Assembly: GCF_020164585.1 (NCBI RefSeq)
Contig: NZ_JAIQZF010000006.1
Span: 186,001-250,000, forward strand
DNA from: Psychroflexus curvus
GTDB taxonomy: Bacteria; Bacteroidota; Bacteroidia; Flavobacteriales; Flavobacteriaceae
DNA: 64,000 nt
Reading direction: 5' to 3'
In this document: piece after piece, positions 1-64,000 of the stretch
Numbering within the stretch: the stretch's first letter is position 1
Layout of the letters: each line of letters starts with the position of its first letter
Position numbers and translations under genes: made by a program
Notes under the pieces: model-generated
Database searches by the model: none
Seen by the model: only the letters and a program-made list of their open reading frames with translations
What the model was told of the DNA's origin: nothing

Positions 1-2226
1 ATCTAAACCTAATCTGTTATTGAAAAATCTTACGTCCGTACCGACTTCATATGAAATAGTACGCTCAGGTTTCAAGTTTGGATTAGTTGCGAATGTATTA
101 TTTGTGAATGCTGGATTATCTCCAAATAAAGCTTGTGGCTGATAAGTATTGGTTAACAAATATGGATCTGTGTCCGAACCTACTTCAGCATAAGCCGCTC
201 TTACCTTTAAAAATGAAAGAGGTGAATCATATGGAATGTTCAATTTTTCAGAGAGTACAGCACTGGCCGAAAATGAAGGGTAGAAGTAAGAGTTATTTTC
301 TTTAGGTAATGTACTGGACCAGTCGTTTCTACCTGTAATGTCAAGATATAACCATCTATCCCAGCTAAGACTAGCAAATCCAAAGATAGAATTAATACGT
401 TTCTCGGCTCTTGGATTTTCAACCTGAACTTCAGCTCTATTGTTTGTTAATGTAAATTGAGATGGAATCAATAATTGAGAATTATTGGCGATCAAAATAT
501 TACTTTTTTGACGCATCATATTTCCACCCAATTTTAAGTCATAATTAAACTTGTCGTCAATATTATTTTTTGTGTAAGAAATGACAGCTTCAGCGTTTAT
601 TTCTTGAAAAGACAATTCGTCTTCCCTGTAGCTGCCAAATTGACCAGGAATAGCCTTTGTAGAAGTTGCCCTTCTAAACTGTCGTTGCTCATCTTTAAAA
701 TCAACTCCATAACGTCCTCTAATACTCAATCGGTCTGTTAAGCTGTAATTCAAAGTGGCATTACCTATGATTCTGTTTTCCTGGAAGCTATTGGTATTTT
801 CTTCGGTCAACAACCAGGGATTATTTACCCATAATTCCTCTACATAACGTTGTTGTTCACCAACCTGTCCCTCTCTCCAGTAAGGTTTTAATTCATTAAT
901 ACCAACTTGTCTAGGATACCATAACCAACCATACATGATAGAGTTACTTTCGTCATAACCACCGTTTGGAATATTATCAGATGAGGATCTGATGTTGAAC
1001 AAGTTGACACGAACTTCCAGTTTGTCATCGAAAAGTTGTTTCCCAACACTAGCATATAAGGTGTTTCTACCTAATCCAGCACCAGGAACAATATTTTGAT
1101 CATCCATGTAAGTATAGGAAATTCTATAGTCTCCATCCTCTGTGTTTTGACTCAAGGCAACATTGTGAATATTTAAAGTACCCGTTTCAAAGAAATCGTC
1201 AAAGTTATTTTCTGCAGGAGTAAAAGGAACAGCTTCACCATTGGAGTTGAATTGTTTTATCAATTGTCCATTCATGCGTGGCCCCCAATTTTCTCCAAAA
1301 GCATCGTAATAATCAACACCGTTTTGAGAGGTATAAATATCACCAGATTTATAACTGAATTTTCCATTACCTCCGAAACCGTAGGTGTTTTGAAAATCAG
1401 GTTTTCTTAAAATTGTTCTTCCTACGGTTTGTAAGTTTAATTCAACATTAATGTCATCATCTACATCGGAGCCTTTTTTGGTGGTGATTAAAATAACACC
1501 ATTGGCAGCTCTGGACCCATAAAGTGCTGCAGCTGCAGGACCTTTTAATACAGATATGTTTTCAATATCATCTGGATTCACAACTTGCGATGAATTACCA
1601 AAATCGATAGTCGTTGACCCATTCAATCCATCACCTGGTGAAAACAATCCATTGGTTATTGGAATGCCGTTTACAACAAATAAGGCCTGACTGCTACCAG
1701 TTAAGGAAGTTTGTCCACGTATAGTGACGTTTGAAGAAGCAGTGGGGCCATTTCCAGAAGAATTTACAAAAACTCCAGCTACTTTACCCTGTAACTTATT
1801 TGATACGTTCCCAACTTTCACGTCAGAAACTTCTTCGGCTCCTAAACTTTGTACAGAATACCCTAGAGCCTTTTCCGAACGTTTAATGTCCAACGCAGTG
1901 ACAATAACTTCATCTAATTGATTACTCGGATTTAAATTAATCTCAAAAGTGTCTTTACCCAAGATAGAAACGTTTCTACTTTTAAAACCCAAATAACTGA
2001 CCTTAACTACTTTGTCCTTAGCTTTTACATCGAGTGTAAATTCACCGTCAAAGTTAGTGGTTGTTCCTCTTTTCGGATTTGAATTCTTGACGATGACATT
2101 TGCACCCATAAGTGGCACACCCTGATCATCTACGATGAGCCCTGTAATAGTTCGATCATCCTGAGCTAGTGCAACACTTGTAAATAATAGCATTAAACCC
2201 AGAATCTTAATGTAATGTTTAACCAT
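1..2226 (-). CDS. SusC/RagA-family TonB-dependent outer-membrane receptor (partial, C-terminus off the left edge)
   Basis: The reading frame opens with ATG at 2226 and stays open to base 1 (742 codons seen). Residues 1 to about 21 form a Sec signal peptide ending ALAQ. A carboxypeptidase-D regulatory-like beta-sandwich follows (about 24-105, with the typical G-T-T-T-N-x-D-G-E-F core). The TonB plug domain spans about 115-235, with PDDIENISVLKGPAAAALYG and RAANGVILITTKKG signatures, and then the start of the beta-barrel. These are the hallmarks of SusC/RagA receptors, which import glycans or peptides with a SusD lipoprotein lid. The SusD partner would lie beyond the left edge. The substrate cannot be read from this portion. 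A weak -7-like TACATTCG lies about 30 bp upstream of the start. Confidence 0.93.
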   Translation of the reverse strand, partial: MVKHYIKILGLMLLFTSVALAQDDRTITGLIVDDQGVPLMGANVIVKNSNPKRGTTTNFDGEFTLDVKAKDKVVKVSYLGFKSRNVSILGKDTFEINLNPSNQLDEVIVTALDIKRSEKALGYSVQSLGAEEVSDVKVGNVSNKLQGKVAGVFVNSSGNGPTASSNVTIRGQTSLTGSSQALFVVNGIPITNGLFSPGDGLNGSTTIDFGNSSQVVNPDDIENISVLKGPAAAALYGSRAANGVILITTKKGSDVDDDINVELNLQTVGRTILRKPDFQNTYGFGGNGKFSYKSGDIYTSQNGVDYYDAFGENWGPRMNGQLIKQFNSNGEAVPFTPAENNFDDFFETGTLNIHNVALSQNTEDGDYRISYTYMDDQNIVPGAGLGRNTLYASVGKQLFDDKLEVRVNLFNIRSSSDNIPNGGYDESNSIMYGWLWYPRQVGINELKPYWREGQVGEQQRYVEELWVNNPWLLTEENTNSFQENRIIGNATLNYSLTDRLSIRGRYGVDFKDEQRQFRRATSTKAIPGQFGSYREDELSFQEINAEAVISYTKNNIDDKFNYDLKLGGNMMRQKSNILIANNSQLLIPSQFTLTNNRAEVQVENPRAEKRINSIFGFASLSWDRWLYLDITGRNDWSSTLPKENNSYFYPSFSASAVLSEKLNIPYDSPLSFLKVRAAYAEVGSDTDPYLLTNTYQPQALFGDNPAFTNNTFATNPNLKPERTISYEVGTDVRFFNNRLGLD

Positions 2227-2656
2227 GTGACTTGCTTTTTTATTTTTTTTGCGAATGTACACAATGATGTTTATAATTTTTAATCACATAATTAGTGGGA
2301 AAGATGAATCTTAATAAAAACTTAAAAAGTAGATTATTTTACATTAAAAAAATATCTTTTAATGCTTATAATCAGTTATTTATGATTTTAGTCTTAACAT
2401 TTATTTACGATTAGACAATAAGAATATATGATAGCACGATAAGATTTTAATATTACTATGTATTAAAAAAATTAACATTTCAGAATTTATGCTTAACAAT
2501 TGACACTTTTTTTCCTATGATTTTTCCCCTTAAAGATTTAAATAAAAACCTTTACTAAAAAGCATTTTCAAATAAAATCAACAGAAAGATAAATTATTTT
2601 AAGCCTTTGATAATTAGGTAATTTTTTAGAATATAAGTAGGAAATGCTTATCAGTG
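2227..2656. other. AT-rich intergenic region
   Basis: Upstream region of the SusC-like receptor and downstream region of the zinc-ribbon microprotein. It is very A/T-rich with stops in all frames. I find no convincing hairpin terminator, RNA gene or strong repeat; only a weak -7-like TACATTCG near 2253-2260 on the minus strand. Confidence 0.5.
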
Positions 2657-2824
2657 CTAATGCCTTTTACCTTTCCAGGTTCCACCATACTTGTAATTGG
2701 GTAGTTCCTGATGCTTTTCCAAACAGGTTTTACAGGCAAAAATCCATGCTTTGCCCTTTTTAATTTGGATGCGATACAACACCTCAAATTCTTCTTTACA
2801 AAGCACACAAGGTTTTGTTTTCAA
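2657..2824 (-). CDS. Small zinc-ribbon-like CxxC protein (55 aa, TTG start)
   Basis: A 55-codon frame from TTG at 2824 to TAG at 2657. It carries two CxxC pairs, C6-x2-C9 and C31-x2-C34, so a single zinc knuckle is likely. A basic, aromatic C-terminus ends YKYGGTWKGKRH. A longer out-of-phase reading of the same DNA lacks this pattern. It starts 9 bases after the stop of the DUF985 cupin on the same strand, so it is probably the last gene of the purL-cupin transcript. From memory, similar short CxxC proteins ending in a GGTWKG-like tail occur in other Flavobacteriia. I know of no established function; nucleic-acid or protein binding is only inference. No in-frame ATG is available, which decides the TTG start. 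Confidence 0.75.
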   Translation of the reverse strand: MKTKPCVLCKEEFEVLYRIQIKKGKAWIFACKTCLEKHQELPNYKYGGTWKGKRH

Positions 2825-2833
2825 ATCTAAAAT

Positions 2834-3334
2834 TTATCGCGTGAGTTTTTTGATGAGATCAGAATGTTTAGGAAATTTATTCTGAAGTTGTTCCTGTTCT
2901 GCTAACTCAAAGTCATTAAAATCAAATCCGGGTGCAACTGTACATCCAACCAATGCGAAACCTTCATTGTTTTCAATTTCGGCAGCAAACCAATGCTGAG
3001 CGGGGACGATAAATTGAGGCGTTTCATCTGAAGAAAAATCACTTCCGATTTTGATGTTAGAATAATAACCTTCAGGAGAAATCATATGTAATGAAATAGT
3101 ATCCCCGGTATAAAAGTGCCAGGCTTCATCCTGATTGACTTTGTGAAATGCTGAAAATTCATCGGACGTCAACATGAAATAAATGCAGGTACTTACACTT
3201 CTAGCGGATTCAAATTCCAAAGGCAAACTAGACCCCGGAATTGTAATTTCACTTCTATAAGTTTCCTTAAAATAACCTCCTTCCGGATGTTTTTGTAGGT
3301 TTAATCTTTTAATCAGTTGTTCTTTAGTAAGCAT
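2834..3334 (-). CDS. DUF985 / cupin_5 family protein
   Basis: 166 residues, the usual length for the single-domain DUF985 cupins (YML079w-like double-stranded beta-helix). The N-terminal HPEGGYF signature is at 16-22, the STCIYFML strand at about 48-55, and the F-H-K-V-x-x-D-E-x-W-H-F-Y-T-G-D stretch at 63-78 supplies the candidate ligand-pocket histidines. The family has known structures but no settled enzymatic activity; it is often annotated as sugar-epimerase-like. It begins 3 bases after the purL stop and ends 9 bases before the TTG-started microprotein, so the three are probably co-transcribed. The sequence gives no direct functional link to purine synthesis. Confidence 0.9.
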   Translation of the reverse strand: MLTKEQLIKRLNLQKHPEGGYFKETYRSEITIPGSSLPLEFESARSVSTCIYFMLTSDEFSAFHKVNQDEAWHFYTGDTISLHMISPEGYYSNIKIGSDFSSDETPQFIVPAQHWFAAEIENNEGFALVGCTVAPGFDFNDFELAEQEQLQNKFPKHSDLIKKLTR

Positions 3335-3337
3335 AGG

Positions 3338-6300
3338 TTAAACTTTTTCCAGCCAGGTTTTCGCATTTTGAAAAGCTTCAATCCAGGGAGAAACTTCGTC
3401 TGTTTTTCTGTCTTTAGGATAATGGGCCCAATTCCAGGAAAAGGTGGAACGTTCCAGGTGAGGCATCATTACCAGGTGTCTTCCTGTTTTATCACAAAGC
3501 ATAGCGGCATTATAATCAGAGCCATTTGGATTACAGGGGAATTCTTCTTTGAAGTATTTGGCGGGAATGGAATACTGACTTTCTTCAAGTGGTAAGTTAA
3601 ACTTACCTTCCCCATGGGCTGCCCAGATACCCAAAGTTGAACCTTCAAGGCTTTTCAGCATGACGCTGTTGCTTTCAGAAATAGTGACCGCAGTGAAGCG
3701 ACATTCAAATTTACCTGAGTCGTTGTGCAGCATTTTAGGTTTTTCATCATGATGCGGTGTGATAAGCCCCAACTCAACAAAGAGCTGACACCCATTACAA
3801 ACCCCAAGTGATAAAGTATCCTCTCTGTTGAAGAAGTTGCGCAAAGCTAAATTGGCATTTTCATTGTATTTGAATGCTCCGGCCCAACCCTTAGCGCTGC
3901 CCAGAACATCAGAATTCGAAAATCCTCCAACAGCTGCAATGAATTGAACATCTTCCAGAGTTTCTGCACCAGACATCAAGTCGGTCATGTGGATGTCTTT
4001 CACGTCAAATCCAGCCAGATGCATAGCTCTCGCCATTTCACGTTCAGAATTTGAGCCTTTTTCTCTGATAATCGCCCCCTTGATGCGTTTACCTTCAACT
4101 GATTTTAATTTTCCATCAAAGTGAGCTGGAAACTTAAAGTTTAAGCCATTATGCTTAAAGTTATCGTGACGTTCTTTTGCTTTTTTCTCTCCACTTTGAT
4201 GTTTGTCAAATTCATATGAGGTCTGTAACCAGTAGTTCCTGAAGGTATCCACATCAAAGCTTAATGTGTTGTTTTCATGAGCAATCGACAATTTTCCAGT
4301 TGAATTGACTTCACCAAGATATAAGGGTTGAATGTCGAGTTCTTTAAATTCAGAATTTAAGTCGCCATTAGCCTGAAATACAATACCTGAATTTTCGGCA
4401 AACAAGAGTTTGGTGATGTCTTTTTCTTCAAAAGCATTAAAGTCTAATTCTGCTCCCAAATCATTATCAGCAAAACACAATTCCAATAAGGTAGTAATTA
4501 AACCACCTGAAGAAATATCGTGGCCGCTGGCTAGTTTGTGCTGTTTGATCAGCGTTTGAATGGCATTGAATTTCTTTTTGAATTTTGCATCTTCATTGAT
4601 GGATGGCGCTTTGCTTCCAACTTTATTCAATAATTGATGAAAAGCTGAACCTCCAAGTTCCAGGTCGTGCTGAGAGAAATCCAGATAATACACCGATCCT
4701 GCCTCTTTTTGAAACATAGGTTCAATCACATGGGTGATTTCATTACAGTGTCCGGCCGCAGAAATAATCACGGTTCCAGGAGAAAGCACTTCTTTGTCCT
4801 TATAACGCTGCTTCATCGATAGAGAATCTTTACCAGTTGGCACATTGATTCCCAAGTTGATAGCAAATTCTGAAACCGCTCTCACCGCATCGTAAAGTCT
4901 GGCGTCTTCACCTTCATTATTACAGGGCCACATCCAGTTAGCTGAAAGAGAAATTGAAGTTATTTCCTGTTCCAAAGGTGCCCAGATGATATTGGTTAGT
5001 GCTTCAGCGATAGAATTTTTAGCGCCAGCAACAGGATCGATTAAGCCTGAAATGGGCGAGTGGCCAATCGAACTGCCAACACCTTCCTTGCCGTTGTAGT
5101 CTAAAGCAACCACACCGCAATTGTTGAGTGGAACTTGCAATGGCCCAAGAGTTTGCTGTACGGCAACCCGTCCGGAAACGCATCTGTCAACTTTATTAAC
5201 TAACCAGTCTTTGCAGGCAATGGATTCCAGTTGAAGCAATTGTTCAACGTAAGTGTATATGTTTTCTGAATCAAATTCAGCATTGGAATAGGTTCTTTCT
5301 ACCCTTTGGTCGGTCATGATGGTTTTGGGAGAGCTTCCAAACATGTCCTCCAGTTTGAGATTCAAAGGTTTTTCCTGAGTTTTAGAATTTTTGAATATGA
5401 ATTGATGGTCATCGGTGACTGTTCCCACCCGATACATCGGAGAACGTTCCCGTAAAGCCACTTTCTCTAAAAATTCAGAGTCTTTTTTTCCAATCACCAG
5501 ACCCATACGTTCCTGAGATTCGTTACCTATGATTTCTTTAGCGGAAAGCGTAGAATCTCCAACAGGAAGTTTGTCAATATCTATATGGCCGCCAGTATCT
5601 TCAACCAGTTCACTTAAGCAATTGAGATGCCCGCCAGCACCATGGTCATGGATGGATCGGATTGGATTCTCTTCAAGTTCCACCAGGGCACGAATAGCAT
5701 TGGCAGCTCGTTTTTGCATTTCGGGATTGGATCTCTGTACGGCATTGAGTTCAATACCGCTTTCGAATTCGCCGGTATCTGCAGAAGATACTGCAGCGCC
5801 TCCCATACCGATTCGGTAATTATCGCCCCCCAGAATAACGATATCATCGCCTTTTTTAGGAATGTCTTTTAAGGCCTGATCGGCTTTGCCGTAACCAACG
5901 CCACCGGCTAGCATGATGACTTTATCGTATGCCAATAGTCTGTTGTGTTCTTCGTGTTCAAACGTAAATAAAGACCCATTGATGAGCGGCTGACCAAATT
6001 TATTTCCAAAATCTGAAGCACCATTGGATGCTTTGATCAGGATGTCCAGCGGACTTTGGTACAGCCAATCCCGTTTGGGGATTGCTTTCTCCCAGGCTTT
6101 GTTATCGGTAAGTCTGGGATAAGACGTCATATATACTGCGGAGCCAGCAAGGGGTAAAGACCCTTTTCCGCCGGCAAGCCGGTCTCTTATTTCTCCACCA
6201 CTTCCTGTGGCAGCACCATTGAACGGTTCTACAGTTGTAGGGAAGTTATGCGTTTCTGCTTTTAAGGAAATTACAGAATCGAATTTTGAATTTTTATATG

Positions 6301-6994
6301 CTGAAGCTATGTCTGGACGGGTAGGAGCAAACTGCTCAACCTGTGGCCCTTTGATGAAAGCTACATTGTCTTTATAAGCTGAAACAATTGAGTTGGGGTG
6401 CGTTTCAGAGGTTTTACGGATGAGTTTGAAAAGCGATTCAGGCTGCTCTTCACCGTCAATGATAAAGGTTCCGTTAAAGATTTTATGTCTGCAATGCTCT
6501 GAATTGACCTGAGAGAAACCAAAGACTTCAGCATCGGTTAATTTACGGCCCAGTTTTTTGGAAAGGCTTTCCAAATAACTGACTTCTTCCTCATTGAGCG
6601 CCAGGCCTTCCTGTTGATTGTATTCACCTATGTCATCTATGTCAAGAACAGGATCAGGTTGGATATCTATTGTGAAAATTTCCTGATCTAATCCATCATA
6701 CTTTTGGTAAAGCATTTTATCGAAATCCTTGTCTGCCGAAGTCACCTCATAAAACTCTTCAATTCTCTGTACATCATCTATACCCATATTTTGAGTAATC
6801 TCTACAGCATTGGTACTCCAGGGTGTAATCATGACCTGACGAGGTCCGATAAACTTCCCGTCAATCTGCTTTTCATCAACGAATTGAGCATCGCCAAATA
6901 CCCATTTGAATTTTTTGATGGTTTCGTAATCTGGACGTTTTACAAGAGAAACTGCGAAGTAGTGCGTCGAATCAGCTTTGAAGAAAATGATCAT
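3338..6994 (-). CDS. purL: Phosphoribosylformylglycinamidine synthase, single-chain form
   Basis: 1218 residues, the length of the large fused PurL (FGAM synthase). It converts FGAR, ATP and glutamine to FGAM in de novo purine synthesis. The N-terminal domain is followed by the linker (FGFSQVNSEHCRH near 155-168), then two tandem ATPase halves (THNFPTTVEPFNGAATGSGG near 250-268; KDSLSMKQRY and SGHDISSGG further on). The C-terminal class-I glutaminase domain has CNGCQLF with nucleophile C1066, followed by AAHGEG and a terminal HLER. Many Gram-positives split this into PurS/PurQ/PurL; here it is one chain. A consensus -7 box lies about 35-40 bp upstream. No riboswitch-like fold is apparent in the short leader. 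Confidence 0.98.
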   Translation of the reverse strand: MIIFFKADSTHYFAVSLVKRPDYETIKKFKWVFGDAQFVDEKQIDGKFIGPRQVMITPWSTNAVEITQNMGIDDVQRIEEFYEVTSADKDFDKMLYQKYDGLDQEIFTIDIQPDPVLDIDDIGEYNQQEGLALNEEEVSYLESLSKKLGRKLTDAEVFGFSQVNSEHCRHKIFNGTFIIDGEEQPESLFKLIRKTSETHPNSIVSAYKDNVAFIKGPQVEQFAPTRPDIASAYKNSKFDSVISLKAETHNFPTTVEPFNGAATGSGGEIRDRLAGGKGSLPLAGSAVYMTSYPRLTDNKAWEKAIPKRDWLYQSPLDILIKASNGASDFGNKFGQPLINGSLFTFEHEEHNRLLAYDKVIMLAGGVGYGKADQALKDIPKKGDDIVILGGDNYRIGMGGAAVSSADTGEFESGIELNAVQRSNPEMQKRAANAIRALVELEENPIRSIHDHGAGGHLNCLSELVEDTGGHIDIDKLPVGDSTLSAKEIIGNESQERMGLVIGKKDSEFLEKVALRERSPMYRVGTVTDDHQFIFKNSKTQEKPLNLKLEDMFGSSPKTIMTDQRVERTYSNAEFDSENIYTYVEQLLQLESIACKDWLVNKVDRCVSGRVAVQQTLGPLQVPLNNCGVVALDYNGKEGVGSSIGHSPISGLIDPVAGAKNSIAEALTNIIWAPLEQEITSISLSANWMWPCNNEGEDARLYDAVRAVSEFAINLGINVPTGKDSLSMKQRYKDKEVLSPGTVIISAAGHCNEITHVIEPMFQKEAGSVYYLDFSQHDLELGGSAFHQLLNKVGSKAPSINEDAKFKKKFNAIQTLIKQHKLASGHDISSGGLITTLLELCFADNDLGAELDFNAFEEKDITKLLFAENSGIVFQANGDLNSEFKELDIQPLYLGEVNSTGKLSIAHENNTLSFDVDTFRNYWLQTSYEFDKHQSGEKKAKERHDNFKHNGLNFKFPAHFDGKLKSVEGKRIKGAIIREKGSNSEREMARAMHLAGFDVKDIHMTDLMSGAETLEDVQFIAAVGGFSNSDVLGSAKGWAGAFKYNENANLALRNFFNREDTLSLGVCNGCQLFVELGLITPHHDEKPKMLHNDSGKFECRFTAVTISESNSVMLKSLEGSTLGIWAAHGEGKFNLPLEESQYSIPAKYFKEEFPCNPNGSDYNAAMLCDKTGRHLVMMPHLERSTFSWNWAHYPKDRKTDEVSPWIEAFQNAKTWLEKV

Positions 6995-7028
6995 TCTTTG
7001 TTGGATTTGTGTTGTGTTTTGACGCCTT

Positions 7029-7036
7029 CAAAATTA
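7029..7036 (-). promoter_or_regulatory. Bacteroidetes -7 box upstream of purL
   Basis: TAATTTTG on the minus strand matches TAnnTTTG exactly and ends 35 bases before the purL start. No clear TTTG -33 element stands at the usual 19-21 bp spacing, so this is a candidate only. Confidence 0.45.
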
Positions 7037-7498
7037 CGATAAATATGTGAGTATTTTTATAAAATGCTTAAGTTTGAGTTAAGGAAAAATTCTAAAGTAT
7101 TAATGTCTTGTCGAGACGTTTGGATGATATCTTTCGACTTTAGTTTATCATGAGCTAAGTCTAATGATGGTTAAAAAATACTGACTGCCACACAAAGTGT
7201 TGGGGGCAAGTTTCTACCAATGACTTTTTTCTTTACTGATATCTAAACTTTTTTGTTTAAGTTCGAACCCTTCGGCTTGGATATATTTTTTTCACGCTAA
7301 GACCGCTAAGCTTTTCGCAAAGAACGCGAATTTATATAGTGATGATTATCAGTAATTTGCGTGACTTTGCGTTTTCTTTGTGAATCCTGTCTGCCCAAGT
7401 GACACACAGGCAGGTTTGCGTGAAGTTAAGCTTTGATTTTCAATATTTAAAATAGACTTATTATTCACAAAAAAATCAACCTATAACTCATATTTCAA
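7037..7498. other. Long intergenic region between purL and the DUF3810 gene
   Basis: About 460 bases with no supported gene, between divergent genes. It holds a degenerate TCGAGA...TCGA element (7110-7140) and a cluster of imperfect palindromes (7291-7436, described separately). The rest is AT-rich and unremarkable. No terminator is needed, and I see no obvious promoter for the downstream TTG-started gene. Confidence 0.5.
7291..7436. repeat. Imperfect palindromic intergenic repeat cluster
   Basis: The left arm at 7291-7330 (TTCACGCTAAGACCGCTAAG, then TTTTCGCAAAGAACGCGAA) is an approximate inverted copy of the right arm at 7357-7384 (TTTGCGTGACTTTGCG, then TTTTCTTTGTGAA). A second inverted pair, CCTGTCTG (7386-7393) against CAGGCAGG (7407-7414), sits directly behind it. 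A further TTTGCGTGAAGTTAAGC copy of the arm motif follows at about 7415-7431. The nested layout resembles dispersed REP-like elements. Being multi-copy in the genome is inferred, not seen. Confidence 0.55.
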
Positions 7499-8575
7499 TT
7501 GAAAAACATCACCTTAAACTGTCTTGCTTTATTTTTTCCTATTCAGTTGCTTCTGATTTACGTACTGAAACAAAATCCTGCCTGGGTTGAAATGTATTAC
7601 AGTGAAGGTTTATTTTTAGTCTTATCTCAGCTTCAGCATCATCTGACGTCCTGGATACCTTTTTCGCTTGGAGATTTGTTTTATTCTGCGCTTGTCATAC
7701 TTATGCTGGTGTGGGTATTCAGGTCAATTAAGAGCAGGTTCAGAAAATTGGGCACTCGGCTTTTAGAAGCCCTGGCATTTTTGTCGTTAGTTTACTTTTT
7801 GTTTCATCTGTTCTGGGGGTTCAATTATTACCGACTCCCTTTGCACAAGTCCCTAGGCATTTCGACAGAGTACACTAAAGAGGAGTTGCATGAATTCACT
7901 TGCGATTTAATTCAGAAAACCAATGTTTTACATGCTCAACTGGCCGAGAATGACAGTTTGAAAGTAGATTATGAATTTAAGCAGAATCAACTCCAGAAAT
8001 GGGTTTTTGAAGCCTATAAAAACTCAACCAATGAAGATTTGAAAATCCCGTTTCGGGTAGAAAATCTAAAAAAATCTTTGTTTTCCTTGCCACTTTCTTA
8101 CGGAGGCTTTAGCGGGTATGTGAATCCGTTTACCAACGAAGGACAATACAATTATAAAATCCCCGGGTACAAACTTCCAACAACCATGGCACACGAAATT
8201 GGACATCAGCTGGGGTACTCCAAGGAAAACGAAGCGAATTTTATAGCCTCTATCATCACTATGCAGGACGAAAACAAATTTTTGCGTTACTCGGGTTTAA
8301 CTTTTGCTTTGAAGTATAGTCTCAATGATATGTATAAAAAAGACCCTCTTTTATCGGAAGCTCTTATCACAGAACTCCACTCTGGAGTTTTGAAAAATTA
8401 TAAAGAAGTTCAAGAATTTTGGCAAGCCTACACCGGACCTGTAGAATTAATTATGGAAACCGTTTACGGGAATTTTCTCAAAGTTAACAATCAGCCGCTA
8501 GGCATGGAAAGTTACGACTACGTCGTGGCTTTGCTAGTCAATTATTACCAACAAAAACAAACTACTAATCACTAA
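7499..8575 (+). CDS. DUF3810 family membrane protein with HExxH metalloprotease-like motif
   Basis: 358 residues from a TTG start; no upstream ATG is in frame and the next ATG would lose the first membrane helix. Three hydrophobic segments (about 5-23, 59-75, 88-108) precede a soluble domain. That domain contains HEIGH at 232-236, followed by E245 in KENEANF: an HExxH plus downstream Glu arrangement as in gluzincin-like zinc peptidases. The DUF3810 family is found mainly in Bacteroidetes and Firmicutes and has no assigned substrate. Peptidase activity is inferred from the motif. It ends 11 bases before the exported amidohydrolase gene, suggesting one transcript for envelope or peptide processing. 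Confidence 0.88.
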   Translation: MKNITLNCLALFFPIQLLLIYVLKQNPAWVEMYYSEGLFLVLSQLQHHLTSWIPFSLGDLFYSALVILMLVWVFRSIKSRFRKLGTRLLEALAFLSLVYFLFHLFWGFNYYRLPLHKSLGISTEYTKEELHEFTCDLIQKTNVLHAQLAENDSLKVDYEFKQNQLQKWVFEAYKNSTNEDLKIPFRVENLKKSLFSLPLSYGGFSGYVNPFTNEGQYNYKIPGYKLPTTMAHEIGHQLGYSKENEANFIASIITMQDENKFLRYSGLTFALKYSLNDMYKKDPLLSEALITELHSGVLKNYKEVQEFWQAYTGPVELIMETVYGNFLKVNNQPLGMESYDYVVALLVNYYQQKQTTNH

Positions 8576-8586
8576 ACCAAATTTCA

Positions 8587-11577
8587 ATGAAACAAAAAGT
8601 CTTTCTTTTATTTTGCTTGTTGAGTGTTGGTCTTTTTGCTCAGGACTATTTTCCTGAAAACAAAGAGGTCAAGACCAGGACTAGCAATTACACCGCCGTA
8701 AAATCTGCCATTATTCATGTCTCACCTTCACAAACTATAGAAAACGCTACTTTGCTTTTCAAGGATGGAAAAATCGTGGAAGTTGGTCAAAATGTTAATT
8801 TCCCAGAGAACACCGTTGTAGTGGATGCCAGGGGCAAACACGTCTATCCTTCTTTTGTGGAAGTCTATTCAGATTTTGGAATCAAGGATATTACTAGCGC
8901 ACCAGGAGCATCTCAACCACAGTATGACCCAAACCGAAAGGGCTATTACTGGAATGATCACATGAGACCAGAGCAATCTGCAAAGTCTCATTTTGAGTTT
9001 GATGAAAAGAAGGCTGAAACCATGCGTAAAGCAGGTTTTGGTGCTGTCAACACTCATATCGCAGATGGTTTTATGAGAGGAAATGGTGCATTATTTGCTT
9101 TAGCTGAAAGCGAAAATTTCAACGAAAACCTGTTGAAAGATGAATCTGGTTTTTACTACGAGTTTAGTAAAAGCAAGCAGTCTCGCCAGGCCTATCCAAG
9201 TTCAATCATGGGTTATACAGCCTTATTGAGACAATTTTACCATGATGCTAAAGCTTATGAAAATGGTCTTATCGATGAAAAAGATTTGGCTATCGAAGCG
9301 TATTTGGCTAAAAAGAGTATTCCTCAATTATTTTCTGTAGACAATTATTTAGATGCCTTCAGAGCTGATAAAATCGGGGATCAATTTGGTGTTCAATATA
9401 CCATCATTGGTTCTGGGGATGAATACAAACGCATAGAAGACCTTAAGGAAATAAATGCTCATTTTATATTACCGCTCAAGTTTCCTGAAGCTTACGATGT
9501 GGAAGACCCATTCTTAAGAGAATATCTTTCACTTGGTGATATGAAACACTGGCAATACGCACCTTCCAACGCGAAAATTCTTGCTGAAAATGACGTTGAT
9601 ATTTCCTTTACGTCTAAAGGATTAAAATCTCCAGATGATTTATTAAAGAATTTGAAGAAAGTCGTTGAGCGCGGTTTAGATAAACAAACTGCACTTGCCG
9701 GATTAACAATTAAGCCTGCTAAAGCGATAGGCGCTTCAGAACTTTTAGGAACCTTAGAAAAAGGCAAGATTGCCAACTTTATCATTACTTCAGAAGAACT
9801 TTTTGAAGAGGATTTCAAAATTTATGAAAACTGGGTACAGGGGCAACGTCACCGTTTGGAGCCTATGGATGTGATTGATATTTCAGGCGCATACGATTTT
9901 GTTTTAAATGGTAAAACCTATGAGTTGACCATAAAAAACAAGTCAGGTAAATTTTCTGCTGAAGTCAAGCAAGATACCTTAAAGCTAGGAACCAAACTGA
10001 CTTATGAAGACGAATGGATGACTTTGGTTATCAGTGATGCTGATAAATCTAAAGAAGAGTATGCGTTGTTAACTTCTAAAATAAACCCTTTTCAAACGCG
10101 AATTAGTGGGAAAGCCATTTTAGGTGACGGAAATACATCAACTTTTACGGCAACCCGAAAGCAAGCTGAAACTACTTCAGAACAAGAAGATGATGAAAAA
10201 GAGGAAGAGGATAAAGCTATGGAAATGCTTTCCATGACTTATCCCAATTCAGCTTATGGCAGAGATGCTGCTCAAACGCAACCCAAACGCATGTTGATTA
10301 AAAATGCAACAGTCATCACTGGAGAAGCGGAAGGCACTTTAGAAAATACGGACGTTTTACTGAAAGATGGTAAAATAGATAAAATAGGAAAAGACCTAAG
10401 CGACCGAAGAGCTGAAGTCATCGATGGAACAGGAAAGTTTTTAACCGCTGGTATTATCGATGAGCACTCTCACATTGCAGGAACTTCGATTAATGAAGGC
10501 GGACATAATTCGTCTGCTGAAGTGACTATGGAAGATGCTGTAGATCCAGATGATATAAGTATTTACAGATCTTTAGCAGGAGGTGTAACAAGCATCCAGT
10601 TATTGCATGGTTCAGCCAATCCGATTGGTGGAAGATCTGCTGTGTTAAAGCTGAAATGGGGAGAAAACGCTGAGGATTTAATTTATGACAATACACCAAA
10701 GCACATCAAATTTGCTCTGGGTGAAAATGTAAAACAATCCAACTGGGGAGGAAACTCAAGATTTCCTCAAACCAGAATGGGAGTCGAACAAGTCTTCAGA
10801 GATTATTTCTCACAAGCTAAAGCTTATGGAGAGAAAAAAGCTTCCGGAGAGCCTTATCGTCATGATGACGAAATGGAAACATTATTAGAGATACTTAATG
10901 GAGAACGCTACATCAGTTGTCACTCTTACGTTCAAAGTGAAATCAATATGTTGATGAAAGTGGCCGAAGAATTCGATTTTACAGTCAATACGTTTACGCA
11001 CATTTTGGAAGGCTATAAAGTGGCCGACATCATGAAAGAACACGGCGCTGGTGGTTCTACCTTCAGTGACTGGTGGGCTTACAAATATGAAGTAAATGAC
11101 GCTATCCCGTTTAACGCAGCGATTATGCACAAACAAGGGGTAACTGTAGCCATTAATAGTGATGATGGTGAAATGATACGACGTCTTAATCAGGAAGCGG
11201 CCAAGTCTATGAAATATGGAGGTGTTCCGGCGGAAGAGGCCTGGAAATTTGTGACGCTTAACCCTGCCAAGTTGTTGCATATTGATGGTAGAGTAGGAAG
11301 TATTAAAGAAGGAAAAGATGCCGATGTAGTGCTTTGGAATGGAGATCCGCTGTCGATTTATTCAACACCAGAGAAAACCATTATTGAAGGAGTGGTTTAC
11401 TTTGATATCGAAAAGGATTTGGCTATGAGAGAGCGAATTCAGAAAGAAAGACAATTCTTAATCAATAAAATGATGAAAGTCAAAAGCAAGGGCTTGAAAA
11501 CTCAGCCGATTGAGAAACAAGAAAAAGAATTTCTACACTGCGACAGTTTAGATGATATTAACCACATACACGAATAA
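8587..11577 (+). CDS. Exported double-module amidohydrolase family protein
   Basis: 996 residues with a signal peptide (1 to about 18, ending LFAQ). Two composite amidohydrolase modules are visible. The N-terminal one (about 35-425) has the strand pattern and the C-terminal LGTLEKGKIANFII strip, but the place where HxH belongs reads VYPSFVEVYSDFG, so it lacks the metal pair. An acidic linker (about 535-550) leads to a second module (about 570-975). This one keeps H627-x-H629 (DEHSHIAG), later histidines in ISCHSYVQSE and NTFTHILEG, and the aspartate in INSDDGEM. It is probably a periplasmic metal-dependent hydrolase, of the imidazolonepropionase/prolidase-like superfamily. The substrate is unknown. 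The next gene starts 1 base after the stop. Confidence 0.88.
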   Translation: MKQKVFLLFCLLSVGLFAQDYFPENKEVKTRTSNYTAVKSAIIHVSPSQTIENATLLFKDGKIVEVGQNVNFPENTVVVDARGKHVYPSFVEVYSDFGIKDITSAPGASQPQYDPNRKGYYWNDHMRPEQSAKSHFEFDEKKAETMRKAGFGAVNTHIADGFMRGNGALFALAESENFNENLLKDESGFYYEFSKSKQSRQAYPSSIMGYTALLRQFYHDAKAYENGLIDEKDLAIEAYLAKKSIPQLFSVDNYLDAFRADKIGDQFGVQYTIIGSGDEYKRIEDLKEINAHFILPLKFPEAYDVEDPFLREYLSLGDMKHWQYAPSNAKILAENDVDISFTSKGLKSPDDLLKNLKKVVERGLDKQTALAGLTIKPAKAIGASELLGTLEKGKIANFIITSEELFEEDFKIYENWVQGQRHRLEPMDVIDISGAYDFVLNGKTYELTIKNKSGKFSAEVKQDTLKLGTKLTYEDEWMTLVISDADKSKEEYALLTSKINPFQTRISGKAILGDGNTSTFTATRKQAETTSEQEDDEKEEEDKAMEMLSMTYPNSAYGRDAAQTQPKRMLIKNATVITGEAEGTLENTDVLLKDGKIDKIGKDLSDRRAEVIDGTGKFLTAGIIDEHSHIAGTSINEGGHNSSAEVTMEDAVDPDDISIYRSLAGGVTSIQLLHGSANPIGGRSAVLKLKWGENAEDLIYDNTPKHIKFALGENVKQSNWGGNSRFPQTRMGVEQVFRDYFSQAKAYGEKKASGEPYRHDDEMETLLEILNGERYISCHSYVQSEINMLMKVAEEFDFTVNTFTHILEGYKVADIMKEHGAGGSTFSDWWAYKYEVNDAIPFNAAIMHKQGVTVAINSDDGEMIRRLNQEAAKSMKYGGVPAEEAWKFVTLNPAKLLHIDGRVGSIKEGKDADVVLWNGDPLSIYSTPEKTIIEGVVYFDIEKDLAMRERIQKERQFLINKMMKVKSKGLKTQPIEKQEKEFLHCDSLDDINHIHE

Positions 11578-11578
11578 G

Positions 11579-12871
11579 ATGAATTATAAACACATATTGA
11601 CAAGCTGTTTTGTTGCTTTGGCTTTGGTTCTTTCAAGCCAAGCACAACAAACACCAGCACCAAAACAAACCCAGGCTATTTCAATAGTAGGCGGTACAGC
11701 TCATATTGGAAACACAGACGTGCTAGAGAACTCCGTCGTTGTTTTTGAAGACGGAAAGATTACTTATGTAGGAACCGATGTGTCTGAAGCCAAAGGCAAG
11801 CGCATTGACGCTAAAGGGAAACACGTATATCCGGGATTTATAGCACCCAATGCCACTTTAGGCCTGGTTGAAATCGATGCTGTAGCGGCAACACGTGATG
11901 AAGATGAATTAGGGAAGATGCTTCCGCACGTGAGAAGTTTGATCGCCTATAATGCAGAAAGCAAAGTTGTGGAAAGCATGCGTCCTAACGGTGTTTTGAT
12001 GGGGCAAATCACACCAAAAGGTGGTCGTATTTCCGGGACTTCTTCTGTGGTTCAGTTTGATGCCTGGAACTGGGAAGATGCTGTGATTAAGGAAAACGAT
12101 GCGATTCATATGAACTGGCCAAGTGGTTTCAGCAGAAGCGGAAACTGGTATGATGCCGACAGAGTCTGGGAAAAAAATAAAGAGTATACCGGAGAGATAG
12201 ATGAGGTGGTGGCCTATTTTAACAACGCTAAGGCTTACGTTCCCGGATCAGCAGATAAAGATCTGGAATATGAAGCTATGGCTGGGTTGTTTGATGGCTC
12301 TAAAGGTTTATTTATCCATGTTGAAGGTGAAAAAGAGATCAGAGATGTCATCAGTTTTAAACAGAAAATGAATCTGGATAGAGTTACTATTGTAGGAGGT
12401 TATCACGCTCATAAAGTGGCTGAAGATCTGGCTGCAAATGATATTTCTGTACTCGTTCAACGGACGCATTTGAATCCAAATTTTGAGGACGATGATTACG
12501 ACTTGCCTTACAAATTGCCAAAATTATTGAGTGATGCTGGAGTTTTAGTAGCCCTTGAAGGAAGTGGACGCATGGAACGTATGAATTCCAGAAACCTGCC
12601 TTTCTATGCAGGAACCGCGGCAGCCTTTGGCGTTGACAAGGAAATGGCTGTGCAGATGATTACACTGAATAGTGCAAAAATTTTAGGCATGGAAGATCAA
12701 ATCGGTTCTTTGGAAGTAGGTAAAGACGCTACACTTTTTGTAAGTGAAGGCGATGCGCTGGATATGAAAGGAAATATTTTGACAGAAGTTTACATTCAGG
12801 GAAGAGACGTGAGTTTAGAAACGCATCAAACTGAATTGTATGAGCGGTATTCTAAGAAGTATCAGGATTAA
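11579..12871 (+). CDS. Exported amidohydrolase-like protein lacking the HxH metal site
   Basis: 430 residues. I chose ATG 11579 over an in-frame ATG at 11552 because it gives a clean signal peptide (MNYKHILTSCF..., cleavage near SSQAQQ) and follows the preceding stop by one base. The fold markers of the amidohydrolase superfamily are present: N-terminal IVGGTAHIGNTDVLENSVVV, GKHVYPGF, and C-terminal GSLEVGKDATLFV. However, the HxH position reads IAPNATLG and the catalytic Asp region reads LEGSGRM. It is therefore probably catalytically silent or altered. Its arrangement behind the two-module protein suggests a structural partner in a heteromeric periplasmic enzyme; this is inference. Confidence 0.85.
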   Translation: MNYKHILTSCFVALALVLSSQAQQTPAPKQTQAISIVGGTAHIGNTDVLENSVVVFEDGKITYVGTDVSEAKGKRIDAKGKHVYPGFIAPNATLGLVEIDAVAATRDEDELGKMLPHVRSLIAYNAESKVVESMRPNGVLMGQITPKGGRISGTSSVVQFDAWNWEDAVIKENDAIHMNWPSGFSRSGNWYDADRVWEKNKEYTGEIDEVVAYFNNAKAYVPGSADKDLEYEAMAGLFDGSKGLFIHVEGEKEIRDVISFKQKMNLDRVTIVGGYHAHKVAEDLAANDISVLVQRTHLNPNFEDDDYDLPYKLPKLLSDAGVLVALEGSGRMERMNSRNLPFYAGTAAAFGVDKEMAVQMITLNSAKILGMEDQIGSLEVGKDATLFVSEGDALDMKGNILTEVYIQGRDVSLETHQTELYERYSKKYQD

Positions 12872-12885
12872 CTAAATTGAATTGT

Positions 12886-13020
12886 CACGTCGAGCGCAGT
12901 CGAGACGCTTTTGAAGGACCTTTCGACTGCGCTCAAGGTGACATTCCTTTCGACTGCGCTCAAGGTGACATTCCTTTCGACTGCGCTCAAGGTGACATTC
13001 CTTTCGACTGCGCTCGAACT
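12886..13020. repeat. 27-bp tandem repeat (about 4 copies) with an inverted outer arm
   Basis: Units of 27 bp start at 12919, 12946, 12973 and 13000, each built on CCTTTCGACTGCGCTCAAGG plus TGACATT; the last is truncated and ends CTCGAAC. Upstream at 12886-12907, GTCGAGCGCAGTCGAGACGC is an inverted copy of the same core, so transcripts could fold into a long hairpin. It lies between the amidohydrolase pair and recG, just upstream of a terminator hairpin. The reading frames across it are pure repeat translations and not genes. The core resembles a dispersed intergenic element of Flavobacteriia (from memory). Confidence 0.9.
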
Positions 13021-13030
13021 TAAACAAAAA

Positions 13031-13071
13031 GCATAAAAAAAGCTGCTCATTTCGAGCAGCTTTTTTTATGC
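13031..13071. terminator. Strong bidirectional-looking rho-independent terminator
   Basis: A perfect 18-bp inverted repeat: GCATAAAAAAAGCTGCTC, 5-base loop ATTTC, then GAGCAGCTTTTTTTATGC. The GC core is flanked by an A-tract and a T-tract. It closes the amidohydrolase transcript just upstream of recG. Confidence 0.9.
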
Positions 13072-13111
13072 TTTAAATTCTTCTTCTAATGAATTATAGT
13101 ATTTTCGTTTT

Positions 13112-15214
13112 ATGGATGTGAAAACCTTACAAACTCCCATAGAATACCTTAAAGGCGTCGGTCCGGGACGGGCAGATTTGCTGAAAACGGAATTGGGCAT
13201 TCATAGGTTTCAGGACTTGCTTCAGTTTTTCCCTTTTCGTTATATCGACAAGTCCAGATTTTATAAAATAACTGAATTGCAGGACACCTCTGCTGAAGTT
13301 CAAATCATCGGTAAAATTACCAATGTGCGTACAGTACCTATGAAGCGTGGAAAGCGTTTGGTAGCCGAATTTGAAGATGAAACGGGTTCCATGGAGTTGG
13401 TTTGGTTTCGAGGTCATAAGTGGATTGTCGAAAATCTAAAAATCAATACACCTTACGTGATTTTTGGTAAACTGAATTACTTTAAGGGTAGCTTTTCCAT
13501 GCCTCATCCAGAAATTGATGAAATAGAAAAATCCAAGATCCAATCCCAAATCAGACTTCAGCCGGTGTACCCTTCCACCGAAAAACTAAGTAAGCGAGGA
13601 ATATCCAATCGAGTCATCAGCACCTTGATTTTTGGTTTGCTTGAACAGGCTAACCGATTTCAGGAAACTTTGCCCAACACTGTCTTATCCGATCTGAAAA
13701 TGCTTTCTAAAACGGAAGCCATGCGGAATGTGCATTTCCCTCAATCTGCAGAACTGTTGTCCAAAGCACAATTTCGGCTGAAATTTGAAGAGTTCTATTA
13801 CATTCAGTTGCAGTTGCTGAGAAAAAATGCGGTGCATAAAGCCAAAATTAAGGGATTTACCTTTGAACAGGTTGGAGACTATTTCAATTCCTTTTATAAG
13901 TCGGTCTTGCCTTTTGAACTGACCAATGCTCAAAAGCGCGTTTTAAAAGAAATCCGTAAAGACCTGGGCAGCAATGCGCAAATGAACAGGTTGCTACAAG
14001 GGGATGTGGGTTCCGGAAAAACCATCGTGGCACTGATGACTATGCTTATGGCCATTGATAATGGCTTCCAGGCTTGCCTGATGGCTCCTACAGAGATTTT
14101 GGCTAGTCAGCATTTTGAAGGTTTATCAGAGCTTTGTGAACCTATCGGGGTTGAAGTTGCATTGCTAACGGGCTCTACCAAAAAGAAAGACAGAACCATC
14201 CTGCACGAACGTCTTCGTAACGGGGACTTACACATTTTAATAGGCACCCATGCCCTGATCGAAGATACGGTTCAGTTTAAAAACCTGGGTCTGGCGGTGA
14301 TCGATGAGCAGCATAGATTTGGAGTAGCTCAGCGGGCCAAACTCTGGAAGAAGAATTCCCTGCCACCTCATGTTTTGGTGATGACAGCAACGCCAATTCC
14401 AAGAACTTTGGCCATGAGTCTTTACGGAGATTTGGATGTGTCTGTAATCGATGAATTGCCTCCTGGCAGGAAAGCCATCAAAACCGTGCATCGCTATGAC
14501 AGCAACCGGTTGAAAGTCTTTAAATTCATCAAAGATGAAATCGATAAAGGGCGTCAGGTGTATATTGTCTATCCGTTGATTGAAGAATCGGCCAATTTCG
14601 ATTATAAAGACTTAATGGATGGTTATGCGAGTATTGAGCGGGAATTCCCAAAGCCCAAGTATCAGGTGTCCATTGTTCATGGTAAGATGAAGCCGGAAGA
14701 CAAAGCTTACGAGATGGAACGTTTCGTGAAAGGCAAAACTCAGATTATGGTGGCAACCACGGTTATAGAAGTTGGCGTAAATGTGCCCAATGCGAGTTTG
14801 ATGATCATCGAAAGTGCCGAGCGATTTGGTTTGTCTCAGCTTCACCAGTTACGAGGTCGAGTAGGGCGAGGGGCGGAGCAAAGTTATTGTGTGCTCATCA
14901 CTGGCAAGAAATTAAGCTCAGATGGCAAAACCAGAATGGAAACCATGACGGCTACCAATGACGGCTTTCAGATTGCTGAGGTGGATTTAAAGTTACGTGG
15001 CCCTGGGAACCTGATGGGGACGCAGCAAAGCGGTATTCTAAATTTAAAAATCGCTGATTTGGTCAAAGACAATCAGATTTTAAAAACCGCCAGAAGTTAT
15101 GCTCACCACGTCATTAAAGCTGATCCTAACTTCCAGATGGACGAGCATCAAATGATCAACGTGACTTATAGAGCCATGTTTAAAGACCAAACGATCTGGA
15201 ATTATATTAGTTAG
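13112..15214 (+). CDS. recG: ATP-dependent DNA helicase RecG
   Basis: 700 residues, a typical RecG length. The N-terminal wedge/OB region begins TPIEYLKGVGPGRADLL. SF2 helicase motifs follow: RLLQGDVGSGKT (Walker A, about 293-304), DEQHRFG (motif II), VMTATPIPRTL (motif III), IVYPLIEES, ATTVIEVGVNVPNAS (motif V) and QLRGRVGRG (motif VI). The C-terminal GPGNLMGTQQSG is the RecG wedge-interacting stretch. RecG remodels stalled forks and branch-migrates Holliday junctions. The gene stands alone behind a terminator; TATTTTCG about 5 bp before the ATG differs from the -7 consensus by one base and is too close to be its promoter without a leaderless message. It converges on the efflux operon. Confidence 0.97.
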   Translation: MDVKTLQTPIEYLKGVGPGRADLLKTELGIHRFQDLLQFFPFRYIDKSRFYKITELQDTSAEVQIIGKITNVRTVPMKRGKRLVAEFEDETGSMELVWFRGHKWIVENLKINTPYVIFGKLNYFKGSFSMPHPEIDEIEKSKIQSQIRLQPVYPSTEKLSKRGISNRVISTLIFGLLEQANRFQETLPNTVLSDLKMLSKTEAMRNVHFPQSAELLSKAQFRLKFEEFYYIQLQLLRKNAVHKAKIKGFTFEQVGDYFNSFYKSVLPFELTNAQKRVLKEIRKDLGSNAQMNRLLQGDVGSGKTIVALMTMLMAIDNGFQACLMAPTEILASQHFEGLSELCEPIGVEVALLTGSTKKKDRTILHERLRNGDLHILIGTHALIEDTVQFKNLGLAVIDEQHRFGVAQRAKLWKKNSLPPHVLVMTATPIPRTLAMSLYGDLDVSVIDELPPGRKAIKTVHRYDSNRLKVFKFIKDEIDKGRQVYIVYPLIEESANFDYKDLMDGYASIEREFPKPKYQVSIVHGKMKPEDKAYEMERFVKGKTQIMVATTVIEVGVNVPNASLMIIESAERFGLSQLHQLRGRVGRGAEQSYCVLITGKKLSSDGKTRMETMTATNDGFQIAEVDLKLRGPGNLMGTQQSGILNLKIADLVKDNQILKTARSYAHHVIKADPNFQMDEHQMINVTYRAMFKDQTIWNYIS

Positions 15215-15526
15215 ATTTTATTTTGACTTTACCCGAATACCTTTGAGTTTTCTAAACCACTTATCAAATTCAGATGTTTTTTTAGTAATTATCATCGAAA
15301 ACCGTATCCAACTAGATACAAATATAAATGAGTTTTTCAAATACTTCCTCAAACCCTTCAGAAATTCATCTCACAAAGCTGGAGGTTTAAGCTAACGCAT
15401 AACCTTAAGAAATGTATCGTAAAACATCAAACCAACGAAATTAGAATCAGAATAAAAAAGCAACCCCTTTCATAGCATTAAGATTGTTTTAAAATGATTT
15501 TATGACTGCTTTATTGTGTGATTTAT
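15215..15526. other. Intergenic region between convergent recG and the efflux operon
   Basis: About 310 bases with no supported gene on either strand and no clear hairpin with a T-tract, although two convergent transcripts should end here. I see no repeat. Confidence 0.45.
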
Positions 15527-16921
15527 TTACTGCCAACCTCCGCCAAGACTTCTGTAAAGCTCTACTACAGCCCTGAACTTATCGAAATGGATTTGACTGA
15601 CTTCAAGTTTTGTATTTAAAGCATTTTCCTGGGCGTTGAGGACTTCCAAATAATTGGCTAAACCATTGTTTAGCAATTCCTGAGAATCGTCTAAAGCTTT
15701 TTGATAAGCCTCGTATTCTTTGGTTTTAACCTCAATTCTTTGAGTCGCATTCTTATAATTAAGTAGAGCGTCGGACACTTCTCTGCTTGCCGTGAGCAAT
15801 GTTTTTTCAAAATTTAAATAGGCCTGTTGTTTTTCGCTTAAGGCTACTTCATATCCAGTTTGAATTTGTCTTTGGTTGAAGATAGGCTGCGTTAAACCGC
15901 CTATTAAATTTAAAAACAGTGAATTGGGCGAAATAAAGTCTGAGGGATTTAAGCTTTGAAAACCGCCAGTTGCTGAAATGGTAACGGAAGGGTAGAATCT
16001 AGCCTTAGCAGCATTGGTCAATTCAAAAGCGTTAATCAACTGATATTCTGCGGCTATGACGTCAGGTCTGTTTTCTAACAAATCTGAAGCAACTCCTGTT
16101 GTGAGTTCCTGATTTACGCCTTGAGCTGAAAACTCACTTCGTTTTAAACTTGCAGGTGATTCCCCTTTTAAAATTGAAAGTGTATTTTCCAGGAGTTTGA
16201 TGTCATTTTCCAAATTGAGCAATAAAGCTTTAGCGGCATAGACCTGTGCTTCTGTTTGACTGACTGCAACTGAAGTTAGATTACCAGCCTCCTTGAGTGC
16301 CTTGGTAGTTTCAAGACTTTTACCTCGACTTTCCAGCGTCTGCTCTGTGATTTTTACCTGCTCGTCCAGCGCCAGTAATTGATAATAACCAGAAGCAATT
16401 CTTGATATTAAATTTGTTTTAACGGCTTTATGTGCGGCTTCAGTTTGCATAAATCTTGCCTGAGCAGCTCTTTCATTGCTTTTTATTTTCCCCCAAATAT
16501 CGGCTTCCCAGGATAAACTGGCATTGAGTTCATATTGTTCTACAGAAGAGAAGAAACCTCCAAACTGTGAGTTGGGGGATAATTCTTGCCTTGTATACGT
16601 CCCATTCATGCTGACAGAGGGATAAAAACCAGCTTTTCCTTGTTTATAGTAAGAATTGGCTATGCTTATTTGCTGCAGAGCAATCCTTATATCCTGATTG
16701 TTTTCCAGGGCTTCTTCAATATGATTTTGAAGAATCGTGTCTGTAAACATTTGTTTCCAGCTCACTTTTGAAATAGACGCAGAATCAGCTGCTAGTTGAT
16801 CGGTTCTGTAATTTATCGGGTCTATTTTTTCTTCTGGTCGCTCATAGTCTTTAGCTGTAAAACAGGACTGTAGAGGCAATATACAGATGAGGACGAGAAT
16901 GGATTTAATGCTGTATTTCAT
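15527..16921 (-). CDS. RND efflux outer-membrane channel lipoprotein (TolC/OprM/NodT family)
   Basis: 464 residues with a lipoprotein signal (lipobox LPLQSC, acylated Cys about 20). The body has two internally repeated OEP alpha-helical/beta-barrel halves (NIRIALQQISIANSYYKQG...; RPDVIAAEYQLINA near 285-300, a classic OprM-type motif) and ends LYRSLGGGWQ. It forms the trimeric exit duct for the RND pump. The start lies 3 bases after the pump stop, so it is the last gene of the four-gene efflux operon. Confidence 0.95.
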   Translation of the reverse strand: MKYSIKSILVLICILPLQSCFTAKDYERPEEKIDPINYRTDQLAADSASISKVSWKQMFTDTILQNHIEEALENNQDIRIALQQISIANSYYKQGKAGFYPSVSMNGTYTRQELSPNSQFGGFFSSVEQYELNASLSWEADIWGKIKSNERAAQARFMQTEAAHKAVKTNLISRIASGYYQLLALDEQVKITEQTLESRGKSLETTKALKEAGNLTSVAVSQTEAQVYAAKALLLNLENDIKLLENTLSILKGESPASLKRSEFSAQGVNQELTTGVASDLLENRPDVIAAEYQLINAFELTNAAKARFYPSVTISATGGFQSLNPSDFISPNSLFLNLIGGLTQPIFNQRQIQTGYEVALSEKQQAYLNFEKTLLTASREVSDALLNYKNATQRIEVKTKEYEAYQKALDDSQELLNNGLANYLEVLNAQENALNTKLEVSQIHFDKFRAVVELYRSLGGGWQ

Positions 16922-16924
16922 GTT

Positions 16925-19900
16925 CTATTCAGATTCTTTAGAATTAATTTGAGACTTTTCAACTTGTGCTCTACTGGACGGACTTACTTTTTCCTGTAAC
17001 CACTGAAAAACCACAAAGAGTACTGGAATAATAAAGACCCCAATAACAGTTCCTACAAGTAAACCACCTGCCGCTCCAGTTCCAATAGAATTATTTCCTT
17101 TTGCTCCAACACCGGTAGCTAAGACCAATGGAAGAAGACCCAGTATAAAAGCAAAAGAGGTCATTAAAATAGGTCTTAGTCTTACTTTAGCGCCATCTAA
17201 TGCTGCATCGTAAATACTCATGCCTTCATTTCGGCGCTGTATGGCAAATTCCACAATCAGGATAGCATTTTTGGCCAGTAAACCGACCAGCATAATCAAG
17301 GCAATTTGAAAGTAAATATTATTTTCCAAGCCAGCTAAGTTTGTGCTCCAAAATGCTCCCGCAACACCTATGGGTAATGACAAGATAACAGCTAAGGGAA
17401 GCAGGTAGCTTTCATACTGTGCAGCCAGAAAGAAGTAGACAAACAGGATACTTAAAGCAAATATGATAATAGATTGTCCGCTGGCTGCAATCTCTTCTCT
17501 GGTGATACCAGAAAAGGCGATATCATAATCATTGCCTAATTGCTGGCCTGCTACCTCTCGAATAGATTGAATAGCGTCTCCAGAGCTAAAGCCTGGTGTG
17601 GCACTTCCATTGATGGTAACGGCGTTGTAAAGATTGAACCTGTTGATAACCTGTGGACCATAAGCCCTTTCTAAATCTACAAATTCTGATACAGGTGAAT
17701 TTTCTCCGGAAGGCAGTCTTACATAAATACTATTGAGACTTTCTTCATCTTTTCTATCTTCTGGTAAAGCCTGGACAAAGACTCTGTATTGTTTTCCAAA
17801 ATTAGAAAAATTTGAAACAAAAAAGCCTCCCAGATAGGCCTGCATAGTTGATAAAACATCATTTACAGATAAACCACTGGCCTTGATTTTTGGGACATTC
17901 AATTTCAAATTATATTGGGGAAATTCTGTGCTGAAAGAGCTATTTGCAAAAGCTATGGAAGGTTCCTGAAATAAGTGACCAACAAACATGTTGGCTGTAG
18001 TATCCAGTTCTTTTAAAGATCCAGCAGATTTATCCAAAAGCTGCATTTCAAAGCCGTCTGCAGCTCCATAACCAGGAACACTAGGTGGTGTAAAAAACTG
18101 AATTTGAGCATCAGGTATCGAAGAAGTAACCTGGTTTAATTTCCCAACTATGGTATTGATCTGAGTAGCATCTGTAGTTCGCTTTTTCCAATTATCCAAA
18201 ATGATAAATCCTTGTGCATAAGAACTACCAGAACCTGAGAAGAAGTTTCTACCGGTAATCAGCGAAGCGGTTCTTATGCCTTCGATGTTTTGAATTCTAT
18301 CATACACCTCTTCAGTTGCTTGAAACGTTCTGTCCAGAGAAGCACCTACAGGCAATTCCATGTTCATAAAGACAACACCTCTGTCTTCTGAAGGAACAAA
18401 GCCTTTAGGGGTTAATTCATTAGCGAAATAAATGCCAACTCCAGCAATAATCAAAATAAGGAGTGTGACCCATTTTTGTCTTACCAAAAATTTTAAAGAA
18501 TGCACATACTTACTTCTCACTGCATTAAAGCCAGCATTAAAGGCATTGTAGAAACGCTGCAATACATTGGGTTTGTCTTTTTGTTCTTTGGGTGGTTTTA
18601 AAAATAAAGCACATAAGGCAGGGCTCAAGGTTAGTGCATTTACAGCTGAAATAATTATAGCTACAATTAAAGTCACACCAAACTGCTCATAAAACACCCC
18701 TGCCGGACCTTGTATAAACGTAATCGGAATAAAGACCGCAGCCATGACTAAAGTAATGGAGATAATAGCACCACTTATTTCACTCATTGCAGTAATGGAT
18801 GCTTCTTTTGCATCTTTGGCTTTTCCTTCTAGTTTTGCATAAACCGCTTCAACCACTACAATGGCATCATCTACCACAATTCCAATGGCTAAAAGAAGAG
18901 CGAAAAGTGTAAGCAAATTAATAGAATACCCAAATAAATTCAAGAAGAAAAAAGTTCCGATAATGGATACAGGGACCGCTATAGCGGGTATTAACGTTGA
19001 TTTTAAATCCTGCAGAAATAGAAAAACCACCAGGAACACAAGTAGGAAAGCTTCGATGAGTGTTTCCTGAACTTTATCGATAGAGGCTGTCAGGAACTCA
19101 TTGGTGTCGTAATTGACAAGATATTCTACACCTTCGGGAAAGTTTTTTTCAAGCTCATCCATTTTGACGTAAATCTTCTCAATGATCTCCTGTGCATTCG
19201 ATCCAGGGGTCTGGAAAATACCAAAGTTAACACCAGGATAGCCGCTACTTCTTGATAAGGAATTGTAAGAAAAGGCATCGAGTTCCACTTCTGCAACATC
19301 TTTTAATCTAAGAAATTGATTATTGTCAAATGTTTTCAAAATGATGTTGCCATATTCTTCAGAAGTTTTTAGTCTTCCTTTGTAAGTGATGACGTATTCA
19401 AAAGCTTTTCCAGCATTTTGACCTACAGAGCCCGCTGCAGCTTCCTGACTTTGTTCTCTTATCGCTGCGATGACTTCAGCAGAATTTATATTGTAATTCG
19501 CCATCTTGTCTGGATCCAACCAAACTCTCATCGAATAGTCTTTACCTCCGAAGACAGTCACATTAGCCACCCCATTGATTCGCTGTAATTCTGGCTTGAT
19601 ATTTATATTCAGGTAATTTTGAACATAAGTATCAGAATAATCCTTATTGGTTGAATAAATTGCAGCATAAAGCAGAGCAGAATTTTGCTGCTTAGCTGTT
19701 ATCACACCACTTCTTAGGACTTCATCTGGTAACACTGAATTTGCTCGTGCCACTCTGTTTTGAACATTTACGGCAGCAATATCCGGGTCGTATTCTTGTT
19801 CAAAAAACACAGTAATACTTGCACTACCATCATTACTGGCAGAAGATTTAATGTAGGTCATACCTTCCACACCATTGATTTGCTCTTCTATAGGAATAAT

Positions 19901-20083
19901 GACACTTTCCAGGATAGTTTCAGCATTGGCCCCAGGAAAACTTGTAGTCACCTGTACAGTTGGCGGAGCAATGTCAGGATATTGAGTTACTGGTAGCTCT
20001 TGTATGCCAAGAATTCCCAACATCACGATAATAATGGAAACAACTGTGGATAAAACGGGTCTTTCTATAAATGTTTTTAGCAT
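16925..20083 (-). CDS. Efflux RND transporter permease, HAE1 (AcrB-like) family
   Basis: 1052 residues, the standard HAE1 length. It starts MLKTFIERPVLSTVVSIIIV (TM1) and has 12 predicted TM helices in two halves, each followed by a large periplasmic loop. The central proton-relay motif is GIVVDDAIVVVEAV in TM4, and NAILIVEFA appears in TM10. QYESYLLPLAVILSLPIG and the GTGAAGGLLVGT helix also match AcrB-type drug pumps rather than CusA-type metal pumps. It pairs with the upstream membrane-fusion protein (5 bases away) and downstream OprM-like channel. Substrates are probably hydrophobic or amphiphilic compounds (inference from the HAE1 class). Confidence 0.97.
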   Translation of the reverse strand: MLKTFIERPVLSTVVSIIIVMLGILGIQELPVTQYPDIAPPTVQVTTSFPGANAETILESVIIPIEEQINGVEGMTYIKSSASNDGSASITVFFEQEYDPDIAAVNVQNRVARANSVLPDEVLRSGVITAKQQNSALLYAAIYSTNKDYSDTYVQNYLNINIKPELQRINGVANVTVFGGKDYSMRVWLDPDKMANYNINSAEVIAAIREQSQEAAAGSVGQNAGKAFEYVITYKGRLKTSEEYGNIILKTFDNNQFLRLKDVAEVELDAFSYNSLSRSSGYPGVNFGIFQTPGSNAQEIIEKIYVKMDELEKNFPEGVEYLVNYDTNEFLTASIDKVQETLIEAFLLVFLVVFLFLQDLKSTLIPAIAVPVSIIGTFFFLNLFGYSINLLTLFALLLAIGIVVDDAIVVVEAVYAKLEGKAKDAKEASITAMSEISGAIISITLVMAAVFIPITFIQGPAGVFYEQFGVTLIVAIIISAVNALTLSPALCALFLKPPKEQKDKPNVLQRFYNAFNAGFNAVRSKYVHSLKFLVRQKWVTLLILIIAGVGIYFANELTPKGFVPSEDRGVVFMNMELPVGASLDRTFQATEEVYDRIQNIEGIRTASLITGRNFFSGSGSSYAQGFIILDNWKKRTTDATQINTIVGKLNQVTSSIPDAQIQFFTPPSVPGYGAADGFEMQLLDKSAGSLKELDTTANMFVGHLFQEPSIAFANSSFSTEFPQYNLKLNVPKIKASGLSVNDVLSTMQAYLGGFFVSNFSNFGKQYRVFVQALPEDRKDEESLNSIYVRLPSGENSPVSEFVDLERAYGPQVINRFNLYNAVTINGSATPGFSSGDAIQSIREVAGQQLGNDYDIAFSGITREEIAASGQSIIIFALSILFVYFFLAAQYESYLLPLAVILSLPIGVAGAFWSTNLAGLENNIYFQIALIMLVGLLAKNAILIVEFAIQRRNEGMSIYDAALDGAKVRLRPILMTSFAFILGLLPLVLATGVGAKGNNSIGTGAAGGLLVGTVIGVFIIPVLFVVFQWLQEKVSPSSRAQVEKSQINSKESE

Positions 20084-20088
20084 GATTT

Positions 20089-21207
20089 CTATTTAAAAAC
20101 TTTATCAAATGAATTGACAATTGAATCCATTGTCGATGATGTAGGTCTTATCTTATCATTATTTTTGATTTTATTGACACCTCTCCCTACAATTTTATCA
20201 CCTTCACTTAAACCAGATTTTATAACAAGATAAGGATCGGCTCTTACCACATCAATAGCTTTTTCAGTAACTGAAGAATCAGATGTGTTGAATTTAAAAA
20301 CAAAACTCTTTCCTTGTCTGGAGAACGTGGATATCCTCGGAACTACAACAGCGTCTTCATTATAACTTGGTATTTTAATTCTACCAGTTAAACCGTCTTT
20401 CAGCTTTAAATCAGGATTGTCGAATGTGGCACGAAATCTTACTGTTCCAGTCTCTCTGTTGACCTGACTTGAGATACTTGTTAGCTTTCCCTTTTTATCA
20501 TACACTTTCCCATTTGACATAACTAAAATGAGCTCAGGAAATGATGAAAGTAAATCTGATGTTTTCTCAGAAGTTTTATTGAACTGGTCCACCATATTCA
20601 AATACTCTTTCTCGTTCACGGAGAAGTAGGCAAAAACTTTATTTGTTTTCACTACTCTGGTCAATGCTAGTCTGTCCGTTGGATTGATTAAAGCTCCATC
20701 TCTATAATTGATAGTTCCCACAAAACCGTCAACGGGACTCTTTATAGTGGCATAATCTACATTTGCTGAAATACTTTTTAGATCGCTTTTTGCTGTTTCC
20801 AGTTGAGCTTTAGCCGTTTCTAACTGGTTTTGACTTACAATGTTTTTTTTAACTAAAGGTTTCAATTTTTCAACCTCTATTTGAGCGGCATTCACCCTAG
20901 CTTTTGCTGCTGAAGCGTCTCCGCTTAAGCTTCTGGTTTCGAGTTCAAATAAAATTTCATCTTTTTTTACAGCGGCCCCTTCTTCTACTAATACCTTTGT
21001 AAGATAACCTGAAACTTTTGCTCTTATCTCACTACTCACAATACCTTGCAGTTGAGTAGGATATTCCGAAAATGTGGTAATGTCTTTGGTTTCAACTTCG
21101 ATAAGGGGAAGTTGGGGTGGTGGTGGAGCTTGTTGCTGACTTTGGTTTTGACAAGAACTCAATAGTAAAGCTGATATAGCTAGCAAAGTAATGGACTTTT
21201 TTTTCAT
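20089..21207 (-). CDS. RND efflux membrane-fusion (periplasmic adaptor) lipoprotein
   Basis: 372 residues from ATG 21207. A longer in-frame reading to 21237 would overlap the regulator and add residues before an otherwise good lipoprotein signal (MKKKSITLL..., lipobox LLLSSC). AcrA-like order: lipoyl half-motif EIRAKVSGYLTKVLVEEGAAVKKDEIL, alpha-hairpin (about 95-160), second lipoyl half with VDGFVGTINYRDGALI, beta-barrel and membrane-proximal domain (GLSEGDKIVGRGVNKI). It bridges pump and outer-membrane channel. It starts 7 bases after the MarR/GbsR-like regulator stop. Confidence 0.95.
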   Translation of the reverse strand: MKKKSITLLAISALLLSSCQNQSQQQAPPPPQLPLIEVETKDITTFSEYPTQLQGIVSSEIRAKVSGYLTKVLVEEGAAVKKDEILFELETRSLSGDASAAKARVNAAQIEVEKLKPLVKKNIVSQNQLETAKAQLETAKSDLKSISANVDYATIKSPVDGFVGTINYRDGALINPTDRLALTRVVKTNKVFAYFSVNEKEYLNMVDQFNKTSEKTSDLLSSFPELILVMSNGKVYDKKGKLTSISSQVNRETGTVRFRATFDNPDLKLKDGLTGRIKIPSYNEDAVVVPRISTFSRQGKSFVFKFNTSDSSVTEKAIDVVRADPYLVIKSGLSEGDKIVGRGVNKIKNNDKIRPTSSTMDSIVNSFDKVFK

Positions 21208-21214
21208 TATTATC

Positions 21215-21694
21215 TTAGTTATGACTTGTATGTTCAACGTTTTTAAGAGTGTCTAAAATTTTTTTCTTTTCACTTTCAAGATGATCTTTGAAGAGCGTAA
21301 CATGTTTCTGATTCAATTTCTCGTCTTTTTTGTATTGAATAACTTTAGAAAGCATTTCAATCTCTCTTTCTGTTTTTTCCAGGTTAAGCTCAAGAGTTTT
21401 CTTTAAGTAATCACACTTAGTCTTAAAGTAACGCTTTCTCTTATCCTCTTTAAAAATAAAATTTACCCGACCTTCTTCAATCAAAAAATTTAATTGATTT
21501 GAAACTGAACTTTTACTGGCTCGTGTGAAATCGATAATTTCCTCAAAAGTAAGTGTTTCTGATTTTGATAAAATTAGAATTGAGTATATTTTAGAGGCTA
21601 GTGGTGGTAGTTTATGTTCTCTTTCAAAATGTAAACTCAATTCCTCAATGAGGTTGTTATTTATCATCGGAATAGAGCTATGATTGCGGTTCAT
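21215..21694 (-). CDS. GbsR/MarR-family winged-helix regulator of the efflux operon
   Basis: 159 residues as drawn from ATG 21694. A winged helix-turn-helix spans about 30-95 (SETLTFEEIIDFTRASKSSVSNQL as the HTH, then INFIFKEDKRKRYFKT as wing). A long charged coiled-coil C-terminus follows (about 100-155), as in GbsR-type dimerising repressors. It is the first gene of the RND operon, so local autoregulation and drug-responsive derepression are likely (inference). An exact -7 box lies only 5 bases upstream of this ATG, which would make it leaderless; the second Met at 21667 (MINNNLIEEL) gives a normal leader and may be the true start. Confidence 0.88.
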   Translation of the reverse strand: MNRNHSSIPMINNNLIEELSLHFEREHKLPPLASKIYSILILSKSETLTFEEIIDFTRASKSSVSNQLNFLIEEGRVNFIFKEDKRKRYFKTKCDYLKKTLELNLEKTEREIEMLSKVIQYKKDEKLNQKHVTLFKDHLESEKKKILDTLKNVEHTSHN

Positions 21695-21698
21695 ATAG

Positions 21699-21706
21699 CA
21701 AATGTA
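21699..21706 (-). promoter_or_regulatory. -7 box of the RND efflux operon
   Basis: TACATTTG matches TAnnTTTG exactly. Transcription would begin near 21690-21695, overlapping the annotated regulator ATG and favouring the downstream start at 21667. Confidence 0.6.
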
Positions 21707-21711
21707 ATTTT

Positions 21712-21731
21712 AGTTCGGTTCTAAGCGAACT
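21712..21731. promoter_or_regulatory. Candidate operator of the efflux regulator
   Basis: Inverted repeat AGTTCG-N8-CGAACT spans the spacer and expected -33 region directly upstream of the -7 box. Its placement is right for repression by the first gene of the operon; binding is inferred. Confidence 0.5.
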
Positions 21732-21928
21732 GCTATGGGATAAATAAATGTTAACCTTTGATTATTCATAGGGGAGGGAGGATGGAAATTAAAAACTTAA
21801 AAAGCTGGTCTTAATCGCATAATGAAATTAGTCTTTCAAGAGCTATGAGTTTAAATTATGAACTATTAAAGCATCAAGAATTAACAATAAATTAAATGCT
21901 AGCATAGTTTTGTTTAAGTTTTTTAAAA

Positions 21929-21936
21929 TACTTTTG
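21929..21936 (+). promoter_or_regulatory. -7 box of the fasciclin lipoprotein gene
   Basis: TACTTTTG, an exact TAnnTTTG, 21 bases before the ATG. A TTTG at 21909-21912 is a possible -33 element but at a short 16-bp spacing. Confidence 0.55.
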
Positions 21937-21957
21937 AACAAATTAAAACATATAACC

Positions 21958-22551
21958 ATGAAAAAAGTAATTTTAAGTTTAAGCGTGATTGCAATGATTG
22001 CATTTACTTCTTGTAAAAACAACGAAAACAAAGAAAATGAATCTCAGAAAGACGAAGCAGCTATGGAAGCTGAGAGCTCTGCTGAAGAAACTATGGCTGA
22101 ACCACAAACTGTTGTAGAAATTGCAGTGGGTAACGAGGACTTCAGTACACTAGTAACAGCTGTGAAAGCGGCAGAATTAGTAGAAACACTCAATAGTGAA
22201 GGACCATTTACAGTATTTGCACCAACCAATGCTGCATTTGCAAAATTACCTGAGGGAACTGTAGCAACTTTAGTAGAACCGGAAAACAAAGAACAGCTTA
22301 CTGGTATTTTAACTTACCATGTTGTATCTGGTAAATTTATGGCTGCAGATGTAGTAGCTGCTATAAATGATAATGGCGGAAGTTTAGTAATTCCAACAGT
22401 ACAGGGCGAAGAATTAACAGCAACTCTTGAAGGAGAAAGCGTAATTCTTACTGATGCTAATGGTAACAAATCTACCATAGTGATGACAGATGTTGACGCT
22501 TCTAACGGAGTCATTCATGCTATCGATGCTGTAGTTATGCCAAAATCATAA
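21958..22551 (+). CDS. Fasciclin (FAS1) domain lipoprotein
   Basis: 197 residues from ATG 21958; an upstream in-frame ATG at 21910 lies before the -7 box and is rejected. The lipoprotein signal ends FTSC (Cys 20). A low-complexity acidic E/K/A linker covers about 21-50. One FAS1 domain follows (about 53-195), with the H1 box GPFTVFAPTNAAF and the H2-like GVIHAIDAVVMP at the C-terminus. FAS1 domains mediate adhesion or binding at cell surfaces; the ligand is unknown. It is monocistronic with its own promoter and terminator. Confidence 0.93.
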   Translation: MKKVILSLSVIAMIAFTSCKNNENKENESQKDEAAMEAESSAEETMAEPQTVVEIAVGNEDFSTLVTAVKAAELVETLNSEGPFTVFAPTNAAFAKLPEGTVATLVEPENKEQLTGILTYHVVSGKFMAADVVAAINDNGGSLVIPTVQGEELTATLEGESVILTDANGNKSTIVMTDVDASNGVIHAIDAVVMPKS

Positions 22552-22573
22552 GTATTACCCTTACAAAACGTTT

Positions 22574-22601
22574 AAACCCCTCAGAAATGAAGGGTTTTTT
22601 T
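22574..22601 (+). terminator. Rho-independent terminator of the fasciclin gene
   Basis: Stem AAACCCCTCA / TGAAGGGTTT (one mismatch) around a GAAA loop, followed by a T-run, starting 22 bases after the stop codon. Confidence 0.85.
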
Positions 22602-22812
22602 ATGCTTAATTATAAACATAAAAATATAAGCTTATATTTTATCATTTCGAAATAAACTACTTTATGTAGCTTGTTCTAGTCCATTTTTTTAATTTTAAAA
22701 TGTCAACTTAACACCTTAGCGAACTTGTATTTCAACTAAGTAAAGCAAGTTTAGTTTTCTAAGAGTAGTTGGTAAGAAATTAAATTTTTTAACAGTAAAA
22801 TTTCAAGAGCAG

Positions 22813-23238
22813 ATGTCTTATTCCCCTTCTATTTTCATAACTGTTGATGCTGTTGTCATTTTGAAAGAAGAACAGCATAATTTTGTATTGCTCATCAAAA
22901 GAAAAAACGAACCTTATAAAAATCATTGGGCATTACCTGGGGGATTTGTAGAAAAAGACGAGCTGATAAAAACCGCATGTCAGCGTGAATTGAACGAAGA
23001 AACCGGACTGGATTTAGATGAAAGTGTTCTTGAGTTTTTAGATTATTACGACCAAATAGGACGTGATCCAAGAAGCAGAACAGTCACTTTTGCTTTTATT
23101 GCTGAAATTGATAAAAGAAGCGACGTGAAAGGAAGTGATGATGCGGATGAAGCGCTTTGGTTTGATCTTAAAAATTTACCTACTTTAGCTTTTGACCATT
23201 CTGAAATTATTCAGCATGTATTAAACAGGAACAAGTAA
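22813..23238 (+). CDS. Nudix hydrolase
   Basis: 141 residues. A full Nudix box is present: G-x5-E-x7-REL-x-EE-x-GL, residues about 44-66 (GGFVEKDELIKTACQ followed by RELNEETGL). It sits on the usual alpha/beta/alpha fold with ADP-ribose/nucleoside-diphosphate type features (NHWALPGG; aromatic YYDQIGRDPRSR after the box). It hydrolyses a nucleoside diphosphate linked to X, perhaps ADP-ribose-like, but the exact substrate is not readable. The thioesterase gene follows 12 bases later on the same strand, so a two-gene operon is likely. Confidence 0.92.
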   Translation: MSYSPSIFITVDAVVILKEEQHNFVLLIKRKNEPYKNHWALPGGFVEKDELIKTACQRELNEETGLDLDESVLEFLDYYDQIGRDPRSRTVTFAFIAEIDKRSDVKGSDDADEALWFDLKNLPTLAFDHSEIIQHVLNRNK

Positions 23239-23250
23239 AACTAAGAATTT

Positions 23251-23634
23251 ATGAGATTTCATACTAGAAAATGGATAAAACCCGAGGATTTGAACCCTAA
23301 CGGAACCTTATTTGGAGGCAGGCTTTTAGCCTGGATTGACGAAGAAGCCGCTTTATATTCGATCATCCAACTGGAAAATCAGAAAACAGTCACCAAATAC
23401 ATGAGTGAAATCGATTTTCAAAGTTCAGCTCAGCAAGGTGATATCGTCGAAATAGGGATTGAAGTCGTCAAATTCGGGACAGCCTCTTTAACCTTAAGAT
23501 GCGAAGTGAGAAATAAAATGACACGGCATACCCTAATCAAGGTGGACAAAATTGTCATGGTTAGCCTGGATGAACATGGCAATGCCAAACCTCATGGTAA
23601 GACAAAAGTTGAGTTTGTTAAGGACAGACTGTAG
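23251..23634 (+). CDS. Acyl-CoA thioesterase, hot-dog fold (YciA/BFIT type)
   Basis: 127 residues, one hot-dog domain. The N-terminal DLNPNGTLFGGRLLAWIDEEAA carries the conserved Asn and the catalytic Asp/Glu helix of the YciA-type acyl-CoA thioesterases, and VTKYMSEIDFQSSAQQGDIVE gives the conserved strand pair. It cleaves acyl-CoA to free acid and CoA. Chain-length preference is unknown. It is probably cotranscribed with the Nudix gene just upstream; no functional connection beyond that is shown. Confidence 0.9.
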   Translation: MRFHTRKWIKPEDLNPNGTLFGGRLLAWIDEEAALYSIIQLENQKTVTKYMSEIDFQSSAQQGDIVEIGIEVVKFGTASLTLRCEVRNKMTRHTLIKVDKIVMVSLDEHGNAKPHGKTKVEFVKDRL

Positions 23635-23644
23635 TAAGATTAAA

Positions 23645-23938
23645 TTATTTTGGCAAATATTTGCGTTCCACGATAAAAGGACCAAAAGGTAATATCGAAC
23701 TTAGAAAAACAATAAATAAGATTTTTACCGACCAATTTAATTTTTCAAACATCCAGTATCCGCCCAGGAGATAAAGTATAAAAAGGATACCGTGAGCCAT
23801 ACCTACAATCCTGACATATTCTGGCATGTCCCAAATGTATTTTAAAGGCATGGCTATAAATAATAGTAATAAAAAAGAGATAGCTTCCAGAATACTTACC
23901 CATCTAAAAGCGCTTATTGTTGTATCAACTTTTGACAT
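23645..23938 (-). CDS. DUF3817 family small membrane protein
   Basis: 97 residues with three hydrophobic segments (about 10-31, 43-63 and 70-90), a conserved RWVSILEAISFLLLLF first helix and a VGMAHGILFILYLL second helix. These are diagnostic of DUF3817, an uncharacterised integral membrane family. It converges on the thioesterase gene and is divergent from galE, with an exact -7 box 14-21 bases upstream of its ATG. Function unknown. Confidence 0.88.
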   Translation of the reverse strand: MSKVDTTISAFRWVSILEAISFLLLLFIAMPLKYIWDMPEYVRIVGMAHGILFILYLLGGYWMFEKLNWSVKILFIVFLSSILPFGPFIVERKYLPK

Positions 23939-23951
23939 ATATATTTTTCTT

Positions 23952-23959
23952 CAAAAATA
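23952..23959 (-). promoter_or_regulatory. -7 box of the DUF3817 gene
   Basis: TATTTTTG, an exact TAnnTTTG match on the minus strand, 14 bases before the ATG. Confidence 0.5.
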
Positions 23960-23971
23960 AGATTTACATTA

Positions 23972-24004
23972 GTTATGCCTTGCAATTTTTGTAATTTGCA
24001 TAAC
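23972..24004. promoter_or_regulatory. Inverted repeat in the DUF3817-galE divergent promoter region
   Basis: GTTATGC (23972-23978) and GCATAAC (23998-24004) are perfect inverted arms 19 bases apart. The pair lies between the divergent starts and covers the near-consensus TAATTTGC in front of galE. It could be an operator; no regulator gene is adjacent. Confidence 0.4.
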
Positions 24005-24023
24005 AAATTTAACACATCTTATT

Positions 24024-25049
24024 ATGAAAATTCTTGTTACAGGGGGGCTTGGTTTTATTGGTTCCCATACTGTGGTTGCTCTTCAAAATAAAGACTACGA
24101 AGTCGTTGTTATAGACAATTTGTCTAATTCGTCTTTAAAAGTTCTTGAAGGTATTACAAATATTACTTCCAAAACTCCAGAATTTCACAAACTGGATTTA
24201 AGAGATAAATCAAGTCTTTTAGATTTTTTTGCCAAGCATCAGGATATTTCTGGTATTATTCATTTTGCGGCTTCCAAAGCTGTAGGTGAAAGTGTAGAAA
24301 ATCCTCTTTTATATTACGAAAATAACCTTGCAGCACTCACTTATTTGCTTCAAAATCTGGTAAACTTAACAGAGCAGAATATCATTTTCAGTTCCTCCTG
24401 TACGGTTTATGGGGAAGCCAGTGAGCTTCCTATTTCTGAATCTGCCCCTGTTAAAAAAGCGATTTCTCCTTATGGAAATACGAAGCAAGTAGGTGAAGAA
24501 ATTATATCAGACACCTGTGCTGCTTATGATAATCTAAAGGCTATTTCATTAAGATACTTTAATCCTATCGGTTCACATCCCACCAATGAAATTGGAGAGT
24601 TGCCTATAGGAACTCCTCAAAATTTAGTGCCTTTTATTACTCAAACCGCCATAGGGAAGCGTAAAGAACTATCTGTTTTTGGGGATGATTATCCAACTCA
24701 GGACGGAACCTGTATCAGGGATTATATTCACGTGATGGATTTGGCAGAGGCACATGTAGTGGCTTTGGAGCGAATTATGAGTTCCAAAACTGAAGAAAAC
24801 TTCGAAGTATTTAACGTGGGAACAGGCATAGGTTCTTCAGTATTGGAAGTCGTTAAGGCTTTTGAAAACGCTTCTGGAGAAAATCTGAATTATAAGATTG
24901 TAGGCAGACGTCCCGGAGATGTGATTGCAGCCTATGCAGATACTAAAAAAGCAAATATGACTTTAGGCTGGAAAGCAAAACGAAGCCTGGAGGAAGCTTT
25001 GAAAGATGCCTGGGAATGGGAGAAAAGTCAGGCCAAGGCCAGGGTTTAA
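24024..25049 (+). CDS. galE: UDP-glucose 4-epimerase
   Basis: 341 residues, the usual GalE length. The Rossmann motif is GGLGFIGSHT (about 7-16), with VVIDNLSNSS after strand 2. The SDR catalytic triad is visible as SSSCTVYGEASELPISE (Ser/Tyr context) and YGNTKQVGE (Tyr-x3-Lys). Sugar-nucleotide loops RYFNPIGSHP, GDDYPTQDGTCIRDYIHVMDLAEAH and GRRPGDV all match GalE. It interconverts UDP-glucose and UDP-galactose (or the N-acetyl forms) for envelope polysaccharides. It is followed by nnrD/E after 15 bases. Confidence 0.97.
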   Translation: MKILVTGGLGFIGSHTVVALQNKDYEVVVIDNLSNSSLKVLEGITNITSKTPEFHKLDLRDKSSLLDFFAKHQDISGIIHFAASKAVGESVENPLLYYENNLAALTYLLQNLVNLTEQNIIFSSSCTVYGEASELPISESAPVKKAISPYGNTKQVGEEIISDTCAAYDNLKAISLRYFNPIGSHPTNEIGELPIGTPQNLVPFITQTAIGKRKELSVFGDDYPTQDGTCIRDYIHVMDLAEAHVVALERIMSSKTEENFEVFNVGTGIGSSVLEVVKAFENASGENLNYKIVGRRPGDVIAAYADTKKANMTLGWKAKRSLEEALKDAWEWEKSQAKARV

Positions 25050-25064
25050 TTTTAAATTTTTATC

Positions 25065-26600
25065 ATGAAAATTTTAAACGCATCACAATTAGCAGATTTA
25101 GACAGCTATACTTGCGATGAGCAAGCTATAAGCTCGTGGGAATTGATGGAGCGTGCTGCCGGCTTGGCTTACGAAGCTGTCAAAACCAGACTAAAGTCGA
25201 CTTCGCAACAGATTAAAGTTCTTGCTGGTCCAGGAAATAATGGGGGAGACGGACTGGCTATTGCTTATTTTTTAGCAGCAGACGGCTATGATGTAGACGT
25301 ACTATTGGTCAATTTTACCTCCTCACGATCAGATGATAATCAAAAAAATCTGGTTCGACTCAAAAATAAATCTAAATGCGACATCCGGGACTTTGAAAAA
25401 GATACTGAACTCCCCGAAATAAATTCTGGAGACCTTGTTATCGATGCGATTTTTGGAGTGGGTCTCAATCGTTCAATGCCAGATTTTGTTCAAGAACTTG
25501 CAAAACATGTAACTAAGTCATCTGCGTATACTATTTGTATAGATGTGCCAAGTGGCATGTATCTGGATCAATCTCCTGGCAAGAATGAAGAAGTATTTAA
25601 ATCGAATTTGACACTGACGTTTCAAACGCCTAAATTGTCTTTCTACTTACCTGATTATTCAAGATTTGTAGGAAAAGTAAAAATCATAGACATCGGTTTA
25701 AGTCAAAAACGCTTAAGTGAAATTTCTTCTGAATTTAATTTCGTTGACTTAGCTTTTGCAAAAAAGCTTTATCAGTCTAGATCCCGATTTTCACACAAGG
25801 GAACTTATGGTCACGCTGTTTTGATTGGTGGAAGCCAACTGATGCTGGGTAGTGTTATCCTATCCTCCAAATCCTGTATGCGCTCTGGTGTGGGTAAAAC
25901 AAGCGTACTTATGCCAAGTAGAGGCCATTTGGCTTTAATTCAACATCTGCCAGAAGCCATGCTGATTGAAAATACATCTGAGGAATTTATCAGTTATCAG
26001 GAACTCGATTTTAAAGCAGATGCCATTGGTATTGGTATAGGTATAGGAACTTCTGAGAGCGCCTTAAAAGCTTTAGAGGCATGGTTAGATAAATCTACCA
26101 GCCCTTTTGTTATTGACGCCGATGCTCTAAATCTTATTGCCAAGCACAAAGATTTGCAGGATAAAACCCGCCCGGGAACCCTGGATGAGCAGGCTCACAA
26201 GAAATCCATTTTAACCCCACATCCGGGAGAACTCGAAAGATTGGTGGGAGGCTGGAAAGATGATTTCGAAAAATTAGAAAAACTAAAAGATTTCTCTAAG
26301 CAATTGGACGTGGTTGTGCTAGCTAAAGACGCCTATAGCCTTTGCGTTTATCGGGATGAAGTTTTTGTAAATTCTTCGGGCAATTCAGGGATGGCAACCG
26401 CAGGAAGCGGTGATGTACTTACCGGTTTGCTTACCGGCCTGTTGGCACAAGGCTATTCGAGTCTGGATGCTGGTGTTTTAGGAATGTTTTTGCATGGTTT
26501 GGCTGGAGATATGGCTGCTAAAGAAACATCAGAAGAAAGTTTGTTAGCCTCTGATATTTCAACTTATTTGGGACATTCTTTTTCAAAACTAAAAGACTAA
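25065..26600 (+). CDS. nnrE/nnrD: Bifunctional NAD(P)H-hydrate epimerase / ADP-dependent NAD(P)H-hydrate dehydratase
   Basis: 511 residues, the length of the fused metabolite-repair enzyme. The N-terminal YjeF_N epimerase domain (about 1-215) shows LMERAAGLAYEA, GPGNNGGDGLAIA and VIDAIFGVGLNR. The C-terminal ribokinase-like dehydratase domain (about 225-505) has KGTYGHAVLIGGS, DADALN, LTPHPGELERL and the GSGDVLTGLLTGLLAQG motif. The enzyme repairs damaged R/S-NADHX and NADPHX. It sits in a row with galE and hutH, without a functional tie. Confidence 0.96.
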   Translation: MKILNASQLADLDSYTCDEQAISSWELMERAAGLAYEAVKTRLKSTSQQIKVLAGPGNNGGDGLAIAYFLAADGYDVDVLLVNFTSSRSDDNQKNLVRLKNKSKCDIRDFEKDTELPEINSGDLVIDAIFGVGLNRSMPDFVQELAKHVTKSSAYTICIDVPSGMYLDQSPGKNEEVFKSNLTLTFQTPKLSFYLPDYSRFVGKVKIIDIGLSQKRLSEISSEFNFVDLAFAKKLYQSRSRFSHKGTYGHAVLIGGSQLMLGSVILSSKSCMRSGVGKTSVLMPSRGHLALIQHLPEAMLIENTSEEFISYQELDFKADAIGIGIGIGTSESALKALEAWLDKSTSPFVIDADALNLIAKHKDLQDKTRPGTLDEQAHKKSILTPHPGELERLVGGWKDDFEKLEKLKDFSKQLDVVVLAKDAYSLCVYRDEVFVNSSGNSGMATAGSGDVLTGLLTGLLAQGYSSLDAGVLGMFLHGLAGDMAAKETSEESLLASDISTYLGHSFSKLKD

Positions 26601-26615
26601 ACAATTCTTAAATCT

Positions 26616-26623
26616 TATATTTG
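26616..26623 (+). promoter_or_regulatory. -7 box of hutH
   Basis: TATATTTG, an exact match 14 bases before the hutH ATG in the 37-base gap after nnrD/E, so hutH probably has its own promoter. Confidence 0.55.
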
Positions 26624-26637
26624 AAAAAAGATATTCA

Positions 26638-28128
26638 ATGTCCCTTATTCACTATATAGATTCCAATGTTCTTGGATTTTCTCAGCTTCAAATCTTACTT
26701 GAAGACAATTATAAGTTAGCTCTAAGCGAAGAAGCTACCTCTAAAATCAATATTTCCAGAACTTACCTTGACTCAAAACAGAAAGAAAGCAAAGCTCCTA
26801 TTTACGGCGTGAATACTGGATTTGGTTCGTTGTGCGATATCAAAATCAATGAAGATAAACTCACTTATTTACAGGAGAATTTAGTCATGTCTCATGCCTG
26901 TGGAACTGGCGATCGCGTTGAGGAGTCGGTTGTGAAATTGATGCTGTTGCTAAAAATACAATCCCTCAGCTACGGGTATTCTGGAGTTTCCATTGAATTG
27001 GTAGAGCGACTGATCGGTTTCTATAACGAAGGTGTTTTCCCAGTAATTTATGAACTTGGATCTTTGGGAGCTTCAGGGGATTTAGCTCCTTTAGCACATT
27101 TGGCATTGCCTCTTCTTGGAAAAGGAGAAGTTGTTATTGATCAAAAAGTTGAAAAGTCTTCTATTTTGAAGGATAAATTTGGTTGGGAGCCTCTAGTTCT
27201 TCAATCTAAAGAAGGATTAGCTTTGCTAAACGGAACTCAGTTTATGAGTGCTCATCTGCTTAGGAATGTATTGAAAACTCAGCGATTGATGACATGGGCA
27301 GATACCATTGCTGCTATTTCTATAGATGCTTTCGACTGTAACTTATCCCCTTTTGATGATTTGGTGCACAAAGTAAGACCTCATAAAGGCCAGATACAAA
27401 CTGCAAAAACAATTCGGAATTTACTTGAGGGGAGTAAGATGGGTGCCAATCAAAAACAAAATGTACAAGACCCTTATTCTTTTCGTTGTGTGCCTCAGGT
27501 TCATGGGGCTACAAGAGATGCGCTTCGCTATGTTGAGCAAACCCTGCTGACAGAAATTAACAGTGTCACAGACAATCCTAATGTGTTTGCAGAAGAAGAT
27601 AAAATCATATCTGGCGGTAATTTTCATGGACAACCTTTAGCGATTTCAGCAGATGTGATGGCTATTGCAGTGAGTGAAATGGGAAATATTTCTGAACGCA
27701 GAATATACCAACTGGTTTTCGGACTCCGTGGTTTACCAACTTTTCTTGTGAATTCTCCAGGGCTTAACAGCGGCTTTATGATACCTCAATATACCGCTGC
27801 AAGTATTGTAAGCCAGAATAAGCAATTGTGCACTCCAGCAAGTGTTGATTCTATTGTGTCTTCCAATGGCCAGGAGGATCATGTAAGCATGGGTGCCAAT
27901 GCTGTGACCAAACTTTCTAGAGTTGTTGATAATTTTGAACGCATTTTGGCTATTGAGCTTTTCAATGCCTCTCAGGCTATGTATTTTAGGCTTCCCTTAA
28001 AAAGTTCTGAAATTGTTGAAGACCTCTTGAAAGCGTTCAGGAGCAGAGTTCCATTTGTGAATGAAGACAAAGTGATGGCCACAGAAATTCAAAAAGCAAT
28101 TATTTTTATAAGAAATCATAAAATATAA
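26638..28128 (+). CDS. hutH: Histidine ammonia-lyase (MIO-type aromatic amino acid lyase)
   Basis: 496 residues. The MIO-forming triad A145-S146-G147 lies in GSLGASGDLAPLAH, the tyrosine loop is Y56-G-V-N-T-G-F-G, and TDNPNVF and QDPYSFRCVPQVHGA are present. The substrate-selectivity pair is Ser85-His86 (NLVMSHACG), the type seen in histidine lyases; tyrosine lyases usually have His-Leu and phenylalanine lyases Phe-Leu. It deaminates L-histidine to trans-urocanate. No hutU, hutI or hutG is nearby, so it is a stand-alone copy whose role (catabolism or a specialised product) is not decided here. Confidence 0.92.
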   Translation: MSLIHYIDSNVLGFSQLQILLEDNYKLALSEEATSKINISRTYLDSKQKESKAPIYGVNTGFGSLCDIKINEDKLTYLQENLVMSHACGTGDRVEESVVKLMLLLKIQSLSYGYSGVSIELVERLIGFYNEGVFPVIYELGSLGASGDLAPLAHLALPLLGKGEVVIDQKVEKSSILKDKFGWEPLVLQSKEGLALLNGTQFMSAHLLRNVLKTQRLMTWADTIAAISIDAFDCNLSPFDDLVHKVRPHKGQIQTAKTIRNLLEGSKMGANQKQNVQDPYSFRCVPQVHGATRDALRYVEQTLLTEINSVTDNPNVFAEEDKIISGGNFHGQPLAISADVMAIAVSEMGNISERRIYQLVFGLRGLPTFLVNSPGLNSGFMIPQYTAASIVSQNKQLCTPASVDSIVSSNGQEDHVSMGANAVTKLSRVVDNFERILAIELFNASQAMYFRLPLKSSEIVEDLLKAFRSRVPFVNEDKVMATEIQKAIIFIRNHKI

Positions 28129-28148
28129 TCTAATACCAAGAATACATT

Positions 28149-28156
28149 TAATTTTG
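28149..28156 (+). promoter_or_regulatory. -7 box that fixes the start of the following lipoprotein gene
   Basis: TAATTTTG, an exact match. It overlaps the upstream in-frame TTG at 28154, so translation must begin downstream at ATG 28172. Confidence 0.55.
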
Positions 28157-28171
28157 AAGAAAAATCAAATT

Positions 28172-28588
28172 ATGAATTACAAAATTAGTTTATCACTAGT
28201 AGTTTTATTTCTTATAGCCTCTTGTGCTACCACGGTTAATTTTCCTGTTTCGGAAACCGTTCCGGGTGCAGATATAACTGCGAAAATCAAGTTGGATGTA
28301 AATAAAAATTATAAGATTAATCTAAAAGCCGAGAACCTGACTTCACCGGAACGTTTAAATCCACCAAGAGAAATGTACGTTGTATGGATCGAAACCGGGA
28401 GAGGTACTAAAAACCTAGGCCAGTTGGAAATGTCTAGCGGCTTGTTTTCGACTACACAGAAAGGTTCTTTGATCACTACAACTCCTTTTGAGCCTAAAAG
28501 AATTATAATTACTGCAGAAAGAACTTCGAGCAATAATGAGCCAAGTTCTTACGTGATAACGTCTTCAGAAAATTTTGAAATCGATTGA
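28172..28588 (+). CDS. Putative lipoprotein
   Basis: 138 residues starting at ATG 28172. The signal peptide has lipobox LIASC (Cys 18). The mature part is a small beta-rich domain: repeated alternating strands such as DITAKIKLDVNKNYKINLKAEN, YVVWIETG and RIIITAERT. I do not recognise a named family; an immunoglobulin-like or transthyretin-like sandwich at the outer or inner membrane is possible. It has its own -7 box and shares a bidirectional terminator with the converging lipoprotein gene. Confidence 0.8.
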   Translation: MNYKISLSLVVLFLIASCATTVNFPVSETVPGADITAKIKLDVNKNYKINLKAENLTSPERLNPPREMYVVWIETGRGTKNLGQLEMSSGLFSTTQKGSLITTTPFEPKRIIITAERTSSNNEPSSYVITSSENFEID

Positions 28589-28614
28589 TTCCTGAAATTT
28601 GAAATCATCAGCCA

Positions 28615-28652
28615 TAAAAAAAACCATCCGCCTTAGGCGGATGGTTTTTTTT
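28615..28652. terminator. Bidirectional rho-independent terminator
   Basis: Stem CCATCCGCC / GGCGGATGG with a TTA loop (28624-28644), flanked by an A-run and a T-run. It serves both convergent lipoprotein genes. Confidence 0.93.
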
Positions 28653-28678
28653 GGTATAAAATTTATGAGCTTTAATTA

Positions 28679-29512
28679 TTACATTTCATTGCCACTCTTC
28701 ATTTTATCATCTTCTTCAAGGGTAATTGTTCTTGAAACCGAGTTAAATGGACCAGGAATTGGTTCTAAATTTTTATCAACTAAGGTGAGCTGAATCTTAT
28801 TTTTACCCATCGGTAATCCTTCAATAACATGAGGCACCCATTCGTTGATCAAATACTCCTCATTATTATTGATAGTTACTGTAACCTTATTTCCTTCTTC
28901 ACCAATTTCAGTACCGACTAAAAAGAAATCTAAAAGGACTTTTTTAGTATCCTCACCTTTATAAGTTCCTTTTGGTCTGCTGTAGAATAAGTGTTCTGCG
29001 GATAAATCAATGTCCATTTGTTGGTCTTCAGAAGGGTTTCCAGCTCTTATTTTTTTCACTACAAAAGAATTAGTATTCTTTACAGATTCATGATAAGATC
29101 TGGATAAAAATGCAAGTAATACATGATCGCCCTCAGATATTTCCTTACTGAATTTACTTTCGTAATGCGCTGAGTAAGGATTATTGTCTAAGATGTAATG
29201 TATATGTTGTCCATTAGCTGAATTTGCCAGGCCGTTTTCTCCAGCATTTTCTGATTGAACACCAAGTTCATAATTTTCTACTGTAAAATTAAAATCAACT
29301 GTTCCAGCTGGAACTTCTATAACATCACCACCTGGATGAGTTAAAGTTGCATCAGGGAATTTTGGTGATTCTATCTGTAAAGGAGTAACTGTTATTAGTG
29401 TATCTGTTACACCAACAGCATCCGTATTTTCACTATCTTTTTTACCCTCTTGTTTGCATCCTATAACTAGAATTAAACTTAGAACTAAGGTTAATAAACT
29501 TATCTTTTTCAT
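28679..29512 (-). CDS. Putative lipoprotein, conserved in Flavobacteriia
   Basis: 277 residues with lipobox VIGC (Cys 19) and an acidic linker. Two beta-sandwich-like halves are suggested: about 60-150 containing GQHIHYILDNNPYSAHYE with an HxH pair, and about 185-265 containing EWVPHVIEGLPMGKNKIQL. The H-I-H plus later HEE/HE-type residues recall metal-binding DUF4399-like domains, but I cannot confirm the family. It is monocistronic, and its 3' end faces the bidirectional terminator. Function unknown. Confidence 0.78.
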   Translation of the reverse strand: MKKISLLTLVLSLILVIGCKQEGKKDSENTDAVGVTDTLITVTPLQIESPKFPDATLTHPGGDVIEVPAGTVDFNFTVENYELGVQSENAGENGLANSANGQHIHYILDNNPYSAHYESKFSKEISEGDHVLLAFLSRSYHESVKNTNSFVVKKIRAGNPSEDQQMDIDLSAEHLFYSRPKGTYKGEDTKKVLLDFFLVGTEIGEEGNKVTVTINNNEEYLINEWVPHVIEGLPMGKNKIQLTLVDKNLEPIPGPFNSVSRTITLEEDDKMKSGNEM

Positions 29513-29593
29513 GATTAATTGATTTAAAATTCAATGTAAATGTAGTTTAAATACTGACTTCGCTAAAATAAAAGCACTAACTTAACATTACTT

Positions 29594-30805
29594 TTAGTTT
29601 ACCAATTCTGACGATATCTCAATGTCAGAAGTTAAAGTTTTATGCACAGGGCATCTATCTCCTATTTCGTGTAAGCGCTCTATTTGAGATTCGTCCAGGT
29701 TTCCAACAATCTCTACTTTTTTGTAGAAAACATCTTTTTGTTGAGTTTTTCCATCTTCACTTTCAACCTTCTTTTTTTCATGACCCACGTGGACACGCAC
29801 TTCTTTAAGTTCCCACTTTTTGTGTCGGGCGTAGACATGAAGAGTCATCGCAGTACACTCAGCAAGTCCGGCTGTTAGTAAATCGTATGGAGCCGGACCA
29901 AAGTCATCTCCATCGTGATCATCAGGTTCATCACCTATAAAACCAAAATCACCAACTTTAAGATGTGTCGTAAACTTATCTTCATCCTTCAGAAACGCTG
30001 CAGACTGACTTTCTGAAGATAGGGCAGGGTTTTCAACTTTAGAAAGATCCAGACAATTGGAAGCCCAATGTCCTATAAGATTACCTATATAGGATGCGTT
30101 GATATTTTCATTCAAAAGATGATCTGCTTTATCTAAACTGATAAAACTTTTAGGGTGATGTGCCCATTTATACAAATCTTCGGCATTATCGATTCCCACA
30201 ATTTGATCTTGTGGTGAGTGCATAATTAAAAGAGGTTTCTTTAAATCACCTAAAAATGATTTCGTGTCCAGTGTTTTTAAAACCTCTAAGAAATGCTTTT
30301 TTATTGTGAAATCTCTACCTCCAATGTTGACGACAGACTCATCGTTATTGGTGATAGTGTCAACACTGTCTTTTATCAAATTCTGAACATGCGAAGGCTG
30401 AGATGGGCTTGCAATAGTGGCAATAGCTTTAATGTTATCCAATTGCTTGGCTGCATACAGAGCTGCAGTGCCGCCAAGCGAGTGACCAATGATTAAGCCC
30501 GGGGCCTTGTATTCCTTCTCAAGAAATTTTGAGGCTTCAAGCAAATCTTCTATGTCATGAGAAAAATTGGTATCTTCAAATTCACCTTCGCTTTGTCCCA
30601 AACCAGTAAAATCAAATCTTAAGACTGCTATTCCAAGTTCGGTTAAGGCTGAAGATATTTCCCTTATCACTTTTAGATTTTTACCACAGGTGAAACAGTG
30701 AGCAAAAATCGCATAAGCTTTTGGATGCTGTGTTGCTGGAAATTGCAATCGACCAACAAGCTTATTACCGTTTTTATTCTTAAAAGTCACTTTTTTAAGT
30801 TTCAT
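29594..30805 (-). CDS. Fused alpha/beta-hydrolase - OsmC family protein
   Basis: 403 residues in two domains. About 1-255 is an alpha/beta hydrolase with nucleophile elbow GHSLGG (S109), FDFTGLGQSEG, MHSPQDQIVG for the Asp and ADHLL for the His. About 265-400 is an OsmC/Ohr-like domain with the peroxidatic Cys in GLAECTAMTL and the resolving Cys in DRCPVHKTL. The OsmC fold reduces organic hydroperoxides; the hydrolase could supply or clean esterified substrates (inference). The fusion is seen in several Bacteroidetes and proteobacteria. It starts 4 bases after the DUF721 gene, the last of the recF cluster. Confidence 0.93.
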   Translation of the reverse strand: MKLKKVTFKNKNGNKLVGRLQFPATQHPKAYAIFAHCFTCGKNLKVIREISSALTELGIAVLRFDFTGLGQSEGEFEDTNFSHDIEDLLEASKFLEKEYKAPGLIIGHSLGGTAALYAAKQLDNIKAIATIASPSQPSHVQNLIKDSVDTITNNDESVVNIGGRDFTIKKHFLEVLKTLDTKSFLGDLKKPLLIMHSPQDQIVGIDNAEDLYKWAHHPKSFISLDKADHLLNENINASYIGNLIGHWASNCLDLSKVENPALSSESQSAAFLKDEDKFTTHLKVGDFGFIGDEPDDHDGDDFGPAPYDLLTAGLAECTAMTLHVYARHKKWELKEVRVHVGHEKKKVESEDGKTQQKDVFYKKVEIVGNLDESQIERLHEIGDRCPVHKTLTSDIEISSELVN

Positions 30806-30809
30806 AATA

Positions 30810-31109
30810 TTATCGTAAAATTAATTTTGAGATCAGCTCCCGGCCTAAGCTTTCATTGAGTGTTTTAATAATTTTTTCTTTACCATAACTCAATTCTTCT
30901 CTAAGTGTAGAAGACGAGAGGTGAACGGTTAGCGTATGATTTCTGAACTTGACCTCGTTCGTGTAGTTTTTGATTGCCGGCCCAAGTTGAGTCATCCATG
31001 CATTTTCAACATCCACCTTATTCAGTCCAGGATTTAACCTGTGTTTACTCTTGAAGATCTCCATTAAATCTTTCATAGACTGCTCTTCATTTGCTCTTTT
31101 ATTTTTCAT
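30810..31109 (-). CDS. DUF721 / DciA-like protein
   Basis: 99 residues with the DUF721 KH-like pattern: central WMTQLGPAIKNYTNEVKFRNHTLTVHL and the SSTLREELSYGKEKII helix. Relatives of this family include DciA, the ancestral replicative-helicase loading factor. The gene overlaps the preceding lipoprotein gene by 11 bases in the recF cluster, a location shared with many bacteria where a DUF721 gene stands beside recF. A role in replication is inferred from family and neighbour. Confidence 0.9.
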   Translation of the reverse strand: MKNKRANEEQSMKDLMEIFKSKHRLNPGLNKVDVENAWMTQLGPAIKNYTNEVKFRNHTLTVHLSSSTLREELSYGKEKIIKTLNESLGRELISKLILR

Positions 31110-31524
31110 CTAAGCCTATAGTTTTAGGTTCGTGTCTTTTGTAAGTATAAATAAAATTTTGTTCGTTTTTTACTACAAACTTGTCTTCTTCAATTTTCAA
31201 CAAGGTTTCAGTCCAGGTGTCGTAATCGTTTTTATACACTAACACCACACTATCCTTACGGTCTTGAACAGTGAAATATTCTCGATTTTGTGAAGATTTG
31301 TAATTCCCAAGTAAATTTGGTTGCATTTTTTTTCTGTATCCGATGGAATCTTCAATTTGAAAATAATCCACCATTTGATTCATTTTGTAGGACTTATCAC
31401 CATAAGGAGTCTCCGCTTTTTCAATTTCCCAAAAGCCATTAAGTTTTGAAACTTCTTCAAAGTCTGGCTTTGAGTTGCAGGACATCACCAGTAATGCACT
31501 GATTAATAAATAACTAAATTTCAT
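31099..31524 (-). CDS. Putative lipoprotein, lipocalin-like
   Basis: 141 residues with signal [16 protein letters not shown] (lipobox VMSC, Cys 16). The mature part starts with a lipocalin-like N-terminal strand ([12 protein letters not shown], about 28-39) followed by alternating strands up to FIYTYKR, compatible with a small beta-barrel. It overlaps recF by 11 bases upstream and the DUF721 gene by 11 bases downstream, an unusual place for an envelope protein. I know no function. Confidence 0.85.
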
Positions 31525-32608
31525 GTTCCAGGTTTATCATTTTATATTGAGTTGCATTTTTCTTAACAACCTCTTCGGTTCGTTCAGGGTGCGTATCGCT
31601 GATGCACATTTGACCAAGTTCAGCATTGGTGACCATTTTAACGATTTGTGACACCCGGTCTTCATCAAGTTTGTCAAAAATATCATCCATAAGTAAAATA
31701 GGTTTGACGCCGTAATGCGATTTTAAAAAATCGTACTGAGCGAACTTTAAAGCAATTAAATAGGACTTTTGCTGACCCTGAGAACCAAATTTCTTTACAG
31801 AATGTGATTTTATTTTGAAGATTAAATCGTCTTTGTGCGTGCCGTAATTTGAAAACTGACGTTGTAAATCTGTTTTTAAACCTGATTTTAGAATTGTTTC
31901 AAATGAATCTTCATCATTAAACTGACTTCTATAAGTCAAACTGATGTTTTCTCTGGAATTGCTTATTTCCTGATACCTTTTTTGAAGAATAGGTTTGAAT
32001 TCTTCTATAAATTCCTGACGCTTATCAAAAATAAGTTGTCCTAGTTCTTTAATCTGGTCATCATAAACTTCAAGACTTGTTTCATCATAAGTTCGGTTAG
32101 CTGCAAAATATTTTAACAAAGCATTGCGTTGAGAAAGCACTTTGTTGTACCTCAATAAGGTGTCCAGATACAATTTGTCGCCTTGAGAAATTACCCCATC
32201 CATAAACTTTCTTCGGGTTTCGCTGCCTTCTAGGATAAGGTCACGATCTGTAGGAGAGATGATCACAAGCGGGATGGTTCCTATGTGATCGCTTAGTTTT
32301 TCATAATCTTTTCCGTTTCTTTTAATCAATTTGCGTTGTCCTTTCTTGTAAGAAGTGATTATTTTCTCAGATTTTTCACCATTCATAAAATCTCCTTCCA
32401 GCATAAAAAATTCTTCGCCATGCTTCACATTCTGACTGGTAATAGGATTGAAATAACTTTTCCCAAACGCAAGGTGATAAATGGCATCTAGAATATTGGT
32501 CTTCCCGATTCCATTTTTACCTACAAAGCAATTTATTTTAGAATCGAACTCCAAAGTCAGCTGTTCAAAATTTTTATAATTAATAAGTGTCAGTTTATTT
32601 AAAATCAT
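31514..32608 (-). CDS. recF: DNA replication and repair protein RecF
   Basis: 364 residues. It starts [14 protein letters not shown], has Walker A GKNGIGKT (30-37) with the typical [21 protein letters not shown] context, ends with the ABC-type signature [15 protein letters not shown] and Walker [17 protein letters not shown]. RecF is an SMC-like ATPase that loads RecA at gapped DNA with RecOR. It is the first gene of a minus-strand cluster, divergent from the TPR-ribH cluster. Confidence 0.96.
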
Positions 32609-32723
32609 GTGATTACTTCAATTTACGTTTTGCTGTAAATGTTGGGGCTTTACTTCTGAATTTAATAAAAGTTGAAATGTAAAAATATCAAATAAATAGT
32701 GTATTGTATATGGAATAAAATTA

Positions 32724-32731
32724 TATTTTTG
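32724..32731 (+). promoter_or_regulatory. -7 box of the TPR-ribH transcript
   Basis: TATTTTTG, an exact match followed by CGACC, with TTG at 32704-32706 as a -33 candidate 17 bases upstream; 21 bases before the ATG. One of the best promoter-like sites in the window. Confidence 0.65.
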
Positions 32732-32752
32732 CGACCTGAACAAAATACAATT

Positions 32753-33520
32753 ATGGCATCATACAAGAAAAGAGGTTACAAACCAGATAACAAAGCTGAA
32801 CGCGAAGAGAAGATTGAAAGCGAATCTACAACAGCTGAAGTATTTAGCACGTTAGATGAAGGCGCTAGTTCTACAGAGCAGTTTTTATCTAAATATCAAA
32901 AACCTATTTTTGGTGTTATTATCGCCATTGCAGTTGTTATCCTGGCATTTTTGGGTTATCAGAAATTTATTCAGGAGCCGAACGAAGCTGAAGCTGCAAA
33001 TGAAATGAACCAGGCACAACAGTATTTTAACTCTGCTATTGAATCTACGGGAACACAGCAGGACTCACTTTTTACAAGATCACTTCGGGGTGGTAATGGG
33101 AAATTTGGTTTTGAAGACATTTCCTCTAATTATAGCGGAACTAAAGCTGGTGAGTTGGCCAATTATTATGCTGGCATCGCTCATTTAAATATTGGGAACT
33201 ATCAGGAAGCTATCGACTATCTGGATAAATTTAATGTAGATGATGAAATTTTAACGCCATTGGCAAAAGGTTCTATTGGAGATGCGTTTTTACAATTAGA
33301 TCAGCCTGAAGAGGCATTAGGTTATTTTGAGAAGGCTGCAAAAATGAGAACCAACGAGTTTACGACTCCAAAGTTTTTGATGAAAGCTGCTGTAACAGCC
33401 ATCAGTCTGAAAGACGGAGAAACGGCTGAAAAACACTTGAACAGAATAAAAGACGAGTTTCCGAATTCTGAAGAAGCCAGAAATGCAGACGTTTATCTAG
33501 GCCAAGCTGAAGTTCTTTAA
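32753..33520 (+). CDS. Membrane-anchored tetratricopeptide-repeat protein (YfgM-like)
   Basis: 255 residues from ATG 32753; an upstream in-frame ATG at 32699 precedes the -7 box and is rejected. A charged cytoplasmic tail (1-47) is followed by one TM helix (about 50-70, PIFGVIIAIAVVILAFLGY). The periplasmic region (about 85-250) has TPR-like helices: ELANYYAGIAHLNIGNYQEAIDYLDKF and KGSIGDAFLQLDQPEEALGYFEKAA. Its topology resembles YfgM, the SecYEG-associated TPR protein, but identity is not established. ribH starts 2 bases after it. Confidence 0.85.
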   Translation: MASYKKRGYKPDNKAEREEKIESESTTAEVFSTLDEGASSTEQFLSKYQKPIFGVIIAIAVVILAFLGYQKFIQEPNEAEAANEMNQAQQYFNSAIESTGTQQDSLFTRSLRGGNGKFGFEDISSNYSGTKAGELANYYAGIAHLNIGNYQEAIDYLDKFNVDDEILTPLAKGSIGDAFLQLDQPEEALGYFEKAAKMRTNEFTTPKFLMKAAVTAISLKDGETAEKHLNRIKDEFPNSEEARNADVYLGQAEVL

Positions 33521-33522
33521 AA

Positions 33523-34032
33523 ATGGCAACCTCAGAAAAAAATCTTTCAGTTTACGACAAGGAAAACCTTCCTGATGCCAAAGACATGAAGATTGGTTTT
33601 GTGGTTTCAGAATGGAATCCAGAAATTACAGAAAGCCTTTTTCAAGGCGGTTTTGACACTTTAATAGATGTTGGAGCTATCAAGGAAAATATTGTAAGAT
33701 GGAATGTCCCTGGTAGTTTTGAGCTGCCTTATGCTTGCAAAAAAATGCAGGAAAGCTTCGAAATGTTAGATGCTATCGTTGCTGTGGGGAATGTGATTCA
33801 AGGCGAAACCAAGCATTTTGATTTTGTTTGTCAGGGTTTGACTCAAGGTATCATGGAACTCAATTTGAAAGGCGACATTCCTGTTATTTTCTGTGTGCTT
33901 ACAGATAATACCAAAGCTCAATCTGAAGCGCGTTCCGGAGGAATCCATGGCAATAAAGGGACAGAAGCAGCTATTGCGGCCATCAAAATGGCACAACTCA
34001 GGAAAGATGCCAAATTTTATAAATCTAATTAG
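33523..34032 (+). CDS. ribH: 6,7-dimethyl-8-ribityllumazine synthase
   Basis: 169 residues. The lumazine synthase pattern is complete: GFVVSEWNPEIT at the N-terminus, VPGSFELPYACKKM (aryl pocket), AVGNVIQGETKHFDFV with the catalytic His, GIMELNLKGDIPVIFCVLT and the terminal EAR...HGNKGTEAA. It condenses 5-amino-6-ribitylaminouracil with dihydroxybutanone phosphate in the penultimate riboflavin step. It is coupled to the TPR gene (2-base gap); other rib genes are not in the window. Confidence 0.97.
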   Translation: MATSEKNLSVYDKENLPDAKDMKIGFVVSEWNPEITESLFQGGFDTLIDVGAIKENIVRWNVPGSFELPYACKKMQESFEMLDAIVAVGNVIQGETKHFDFVCQGLTQGIMELNLKGDIPVIFCVLTDNTKAQSEARSGGIHGNKGTEAAIAAIKMAQLRKDAKFYKSN

Positions 34033-34095
34033 CAGTTAGAATAGATTTCCCATTTTAAATAAAGGTTTAAGTCTTAAGAATTGATGGAATTTCTT

Positions 34096-34103
34096 TAATT
34101 TTG
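34096..34103 (+). promoter_or_regulatory. -7 box of the small membrane protein / mutL transcript
   Basis: TAATTTTG, an exact match, 17 bases before the ATG in the 88-base gap after ribH. Confidence 0.55.
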
Positions 34104-34120
34104 AAAATTCATCAAAAATC

Positions 34121-34414
34121 ATGTTTAAACTCAAATCACTTAAGTTAAGGAAGAATTCAAGGTATAACTATACCCCGCGGTACTATAAAGGGAAAGACAC
34201 AGGCAATCCGTATAGTTTCGATTCTAAATTTTCTAAATACAAAGACACACATAATGCCATTGATTTTGGTTCGCATTGGGCGGAGGCCCGTGAAAATTCC
34301 AGAAACAGAGGAAATAGAGGTATCAACAGAACCATCATTCTCATAGCTTTAATTTTAACTTTTATCTTTTTATGGATCATTGATTTTGATCTGTCAATCT
34401 TTTCTTCAAATTAG
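34121..34414 (+). CDS. Small single-pass membrane protein upstream of mutL
   Basis: 97 residues. A basic N-terminus (MFKLKSLKLRKNSRYNYTPRYY) precedes a polar middle, and one C-terminal TM helix lies at about 72-90 (ILIALILTFIFLWII). The gene ends 3 bases before mutL. In other Flavobacteriia, small riboflavin-synthase-neighbour proteins of this type sit in the same place (from memory), which supports that it is real. No function is assignable. It may be a riboflavin-locus membrane factor or a mutL-linked one; context alone does not say. Confidence 0.82.
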   Translation: MFKLKSLKLRKNSRYNYTPRYYKGKDTGNPYSFDSKFSKYKDTHNAIDFGSHWAEARENSRNRGNRGINRTIILIALILTFIFLWIIDFDLSIFSSN

Positions 34415-34417
34415 TCA

Positions 34418-36265
34418 ATGAACAGTATCATTCACTTACTACCAGACCATGTGGCCAATCAAATAGCTGCTGGAGAGGTCGTACAACGCCCTGCTTCTGT
34501 GGTGAAGGAGCTTCTGGAAAACGCAGTAGATGCAAATGCCACATCTATAACTTTGCTGGTAAAGGAAGGAGGTAAGACCTTGATTCAGGTCATTGATAAC
34601 GGTTTAGGCATGGGCGATACAGATGCTCGCTTATCTTTTGAACGCCATGCTACGTCAAAAATTAATTCAGCTGACGATTTATTCCGTCTGCACACTAAAG
34701 GGTTTAGAGGAGAGGCTTTAGCCTCTATTGCAGCCGTTTCCCATGTAGAAATGAAAACCAAAACAGAAGATGAAGACCTCGGTTCTCATCTCATTATTGA
34801 AGGAAGTAATATTGTTCAGCAAGAACCTTGTGTCACACCTGTGGGAACTTCTATAGCCGTTAAAAACCTTTTTTTTAATATTCCTGCACGACGTAATTTT
34901 TTGAAATCTACAACAGTCGAGCAAAAACACGTCATCGATGAATTCCAGAGAGTAGCTTTGGTTCATCCTTCTGTTGCTTTCAAATTAGTTCATAACGGTA
35001 GTGAGCTTTTCAACCTTCCTGCAGCTAACCATAGACAACGTATAGTTGGTGTGATGGGTGCCAGAACCAATGAGAAACTGGTTCCTGTAAAAGAAGAAAC
35101 AGACCTGATCAAGCTCACAGGTTTTGTAGGTAAACCAGAATTTGCCAAGAAATCTCGTGGTGAACAATTTTTCTTTGTGAATGATAGGTTTATAAAACAT
35201 CCCTATCTGCATCATGCCGTTTCCAGCGCTTTTGAAGGTTTGCTCAAAGACAAAGCTTATCCATCTTATTTTTTGTATTTGCAAGTGAATCCTCAATCTA
35301 TTGACATCAATATTCATCCCACTAAAACAGAGGTGAAATTTGATAATGAACATTCTATTTATTCTATACTTAGAAGCAGCGTTAAGCATAGTCTTGGTCA
35401 ATTTAATGTGTCTCCAGTTTTGGATTTTAACAAAGATTCGAGTATGGATACAGACTATGTTCAGCATAAAACCAGAGCTAAAATCCCATCAATTGACGTC
35501 GATAGAAATTTTAATCCCTTTGAAGCTGAAAAAGAATCAGGTTATTTTAAAAAGAATACAGGTTCATTTCAATCGAAATCGACTGCTAATTGGGAATCGC
35601 TTTATACGGAATCCATAGATGGTGATGATACTATAATGGATATTGAAGTGGAAAGCGAACAAATTTCTCCTTCACTTTTTCAGGGTCAGGAAAAAACTTA
35701 TCAATCGTCAGGTACGTTCCAGCTTCAGCGTAAATACATCATCACTTCTACAAAATCTGAAATGCTTATTATAGATCAGCACAGAGCCCATTTCAGAATA
35801 TTGTATGAAGAATTACTAAAAAATATTACCGCTCAACCTGCTTTGAGCCAACAGTTGTTATTTCCTTTAAAACTACAACTGGATTCAAATGAAATCAGGG
35901 TTTTTAAAATCCTGAAAGAGTCATTGGTTAATGCTGGATTTTCAATTTCAGAACTTGGAGAAGACTTTGTAAAAATAAATGGCATTCCCAACCGTTTACC
36001 CGAGAGTGAAACCTCAATTTTACTGGATCAGCTTTTATCTGATTTTGAAAGTGACATTCCAGATTCTGGTTTTGACCAAACCGATAGACTGGCCAAGTCG
36101 CTTGCGCAAAGTATGGCCATAAAAAACGGAACCCTTCTTCAAAAAGAAGAACAAACAGAACTTGTAAATCTGTTATTTTCTTGTAAAGAACCAGTGCTAA
36201 CTCCGCTAAATCGATTAGTTTTCGTTAAACAGTCTGCTGCAGACTTCGATAAAAAATTTATGTAA
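34418..36265 (+). CDS. mutL: DNA mismatch repair protein MutL
   Basis: 615 residues. The N-terminal GHKL ATPase is intact: ELLENAVDANAT (Asn/Asp motif I), IDNGLGMG, TSKINSADDLFRLHTKGFRGEALASI (motifs III) and the linker to the transducer domain at about 200-330. A variable region (about 340-430) leads to the C-terminal dimerisation domain. There the endonuclease motif DQHA-x2-E-x4-E reads DQHRAHFRILYE, with the first Glu replaced by Phe and Ala by Arg, and the expected C-terminal CPHGRP is replaced by SCKEPVLTP. Nicking activity therefore looks absent. It is followed directly by the first rhomboid (stop and start adjoin). Confidence 0.96.
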   Translation: MNSIIHLLPDHVANQIAAGEVVQRPASVVKELLENAVDANATSITLLVKEGGKTLIQVIDNGLGMGDTDARLSFERHATSKINSADDLFRLHTKGFRGEALASIAAVSHVEMKTKTEDEDLGSHLIIEGSNIVQQEPCVTPVGTSIAVKNLFFNIPARRNFLKSTTVEQKHVIDEFQRVALVHPSVAFKLVHNGSELFNLPAANHRQRIVGVMGARTNEKLVPVKEETDLIKLTGFVGKPEFAKKSRGEQFFFVNDRFIKHPYLHHAVSSAFEGLLKDKAYPSYFLYLQVNPQSIDINIHPTKTEVKFDNEHSIYSILRSSVKHSLGQFNVSPVLDFNKDSSMDTDYVQHKTRAKIPSIDVDRNFNPFEAEKESGYFKKNTGSFQSKSTANWESLYTESIDGDDTIMDIEVESEQISPSLFQGQEKTYQSSGTFQLQRKYIITSTKSEMLIIDQHRAHFRILYEELLKNITAQPALSQQLLFPLKLQLDSNEIRVFKILKESLVNAGFSISELGEDFVKINGIPNRLPESETSILLDQLLSDFESDIPDSGFDQTDRLAKSLAQSMAIKNGTLLQKEEQTELVNLLFSCKEPVLTPLNRLVFVKQSAADFDKKFM

Positions 36266-37018
36266 ATGGGTAGAATAACCGAAACAGTAAAAGTTTTATT
36301 AATAGCCAACATTTTATTCTTTTTTGGAGCAAATTTTTTAGGGGATTATGCCTATAAAATTTTCGCTTTATGGTTTCCGGAAAATCCAAATTTTGGGTTT
36401 TGGCAAATCATCACCCACATGTTTATGCATGGAAGTTTTTCTCATATCCTTTTCAATATGTTTGCCCTGTACATGTTTGGAAGTTTGCTGGAGCAATATC
36501 TAGGACAGAATAAGTTTTTATTTATCTACTTTTCAGCAGGACTTGGCGCTGCAGGCTTTCAGATTCTTTTTAGTTATATAGCTTTTAATGATGCTTATCA
36601 GGTTTATCTTGATGCTGGTGTTAATCCAAGTGAGATTTCAAAACTATTCGAAAGCGTAATGTCCACAGGGGAATACAGGGTGTATTCATCTATTCCGAAA
36701 GATGTAAGCACTCAATTATTAAGTAACTATGTCACACCTATGGTAGGTGCTTCCGGGGCCATATTTGGAATTCTAGCTGCCTTTGCAGTGGTTTACCCTA
36801 ATTTGCCCTTGTATATCATCTTTGTTCCTATACCCATTAAGGCAAAATATTTAATCGGAGGTTATTTCCTATTAAACCTGTTTTCTGCTATAACTGGAGT
36901 AACTTTGCTCGGGCCATCCAATACTGCTTATTGGGCGCATATTGGTGGTGCAGTAATCGGGTTCATCACCATGTATTACTGGAAGAAAAACTCATTTGAT
37001 GCAAATAGATGGAATTGA
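36266..37018 (+). CDS. Rhomboid family intramembrane serine protease (first of two)
   Basis: 250 residues, six TM helices. It has the oxyanion-site HMFMHGSFSHILFN (51-64), catalytic serine S163 in GASG (161-164) and catalytic histidine H225 in AHIGG. A roughly 50-residue loop (about 106-157) between early helices is longer than in GlpG. Rhomboids cleave single-pass substrates inside the membrane. It starts at the base after the mutL stop and is followed after 1 base by a second rhomboid. Confidence 0.93.
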   Translation: MGRITETVKVLLIANILFFFGANFLGDYAYKIFALWFPENPNFGFWQIITHMFMHGSFSHILFNMFALYMFGSLLEQYLGQNKFLFIYFSAGLGAAGFQILFSYIAFNDAYQVYLDAGVNPSEISKLFESVMSTGEYRVYSSIPKDVSTQLLSNYVTPMVGASGAIFGILAAFAVVYPNLPLYIIFVPIPIKAKYLIGGYFLLNLFSAITGVTLLGPSNTAYWAHIGGAVIGFITMYYWKKNSFDANRWN

Positions 37019-37019
37019 T

Positions 37020-37904
37020 ATGGACTGGAAGCAAAAAATAACCTATAAATACAATACAGCCGATACTTTAGAGAAGCTTATCGGTATAAATGTGATTTTG
37101 TTTATTCTCACATTTGTCTTTAGAACCCTTGGATTCTTATTTCAAATTCCAGCCGACTTTTTTGTGGAATGGCTTGTCTTTCCCAAAAGTTTACTGGAGT
37201 TTGCCTACAAACCCTGGACGATTTTTACGTATGCGTTTATGCATTCTGGTATATTCCATATTCTGTCCAATATATTGATTTTGTATTTCTCAGGAAAATT
37301 CTTTTTGACCTATTTTTCAGGAAAACGCATGCTGAACTTATATTTCCTTGGCGCTATTTGTGGTGCCTTGATTTATGCTTTAAGTTATAATCTGCTACCA
37401 GCGTTTAGTGGTACTGGAAAATCTTATTTGATAGGGGCTTCGGCTTCAGTTATGGCAATTTTAGTTGCTGTGGCAACTCAGGCACCAAACTTACAGGTGA
37501 AATTAGTCTTTTTGGGCAGTCTTAAACTTTGGTGGATAGCTGCTTTCTTAGTGGTCTTAGATGTGGTCCAGATACCAATGTCCAATCCAGGAGGGCATTT
37601 AGCTCATCTTGGTGGTGCAGGGATTGGATACTTATATACCACTCAACTCAACAAAGGGAATGATATAGGTTCCTGGTTACAATCTTTTACAGATTGGTTT
37701 GCAGAGTTCTTTCAGCCCAAAACGAAGAAAAGCCATATGAAAACGGTTCATAAGAATTCAAAAAACAAAAAATCAGCCAGTCCCAGCAGAACAGATAATC
37801 AGAAAAAGATTGATAAAATCTTAGATAAGATTAGCAAAAGTGGATACGACAGCCTTTCTAAAGAAGAAAAGGATTTTCTATTTAAAGCAGGTAAAGACAT
37901 GTAG
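37020..37904 (+). CDS. Rhomboid family intramembrane serine protease (second of two)
   Basis: 294 residues from ATG 37020, which follows the first rhomboid's stop by one base; an in-frame TTG/ATG just upstream would overlap it. Six TM helices carry MHSGIFHILSN (74-84), S141 in GASA (139-142) where GASG is usual, and H196 in AHLGG. The Ser-His dyad is kept but the glycine after the serine is Ala. The C-terminal cytoplasmic tail (about 230-294) is K-rich and ends with KKIDKILDKISKSGYDSLSKEEKDFL, an extra helical domain frequent in flavobacterial rhomboids (from memory). Confidence 0.9.
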   Translation: MDWKQKITYKYNTADTLEKLIGINVILFILTFVFRTLGFLFQIPADFFVEWLVFPKSLLEFAYKPWTIFTYAFMHSGIFHILSNILILYFSGKFFLTYFSGKRMLNLYFLGAICGALIYALSYNLLPAFSGTGKSYLIGASASVMAILVAVATQAPNLQVKLVFLGSLKLWWIAAFLVVLDVVQIPMSNPGGHLAHLGGAGIGYLYTTQLNKGNDIGSWLQSFTDWFAEFFQPKTKKSHMKTVHKNSKNKKSASPSRTDNQKKIDKILDKISKSGYDSLSKEEKDFLFKAGKDM

Positions 37905-37909
37905 TTGTC

Positions 37910-38941
37910 ATGAAGTCTAAGCTCAATTTCCTTCAAAAAATAGTTTTTGCTTTCAATATCTTTTTTGCAGCTTGTTTACTAGTGGCTTACATTTTACCAT
38001 TTGTTCCTCCAAAATTTTCTGCTTTTCTCTCTATTCTGAATTTGGGTCTGCCCATATTCATGCTCATCAATCTTGGATTTGCATTGTATTGGATGATAAG
38101 GCTAAAGCTTCATTTTATTTTATCTGCCATACTCGTTCTTGCAGGTTATTCCTATGTTAGTAAAATCATTGTGCTTAATAATCAATCAAAAGAGATTACT
38201 GACAGTTCATTGAAAGTCATGAGTTATAATGTACGTCTATTTGATCAATACAATTGGACTGATAAACACAACGTACCCAAGAAAATCTCAGAATTCATAG
38301 CTACTGAAGCTCCCGATATTGTCGCCTTTCAAGATTATATGAAAAAAGATGGATTCACTATGCCTGCTTATCCTTATTCCTTTGTGAAATTTAAAACGAC
38401 TTCTTCAAAGATTGGTGTTGCCATTTATAGCAAATATAAAATCATAAATAGAGGAACTATCGATTTTCCAAATACGCACAACAATGCCATTTATGCGGAT
38501 GTACTGATAGATAAAGACACGCTGAGGCTTTATGCAGTTCACTTAGAGTCTCTTAAAATCATTCCCGATGTCAAGGAGTTACAGAAAGAAAATCATCAAA
38601 AACTAATCAGTAGGGTAGGCAAGTCTTTTGAAAAACAACAAGAGCAGGCTGAAATGCTTATCGAAAATTTTAAATCTACTCATTTGCCTAAAATTGTATG
38701 CATTGATATGAATAATACGCCATTTTCTTATGTAGCCAGCTTACTGTTGGACCATAATCTTGAAGATGCTTTTATAGAGTCTGGAAGTGGATTGGGAAAA
38801 ACCTTTGATTTTGACTTTCTGCCAATGAGGATTGATGCTGTTTTCAATGAAAAAAGTATTGAAAATGTCAATTTCAAAAATTACAACATCAAATTATCAG
38901 ACCACTATCCTATAATGGCAACCTTTAAACTTAACGAATAA
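37910..38941 (+). CDS. Membrane-anchored endonuclease/exonuclease/phosphatase family protein
   Basis: 343 residues. Three N-terminal TM helices (about 10-31, 40-60 and 64-86) precede an EEP domain (about 100-343): KVMSYNVRLFD (motif with catalytic Asn), DIVAFQDYM, VHLESLK, IVCIDMNNTPFSYVA and the C-terminal SDHYPIMATF with His. The Mg-dependent phosphodiesterase/phosphatase fold is clear; substrate unknown, possibly a lipid or an extracytoplasmic phosphodiester. Last gene of the plus-strand cluster; its 3' end overlaps wbqC tail-to-tail by 11 bases. Confidence 0.9.
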   Translation: MKSKLNFLQKIVFAFNIFFAACLLVAYILPFVPPKFSAFLSILNLGLPIFMLINLGFALYWMIRLKLHFILSAILVLAGYSYVSKIIVLNNQSKEITDSSLKVMSYNVRLFDQYNWTDKHNVPKKISEFIATEAPDIVAFQDYMKKDGFTMPAYPYSFVKFKTTSSKIGVAIYSKYKIINRGTIDFPNTHNNAIYADVLIDKDTLRLYAVHLESLKIIPDVKELQKENHQKLISRVGKSFEKQQEQAEMLIENFKSTHLPKIVCIDMNNTPFSYVASLLLDHNLEDAFIESGSGLGKTFDFDFLPMRIDAVFNEKSIENVNFKNYNIKLSDHYPIMATFKLNE

Positions 38942-39563
38942 GTTTTTGAGACTGCAAATAATCTATTGCCGAAGGGCCTTTATTGAATAACAAATCGAGT
39001 ATACTGAGATTGGGAATATAATCGTATTTAGACTGAAATACTTGAATGTAATTTTCAAGTTCAGCTTTTTGTTTGCGCTTTGAATTTACTAATTCACGCT
39101 GATTATCGTAATTTTCAGTTGTCAACTCATATTCTTCCGTAAATTTAAAATCAAAGTCAAGGTTTAAACATTCAAATACAACCTGCATACATTTCAAATT
39201 AAAATCCATTAAGAAGGTTGCTTTTTTTTCATAGAGATCTACAAATTCGTCCTCATAAAATTCAAAAAATGGAGAAGTTCTGTATGCAGCTTCTAAAGAC
39301 TTCCAGTGCAAACGCTGCCATTTGAAGGCATTTTCAATGCGAATATCTTTGTATTTCTGGTGTTTTTCTGTTTTGTTTTCGCGATGTTTTATAGGGACAT
39401 TGAGCAGAAGTTTTCCATTGGCTCCATAGATATATTGACGAGTTCTATAGGTTTGTTTTTGATAATTATCTTGCTTTTCTATTGCAAAATCATCTGTCTG
39501 AGCAATGAAGGTATATTGATCTATTGGACCGAAATAGCAGGGATGAATTAGAACTGGTTTCAA
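38931..39563 (-). CDS. WbqC family protein
   Basis: 210 residues, matching WbqC: IHPCYFGPIDQYTFIAQTD at the N-terminus, then NYQKQTYRTRQYI, PIKHRENKTEKHQKYKDIRIEN and WQRLHWKSLEAAY. WbqC-like proteins occur in O-antigen and polysaccharide clusters and in unrelated chromosomal places; activity is not settled (predicted nucleotidyl or sugar-related enzyme). It is the last gene of the parA to lepB run, 3 bases after the lepB stop, and converges on the EEP gene. Confidence 0.9.
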   Translation of the reverse strand: MKPVLIHPCYFGPIDQYTFIAQTDDFAIEKQDNYQKQTYRTRQYIYGANGKLLLNVPIKHRENKTEKHQKYKDIRIENAFKWQRLHWKSLEAAYRTSPFFEFYEDEFVDLYEKKATFLMDFNLKCMQVVFECLNLDFDFKFTEEYELTTENYDNQRELVNSKRKQKAELENYIQVFQSKYDYIPNLSILDLLFNKGPSAIDYLQSQKLIR

Positions 39564-39566
39564 GTT

Positions 39567-41135
39567 TTATTGTTTCTTTTTGATGAAGTAATTATACCCT
39601 ATGATCAGAACTACTCCAATCAGAAAATAGACTAAATAGGAGGAAGGCTTCCCTTCACCGCCAACAGTGGTAAATAATCTCTCCCACCTCACCTTGTCTA
39701 CTAGATCACTAGCATTAGGATCCAGACTCATCCAGATGAACACGGGTTTACCCACGACATGATTTTGAGGGACATAGCCCCAGTATCGGCTATCCTCACT
39801 ATTGTGACGATTATCGCCCATCATCCAGTAATAATCTTGTTTAAAAGTATATTCATCTATAGGATTACCGTTGAGATAGACCTGTGAGCCTTTTACTTCA
39901 AGTTTATTTTCTATACCCATTTCAGAGCCTTCATAAACTTCAATAATTCTGCGGTATAACGAAAATGACTCCAGGTCAAGTTTTACAGTTTTTCCAGCTT
40001 CAGGAATATAAATAGGACCAAAATTATCTCTGTTCCAATTCACTTTTCCGTTGTTTGGGAAAATGCCTGTATCAGCTTTGCCTTCCGGTGAAATGATTCG
40101 CTCTACAGATTTAACATTGGGGTGATTTTTAAACTTAGCTAGATTTTCCTCAGTTATTGCATTGACTTGATAAAGATCTCGACTTCTGTCAATCCATTGC
40201 AATCCGTCTGTAATACCATAGATTTCAACAAGACTGCGCATGTTAAAACCCTGACCTTTTCCTTGAACTATATAAGAAAACTGAGGTTTTGCACGGTCTG
40301 AAAGTTGTAAGGGAGCACTGTTGACATAAACTTTACCATCAATTATTTCCAAAGAATCTCCAGCCACACCCACTGCACGTTTAACGTAATTCGATTTTTT
40401 ATCTAAGGGTTTGTCGTAATGTCTGCCAGACTGGTCTCTAAACATTCTTACGGTGTCTACCGGCCAGTTGAAAACAACTATGTCGTTGCGCTGAACGTTT
40501 TCAAATCCAGGGAATCTTAGGTATGGTAACTGTGGGGAATTAAGGTATGATTTGACTCCCAAAAGAGGAATCGTATCGTGTACCATGGGAAATGAAACTG
40601 CGGTTTGTGGTAACCTGGCCCCATAATGAAATTTACTGACAAATAGAAAATCACCAACGAGTAGAGTTTTTTCCAAAGATGAAGTAGGAATTGTAAACGG
40701 CTGCATGATGTAGGTATGTACAATCGTTGCTGCCACTACTGCAAATAAAATGGAGCTTACAAAATCTCCTGTTTTTGATTTGGCTTTTAGACTTCTATCC
40801 TCGATGTACTCATGCTTTGTGAAATAATTGATATAGTAGGTATAAAAACCAAATGTAAAAAGCTGCAGGAGGGTGTCTGTCGTCGAGTTTTTCCCAAAAC
40901 TTCTGGCCGTCTCTACCCAAATGACTGGGAACATAATCAGATTGACAATAGGCACAAAAATCAAAAATACCCACCACCAGGGTCTGTTGATGATCTTAAA
41001 AAGAATGATGGCATTATAAACAGGAATAGCAGCTTCCCACCATTTTCTACCTGCACTCTGGTATAATTTCCAGGTTCCAAAAAAGTGAAGTGCCTGAATA
41101 AATAAGATGAAGAGTAATATATCAGTAAATGACAT
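39567..41135 (-). CDS. lepB: Signal peptidase I, long Bacteroidetes form
   Basis: 522 residues, much longer than E. coli LepB (about 320). Three or four N-terminal TM segments (about 3-22, 56-75, 87-105 and 125-144) precede the catalytic domain. It has IPTSSLEKTL with Ser153, YVKRAVGVAGDSLEI with the general-base Lys252, and the late MGDNRHNSEDSRYWGYVP box. A long insertion lies between box D and box E (about 265-440). It ends with a C-terminal TM (about 497-516). It removes signal peptides from exported proteins. In a conserved order with dapB. Confidence 0.95.
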   Translation of the reverse strand: MSFTDILLFILFIQALHFFGTWKLYQSAGRKWWEAAIPVYNAIILFKIINRPWWWVFLIFVPIVNLIMFPVIWVETARSFGKNSTTDTLLQLFTFGFYTYYINYFTKHEYIEDRSLKAKSKTGDFVSSILFAVVAATIVHTYIMQPFTIPTSSLEKTLLVGDFLFVSKFHYGARLPQTAVSFPMVHDTIPLLGVKSYLNSPQLPYLRFPGFENVQRNDIVVFNWPVDTVRMFRDQSGRHYDKPLDKKSNYVKRAVGVAGDSLEIIDGKVYVNSAPLQLSDRAKPQFSYIVQGKGQGFNMRSLVEIYGITDGLQWIDRSRDLYQVNAITEENLAKFKNHPNVKSVERIISPEGKADTGIFPNNGKVNWNRDNFGPIYIPEAGKTVKLDLESFSLYRRIIEVYEGSEMGIENKLEVKGSQVYLNGNPIDEYTFKQDYYWMMGDNRHNSEDSRYWGYVPQNHVVGKPVFIWMSLDPNASDLVDKVRWERLFTTVGGEGKPSSYLVYFLIGVVLIIGYNYFIKKKQ

Positions 41136-41146
41136 GAATGCTTGTA

Positions 41147-41863
41147 TTAAGTTGGTGAATTAAGTTGAAGGACATCTTTCATGGAGTAAACGCCTGTGTT
41201 TTGTTTAAGAATCCATTCAGCAGCAATGACTACTCCATGAGCAAACCCCTTTCTAGATTTAGCATTATGGGAAATAGAAATAGTATCAATCTCAGAATCA
41301 TAAGTCACATCGTGAAATCCAAAAACACCTGCTTTTCTTTCAGCATCTATACCAATAGAGGTTTTGTCATTTTGTGGTGGATGATTCCAGGTTTGGTAAT
41401 CTGACTCCTGGATAATTTGGTCTGCTAAGCTTATGGCTGTGCCGCTCGGAGCATCTTTCTTTTCTAAATGATGAATTTCTTTCATTTGGACATTATATTC
41501 TTCTATGCCAGACATTATTTTTGCTAAATAAGAATTCAGTTCAAAAAAAATATTCACACCTACACTAAAGTTAGAGGCGTAAAGAAACCGACCAGATTCT
41601 GATTTACAGACTTCAACAGCTTCTTCATATTGATTGAGCCAGCCTGTTGTGCCTGAAACGATTGCAACATTGTTTTCAAGACAGCTGGCAATGTTCGTAA
41701 AAGCAGCTTCAGGAATACTAAAATCAATGGCAACATCTGCTTTTTTCAACTCAGTTGTATCTATTTCATCTGAGGTGATATAAACGATATCGTGATTTCT
41801 TAATTGGGCAATTTCTTCAACGGTTTTGCCCATTTTTCCGTATCCGAGTATAGCGAGTTTCAT
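41147..41863 (-). CDS. dapB: 4-hydroxy-tetrahydrodipicolinate reductase
   Basis: 238 residues. NAD(P)-binding GYGKMGKTVEE at the N-terminus, VAIDFSIPEAA, SGTTGW, ASNFSVGVNIFFELN, the catalytic HHLEKKDAPSGTA (His-His...Lys-x3-Ser-Gly-Thr) and GFHDVTYDSEIDTISISHNAKSR. It reduces the DapA product to tetrahydrodipicolinate in lysine/meso-diaminopimelate synthesis. It lies between DUF5683 and lepB, 11 bases before lepB. Confidence 0.97.
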   Translation of the reverse strand: MKLAILGYGKMGKTVEEIAQLRNHDIVYITSDEIDTTELKKADVAIDFSIPEAAFTNIASCLENNVAIVSGTTGWLNQYEEAVEVCKSESGRFLYASNFSVGVNIFFELNSYLAKIMSGIEEYNVQMKEIHHLEKKDAPSGTAISLADQIIQESDYQTWNHPPQNDKTSIGIDAERKAGVFGFHDVTYDSEIDTISISHNAKSRKGFAHGVVIAAEWILKQNTGVYSMKDVLQLNSPT

Positions 41864-41864
41864 T

Positions 41865-42446
41865 TTAATTGAATTTAAAATTCAAAGTTAAGCTATAGTC
41901 CAGGTTTCCACTCAAATAATTTGGTTCAAAATTGGGTCTTAGTGAAAGATCATCAGAAACATCAAATTGTCTAAGGTGGGCATCAACATTAGCATCAATT
42001 ATATTCAGTAAATAAAAGCCTACTGTAGCCAATATGGCAAATTCTTTATTTTGCCTAAACTGCTTTTGAGCATTGATTAAGCCTTCATTATTTAAAATGT
42101 TCTGATATTCATCGTCAGTAAATCCTGCAAGTCTTCGTTTATAGGCATCTCGATACTGATTGTAAAGCTTGTCGTTATAAAGAACCAAGTAAAAACTTGT
42201 TCCAATTCCTGCATAAACCAAAGGAATCTTCCAGTAGCTTCCGTTATAGGCCTGACCAAGCCCTGGTAATATGGCTGAATAAAAAGCTGATCTGGCAGGA
42301 GCTAAGGGATCGTAAAGGTCAAGTTTAAAGGCTTCTTTGGTAGAAGTCATGGTACTTTTAATATTTAACGAATCTTGTCCCTGACCCGTTGCTACAATTA
42401 AGCCGCCAAAAAAAAAGACAAGCGAATAGAAAAAATTACGAGTCAC
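41865..42446 (-). CDS. DUF5683 family protein
   Basis: 193 residues with a signal peptide (1 to about 20) and the DUF5683 hallmark PLAPARSAFYSAILPGLGQAYNGSYWKIP (about 46-75). Further hydrophobic segments (about 76-93 and 140-158) suggest an envelope-embedded protein. The family is almost restricted to Bacteroidetes and its function is unknown. It overlaps parB by 11 bases upstream and dapB is 1 base away, so chromosome segregation genes, this protein, dapB and lepB appear to form one transcript. Confidence 0.9.
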   Translation of the reverse strand: MTRNFFYSLVFFFGGLIVATGQGQDSLNIKSTMTSTKEAFKLDLYDPLAPARSAFYSAILPGLGQAYNGSYWKIPLVYAGIGTSFYLVLYNDKLYNQYRDAYKRRLAGFTDDEYQNILNNEGLINAQKQFRQNKEFAILATVGFYLLNIIDANVDAHLRQFDVSDDLSLRPNFEPNYLSGNLDYSLTLNFKFN

Positions 42447-43338
42447 CTTGAATTAATTTTTTGATTCTTTGAAAATCTTCATCAGAAGAAAAAGGAACAA
42501 TCAGTTTCCCGTTGCCTTTTTTATTGACTTTCATTTCCACTTTAGCACCAAAGTAAGATGAAATTTGTTTAAGAGCTTTTTGCTTCTTTTCATCAACTTT
42601 CGGCTCTGCTTTAACTTTAGGGTTTTTAGATTTGTCCTGAATTCGTTTTACAAGGGCTTCAGTTTCTCTGACTGAAAGCTTATCCTTTAAAATTTGTTCG
42701 TAGACCTCAAGTTGAACATCTGTGTTACTGATATTGATTAATGCCCGACCGTGACCCATACTCAAAAAACCATCTCTCATTCCAGTTTGGATGATAGGAT
42801 CCAGTTTCAGGAGCCTCAGATAATTGGCAATAGTAGATCTGTTTTTGCCCACTCTATCGCTTAATTCTTCCTGAGTTAAGTCTATTTCATCGATAAGTCT
42901 TTGATAAGAAAGCGCCACTTCAATAGGATCGAGATCCTGTCTTTGAATGTTTTCAACCAATGCCATTTCTAAAGACTCCTGGTCGTTGGCGATTCTTATG
43001 TAAGATGGAATCGTTTCTAAACCAAGCATCTTGGAAGCTCTGTAACGGCGTTCCCCGGAAACCAGCTGGTACTTATTAAAATCCAGCTTCCTTACGGTGA
43101 TAGGCTGTATCACACCAAGTTCTCTAATGGAAGAGGCTAATTCTTTGAGCGCCTCTTCGCTGAAACTAGTTCTAGGCTGAAAAGGATTAACTTCAATGGC
43201 CTCAAGGTTTAACTCAACAATATTACCAACAACTTTATCTGCATTTTCATCATCTGCAGATTTGATGTCATTTTCCGGGTCATTGAGTAAGGCAGAAAGT
43301 CCCCTTCCTAAAGCTTTTTTCTTTGTCGTTTTAGCCAT
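42436..43338 (-). CDS. parB: Chromosome partitioning protein ParB
   Basis: 300 residues. An N-terminal ParA-stimulating stretch KKALGRGLSALL is followed by the CTP-binding ParB/Srx-like domain (EVNPFQPRTSFSEEAL; GERRYRASKMLGLETIP), a helix-turn-helix (LTQEELSDRVGKNRSTIANYLRLL) and a C-terminal dimerisation domain. ParB is a CTP-dependent DNA clamp that loads at parS. It sits 4 bases downstream of parA. I did not find a palindromic GTTTCACGTGAAAC-type parS in this window. Confidence 0.96.
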   Translation of the reverse strand: MAKTTKKKALGRGLSALLNDPENDIKSADDENADKVVGNIVELNLEAIEVNPFQPRTSFSEEALKELASSIRELGVIQPITVRKLDFNKYQLVSGERRYRASKMLGLETIPSYIRIANDQESLEMALVENIQRQDLDPIEVALSYQRLIDEIDLTQEELSDRVGKNRSTIANYLRLLKLDPIIQTGMRDGFLSMGHGRALINISNTDVQLEVYEQILKDKLSVRETEALVKRIQDKSKNPKVKAEPKVDEKKQKALKQISSYFGAKVEMKVNKKGNGKLIVPFSSDEDFQRIKKLIQGDS

Positions 43339-43342
43339 GAAT

Positions 43343-44107
43343 CTATTTTGACTTTTTTATAATTTCTTCAGCCAGGCTTAAATAATTATTGGCCCCTTTA
43401 CTAGCCGCATCATATTTAATGATGCTTTCACCATAACTAGGAGCTTCGCTTAGACGTACATTTCGCTGTATAATTGTTTCGAAAACCATGTCATTGAAGT
43501 GTTTTTTAACCTCTTCAACTACTTGGTTAGACAAACGCAATCTGGAGTCATACATGGTAAGCAATAAGCCTTCTATACTGAGTTGTTGATTGTGTATTTT
43601 TTGTACGCTTTTAATCGTGTTTAGTAACTTTCCGAGTCCTTCTAGTGCAAAATATTCACATTGAATTGGTATTAATACAGAGTCTGATGCGGTCAGTGCA
43701 TTTAACGTAAGTAAGCCTAAAGATGGGGCACAATCGATGAGAATATAATCGAAGTTCGATTTTATTGGCATTAAAGCCTCTTTCAACATATACTCGCGTC
43801 GCTCCACATCAACCAGCTCAAGTTCAATAGCGACTAAATCTATATGAGAAGGGATAAGTTCGAGATTAGGAGAATCAGTTTCAATGATGGCATCTTCAGC
43901 ATTTTTGGTATGCTCCAGAAGTTGATAGGTGCCGATTTCTACGGACTCTATGTCGATACCCAAACCTGACGTTGCATTGGCTTGAGGATCTGCATCAATT
44001 AATAAGACTTTTTTTTCTAAAACACCTAAGGCTGCGGCAAGGTTTACTGCAGTTGTTGTTTTACCAACTCCACCTTTTTGGTTTGCAATCGAAATTATTT
44101 TACCCAT
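43343..44107 (-). CDS. parA: Chromosome partitioning ATPase ParA/Soj
   Basis: 254 residues. Deviant Walker A KGGVGKTTT (about 10-18) with the signature Lys, DADPQANATSGLG, IDCAPSLGLLTLNAL (Walker B) and SEAPSYGESIIKYD. ParA forms the ATP-dependent gradient that moves ParB-parS. It is the first gene of the parA-parB-DUF5683-dapB-lepB-wbqC run. A TAATTTTA (-7 with one mismatch) with TTG 18 bases upstream lies about 30 bp before the ATG. Confidence 0.97.
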   Translation of the reverse strand: MGKIISIANQKGGVGKTTTAVNLAAALGVLEKKVLLIDADPQANATSGLGIDIESVEIGTYQLLEHTKNAEDAIIETDSPNLELIPSHIDLVAIELELVDVERREYMLKEALMPIKSNFDYILIDCAPSLGLLTLNALTASDSVLIPIQCEYFALEGLGKLLNTIKSVQKIHNQQLSIEGLLLTMYDSRLRLSNQVVEEVKKHFNDMVFETIIQRNVRLSEAPSYGESIIKYDAASKGANNYLSLAEEIIKKSK

Positions 44108-44194
44108 TAAATGTCTGAATTATTAGATGTAAAATTACAATTATTTATGGCATACCAATATGCATAAATTAGTTAAGAGATTAAAACTATAAAA

Positions 44195-45076
44195 TTAATT
44201 TTTTTTCTGAGCGCGAATCATTTGTTCCAGCTGATCCCACATCTCTGGTGTTACGGCCTCAAGAAGATTAAATTGCCCGGCACCTTTCAGCCATTCACCA
44301 CCATCTATGGTAATCACTTCGCCATTGAGGTAGTGCGCAAAATCAGAGACCAGATAAGCGGCTAAATTTGCTAATTCCTGATGATCGCCGACGCGTTTAA
44401 GCGGTACTTTTTTGGCTAGATCAAATTTTTCTTTGAGTTCTCCAGGCAGCAATCTGTCCCAAGCGCCTTTGGTTGGGAATGGCCCCGGAGCAATGGCATT
44501 AAAACGAATGCCATACTTGGCCCATTCTACAGCAAGTGATCTTGTCATGGCTAGAACTCCAGCTTTTGCAGTAGCACTAGGCACAACAAATGCTGAGCCA
44601 GTCCAGGCATAAGTGGTGACTATATTAAGAACGGTTTTATTGGTTTGTTTTTTGTCAATCCAGTGTTTTCCTAAAGCTAAAGTACAATTCTTAGAGCCTT
44701 TCAAAACGATATCAATAATGGTATCAAAAGCATTGGCAGATAATCTTTCGGTTGGAGAAATGAAGTTTCCTGCAGCGTTGTTTAAGAGTACATCCACTTC
44801 ACCAAAAACTTCATGGGCCTTTTCAATCATGTGTTCTACTTCTTCATAATGCCTCACATCACATTGAACAGGTAAACATTTCCCTCCGGTTTCCTCTTCA
44901 AGAGCAGAAGCCGTTGTTTTCAGTTTTTCTAGATTTCTGCTGGTAATGACTACGTTAGCTCCAAGTTCTAAAAAGTAGCTGGTCATTGATTTTCCTAAAC
45001 CACTTCCACCTCCAGTAACAATTATGGTCTTGCCTGATAAGGCGTCATCGCGTAACATTTTCTTTTTAAAATCCAT
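44195..45076 (-). CDS. Short-chain dehydrogenase, 2,4-dienoyl-CoA reductase (DECR)-like
   Basis: 293 residues from ATG 45076; an upstream in-frame TTG at 45094 is less likely. The SDR cofactor motif TGGGSGLGKSM is followed by NNAAGNF. Instead of the classical S-Y-K order, the active region TTYAWTGSAFVVPSATAKAG matches the mitochondrial DECR1 pattern (Tyr, Ser-x3-Lys), and EWAKYGIRFNAIAPGPF and KGAWDRL also follow DECR1. It would reduce 2,4-dienoyl-CoA during unsaturated fatty-acid beta-oxidation. It is the last gene of the purB-menA-SDR series (gap 62 bases). Confidence 0.88.
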   Translation of the reverse strand: MDFKKKMLRDDALSGKTIIVTGGGSGLGKSMTSYFLELGANVVITSRNLEKLKTTASALEEETGGKCLPVQCDVRHYEEVEHMIEKAHEVFGEVDVLLNNAAGNFISPTERLSANAFDTIIDIVLKGSKNCTLALGKHWIDKKQTNKTVLNIVTTYAWTGSAFVVPSATAKAGVLAMTRSLAVEWAKYGIRFNAIAPGPFPTKGAWDRLLPGELKEKFDLAKKVPLKRVGDHQELANLAAYLVSDFAHYLNGEVITIDGGEWLKGAGQFNLLEAVTPEMWDQLEQMIRAQKKN

Positions 45077-45138
45077 CAGATATTTTTTTCTCAATTTACA
45101 AATTAATGTTTCAAAATCAAGTTTTCTCTCTAGTCAAT

Positions 45139-46056
45139 TCAATAATTGATAAACAATAAAATCAAAAAGAACGAAATGGAGAGAGCAAATGTGCTTAGGG
45201 CTACTTTTTTAAGTTCGGGGTCTAAGACTTTTGGATTCTTATATTGAGTGATTTTTTTTAAGTGAATGGCTAAGGGGACAAAAGCTAAAAGCGGGACTAA
45301 AAGCCAAAAGGGTTCACTGTTGAGATGCATTGTTAGAAAAATCAGAAGACTCAAAAAAGCACTAAGAATAAGACTAGAATGGTAGACTTTAGCAAATCGC
45401 TTTCCGAAGATGACCACCAGGGTTTTTTTATTAGCATTTTTATCGCTTTTCTCATCTCTCATATTATTCAAGTTGAGAACAGCACTGCTGAGTAAACCAA
45501 TACTCATCGCTGGTAATAGAAGCCATAAATCAATCTGTTTGGTCATTAAAAAATTAACTCCCAAAACACTAACAAGACCAAAAAAGATAAAGACAAATAA
45601 GTCGCCGAGACCTCTATAGCCATAAGCAGAATTACCTACCGTATATTTAATAGCAGCTATAATTGCTGAAGCTCCCAGAACCATAAATACTACACTCAGT
45701 ATAAAATTATCTTTTCCAAAACTCACATAGATAAGCGCAAGCGCTAAAAAAGCTGTTACCACAGAAGTCAGGATGATCCCTTTTTTCATTTGCTTATCAG
45801 TAATTACACCGCTTTGCAAAGCCCTCATAGGACCAATTCTTTCCTCGTTGTCAGTTCCTTTGACGCCATCACCATAATCGTTAGCAAAATTGGATAGAAT
45901 CTGCAATCCTAAAGTGGTAGCCATTGCCAGCCAGAATATTGTAGAATCAAATTCGCCTGAAGGAAAAGCCAGGGCAGAGCCTACCAGAATTCCAGATAAG
46001 GAAAGCGGTAAAGTGCGTAAGCGCGCTGCAGAAATCCAGGCTGCGGTTTTACTCAT
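45139..46056 (-). CDS. menA: 1,4-dihydroxy-2-naphthoate polyprenyltransferase
   Basis: 305 residues, UbiA superfamily with 8-9 TM helices. The prenyl-diphosphate-binding motif NFANDYGDGVKGTDNEERIGPMRA (Asp-rich, about 56-80) and the second NLNNMRDEKSDKNANKKTL are the MenA type. It prenylates DHNA to demethylmenaquinone at the membrane. It starts 4 bases after purB. Menaquinone fits an aerobic flavobacterium. Confidence 0.95.
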   Translation of the reverse strand: MSKTAAWISAARLRTLPLSLSGILVGSALAFPSGEFDSTIFWLAMATTLGLQILSNFANDYGDGVKGTDNEERIGPMRALQSGVITDKQMKKGIILTSVVTAFLALALIYVSFGKDNFILSVVFMVLGASAIIAAIKYTVGNSAYGYRGLGDLFVFIFFGLVSVLGVNFLMTKQIDLWLLLPAMSIGLLSSAVLNLNNMRDEKSDKNANKKTLVVIFGKRFAKVYHSSLILSAFLSLLIFLTMHLNSEPFWLLVPLLAFVPLAIHLKKITQYKNPKVLDPELKKVALSTFALSISFFLILLFINY

Positions 46057-46060
46057 AATC

Positions 46061-47398
46061 TTAAATTCCTGTATAATTGGAGGGGGTTATGGCTCTTAGT
46101 TCAGCTTTTACAGAATCAGAGACTTCCAGCGAATCTATAAATGTAGAAATACTTTCTTCATCTATTTTTGAATTGGTTCTCGTCAAGCCTTTTAAAGCTT
46201 CGTAAGGATTTTCAAAGTTTTCACGCCTCAATATAGTCTGGATAGCTTCTGCGACTACAGCCCAGTTGTCATTGAGGTCTCTTTGAATTTTATCTGCGTT
46301 TAAAACCAATTTGTCTAAGCCTTTTGCTGTAGATTGTAAAGCAATCAGCATATGCCCCATGGGCACACCAATGTTTCTCAATACTGTGCTGTCGGTTAAG
46401 TCCCTTTGCAAACGACTTATTGGTAATTTTGCTGAAAGATGCTCGAGTAAAGCATTAGCAATACCAAGATTGCCTTCAGAATTTTCAAAATCTATGGGAT
46501 TGACTTTATGCGGCATCGCCGAAGAGCCAACTTCTCCTTTTTTGATTTTCTGCTTGAAATAATCCATAGATACATAACTCCAGATGTCTTTATCAAAATC
46601 AAGCAAAATCGTATTAATTCGTTTCATGGCATCAAAAATGGAAGCCATATTATCGTAATGTTCAACCTGAGTCGTAGGGAAGGAGTGCTTCAATTTTAAT
46701 CGGTTTTCCACAAACTCTTTTCCAAAGGCTTTCCAGTCGATGTCTGGATAAGCTACTTTATGGGCGTTGAAATTTCCTGTAGCGCCACCAAATTTGGCAG
46801 AGGAAGGAACAGCAATTAACTGACTCAATTGTTCTTGCAACCTTACTACAAAAACGTCGAATTCCTTACCCAATCGGGTAGGGGAAGCAGGCTGTCCGTG
46901 TGTTCTGGCCAGCATAGGGACTGCAGCCCATTCTTCAGCTTTAGCTTTTATCCTGCTGATAATTTGCTCCAGTTCCGGGATATAAACCTCATGAATGGCA
47001 TCAAGTAAACTTAGCGGCACAGCCGTATTGTTGATGTCCTGAGAAGTCAATCCAAAATGAATGAATTCTTTAGAGGTTTTTAAATTCAAATGGTCCATTC
47101 GCTCTTTGATAAAGTACTCCACAGCTTTCACATCATGGTTAGTAACTTTTTCAATCGATTTGATGTGTTCAGCGTCTTCAAGACTAAAATCCAAATAAAT
47201 AGAGCGCAAACTTGGATATAGAGAATTATCCACATCTTTCAGTTGAGGAAGTGGTAATTCGCACAAAGCAATAAAATATTCAATTTCTACACGTACTCTG
47301 TATCTGATCAAGGCATGTTCGCTAAAAAAGCGACTCAGTGATTTCGTTTTGGAAGCGTAGCGTCCATCTATAGGGGAAATAGCATCAAGAGAATTCAT
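46061..47398 (-). CDS. purB: Adenylosuccinate lyase
   Basis: 445 residues. N-terminal SLDAISPIDGRYASKT, THNDVKA-type HDVKAVEYFI, FGLTSQDINNTAVPL, RTHGQPASPTRLG and the fumarase-superfamily signature GEVGSSAMPHKVNPIDFENSEGN. It releases fumarate from SAICAR and adenylosuccinate in purine synthesis. An exact -7 box lies 24-31 bases upstream. First gene of a purB-menA(-SDR) minus-strand group. Confidence 0.97.
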   Translation of the reverse strand: MNSLDAISPIDGRYASKTKSLSRFFSEHALIRYRVRVEIEYFIALCELPLPQLKDVDNSLYPSLRSIYLDFSLEDAEHIKSIEKVTNHDVKAVEYFIKERMDHLNLKTSKEFIHFGLTSQDINNTAVPLSLLDAIHEVYIPELEQIISRIKAKAEEWAAVPMLARTHGQPASPTRLGKEFDVFVVRLQEQLSQLIAVPSSAKFGGATGNFNAHKVAYPDIDWKAFGKEFVENRLKLKHSFPTTQVEHYDNMASIFDAMKRINTILLDFDKDIWSYVSMDYFKQKIKKGEVGSSAMPHKVNPIDFENSEGNLGIANALLEHLSAKLPISRLQRDLTDSTVLRNIGVPMGHMLIALQSTAKGLDKLVLNADKIQRDLNDNWAVVAEAIQTILRRENFENPYEALKGLTRTNSKIDEESISTFIDSLEVSDSVKAELRAITPSNYTGI

Positions 47399-47421
47399 GA
47401 ATTCAAATTTAATTTTGCCAG

Positions 47422-47429
47422 CAAATATA
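47422..47429 (-). promoter_or_regulatory. -7 box of purB
   Basis: TATATTTG on the minus strand, an exact TAnnTTTG, 24 bases before the ATG; a TTTTG lies 24 bases further upstream, slightly beyond normal -33 spacing. Confidence 0.55.
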
Positions 47430-47468
47430 AGCTTTCAAGACCACATTCTTGAGCAAAACGTGTTTACT

Positions 47469-48146
47469 TCAGTCAAGAAGTTTGTTCACTACTTTCTTAA
47501 CGCCAGTTGTGGCATTTTCAGCAAACACATGAATGTGCTTTGAAGGATGTATGGAAGGGCTGGGATCAATAAAATAAATAGGGGTAAGTTCAGGAGCAAA
47601 ATCGATAAGTCCTGCTGCAGGATAGACTTGCATGGACGTGCCAACTATAATGATAATATCAGTTTGCTGCAAAATATGAATAGCCTTATCCATCATTGGA
47701 ACAGCTTCGCCAAACCAAACCACATGCGGTCTTAACTGATGGTTTTCCTTATTGACATCGCCTAATTTTAAGTCATCTGTCCAATCATAAATGAGGGTTT
47801 CATCGTTCACGCTTCTTGCTTTCATGAGTTCACCATGGAGATGGATGACTTTGGAACTGCCTGCCCGCTCATGCAAATCATCTACGTTCTGTGTAATGAT
47901 GTTGACATCATATTGTGTTTCCAGATCAACCAAAGCTTTATGTGCGGCGTTTGGAAAGACAGTTTTTAACTGTTGCCGTCTTTTATTGTAAAACTCTAAA
48001 ACCAATTTTGGATTTTGTTCAAATCCCTGGGGAGTAGCGACCTGCATTACATCATGACCTTCCCAAAGTCCATCGTGGTCTCTGAAAGTTTTTACACCAC
48101 TTTCTGCGCTTATGCCTGCTCCAGTAAGTATGCTGATGTGTTTCAA
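47469..48146 (-). CDS. NAD-dependent deacylase (sirtuin, CobB/SIRT5-like) without zinc-binding cysteines
   Basis: 225 residues from TTG 48146. An in-frame start at 48185 would overlap the upstream gene and add 13 residues before the conserved beginning KHISILTGAGISAESG. Sirtuin markers: GAGISAESG, FRDHDGLW, TQNVDDLHERAG with catalytic His in VIHLHGE, VWFGEAVP, GTSMQVYPAA. Tyr and Arg in LEFYNKRR match the class III (desuccinylase-type) pocket. The zinc-ribbon cysteines are missing; the whole protein has none. It lies 5 bases after the carboxypeptidase-regulatory-domain gene. Confidence 0.92.
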   Translation of the reverse strand: MKHISILTGAGISAESGVKTFRDHDGLWEGHDVMQVATPQGFEQNPKLVLEFYNKRRQQLKTVFPNAAHKALVDLETQYDVNIITQNVDDLHERAGSSKVIHLHGELMKARSVNDETLIYDWTDDLKLGDVNKENHQLRPHVVWFGEAVPMMDKAIHILQQTDIIIIVGTSMQVYPAAGLIDFAPELTPIYFIDPSPSIHPSKHIHVFAENATTGVKKVVNKLLD

Positions 48147-48151
48147 ATTGC

Positions 48152-48922
48152 TTATCTGTTTATAGCTCGGTATTCTTCGTAACAACTGCTTATAGCATCA
48201 AGCACCTGTAAGTCGTTAGCTGAAGTGATAAAGTCTCTGGAATAATTACATTTATCCAAAACCTGATCGATATCGTCTTTGCTAATTTGAAGTACTGCTG
48301 AAAGTGTTTCTCGGTCGAATTTATCCTGAAGTATTTCCTGAATACTTTCGTTCATCTTCATCTTGCGCAAGCGTCGCATCTGTTTATCCTTTCTGCTAAA
48401 GGTTTTATATAACAGATCAGCAGGGTTGGAAATAGATTGTAAAACTTTAGAAATAGAGCTACTTTGGTAATTTCCGCCTTCGTATGCGTAGTCTAAACCG
48501 GAGATGCTATACCTGTAATTATCGTAAATAGGGATGTTTTTGGCGTCAATTTCTAAATAACCGGTGAGTTGTACCTCTTGTAATTTGACTTCTTCCAAAG
48601 CAATAGCAGATTCTGTCATTTTGATCTTGACATCACCAAATTTAACCCAGTCATCAGTAATCTTGACCTGTATGGATCTAAAGCCTAAATAGGAGAGGTA
48701 TAATGTATCATTTATTCTTGCTTTAATTTGAAATGCACCTTCTTCATTTGTTGTAGAACCTCTTACTGTATTGATATTTACAATGTTGACGTTTTCTAAA
48801 GGTTTGTCGTTGGCAGCATTCATCACAGTTCCTGAGATGATTTCCAATTCTTGATCCTGACTCCAGCCTATAAGTGAAGTTAGAAAAAGGGAAATAAATA
48901 AAAATAAAGGTTTGATATCCAT
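48152..48922 (-). CDS. Carboxypeptidase-like regulatory domain protein
   Basis: 256 residues from ATG 48922; a start at 48940 would fall inside the helicase terminator and is rejected. The signal peptide (1 to about 20, SLIGWSQ) precedes a CarboxypepD_reg-like beta-sandwich (about 27-100): ISGTVMNAANDKPLENVNIVNINTVRGSTTNEEGAF, LYLSYLGFRSI. The rest is helical with no family I recognise. The domain is shared with SusC N-termini, but no TonB plug follows. Probably an exported structural or adaptor protein; function unknown. Confidence 0.82.
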   Translation of the reverse strand: MDIKPLFLFISLFLTSLIGWSQDQELEIISGTVMNAANDKPLENVNIVNINTVRGSTTNEEGAFQIKARINDTLYLSYLGFRSIQVKITDDWVKFGDVKIKMTESAIALEEVKLQEVQLTGYLEIDAKNIPIYDNYRYSISGLDYAYEGGNYQSSSISKVLQSISNPADLLYKTFSRKDKQMRRLRKMKMNESIQEILQDKFDRETLSAVLQISKDDIDQVLDKCNYSRDFITSANDLQVLDAISSCYEEYRAINR

Positions 48923-48934
48923 AAAAATAAAAAT

Positions 48935-48971
48935 AGTCATTTCGATGTAATTTGCTTACACCAAAATGACT
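48935..48971 (-). terminator. Terminator of the DEAD-box helicase gene
   Basis: On the minus strand AGTCATTTTGGTG pairs with CATCGAAATGACT over an 11-base loop (13 bp with two G-U pairs), followed by a T-rich run ATTTTTATTTTT. It begins about 15 bases after the helicase stop. Confidence 0.8.
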
Positions 48972-48985
48972 TTTTATAACTTGAT

Positions 48986-50746
48986 TTAGCTTTTCTTTCT
49001 TCTTCTTTCAAAAGAGCTTTTTACATTGGACCCTCCTGATTTTTTTCCTTTAAAATCTGAAGATTTATTTTTATCAAAGCGCTTTCTCGGTTTGCGATCT
49101 CCGCGGTCACGACCTCCGCCGCCACCTTTTCTACCGCCACCACTTTTTTGGTCTTTTGTGATTTCAACGTTCACGTGTCTGCCTTTCAGCATAAATGAGT
49201 CGAAGGTACTTTGTACTTTTTCAACATCATCGGTAGCCACATTAAAGAAAGAGAATGTGTTTTTCACGTCTACTTTAGCAACACCATCACGGTCTAGGTT
49301 TAGCTGTTCTTTAAGGAAATCTTTCATAGACATCCAGTTGAAACCGTCTTTCTCACCAATATTGATGAAGAAACGCGTCTCATCACCATAATCTTTACCA
49401 GAAGAATATGCTTCATCTGCAGAATGCTGAGTGATTTTAGGAGCATTTTTATAGTAATTGTGAAATCTTGTAAATTCTACAGAGAAGAATTTTTTGATGA
49501 TTTCTTCTTTGCTCAGGTCTTCAAACTGGGCTTCTAAATCCGGGATAAATGAATCTATCTCAGGATTGATGGTTGTGCTCTTGATTTCATCGGCTAGGTG
49601 AAATAACTGACGTTTACAAATTTCATCACCAGAAGGCAATTCTTCCTGAGTGAATTTCTGACCGATTATTTTTTCAACCTGACGAATTTTTCTAACCTCA
49701 CTTTTAGTCACAATAACCAAAGATTTACCTTCTTTTCCAGCACGACCCGTTCTTCCACTACGGTGAGTGTAGGTTTCGATTTCGTCTGGGAGTTGGTAAT
49801 TGATCACATGAGTAATATCATCCACATCTATACCACGGGCAGCAACGTCTGTTGCCACAAGCATCTGAATTTGTTTCTTTCTGAAGCTATTCATCACCAT
49901 GTCTCTTTGAGCCTGGCTCAAATCTCCATGAAGGGCAGAGGCACTATAGCCGTCTTCAATAAGTTTTTCAGCTACTTTTTGAGTGTCTCTTTTGGTTCTG
50001 CAAAAAATCACTGCGTAGATGTCCGGATTGGCATCTACAACTCGCTTGACAGCACTGTAGCGGTCGCGACCACCTACGATAAAGTATTCGTGGCTTACAG
50101 ATTTAGTCGAAATATTTTTTTGACCAACTGTGATTTCTTTAGGTGTCTTCATGAATTTTTTAGCAATCATCGACACTTCTTTCGGCATCGTTGCACTAAA
50201 TAACCATGTGTTTTTCTGATCTGAAGAATGAGATAAAATCTCTTTAATGTCTTCAAAGAAACCCATATTCAACATCTCATCAGCTTCGTCAAGAATACAA
50301 ATGTTGATGTTTGAAATATCGATAATATTTCTCTGGATCATATCTTTCATACGTCCAGGAGTCGCTACAATAATTTGAGCTCCTCTCTTTATTTGCTTAG
50401 CCTGATCAGTAATACTTGCTCCACCATAAACTGCAACGGTGTTGAGATTTTGGTAGTATTTCGCATACTGTTTTAGCTCGTTGGTAATTTGCATACACAA
50501 CTCACGCGTTGGAGAAAGAATTAAACCCTGTGTTTTTTTGGAATTAAGGTCGATATTCTGAATTAATGGAAAACCAAATGCTGCGGTTTTTCCTGTACCT
50601 GTTTGGGCTAGCGCTACCATATCGGTAGGCTCTTCGATTAAGATAGGAATTGTTTGTTCCTGTACTTCACTCGGGGACTCAAAACCTAAATCTTGAATTG
50701 CTTTCAAAATTTCAGGGCTTAAGCCTAATGATTCAAATGTAGTCAT
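48986..50746 (-). CDS. DEAD-box ATP-dependent RNA helicase with DbpA-type RNA-binding domain
   Basis: 586 residues. Q-motif near 8-30, Walker A AQTGTGKT (47-54), PTREL (79-83), TPGR (129-132), DEAD (153-156), SAT (184-186), VATDVAARGIDVDDI (motif V) and HRSGRTGRAGKEG (motif VI). A DbpA-like RRM follows (about 470-545: RFFINIGEKDGFNWMSMKDFL), then a basic Gly/Arg/Lys-rich tail. Such helicases (CshA/DeaD/DbpA types) remodel rRNA and mRNA structure, often in cold. It has its own promoter and terminator. Confidence 0.95.
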   Translation of the reverse strand: MTTFESLGLSPEILKAIQDLGFESPSEVQEQTIPILIEEPTDMVALAQTGTGKTAAFGFPLIQNIDLNSKKTQGLILSPTRELCMQITNELKQYAKYYQNLNTVAVYGGASITDQAKQIKRGAQIIVATPGRMKDMIQRNIIDISNINICILDEADEMLNMGFFEDIKEILSHSSDQKNTWLFSATMPKEVSMIAKKFMKTPKEITVGQKNISTKSVSHEYFIVGGRDRYSAVKRVVDANPDIYAVIFCRTKRDTQKVAEKLIEDGYSASALHGDLSQAQRDMVMNSFRKKQIQMLVATDVAARGIDVDDITHVINYQLPDEIETYTHRSGRTGRAGKEGKSLVIVTKSEVRKIRQVEKIIGQKFTQEELPSGDEICKRQLFHLADEIKSTTINPEIDSFIPDLEAQFEDLSKEEIIKKFFSVEFTRFHNYYKNAPKITQHSADEAYSSGKDYGDETRFFINIGEKDGFNWMSMKDFLKEQLNLDRDGVAKVDVKNTFSFFNVATDDVEKVQSTFDSFMLKGRHVNVEITKDQKSGGGRKGGGGGRDRGDRKPRKRFDKNKSSDFKGKKSGGSNVKSSFERRRKKS

Positions 50747-50766
50747 AAGTAATTTAAAAATAGGTG

Positions 50767-50774
50767 CAAAGGTA
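50767..50774 (-). promoter_or_regulatory. -7 box of the DEAD-box helicase gene
   Basis: TACCTTTG, an exact match followed by CACC, 21 bases before the ATG. Confidence 0.6.
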
Positions 50775-50814
50775 AGTATTCCTAAACTGGTTATGAGTGG
50801 TATTTGTTATTATT

Positions 50815-51387
50815 TTAGGCTTTTAAGAATTCTATGAGTTGCTGGAAGGCTAAACCGCGATGACTTATCTTGTTTTTTTCCGAAGCTGGCATTTCTGCAA
50901 AGGTTTGCGAATAGCGTTTAGGCTTGAAAATGGGATCATAACCAAATCCACCCTTACCCGCAGGCTCTTTTGTAATCTCTCCTTCACAAAGTCCTGTAAA
51001 CACTTTTTCTTCGTCTCCATTTTTGAAGACAATAACAGTTTTAAAACGTGCCGACCTGTCTTCTTTACCCTTTAGTTCCTTTAATAATTTCTTTTTGTTA
51101 GCCTCATCGCTTTTATCCTGACCAGCATACCTCGCCGATTTAACACCTGGTTTTCCACCTAAAGCATTTACTTCAAGCCCTGTGTCGTCTGCAAAACAGG
51201 GTAAATCAAATAAGTCTGAAATCGTATCCGCTTTTATTTTTGCATTGGCTTCAATGGTTTCTCCATGTTCCACGATTTCTTTGTGATAGTCTAAATCGTT
51301 TAAAGATAGAATTTGTATATGCTCTGGAAGTAAAGCTTGAATTTCATTGACTTTATTGGGATTGTGAGTAGCGAATATCAGTTTCAT
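50815..51387 (-). CDS. rdgB: Non-canonical purine NTP pyrophosphatase (RdgB/HAM1)
   Basis: 190 residues. ITPase signatures: FATHNPNKVNEIQALL (N-terminal Lys/Glu), DDTGLEVNALGGKPGVKSARYAG, EGEITKEPAGKGGFGYDPIFKP, FAEM and KNKISHRGLAFQQL. It hydrolyses dITP/XTP to monophosphates to keep them out of DNA. It overlaps the DUF58 gene by 4 bases and is the last gene of the MoxR-centred operon. Confidence 0.97.
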   Translation of the reverse strand: MKLIFATHNPNKVNEIQALLPEHIQILSLNDLDYHKEIVEHGETIEANAKIKADTISDLFDLPCFADDTGLEVNALGGKPGVKSARYAGQDKSDEANKKKLLKELKGKEDRSARFKTVIVFKNGDEEKVFTGLCEGEITKEPAGKGGFGYDPIFKPKRYSQTFAEMPASEKNKISHRGLAFQQLIEFLKA

Positions 51388-52715
51388 AAGAGTCCTTTTG
51401 CTTTTATTTCTAAATATTTATTGATGGTATTGACCGATAAATCTTTTGGCTTGGTCAAAACGGTTTGTATGCCGTTTTTCTCCAGTTCTTTCACCATCAA
51501 CTGTTTGTTATAGATAAATTCCTGAGCGATGGTTTTTTCGTAAATTTCTGTCAGCCTTGTGGTTGACTTGCTGGCTAATTCTTCCAGTTCTGTGTTTTCA
51601 AAAAAGATAACCACCAAAAGATGAGATTTGGCCAAAGCTCTTAGGTAGGGGAGTTGTCTCTTCAAACTGGTGATGTGCTCGAAATTTGTGTACAGCATCA
51701 ATAAGCTACGCTGGGTAATTTTTCTTTTGCTGTGCGCATAAAGTCTGTTGAAATCAGACACCAGAAAGTTTGTATTGATGCCATATAAAGTTTCCATTAG
51801 CGTATTTAAATGTGTTTTCTTTGAATTGGCTGGTACAAAATTTTCAATCTTATCGGCAAAGGTCAACATACCGACCTTATCCTTTTTCTTTAAAGCAATA
51901 TTGCTGAAGGCTAAAGTCGCATTGATGGAATAATCTAGCAGGGATAATCCTTCAAAAGGCATTTTCATCACACGGCCTACATCTACGATATTATAAATAG
52001 GCTGAGATTTCTCATCCTGATATTGATTCACCATCAGGCTGTTGTGCTTAGCCGTTGCCTTCCAGTTGATGGTTCGGATATCATCGCCAGTTACATAATT
52101 TTTGATTTGCTCAAACTCCATGGTGTGCCCGATTCTCCTGATTTTCTTCATCCCATACTGGCTCATTTTTTGGTCGATGGATAAAAAATCTAAGGCCCGC
52201 ATTTGGATAAAAGATGGATAGACTTTTACTATGCCTTCATTTTCAAACCTGTAACGTCGTTTAACCAGTTTAGACCTGGTACTCACATAGCAATTGAGAT
52301 ATCCAAATTTGTATTCTCCACGTTTTACGGGGGTAAGCGTGTAATTATAAGCTCGTTTGGAGTTTCCTGTTAAGGACAAGATTTTCAAAAAATCTCTTTT
52401 CTGAAATTGCTCTGGGATTTCATCTATGACTTCCAGATGAATGGGAAAATTGTATTTATTTCCAAAATGAAGTTCAACACTATTGGCATCGCTGTTTGAA
52501 AATTTTTCAGGTAGAATTCTATCGGCTGAAAACTTTTTTGCCTTGAATAATCTAAAAGTGTCAATTACTAGTAATCCAATAAAAATAATTAGTAAACCAG
52601 TGCTGATGACATAGAGGCTTTTAAACCAAAAAGAAAGCAAAAACAGACCTGATAGGCTATACAAAACCGTATAAACCCGTCTACTAAAATAAAGAGATGA
52701 AATGAATTGACGCAC
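51384..52715 (-). CDS. DUF58 family protein
   Basis: 443 residues. Two N-terminal TM segments (about 16-50) precede a beta-rich region and the DUF58 core: GDDIRTINWKATAKHNSLMVNQYQDE (about 212-238) followed by YNIVDVGR, the degenerate MIDAS-like vWA fold (about 235-430). DUF58 proteins almost always pair with MoxR AAA+ ATPases and may be their substrates or adaptors. Overlaps moxR by 1 base and rdgB by 4. Located at the inner membrane. Function in this species unknown. Confidence 0.92.
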   Translation of the reverse strand: MRQFISSLYFSRRVYTVLYSLSGLFLLSFWFKSLYVISTGLLIIFIGLLVIDTFRLFKAKKFSADRILPEKFSNSDANSVELHFGNKYNFPIHLEVIDEIPEQFQKRDFLKILSLTGNSKRAYNYTLTPVKRGEYKFGYLNCYVSTRSKLVKRRYRFENEGIVKVYPSFIQMRALDFLSIDQKMSQYGMKKIRRIGHTMEFEQIKNYVTGDDIRTINWKATAKHNSLMVNQYQDEKSQPIYNIVDVGRVMKMPFEGLSLLDYSINATLAFSNIALKKKDKVGMLTFADKIENFVPANSKKTHLNTLMETLYGINTNFLVSDFNRLYAHSKRKITQRSLLMLYTNFEHITSLKRQLPYLRALAKSHLLVVIFFENTELEELASKSTTRLTEIYEKTIAQEFIYNKQLMVKELEKNGIQTVLTKPKDLSVNTINKYLEIKAKGLL

Positions 52716-53701
52716 TATCTAGGGATTTCTACAGATTTCTGAATGAGATCAATGATCTGTTCCGGGGTTGTGCCTTCCATTTCCTTTTCCGGCGAAAGAA
52801 TAATTCGATGGTTCAGCGTTGGTTTAAGACTCATTTTGACATCTTCTGGTGTCACAAAATCCCTCCCCTGAATAGCTGCAAAGGCTTTAGCTACTTTTAA
52901 AATAGATAAAGAAGCTCTCGGAGAACCGCCAAGCAGTAAATGTGGATGCTTCCTGGTTTGCATAACGATTTCTGCGATGTAGTCAAAGATTTTGTCCTCC
53001 ACCACAATCTCATGAATTTGATCTCTAAACTTGAGCAAAGTTTCCACATTCATAACTGTTTCAATTTCATTTAAAGGGAGTTTGGCCTTACGATGATGCT
53101 GTAGTTTCAAAATCTGGACTTCTTCCTCTAAGTTGGGATAATCGATTTTCAATTTGAATAAAAATCGATCTAACTGAGCTTCGGGCAGAGCATAAGTTCC
53201 TTCCTGTTCAATTGGGTTTTGCGTGGCTATCACCATAAATGGAGGAGGCATTTTATATTCCTTTCCATCCATCGTGATTTGTTGTTCTTCCATGACTTCA
53301 AACAAAGCCGCCTGAGTTTTAGCAGGAGCTCGGTTGATTTCATCGATCAATACAATATTGGAAAAAATGGGACCTTTTTTAAATTCAAAATCCGATTGGT
53401 CTGCTTTTAAAATTGAAGTTCCCAGCACATCACTTGGCATCAGGTCTGGTGTAAACTGAATCCTATTAAATTTAGTATCAATGGATTTTGCAAATAACTT
53501 TGAAGTTATGGTTTTAGCAATTCCAGGGACCCCTTCAATAAGAACATGACCGTCGGTGAGTAAGCCAACGATAAGCAGTTTTATAAAATCATCCTGTCCT
53601 ACAATGACTTTAGAAAGTTCGTTTCCTATGGCTTCAGTCGCCGATTTAAGTTCTTCTAAGGGTATTCTGTTATTGAATTCTAGTGAATTTTCGTCTTGCA
53701 T
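52715..53701 (-). CDS. MoxR family AAA+ ATPase
   Basis: 328 residues. Walker A GVPGIAKT, Walker B LIDEINRAPAKTQAALFEVMEEQQ, sensor-1 ATQNPIEQEGTYALPEAQLDRF and the C-terminal lid GGSPRASLSILKVAKAFAAIQGRDFVTPEDV. MoxR ATPases act as chaperones that remodel or insert metal into envelope-bound partners. It lies between DUF4350 (gap 3) and DUF58 (1-base overlap), the ATPase centre of this unit. Confidence 0.95.
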   Translation of the reverse strand: MQDENSLEFNNRIPLEELKSATEAIGNELSKVIVGQDDFIKLLIVGLLTDGHVLIEGVPGIAKTITSKLFAKSIDTKFNRIQFTPDLMPSDVLGTSILKADQSDFEFKKGPIFSNIVLIDEINRAPAKTQAALFEVMEEQQITMDGKEYKMPPPFMVIATQNPIEQEGTYALPEAQLDRFLFKLKIDYPNLEEEVQILKLQHHRKAKLPLNEIETVMNVETLLKFRDQIHEIVVEDKIFDYIAEIVMQTRKHPHLLLGGSPRASLSILKVAKAFAAIQGRDFVTPEDVKMSLKPTLNHRIILSPEKEMEGTTPEQIIDLIQKSVEIPR

Positions 53702-53704
53702 AAT

Positions 53705-54904
53705 CTAGCTGTTGAAAGTTGTAAGTTTAGTATCTAAAGTTTTTAACTCGTTTTCGGTAATCACTTCAGAGGTATTGATGTGTTCAATATACTGAAATAA
53801 TGTTTTTAAGGCCTCATACTCTTTGTTGGTTTTGGAAGCTAAATTTTGAAGAAATGAGGTGTTGATCTCGTTTGTGGATAACTGATACGCAGACCTGATG
53901 TGTTCCAAAAAGGCTGTAATTTGTTTCTGGGCAATGGCTTTATGGTCTTTTTTGTCCAGATACATTCCAGCGATGGTTTGCGCGAACTCATAAGATCGGT
54001 TTTTAACTACGGGAATAATAGGGATGGGGCGTTGTTTTCGTTTTCCTCCAAAAAAAACAAACAATAGCGATGTGATGATAATGAGGTAGTAAGCAGACTT
54101 TAAATAGGGATTGGAAAGTAAATAATATAGAGGATTGGTAATACGTTCTTTCCCGGATTTATAATAATCATCCCAGAATAAAGGCTGATTTAAATCCAAA
54201 TAGCCTAATGTTCTGGAGGTGTAATCGCTATTATTTCCATCTACCATAAAATAATTGGTATAGACTTTTGGGGCGAGGTGAAGAAGGAATTTTCCCTTTC
54301 CCCAGTTCACCTGGATGTAATTGCTATGGTTTGAGGCTTCTGAGATTTTGGTGGTTTTTGGCTTTACTTGGCCAAGAGCCGTTGTGTTTGCTGAATCTAT
54401 TTCAGAAAAATACAAATATTCAAAGGCTTTTCTTGAGGTTTTGAATTCGGATAATCTATGCGGTTTCTCTATTAAATTGAAGCTGGGCTGGTATTCAATT
54501 TCAGAATTACTTACATGAAAGCTGACATCAAGTTTTAGGGTGTCTAATAAAACCTTTGGAATCCCTTCTGAAGCTATGAACGCTGTATTACCTTTACCCA
54601 CCCAACCTAGAAGACTTTTACTTTCCTCTTTGGTTAAATTGACAAATCTATTCAGAAAGAAGTAAGTCCCCGGCTTTTGTAAACTATCCTGAAATATTTC
54701 AAAAGGAGATTCTTCAAAATGCTGAATACCATCAGTGACTGTTTGTAAGCCTTTGTAGAAGATTTCTGTCGCTAAGGCCCTGTCATCTGTATGTACGTAA
54801 CTCGCTGTCCAGTCTGTCGGTTTTTCGGCGGTTTCGTCCATGATGATAATCAGAACCACAAGACCAATCACTCCCCAAAGCAGGCCTTTCATTTTCTTAT
54901 CCAT
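53705..54904 (-). CDS. DUF4350 domain membrane protein
   Basis: 399 residues from ATG 54904, overlapping the DUF4129 gene by 8 bases; a longer in-frame reading to 55009 has no support. One TM helix near the N-terminus (about 6-22). A DUF4350-like GATase-1-type extracytoplasmic domain (about 45-260) includes RFVNLTKEESKSLLGWVGKGNTAFI. A second TM (about 275-293, YYLIIITSLLFVFFGGKRKQRP) is followed by a cytoplasmic helical tail. DUF4350 is common beside DUF4129, MoxR and DUF58; no activity known. Confidence 0.85.
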   Translation of the reverse strand: MDKKMKGLLWGVIGLVVLIIIMDETAEKPTDWTASYVHTDDRALATEIFYKGLQTVTDGIQHFEESPFEIFQDSLQKPGTYFFLNRFVNLTKEESKSLLGWVGKGNTAFIASEGIPKVLLDTLKLDVSFHVSNSEIEYQPSFNLIEKPHRLSEFKTSRKAFEYLYFSEIDSANTTALGQVKPKTTKISEASNHSNYIQVNWGKGKFLLHLAPKVYTNYFMVDGNNSDYTSRTLGYLDLNQPLFWDDYYKSGKERITNPLYYLLSNPYLKSAYYLIIITSLLFVFFGGKRKQRPIPIIPVVKNRSYEFAQTIAGMYLDKKDHKAIAQKQITAFLEHIRSAYQLSTNEINTSFLQNLASKTNKEYEALKTLFQYIEHINTSEVITENELKTLDTKLTTFNS

Positions 54905-55670
54905 GGACTTTGCTGTTTTGGATGTTACTGATGAGATGTTCAAAACGACTCTTAGCGCTTTTAAAATCTGCCACTTCAAGTTTAAAATCACCGTACCATA
55001 CAAATTCATAAAATTTTGAGGCGTAAGTAAAATCTGATTTTATGGCTTGTTGAGTGATTTCAGATTTATAATCTGTATTTGTTTTTTGAAATTGATATTC
55101 GATGAAATTATAGTCCTTTAAATGTTTTAAAATGCTTAAAAATAAATAGCGTGAAGCAAGTCTGTAATTCCCTTCGGATTCTGCTTCTTCTATTAAAGTT
55201 GATAAATCTTTTTGCTGAATTAAGAGTTCATCTTCAGATAAATTGATCTCACTTTGATCTGCCGGAGGTGATTTTTGATTCACCACATAATATTTATTAA
55301 AAAGCCAAACGATGAGTACACCTAAGCCGATAATTAATAGAATCTTTAGAGTCAGGGCCAGATAATTCCAGAAACTCCCTTCAGAAATTCCCGAGAGCAA
55401 CCAGTCCAAAAATTTATTCCATTGCAAGTCTAGCCAGCGTTGAATTTTAGCCAAGAAAGATTTTTGTTCATTTATATTAAAGTAATTATAATCCTCATTA
55501 GCTTGGTAGGGTTCGATAAGGGATGTATCAAATTCTACTGGTTCAGGACGTTGCTCCAGGCTATCGCGAGGTTGGAGATTGGAAGTAGCCCACATAAAAC
55601 CTGTCCCTATTAAATTCAGAATAAAAAAGAGAGCTAATGCATGAAAAAAATGAGTGGATTTAACTTCCAA
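54897..55670 (-). CDS. DUF4129 domain membrane protein
   Basis: 257 residues with an N-terminal TM (about 8-28), a Trp-rich amphipathic stretch near WLDLQWNKFLDWLL (about 76-90), a second TM (about 102-126) and a cytoplasmic DUF4129-type domain (about 150-235: EGNYRLASRYLFLSILKHLKDYNFIEYQFQKTNTDY). In actinobacteria and others DUF4129 proteins occur in transglutaminase/MoxR gene sets. It overlaps the upstream membrane protein gene by 11 bases. Confidence 0.85.
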   Translation of the reverse strand: MEVKSTHFFHALALFFILNLIGTGFMWATSNLQPRDSLEQRPEPVEFDTSLIEPYQANEDYNYFNINEQKSFLAKIQRWLDLQWNKFLDWLLSGISEGSFWNYLALTLKILLIIGLGVLIVWLFNKYYVVNQKSPPADQSEINLSEDELLIQQKDLSTLIEEAESEGNYRLASRYLFLSILKHLKDYNFIEYQFQKTNTDYKSEITQQAIKSDFTYASKFYEFVWYGDFKLEVADFKSAKSRFEHLISNIQNSKVHG

Positions 55671-56544
55671 TGCGATCGATATCTTCTAATGTTCCTGTTT
55701 TATTGTGAAATTCGTTTAAGTTGAAATAAATCAAAGCAACACTGATGAGTGTTACTAAACTCAATATATATTGCGCTAATGATGCCAAAACGTAAAAGGT
55801 CATGTATAACCAGTTGCTGGCCAGGTTTGCTGTACCAGGCGTTTGGGAGCCTTCCTGCAAAGAGGTGAAAGTCTCTAAAGCACTCATAACAATGATGGGA
55901 ATTTGAAATAAGCTGCTGATTAACCACATCAAAATTGTCATGATGAGTAAGGTGGCGAAAGTGATCCACCAGTTTTCCTTGATAAGTTTAAAGCATTCTG
56001 AAAACGCGTTTGAAAAAGATTTTTCCTGAAACACGATAATTGGAAAAATTAAAGTCAGAGGAACAATTAAATAAACTCCTGGGAGAATACATAAAAGAAA
56101 ACCAATGGATATCAAAATTCCATAGACTATAAAACTACCAAGGTTTGTGATGAAAAACTGACCTATATACCGGTTAACCTCGTCGTCTTTGACTTCCCCT
56201 TCGTTTTTGACATAGCTTTTTATAATGCTATTGATAGTGGTGACACTTAAGGCCGAATAAGCGATAGAGCTAAGTAACACAAGAAGGAGTGAAATTCCAG
56301 TTGAGGAAACCATTTCTAATAAAAAATTACCAGGACCATCTGCAATTGTTAAATCAACTGTAAGGCTGAGGGACTGGTATTGATAATATGTACTTGCTGC
56401 TACAACGAGCAGTAAAAGCCATCCGACGTGTTTGAGATAAAGCCTGAAGATAGTTTTGTATTCTTCTCTGATAAATTTGAAAGTGTCTGAAATAATAGCG
56501 CCAAGATCACGCTCTTTCTTAAAGTTGATGTAGTTGCTTTGCAT
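55660..56544 (-). CDS. Polytopic membrane protein of the MoxR operon
   Basis: 294 residues with about six TM helices: near 38-56, 78-100, 133-165, 190-215 and 250-275. The cytoplasmic N-terminus (MQSNYINFKKERDLGAIISDTFKFIREEYKTIF) and the GxxLCILPGVYLIVPLTLIFPIIVFQEKSFSNAFSECFKLIKENWWITF pattern recall the large glycerophosphodiesterase-like membrane domain and DUF975-type proteins. I cannot name a family with confidence. It overlaps the SpoIIM-like gene by 26 bases. Function unknown. Confidence 0.82.
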   Translation of the reverse strand: MQSNYINFKKERDLGAIISDTFKFIREEYKTIFRLYLKHVGWLLLLVVAASTYYQYQSLSLTVDLTIADGPGNFLLEMVSSTGISLLLVLLSSIAYSALSVTTINSIIKSYVKNEGEVKDDEVNRYIGQFFITNLGSFIVYGILISIGFLLCILPGVYLIVPLTLIFPIIVFQEKSFSNAFSECFKLIKENWWITFATLLIMTILMWLISSLFQIPIIVMSALETFTSLQEGSQTPGTANLASNWLYMTFYVLASLAQYILSLVTLISVALIYFNLNEFHNKTGTLEDIDRIGS

Positions 56545-57493
56545 GTTTGCTGTGGGTTAGTTGTGGTAAAATAACGTAATAATAGATGATTAAAGTTAAT
56601 GATGATAATATAATTAAAATAGCAAGCCAATCTGGCATGCCTGTGAGACGAGTGACAAAGCCTTCTAGAAAACCAGCAAGTATAAAAAAAGGAATGGTAC
56701 TAATTACGATTTTAAGTCCTGCCTTCACCCCCTGAGTAAAAGACTGCAAGCGGGTGTAAGTTTTTGGAAATAAGATGCTTTTTCCCATGACGAGTCCGGC
56801 ACAGGCAGCAACAATGATGACCGAAATTTCAATTGTTCCATGAATCCAGATGGTTCTGGCAGATTCCCAGAGAATACCCTGCTCATAAAAAAAGTATTGA
56901 AACGAGCCCAGCATGATGGCGTTTTGCAGAATGATATAGATAGTTCCCAATCCAGCAAGAATTCCAGCGACGAAAGCAAACAAAGCAACCTTAATATTGT
57001 TGAGTGTAATTCCCAAAAACATATCGGTTTGGCTGGCTTTTTTATAAACCGCCATAGGATCTCCTTTTTGGATGTTTTCTATGGTAGAATTGACATAAGC
57101 GTCTCCCAAAATCAACCTGACAAAACCATCATCTGAAGCTGCAGAGTAGGCTCCAATGACACAGAAACCTAAAAATAATAAAAAAGCCAGTAGTAAAGTT
57201 GATCGATATTCGTAAAAGAAAAGGGGAAATTCTTTTATGTAAAACTGATAGATTTTGTTTTTGGATTCTCTTTTAGTCTTATAAATTTTTTGATGTACTC
57301 CAACGGAGAGTTCATTCAGGTAAGCTAAAGTCTCACTATTGGTATAAAAAGTTTGCGCATAATTGAGGTCTTCTGTGAGCTCTACGTAAAGTTTGGAGAG
57401 TTCACTTGGAGAAATACTCATATTATTTTGCACAAGCCTTTCAAATTTTAACCATTTGTCTTTATTTTGCTTGACAAAAGCCGCCTCTCGCAT
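56519..57493 (-). CDS. Stage II sporulation protein M (SpoIIM)-like membrane protein
   Basis: 324 residues. A charged N-terminal cytoplasmic region (1-95: MREAAFVKQNKDKWLKFERL...) precedes five or so TM helices (about 96-118, 165-190, 195-215, 226-245, 265-290). The SpoIIM-like NNIKVALFAFVAGILAGLGTIYIILQNAIMLGSF and WIHGTIEISVIIVAACAGL segments identify the family. In Bacillus SpoIIM is part of the peptidoglycan-degrading DMP complex, but non-sporulating Bacteroidetes keep it next to MoxR and RDD genes, so a different role is likely. It is the first gene of the seven-gene unit, 32 bases from divergent RDD. Confidence 0.88.
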   Translation of the reverse strand: MREAAFVKQNKDKWLKFERLVQNNMSISPSELSKLYVELTEDLNYAQTFYTNSETLAYLNELSVGVHQKIYKTKRESKNKIYQFYIKEFPLFFYEYRSTLLLAFLLFLGFCVIGAYSAASDDGFVRLILGDAYVNSTIENIQKGDPMAVYKKASQTDMFLGITLNNIKVALFAFVAGILAGLGTIYIILQNAIMLGSFQYFFYEQGILWESARTIWIHGTIEISVIIVAACAGLVMGKSILFPKTYTRLQSFTQGVKAGLKIVISTIPFFILAGFLEGFVTRLTGMPDWLAILIILSSLTLIIYYYVILPQLTHSKHAKQLHQL

Positions 57494-57525
57494 TTGTATA
57501 TAATTTATCCAAAGAAAAGCAATCT

Positions 57526-58242
57526 ATGAGTCATTTTCAAATAGAAACCGCACAAAATGTAAAGATTCAACAAAGTGTGGCTACAGTATGGGATAGAATT
57601 CTGGCTTATATCATAGATTTTATAGTTATAATGGCTTATATTCTAATCACAATTGCTGTTATGACAGGATTGCTAGATGTATCTCCTTTTCAAGGTGCAG
57701 TAACCTCAATGGTTCTTGGGTTGCCTCCTTTTTTGTACCATCTCCTTATGGAAACCTTTATGAACGGACAGAGCATAGGAAAGGCTTCCATGAAATTGAG
57801 GGTCGTTAATCTAGATGGATCCAAACCTCAGTTTTCCGGGTATTTGATCCGATGGCTGCTCAGGTTTGTAGATGTGAGTTTAACCAGTGGAGGAATTGCT
57901 ATTGCGACGATACTAATAAATGGAAAGGGGCAACGCCTTGGTGATCTTGCAGCCAAAACAACAGTTATTACTGAACGTCGGAAAACAGGATTTAAAAAAA
58001 TGCCTTTATTCGAGATAGATGATTCTTATCTTCCTCAATATCCACAGGTAGCAACTCTAAAAGATGATGACCTTAGACGCATCAAATCAATATTTGATAA
58101 AGCTCAGCAAGATGGTGATCATTCTATCATCATAAAACTAGCGGCTAAAGTGGCAAGTCAACTTGAAATTGAAACCAAGCAATCCCCACAAACTTTTATA
58201 CAAACTGTATTGAAAGACTATCAATACTATAGCATTCATTAA
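57526..58242 (+). CDS. RDD family membrane protein
   Basis: 238 residues with the RDD pattern: TVWDRILAYIIDFIVIMAYI (R-D-D-x-x residues), second TM about 51-70, and GQSIGKASMKLRVVNLDGSKPQFSGYLIRWLLRFVD before the third TM. A cytoplasmic tail covers about 165-238. RDD proteins have been linked to Na+/H+ antiport and to transport, but roles vary. It is transcribed divergently from the SpoIIM-MoxR operon; the two starts are 32 bases apart and may share control. The TRIC-like gene begins at the next base after its stop. Confidence 0.9.
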   Translation: MSHFQIETAQNVKIQQSVATVWDRILAYIIDFIVIMAYILITIAVMTGLLDVSPFQGAVTSMVLGLPPFLYHLLMETFMNGQSIGKASMKLRVVNLDGSKPQFSGYLIRWLLRFVDVSLTSGGIAIATILINGKGQRLGDLAAKTTVITERRKTGFKKMPLFEIDDSYLPQYPQVATLKDDDLRRIKSIFDKAQQDGDHSIIIKLAAKVASQLEIETKQSPQTFIQTVLKDYQYYSIH

Positions 58243-58872
58243 ATGGAATATACACTTATACTTGACATTCTAGGCGTGATTGCCTTTTCTATATCGGGAG
58301 TGCTTTCTGCCCTCAAGAAACGCATGGATGCATTTGGCATATTTATTATTGCCTTTGTCACTTCTGTAGGAGGAGGAACCTTAAGAGATGTATTATTGGG
58401 TGTTCCTGTGATGTGGATGCAAAATCTAACCTATGTTTATGTCATTATCATCACTGCAGTGTTAGCCGTATTCTTCAGAAAAAAATTGTTTTATTTAAGA
58501 AAATCACTTTTTTTATTTGATACATTCGGAATTGGTCTTTATACGGTGGCTGGTGTAGAAAAGGGAATAGCGGAAGGACTTCCAGCTATAATTTGTATTG
58601 CTTTAGGGACCGTAAGTGCTTGCTTTGGAGGTGTGATAAGGGATATACTATGTAATGAAATCCCTCAAATTTTCAGAAAGGAAATTTATGCAACAGCCTG
58701 TATTTTAGGTGCCTTTAGTTACTTTGTGTTTTTAAAACTAAACTTACCTTTAAGTCTCATTTTTATATTTTCAGGTCTAGTTGTAATTATTGTAAGGCTT
58801 TCTGCTGTAATTTTCAAACTCTCATTACCTACGGTCTATAAAAAAGATGAAGATATCGAAGATTATTGGTAA
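58243..58872 (+). CDS. TRIC-like cation channel family protein (UPF0126/YadS type)
   Basis: 209 residues in two repeats of three TM helices: the first includes GVIAFSISGVLSALKKRMDAFGIFIIAFVTSVGGGTLRD, the second GLYTVAGVEKG and GTVSACFGGVIRDIL. The repeated G-x3-D-R-D/GGGTLRD-GGVIRD pattern is that of bacterial TRIC-like trimeric K+ channels and UPF0126 proteins. It starts on the base after the RDD stop and its stop is 2 bases from the convergent PPIase stop. Confidence 0.9.
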   Translation: MEYTLILDILGVIAFSISGVLSALKKRMDAFGIFIIAFVTSVGGGTLRDVLLGVPVMWMQNLTYVYVIIITAVLAVFFRKKLFYLRKSLFLFDTFGIGLYTVAGVEKGIAEGLPAIICIALGTVSACFGGVIRDILCNEIPQIFRKEIYATACILGAFSYFVFLKLNLPLSLIFIFSGLVVIIVRLSAVIFKLSLPTVYKKDEDIEDYW

Positions 58873-58874
58873 GA

Positions 58875-59594
58875 TTAACGCACTACTTTTATATCCAGAC
58901 CGACATTTGTTAATGGCCATTCACTATCGTCTGTCTCCAAATCGTCTATTTTTTCGACCACATTCATGCCTTTGATAACTTTTCCAAATACGGTATGATC
59001 ACCATCCAAATGGTAAGCTCCATTTGGTTTAGTCACCACAAAAAACTCAAATGGAGATGAGGCGTTACTCACATTTTGTTCAGCATATTTGGCGGCAGAA
59101 ACCATTCCGTAGTCGTGAGGATATTTAGGAGTAGATTCATTCGGAATCAAATAATCGCCGACGGCTCCTCTAAACTGATGTGTCGACATTCTATCGCTAT
59201 TTCCGCCCTGCACCACAAAATCATCATCAACTCTATGAAAAACAGTAGTATCAAAATAACCTAATTTAGCTAATCTTATAAAATTAGCACGGTGAAGAAC
59301 AGGTTCAGGAAAAAGTTCGATGGTGAAAGTTCCAAATTCAGTTTCAACATCTACAATAGTTTCTGGGTTTTCTTTTGCGTAAGTTTTCAGAAAAGGAATT
59401 AATTCTTCCTGTTCCACAAACTTTATTTGAGATAAATCTCTATCTGTACGACCATTGGAAGGAATTTTAACTTCAATCTCCTTTTCAATAGTGTCTCTTT
59501 CGACCTCTTTTTCCTTAGTTGAATTATCTTTGCTTTCTTTACAAGACATAAGCATAACTACAAGACATACTATAAAAAATGGACTTTTCATCAT
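58875..59594 (-). CDS. Peptidyl-prolyl cis-trans isomerase lipoprotein (cyclophilin type)
   Basis: 239 residues from ATG 59594 (a second Met at 59591 is equivalent). Signal peptide with lipobox LMSC (Cys 17-18) and an acidic linker. The cyclophilin-type domain (about 85-235) begins DVETEFGTFTIELFPEPVLHRANFIRLAKLGYFDTTVFHRV and keeps FVVQGG and SPFEFFVV. Cyclophilins speed proline isomerisation during folding in the envelope. The 5' end overlaps the divergent Nudix gene by 16 bases. Confidence 0.92.
   Translation of the reverse strand: MMKSPFFIVCLVVMLMSCKESKDNSTKEKEVERDTIEKEIEVKIPSNGRTDRDLSQIKFVEQEELIPFLKTYAKENPETIVDVETEFGTFTIELFPEPVLHRANFIRLAKLGYFDTTVFHRVDDDFVVQGGNSDRMSTHQFRGAVGDYLIPNESTPKYPHDYGMVSAAKYAEQNVSNASSPFEFFVVTKPNGAYHLDGDHTVFGKVIKGMNVVEKIDDLETDDSEWPLTNVGLDIKVVR
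59525..59532 (+). promoter_or_regulatory. -7 box of the CoA-type Nudix gene, inside the PPIase gene
   Basis: TATCTTTG, an exact match lying within the opposite PPIase coding sequence, 47 bases before the Nudix ATG. Confidence 0.5.
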
Positions 59595-60217
59595 TAACGA
59601 GTTTGGTTTCAAAATTAAAGAAAATAGAACTTCCTGGCGAATCTTTTCATTACCAACTCGCACCTTTATTTAGACAAGATGAGCTTAAAAAAATAAATTT
59701 AAGTGGAAAAGATCCAAATTATGCTGGAGTAGTTTCTTTGTTATACCCCAAAAACGGTAAAGCTTATATGGCTTTTATCCTCCGGAAAACCTACAAAGGA
59801 GTTCACTCCAACCAGATAGGCTTTCCAGGCGGTCGATATGAAGAAGTGGATAAAAATTTGATGCAAACGGCTCTCAGAGAAACAGAAGAAGAAATCGGTG
59901 TTTCGGTAAACAGCATTCAAGTCATAAAACCTCTTACTGAACTCTATATTCCGCCTTCCAATTTTTTGGTACATCCTTACTTAAGTATCATAGATGTAGA
60001 GCCAATTTTTGTGTTACAAGAAAGTGAAGTCGAAAATATTATTGAAATTCCGCTTTCTGTTTGTTTGGATCAAAACAATCTCAATACCGAATTTATAGAT
60101 GCTTCTTATGCCAAAAATGTAGAAGTCCCAGCTTTTAATTTTGAGGGACATGTGGTTTGGGGAGCTACTGCAATGATTTTGAGCGAAATAAGAGAGCTCT
60201 TTGCAAGATTATCATAA
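59579..60217 (+). CDS. Nudix hydrolase, CoA pyrophosphatase type
   Basis: 212 residues. The Nudix box is GGRYEEVDKNLMQTALRETEEEIGV (about 81-105, with REx2EExG); the preceding QIGFPGG and the UPF0035/CoA signature LLTExxxxPS-like LTELYIPPSNFLVHPY are characteristic of the CoA/acyl-CoA diphosphatase group (NudL-like). It would cleave CoA into phosphopantetheine and 3',5'-ADP. The ATG at 59579 lies inside the divergent PPIase gene; both N-termini are well supported. Confidence 0.92.
   Translation: MDFSSLTSLVSKLKKIELPGESFHYQLAPLFRQDELKKINLSGKDPNYAGVVSLLYPKNGKAYMAFILRKTYKGVHSNQIGFPGGRYEEVDKNLMQTALRETEEEIGVSVNSIQVIKPLTELYIPPSNFLVHPYLSIIDVEPIFVLQESEVENIIEIPLSVCLDQNNLNTEFIDASYAKNVEVPAFNFEGHVVWGATAMILSEIRELFARLS
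59610..59617 (-). promoter_or_regulatory. -7 box of the PPIase gene, inside the Nudix gene
   Basis: TAATTTTG on the minus strand, an exact match within the Nudix coding sequence, 15 bases before the PPIase ATG. Confidence 0.5.
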
Positions 60218-60230
60218 GTCTATAAAACCG

Positions 60231-60238
60231 TATATTTG
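60231..60238 (+). promoter_or_regulatory. -7 box of the acyltransferase gene
   Basis: TATATTTG followed by CG, an exact match, 19 bases before the ATG. Confidence 0.6.
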
Positions 60239-60257
60239 CGAAGCAATATTTTAAGGT

Positions 60258-61076
60258 ATGAGCTTATTCAAGAAAAATCCTTTTGGACATTATTTATTTT
60301 TAAAGAAATGGTTGATAAGAATCATGGGGGGACTTACTCATCAACGCTATCAGGGTTTTAATGACCTTCAGATTGAAGGCTCTTCTATTATAAAAAACCT
60401 ACCAGATAGAAAAGTTTTATTTGTATCCAATCATCAAACTTACTTTGCTGACGTGGTGGCAATGTACCATGTCTTCAATGCCTCGTTAAGCGGTAGAGAT
60501 GATAATATCAAAAATGTAGGTTACCTCTGGAATCCAAAACTCAATATCTATTATGTTGCCGCAGCCGAAACCATGAAAAAAGGCTTGTTGCCCAAAGTAT
60601 TGGCTTATGCAGGTTCTATCAGTATAGACAGAACATGGCGAGCTGGAGGTCAAAAAGTGAATCGGCAAGTGAAAATGAGTGATATTTCCAATATTGGAAA
60701 GGCATTGGATGATGGTTGGGTCATTACTTTCCCTCAGGGCACAACTAAACCCTGGAAACCTATAAGAAAAGGAACAGCTCATATCATCAAAAAATATAAG
60801 CCGATTGTTATTCCCATCGTCATAGATGGGTTTAGACGATCGTTTGATAAAAAAGGAATTCGAATCAAAAAACGAAATATTCTTCAGTCGATGGTTATTA
60901 AAGAACCACTAGAAATTGATTACGATAATGAAGAAGTGGAAAGCATCATTGAAAAAATTGAATATGCGATAGAACAGCATCCTTCATTTTTAAAAGTCAT
61001 TCCAGAAAGTGAGATAAAAGCTCATGAATCTCTCAATGAGAAACGGCGTTTTAGTGCCAAAAACAATAAAAATTAA
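60258..61076 (+). CDS. PlsC-like 1-acylglycerol-3-phosphate acyltransferase
   Basis: 272 residues of the PlsC/LPLAT family. The acyl-acceptor motif NHxxxxD has an extra residue: NHQTYFAD, with five residues between His and Asp. The downstream FPEGTR block reads FPQGTTKPW. An N-terminal hydrophobic stretch (about 15-25) and the IVIPIVIDG strand after block III fit the fold. These motif changes recur in Bacteroidetes members as I remember, so this is probably a family variant rather than a dead enzyme. It would esterify lysophosphatidate or a related lipid at the membrane. Confidence 0.85.
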   Translation: MSLFKKNPFGHYLFLKKWLIRIMGGLTHQRYQGFNDLQIEGSSIIKNLPDRKVLFVSNHQTYFADVVAMYHVFNASLSGRDDNIKNVGYLWNPKLNIYYVAAAETMKKGLLPKVLAYAGSISIDRTWRAGGQKVNRQVKMSDISNIGKALDDGWVITFPQGTTKPWKPIRKGTAHIIKKYKPIVIPIVIDGFRRSFDKKGIRIKKRNILQSMVIKEPLEIDYDNEEVESIIEKIEYAIEQHPSFLKVIPESEIKAHESLNEKRRFSAKNNKN

Positions 61077-61115
61077 AAAGACATAGTTAAATCTAAACTA
61101 AAAGAGGTTTTCATT

Positions 61116-61146
61116 TTTGATATTCCCTTGTTTGAAACTAATTTTA
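61116..61146 (+). promoter_or_regulatory. Promoter of the aldo/keto reductase gene
   Basis: TTTG (61116-61119), exactly 19 bases, then TAATTTTA (61139-61146): the right Bacteroidetes -33/-7 spacing with the final G of the -7 box replaced by A. It ends 16 bases before the ATG. Confidence 0.6.
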
Positions 61147-61162
61147 AACAAAACACAAAATC

Positions 61163-62113
61163 ATGAAAACTTTAAAATTTAATAATGGCGATCAGCTTGA
61201 TGTTATAGGTATTGGAACTTGGAAATCCGAACCAGGCGAAGTCAAAAAAGCCGTAAAGCACGCATTAAAAATAGGATACAGGCACATAGATTGCGCAGCC
61301 ATCTATGGTAATGAAAAAGAAATAGGTGAAGCTTTTAAGGAGGTTTTTGAAGAAGGTGACATCAAAAGAAGTGATGTATTTATCACTTCTAAACTTTGGA
61401 ATAATGCCCACCGAAAAGAAGATGTAAAACCAGCTTTAGAGAATACCCTCAAAGATTTACAACTTGATTACTTAGATTTATACCTCATGCACTGGCCAGT
61501 TGCTTTTAAATCTGGTTTAGAAGGATTTCCAGAGTCCGATGATGATTTCTTATCTTTAGAAGAAGTTCCCCTTAAAGAAACATGGGAGGCTATGGTAGAT
61601 CTCAAAAACCATAATTTAGTCAAGCACGTAGGAGTTTCCAATTTCAGTCAGGATAAGCTGAATCAATTGATGAAAGATTCTGATGTGAATCCAGAAATGA
61701 ATCAGATAGAGTTGCATCCTTACTTACATCAAACCGATTTGGTGAACTTCTGTAAAGGAAATGATATTTTAGTAACCGCATATTCTCCTTTAGGTAGTCA
61801 GGACCGCACAGAAGAAATGAAAGCTGATAATGAACCAACGCTTTTAGATAATGAAGTTGTGAACGCAGTCGCTGAAAAGCATGAGGCGTCACCAGCACAA
61901 GTGCTTATAAGTTTTCATTCTGAAAGAGATGTGGTGACCATTCCAAAATCGACCAATAAAGAGAGGATTCAGGAAAATTTTGAAAGTCGAAATGTAAGTT
62001 TAGATTCAGACGATATGAAGAAACTCAGTGGTCTGGATAAGCACTACAGATACGTTAACGGAAAATTCTTTGAAACCTCTGACGGAAAGTATTCCAATAT
62101 TTTTGACGAGTAA
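61163..62113 (+). CDS. Aldo/keto reductase
   Basis: 316 residues of the AKR TIM-barrel family. Catalytic tetrad: Asp in GYRHIDCAAIYGNEKEIG with Tyr, Lys in FITSKLWN and His in YLDLYLMHWPVAF. The NADPH-binding C-terminus has IPKSTNKERIQENF. AKRs reduce aldehydes and ketones with NADPH; the particular substrate is not readable. Monocistronic, with its own promoter and terminator. Confidence 0.95.
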   Translation: MKTLKFNNGDQLDVIGIGTWKSEPGEVKKAVKHALKIGYRHIDCAAIYGNEKEIGEAFKEVFEEGDIKRSDVFITSKLWNNAHRKEDVKPALENTLKDLQLDYLDLYLMHWPVAFKSGLEGFPESDDDFLSLEEVPLKETWEAMVDLKNHNLVKHVGVSNFSQDKLNQLMKDSDVNPEMNQIELHPYLHQTDLVNFCKGNDILVTAYSPLGSQDRTEEMKADNEPTLLDNEVVNAVAEKHEASPAQVLISFHSERDVVTIPKSTNKERIQENFESRNVSLDSDDMKKLSGLDKHYRYVNGKFFETSDGKYSNIFDE

Positions 62114-62421
62114 CTGAAGAATACTGAATATGGAATAAGAAACACCAAATCTTGAATATTTTATTTCAACTTCCTCCTAATTCCTAAAACCTACCAACTC
62201 AATTACTCAAAAACTCACAAACTACTGACTACTAAATTTAGAAAATCAGAGTGAAACAACTTTTAACTAAGCTAGTTTCATTCTGATTTTTTATCAAAAA
62301 AATGGAATGTGATGCTTTAAACTTAGAGATAATTTAAATTTGACTCACGACTCACGACTCACGACTCACGACTCACGACTCACGACTCACGACTCACGAC
62401 TCACGACTCACGACTCACGAC
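62114..62421. other. Intergenic region with terminator, G-poor tract and heptamer repeats
   Basis: No supported gene. It holds a G-poor, C/T/A-biased tract (about 62160-62240), a terminator (62243-62292) and the 12-copy GACTCAC array (62342-62425). The array carries pseudo-frames on the plus strand that are only repeat translations. Confidence 0.7.
62243..62292 (+). terminator. Terminator downstream of the aldo/keto reductase gene
   Basis: AAATCAGAGTGAAAC (62243-62257) pairs with GTTTCATTCTGATTT (62275-62289) over 15 bp with one G-U pair and a 17-base loop, followed by T-run. It lies about 130 bases after the stop. Confidence 0.8.
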
Positions 62422-62425
62422 TCAC
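62342..62425. repeat. Perfect 7-bp tandem repeat, 12 copies of GACTCAC
   Basis: 84 bases of twelve uninterrupted GACTCAC units. The array extends into the miaE stop codon: the TGA at 62424-62422 is part of the last unit. Seven-base periodicity shifts the reading frame each unit, so copy-number change alters the 3' flank of miaE but not its coding sequence. Such perfect arrays are prone to slippage. Confidence 0.97.
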
Positions 62426-63006
62426 CATCCATGCACCGAAGCTCCGTCCTGGAAAGACTCCAAAATTTCAGCTTCATAATCTAGCAGCTCCGACCATTTT
62501 TGATTCACTTCATCCACATCATGGTATTGACGTGCAAATCCTAAAAACATGGTGTAATGATTGGCCTCGCTTATCATCAGTTTGCGGTAGAAACGCTTCA
62601 ATTTTTCGTCGCTCAATTCCTCAGACAATAATCTAAAACGTTCACAGCTCCTGGCTTCTATCAAGGCTGCATAGAGCAGGCGATGAGCAAGTTGCGTCTG
62701 TCGACTGCCCCCTTTAGGAAAAAAAGTCACCAGTTTTGCCACATAATCATCTTTGCGATCTCTTCCTAAAGGAATATTTTTCTCTTTCAATAAGTCATGC
62801 ACCATTTTGAAATGACTCATCTCCTCCTGCACCAGTTCTGTCATAGCCGTTACTAACTCGGTATATTCCGGAAAAGAAACAATCAAAGAAATGGCGGTAG
62901 ACGCCGCTTTTTGCTCGCAATAGGCGTGATCTATCAGGATTTCATCAATATTTTTCTCGGCGATGTTTGCCCATCGCGGATCGGTAGGTAATTTTAGTCC
63001 AAGCAT
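62422..63006 (-). CDS. miaE: tRNA-(ms2io6A37)-hydroxylase-like di-iron protein
   Basis: 194 residues of the MiaE family. Ferritin-like di-iron ligands are visible: IDHAYCEQKAAS (Glu), QEEMSHF (Glu-x2-His), LIEARSCERF (Glu) and SEANHYTMF (Glu-x2-His). MiaE hydroxylates the isopentenyl group of ms2i6A37 in tRNA. The stop codon lies in a heptamer tandem repeat. It lies 5 bases after dnaX on the minus strand, so co-transcription is likely. Confidence 0.93.
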   Translation of the reverse strand: MLGLKLPTDPRWANIAEKNIDEILIDHAYCEQKAASTAISLIVSFPEYTELVTAMTELVQEEMSHFKMVHDLLKEKNIPLGRDRKDDYVAKLVTFFPKGGSRQTQLAHRLLYAALIEARSCERFRLLSEELSDEKLKRFYRKLMISEANHYTMFLGFARQYHDVDEVNQKWSELLDYEAEILESFQDGASVHGW

Positions 63007-63011
63007 AACAT

Positions 63012-64000
63012 TTATATATCTAGATCAAAAGTCGTTCTCAACAATTCCAAATTTGGATTTTTCTCACACAATTTTTCAAATTTCTCTCGCGGTGTGTACA
63101 CGTATTTCTTTTCAGACGTATGGTTCACGGAAATGTCCAGACTTATCAGGGTATTCTGCAGTTTTTCTCTCAGATACCTCATCAAATCTCCCTGGTCCTG
63201 TATCAAATTCAGTCGCATGGAGTCGTTGGGGAGTTCCAGTTTTATCACTTTACCATCGAGTTTTGGTTGGGAGGTTCCCATGACTGAAGCCACGATTTTA
63301 CTACCATTTTCAGATAAAAGCTGGATATATTCTTTCCAGGCTTTTTGCATATCTTCTTCGGTAAATTCCGATGTCAAAACCTCTTCCTCAGGCTTATCTT
63401 TTTTCAGCTGTTCCTTCAGCCTTTTCTTCTCCTGTATGCTTTTTATAGAAAGCCCGTTCACCTTTTTAGGCGTATGCTTCAGGGAAGGCCTTATGCGTTC
63501 CTGAGGTTCTTCAACAGTATGTTTTTCTTCTGAACTTCCTGACTGTATCTCGCTGACAGGTTTTGCTTCGGTTGACTTTGCTTCGGTTGGATTTGTGTTT
63601 TTAGCTGGTGAGCTTTGCGCTTCGGTTGACTTCAGGTCAACGTCCTGAGCTGGGGAAACCTCTGAAATATTTTCTTTCACTTTATCCTCAGGTTCAACTG
63701 AAGCTTTTTCGACCGGTTTTTCTGTAGTGGGTTGAGATTGAGCTACTTCAGTAAATTGAGAAGAAGCCTCCTCCACCTCTTTGGGACTTAAGATGTGTTG
63801 CTTAGTCTTTTTTTTTTCGGTGGAGTTTGGATCGGTAAGCGAAGCTAACTTCATCAGACAAAGCTCCACATGCAAACGTTGGTTTTGACTCAATTTGTAA
63901 TTAAAATCACAGGTGTTGGCTAAATCTATTCCTTCCTGTAAAAATGTATAGGACGTCGCCTGCGACTGCTCAAAATATCTGGATTTGGTAAGTTCCCCAA
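63012..64000 (-). CDS. dnaX: DNA polymerase III subunit gamma/tau, C-terminal part (partial)
   Basis: The frame ends at 63012 and runs open to base 64000, so the N-terminal AAA+ domain lies beyond the right edge. Visible are the end of the gamma domain III (QATSYTFLQEGIDLANTCDFNYK then LSQNQRLHVELCLMKLASL), a long acidic/Ser/Pro/Thr-rich linker (about 63470-63790 in coding coordinates, with repeated STEA/STEAK units), and a C-terminal domain (about 63012-63330) with EEDMQKAWKEYIQLLSENG and YVYTPREKFEKLCEKNPNL. This layout is that of tau in Bacteroidetes. It clamps the replicative polymerase together. Confidence 0.9.
   Translation of the reverse strand, partial: GELTKSRYFEQSQATSYTFLQEGIDLANTCDFNYKLSQNQRLHVELCLMKLASLTDPNSTEKKKTKQHILSPKEVEEASSQFTEVAQSQPTTEKPVEKASVEPEDKVKENISEVSPAQDVDLKSTEAQSSPAKNTNPTEAKSTEAKPVSEIQSGSSEEKHTVEEPQERIRPSLKHTPKKVNGLSIKSIQEKKRLKEQLKKDKPEEEVLTSEFTEEDMQKAWKEYIQLLSENGSKIVASVMGTSQPKLDGKVIKLELPNDSMRLNLIQDQGDLMRYLREKLQNTLISLDISVNHTSEKKYVYTPREKFEKLCEKNPNLELLRTTFDLDI

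Follow-up and report, generated by a model that had tools for sequence, protein, structure and literature searches.

Head-to-head gene overlaps are thought to be rare, since promoters need room. Divergent overlaps have been described as strongly under-represented, the probable reason being that the region upstream of a gene is required by regulatory elements (PMC2174442). The overlapping divergent pairs treated in PMC2174442 and PMC2716372 consist, like the locus reported here, of opposite-strand genes sharing their 5' ends; the locus differs from them in that its promoters likely lie inside the partner's coding sequence—with one of these likely promoters traceable across a family. In excludons and genes with overlapping 5' UTRs (as outlined in PMC7154746 and PMC4179725), divergent mRNAs are complementary at their 5' ends, as is predicted at our locus; here, however, the predicted overlap amounts to about 69 nt rather than to a long antisense RNA over the neighbouring gene. 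The noncontiguous operon menE-menC-MW1733-ytkD (PMC7154746) likewise places an antisense gene between co-directional genes, an order that we also found, but the likeness is one of gene order, and the pair described below has local boxes. Finally, the sigma-A promoters of Bacteroidota described in PMC9723704 and PMC6847099 share their -7 consensus with the boxes found here, which differ in lying inside coding sequences and in having no -33 TTG at the usual spacing. A search of a limited literature collection returned no report of this pair or of conserved divergent pairs with promoters inside ORFs, and we regard the pair as a well-conserved case of a known class, i.e., divergent pairs with overlapping 5' ends.

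The locus is part of a 64,000-nucleotide stretch of the Psychroflexus curvus genome (hereafter, the window), the nearest named relatives of which are Psychroflexus montanilacus, P. sediminis and P. gondwanensis, in a genus within the Flavobacteriaceae. The features relevant to our analysis are as follows.

58243–58872, plus strand (the Nudix strand): glycine-transporter-domain gene (PF03458), ending 2 nt before the convergent PPIase stop
58875–59591, minus strand: cyclophilin-type PPIase lipoprotein gene, with a conserved ATG at 59591 and an alternative ATG at 59594
59525–59532, plus strand: TATCTTTG, putative -7 box toward the Nudix gene, in the PPIase codons after the lipobox
59537–59605, both strands: predicted antisense overlap of the 5' ends, 69 nt, including both start codons, inferred from the box position given in PMC9723704
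59579–59591, both strands: head-to-head coding overlap of 13 bases (16 bases, reaching 59594, with the first Met as the start)
59579–60217, plus strand: Nudix hydrolase gene (CoA-pyrophosphatase-like), 212 amino acids, ATG at 59579
59610–59617, minus strand: TAATTTTG, candidate -7 box toward the PPIase gene, in Nudix codons 11–13 with the pattern NCA AAA NTA; these codons (Ser-Lys-Leu) read CAAAATTA

Both gene products are recognizable from their sequences. The Nudix product matches PF00293 (E-value of 1.6e-9, exceeding the domain cut-off) and aligns with NUDT7 and CoA pyrophosphatase chains at E-values between 1e-9 and 8e-8; against the CoA pyrophosphatase model PRK10707, its best NCBIfam match, it scores 70.9 bits, under the curated cut-off of 134. 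The PPIase product matches PF00160 (Pro_isomerase) with an E-value of 2.2e-38 and 132.4 bits, against a cut-off of 21.7, and its N-terminus carries a lipoprotein signal, MKSPFFIVCLVVMLMSC, with a lipobox judged by eye. The Nudix N-terminus is delimited by an in-frame stop 6 nt upstream of ATG 59579, with no start further upstream. The two genes thus share 5' coding bases on opposite strands between positions 59579 and 59591. A preliminary description of this DNA had placed the starts at 59579 and at 59594 or 59591, with an overlap of 16 bases; these coordinates are right, and the overlap comes to 13 bases when counted from 59591.

Three sets of genomes were compared. The first contained 60 genomes, 46 of which had a match to the Nudix product, and all 46 loci were read; the second, with nearly one genome per genus of the window's own family (Flavobacteriaceae, the meaning of "family" in all counts below), contained 159 genomes, of which 153 had a match and 151 were read (11 of them common to the first set). 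From the 189 loci read, three duplicates (L001–L003, repeating L005, L006 and L010) and one locus cut by a contig end (L037) were dropped, leaving 185: 161 with an opposite-strand PPIase gene upstream of Nudix, and 24 in which no PPIase gene was detected by tblastn. The genus set comprised 26 readable Psychroflexus genomes, i.e., the genome of the window and 25 of its 26 congeners. Positions relative to Nudix are counted from the A of its start codon, so that 59591 corresponds to +12 and the box at 59610–59617 to +31. Expected codon counts were derived from a null model based on the amino acids and the codon usage of each locus, which treats loci as independent; because the relatedness of the loci inflates the resulting z and p values, we relied on contrasts between codons.

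The arrangement of the start codons is well conserved. In all 26 readable Psychroflexus genomes, the PPIase ATG occupies position +12 of Nudix, so the 13-base overlap seen in the window extends throughout the genus. An in-frame stop lies directly upstream of this PPIase start in 12 of these genomes. In 24, a stop precedes the Nudix start by no more than 30 nt, and the Nudix start codon itself is ATG in 24 and TTG in two. Since the extra PPIase Met (59594 in the window) is present in only 7/26 genomes, 59591 is the better PPIase start. The N-terminal anatomy put forward in the preliminary description holds, with the PPIase start recurring in 26/26 genomes and stops located just upstream in congeners. 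Across the family, the PPIase ATG falls between positions -12 and +16 relative to Nudix—hereafter, adjacent starts—in 143 of 161 loci, and some coding overlap exists in 76 of these 143. The commonest PPIase positions among the 117 adjacent-start loci outside Psychroflexus are +1, with 42 loci in which a single CATG serves both genes as the start codon, and -3, with 29 loci. Beyond the family, among 38 further genomes with a match from other families of the order, 25 were read, an opposite-strand PPIase gene was present in one (L230, possibly foreign because its assembly has 6% contamination) and the +31 box in none. Similarly, among the nine loci from other families in the 60-genome set, one (L042) has the PPIase start at -113, the other eight lack the PPIase gene, and the box occurs in 0/9.

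We then consider the sequence element directed toward the PPIase gene. The preliminary description had proposed that each gene has an exact TAnnTTTG box within its partner's coding sequence, and both were located; moreover, TAATTTTG and TATCTTTG are the sole exact matches within 59480–59700 on the minus and plus strands, respectively. The box toward PPIase, reading CAAAnnTA on the Nudix strand, begins exactly at position +31 in 121 of the 161 loci, where 8.2 (sd 2.7) would be expected; at any other position of the first 90 nt of Nudix, it was found in at most one of these loci. Its conservation exceeds what the overlapped protein would impose. Nudix codon 13 (encoding I, L or V) ends in TA in 157 of 159 cases (50 expected), codon 11 (S, T, P or A) is NCA in 125 of 139 (26 expected), and the tripeptide [STPA]K[ILV] is written NCA-AAA-NTA in 118/132 cases at +31 and in 15/166 elsewhere in both genes. 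Where codon 13 encodes Ile, the codon is ATA in every case (108/108), compared with 880/3094 elsewhere. The exact box is missing in 40 of the 161 loci, including 7/26 Psychroflexus genomes, in which it is one mismatch away.

A constraint acting on the protein or on a codon ramp, rather than on a promoter, could in principle produce such an element: the Lys-Ile/Leu of the Nudix N-terminus is itself conserved, third bases lean toward A near the start, ATA is raised at Ile codons 8 (10/12) and 16 (45/68), and codon 18 reaches a third-base z of 12.4. We consider this explanation very improbable. When all 161 loci are taken, unselected for the box, the third base is A in 144/160 cases at codon 11 (32.9 expected, z 22.7) and in 158/160 at codon 13 (50.4 expected, z 18.8), followed by codon 18, with all remaining codons under 9; at Ile codon 10, only three codons away from codon 13, ATA is found in just 17/67 cases. 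The residues vary (S/P/A/T and I/L/V), whereas the bases stay constant. As codons 8 and 16 are raised too, a general ATA bias near the start does exist, without reaching fixation. Taken across the family, this pattern indicates that the PPIase-direction box is under selection at the DNA level, for which a promoter embedded in coding sequence is the best reading; the PPIase promoter very probably lies within the Nudix gene.

The occurrence of the box also follows that of the PPIase gene. It is present at +31 in 110 of 143 loci with adjacent PPIase starts, in 11 of 18 with the PPIase start further off and in 5 of 24 without a PPIase gene (adjacent vs. none, Fisher p 2e-7; 5/16 when the PPIase-less loci are restricted to the family, p 4e-4)—p values that are optimistic, because this association is phylogenetically clustered. 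A search of the order yielded 47 loci (seven of them repeats), where the new family members had the box in 2/2 cases with and 2/13 cases without the PPIase gene; together with the 5/16 above, seven same-family loci with no detected PPIase gene retain the +31 box. In one genus (g132), no PPIase gene was found in any of the 13 species read, and the box is missing in 11 of them. We also observed that two members of this genus that kept the box (L220 and L227) and one that did not (L098) have an opposite-strand gene upstream of Nudix, with a product containing MYS(K/R)EE.

The box in the opposite direction shows a patchier history. TATCTTTG stands at -54 of Nudix in 9/26 Psychroflexus genomes, all close relatives, which are also the only carriers of a box at this position among the 143 adjacent-start loci (9/143). 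An exact TAnnTTTG occurs at -60 in one other Psychroflexus; four have it between -102 and -111, and none was found within 120 nt upstream of Nudix in 12/26. For the box to be exact, the codon preceding Lys has to end in C; this is so in 10 of the 11 nearest species, although AAC makes up only 39 of 185 Asn codons in their two genes. Since these species are close relatives, the excess of the C-ending Asn codon is suggestive only. The loci with a shared CATG have a different element: TAnTATTG, a -7-like sequence one base off the consensus, appears at -34 in 21/42 of them, against 0.42 expected, where the codons of the PPIase signal peptide read NCA-ATA-NTA. Among loci with PPIase starts at -8 to -2, either Nudix-direction box was found in 7/65 and neither in 58/65. 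When this group was searched by k-mers for an element in the Nudix direction, no convincing box emerged: the string TATCTTCACA mostly reflects the CEDK residues that follow the lipobox and shows a modest codon excess. Counted over the first 45 PPIase codons, TAnnTTTG occurs in 28 of 143 loci (16.1 expected, sd 3.5). Over 50 codons, the excess is carried by the 27 loci whose PPIase start is at +12 or +15 (14 vs. 6.0 expected), and the other 116 are near chance (15 vs. 11.4). The distribution suggests that the Nudix-direction box is younger than its counterpart, and that it moves. The interlocked boxes of the preliminary description are both in place, with firm comparative backing on the PPIase side (121/161 loci vs. 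8.2 expected); on the Nudix side, the -54 box is confined to 9/143 loci. Comparison across genomes establishes both start codons and supports a Nudix-direction box in parts of the family only; that the -54 box is the Nudix promoter in this species is a proposition we favour by a small degree.

The Nudix gene could instead be expressed mainly by read-through from the transporter gene across the antisense PPIase gene, as in a noncontiguous operon, with PPIase as the sole gene having a local promoter. The transporter gene lies on the Nudix strand in 82 loci, with a median convergent gap of 3 nt to the PPIase stop, and runs directly into Nudix in three PPIase-less loci (L173, L188 and L044, the last from another family). 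Additionally, the only terminator-like site within 58200–60300 is at 58272–58285, with none between the transporter gene and Nudix, and many loci have no local Nudix box. Against this reading, among the 157 loci whose sequence extends 250 nt or more past the PPIase stop, the transporter arrangement was seen in 81 and the gene was not found at that place in 76. No trade-off between the transporter gene and a local Nudix box emerged across 133 loci either: the box is no less frequent, if anything more so, with the transporter gene (31/72) than without it (16/61; p 0.047). We hold read-through to be a minority prospect, unlikely as the main route to Nudix expression. Three loci with no transporter gene (L050, L060 and L134) have upstream of PPIase, on the Nudix strand, an RDD-like gene, recognized by eye from its C-terminus.

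In promoters of this type, a -33 TTG stands 17–23 nt before the -7 box. No TTG at this spacing is present on either side in the window, and on the PPIase side across the family it was found in 10 of the 121 loci with the box, against 39 at a control spacing; a scan for sigma-70 elements (TTGACA/TATAAT) gave 5 matches against 7.0 expected and was uninformative. The -33 element is reported to be weak in F. johnsoniae (PMC6847099). TAnnTTTG is given as the -7 consensus in Flavobacterium (PMC9723704, PMC6847099), and the account of F. psychrophilum promoters places it at -12 to -5, with a median leader of 24 nt (PMC9723704). Both boxes of the window match this consensus exactly, as well as its TAHHTTTG form, at a plausible distance for a leader. 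If the boxes act as promoters with the published placement at -12 to -5, transcription would start at 59537 for Nudix (a 42-nt leader) and at 59605 for PPIase (11 or 14 nt), so the 5' ends of the two mRNAs would be antisense to each other over 69 nt—close to the roughly 65 bases that the preliminary description had estimated. The predicted RNA duplex has a free energy of about -109 kcal/mol, while folding of each strand by itself is weak (-1.4 and -4.4).

Such a geometry raises the prospect of a regulatory switch, in which face-to-face promoters and a 69-nt 5' duplex would bring about mutual repression in the manner of an excludon. The predicted complementarity is perfect and covers both start codons, and the Nudix-direction box appears to be under DNA-level selection in the CATG clade and is retained in the nearest Psychroflexus species; however, the predicted overlap is short, and both its length and the position of the Nudix box differ among clades, so no fixed antisense element is conserved. 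There is also, in our judgement, no evident functional link between the Nudix and PPIase proteins. Furthermore, conservation would here mean that promoters are kept, which are needed anyway where there is no spacer, and it is therefore not evidence of mutual regulation. We consider a switch a distinctly unlikely interpretation, and the coupling of the two genes by transcription interference or antisense pairing, as the preliminary description had suggested, is possible.

To place the pair in its genomic context, we sampled 464 kb of the same genome (20 stretches and the window). With the longest ATG-initiated frame taken for each gene, its 52 divergent pairs have a median gap of 193 nt, and three of them overlap. 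With starts chosen by coding score, the other two overlapping pairs have gaps of 101 and 73 nt, and the pair studied here has one of 29 nt, at the cost of dropping the PPIase signal peptide; for this reason, the locus needs comparative evidence. A second tight divergent pair is located at 57493–57526, with a gap of 32 nt between an unnamed protein gene (minus strand) and an RDD protein gene (plus strand), and no exact TAnnTTTG was found around it on either strand within 57350–57700. Elsewhere in the window, at positions 62342–62425, the 7-mer GACTCAC is repeated perfectly in tandem, with 12 copies. TAnnTTTG is enriched before genes in this genome, with 82 of 377 having it in the sense orientation between -75 and -5, compared with 34 in antisense; a single box is nonetheless weak evidence, because the motif has a density of about 0.07 per 100 nt on each strand.

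The explanation that we regard as probable is a compact divergent pair with no spacer, in which each gene would be read from a housekeeping promoter of the sigma-A type, with the -7 box embedded in its partner's coding sequence. The two promoters would face each other and the mRNAs would be complementary over some 50–70 bases at their 5' ends, with interference or RNA pairing between the transcripts as a possible by-product. The simplest reason for the conservation of this arrangement would be that neither gene can move without losing a promoter or an N-terminus. A broader proposal is that a reciprocal pair of promoters inside ORFs existed through much of the history of the Flavobacteriaceae, with NCA-AAA-NTA in Nudix and, in one clade, NCA-ATA-NTA in PPIase, where CATG supplies both starts, and that enforced face-to-face transcription balanced the two genes; we regard it as doubtful.

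The conservation of the +31 box suggests that at least one of the buried signals is real and old. The locus points to a way round the rarity of head-to-head overlaps, whereby a promoter would be written into the codons of a neighbour and preserved family-wide by synonymous choice (ATA over ATT). Loci with the PPIase gene adjacent, displaced or missing, and with several types of overlap, constitute a natural set in which to test the coexistence of convergent promoters separated by a few dozen bases. The pair is also a warning: close to the start of a gene, the choice of codons and the annotation of start sites can reflect the promoter of a neighbouring gene.
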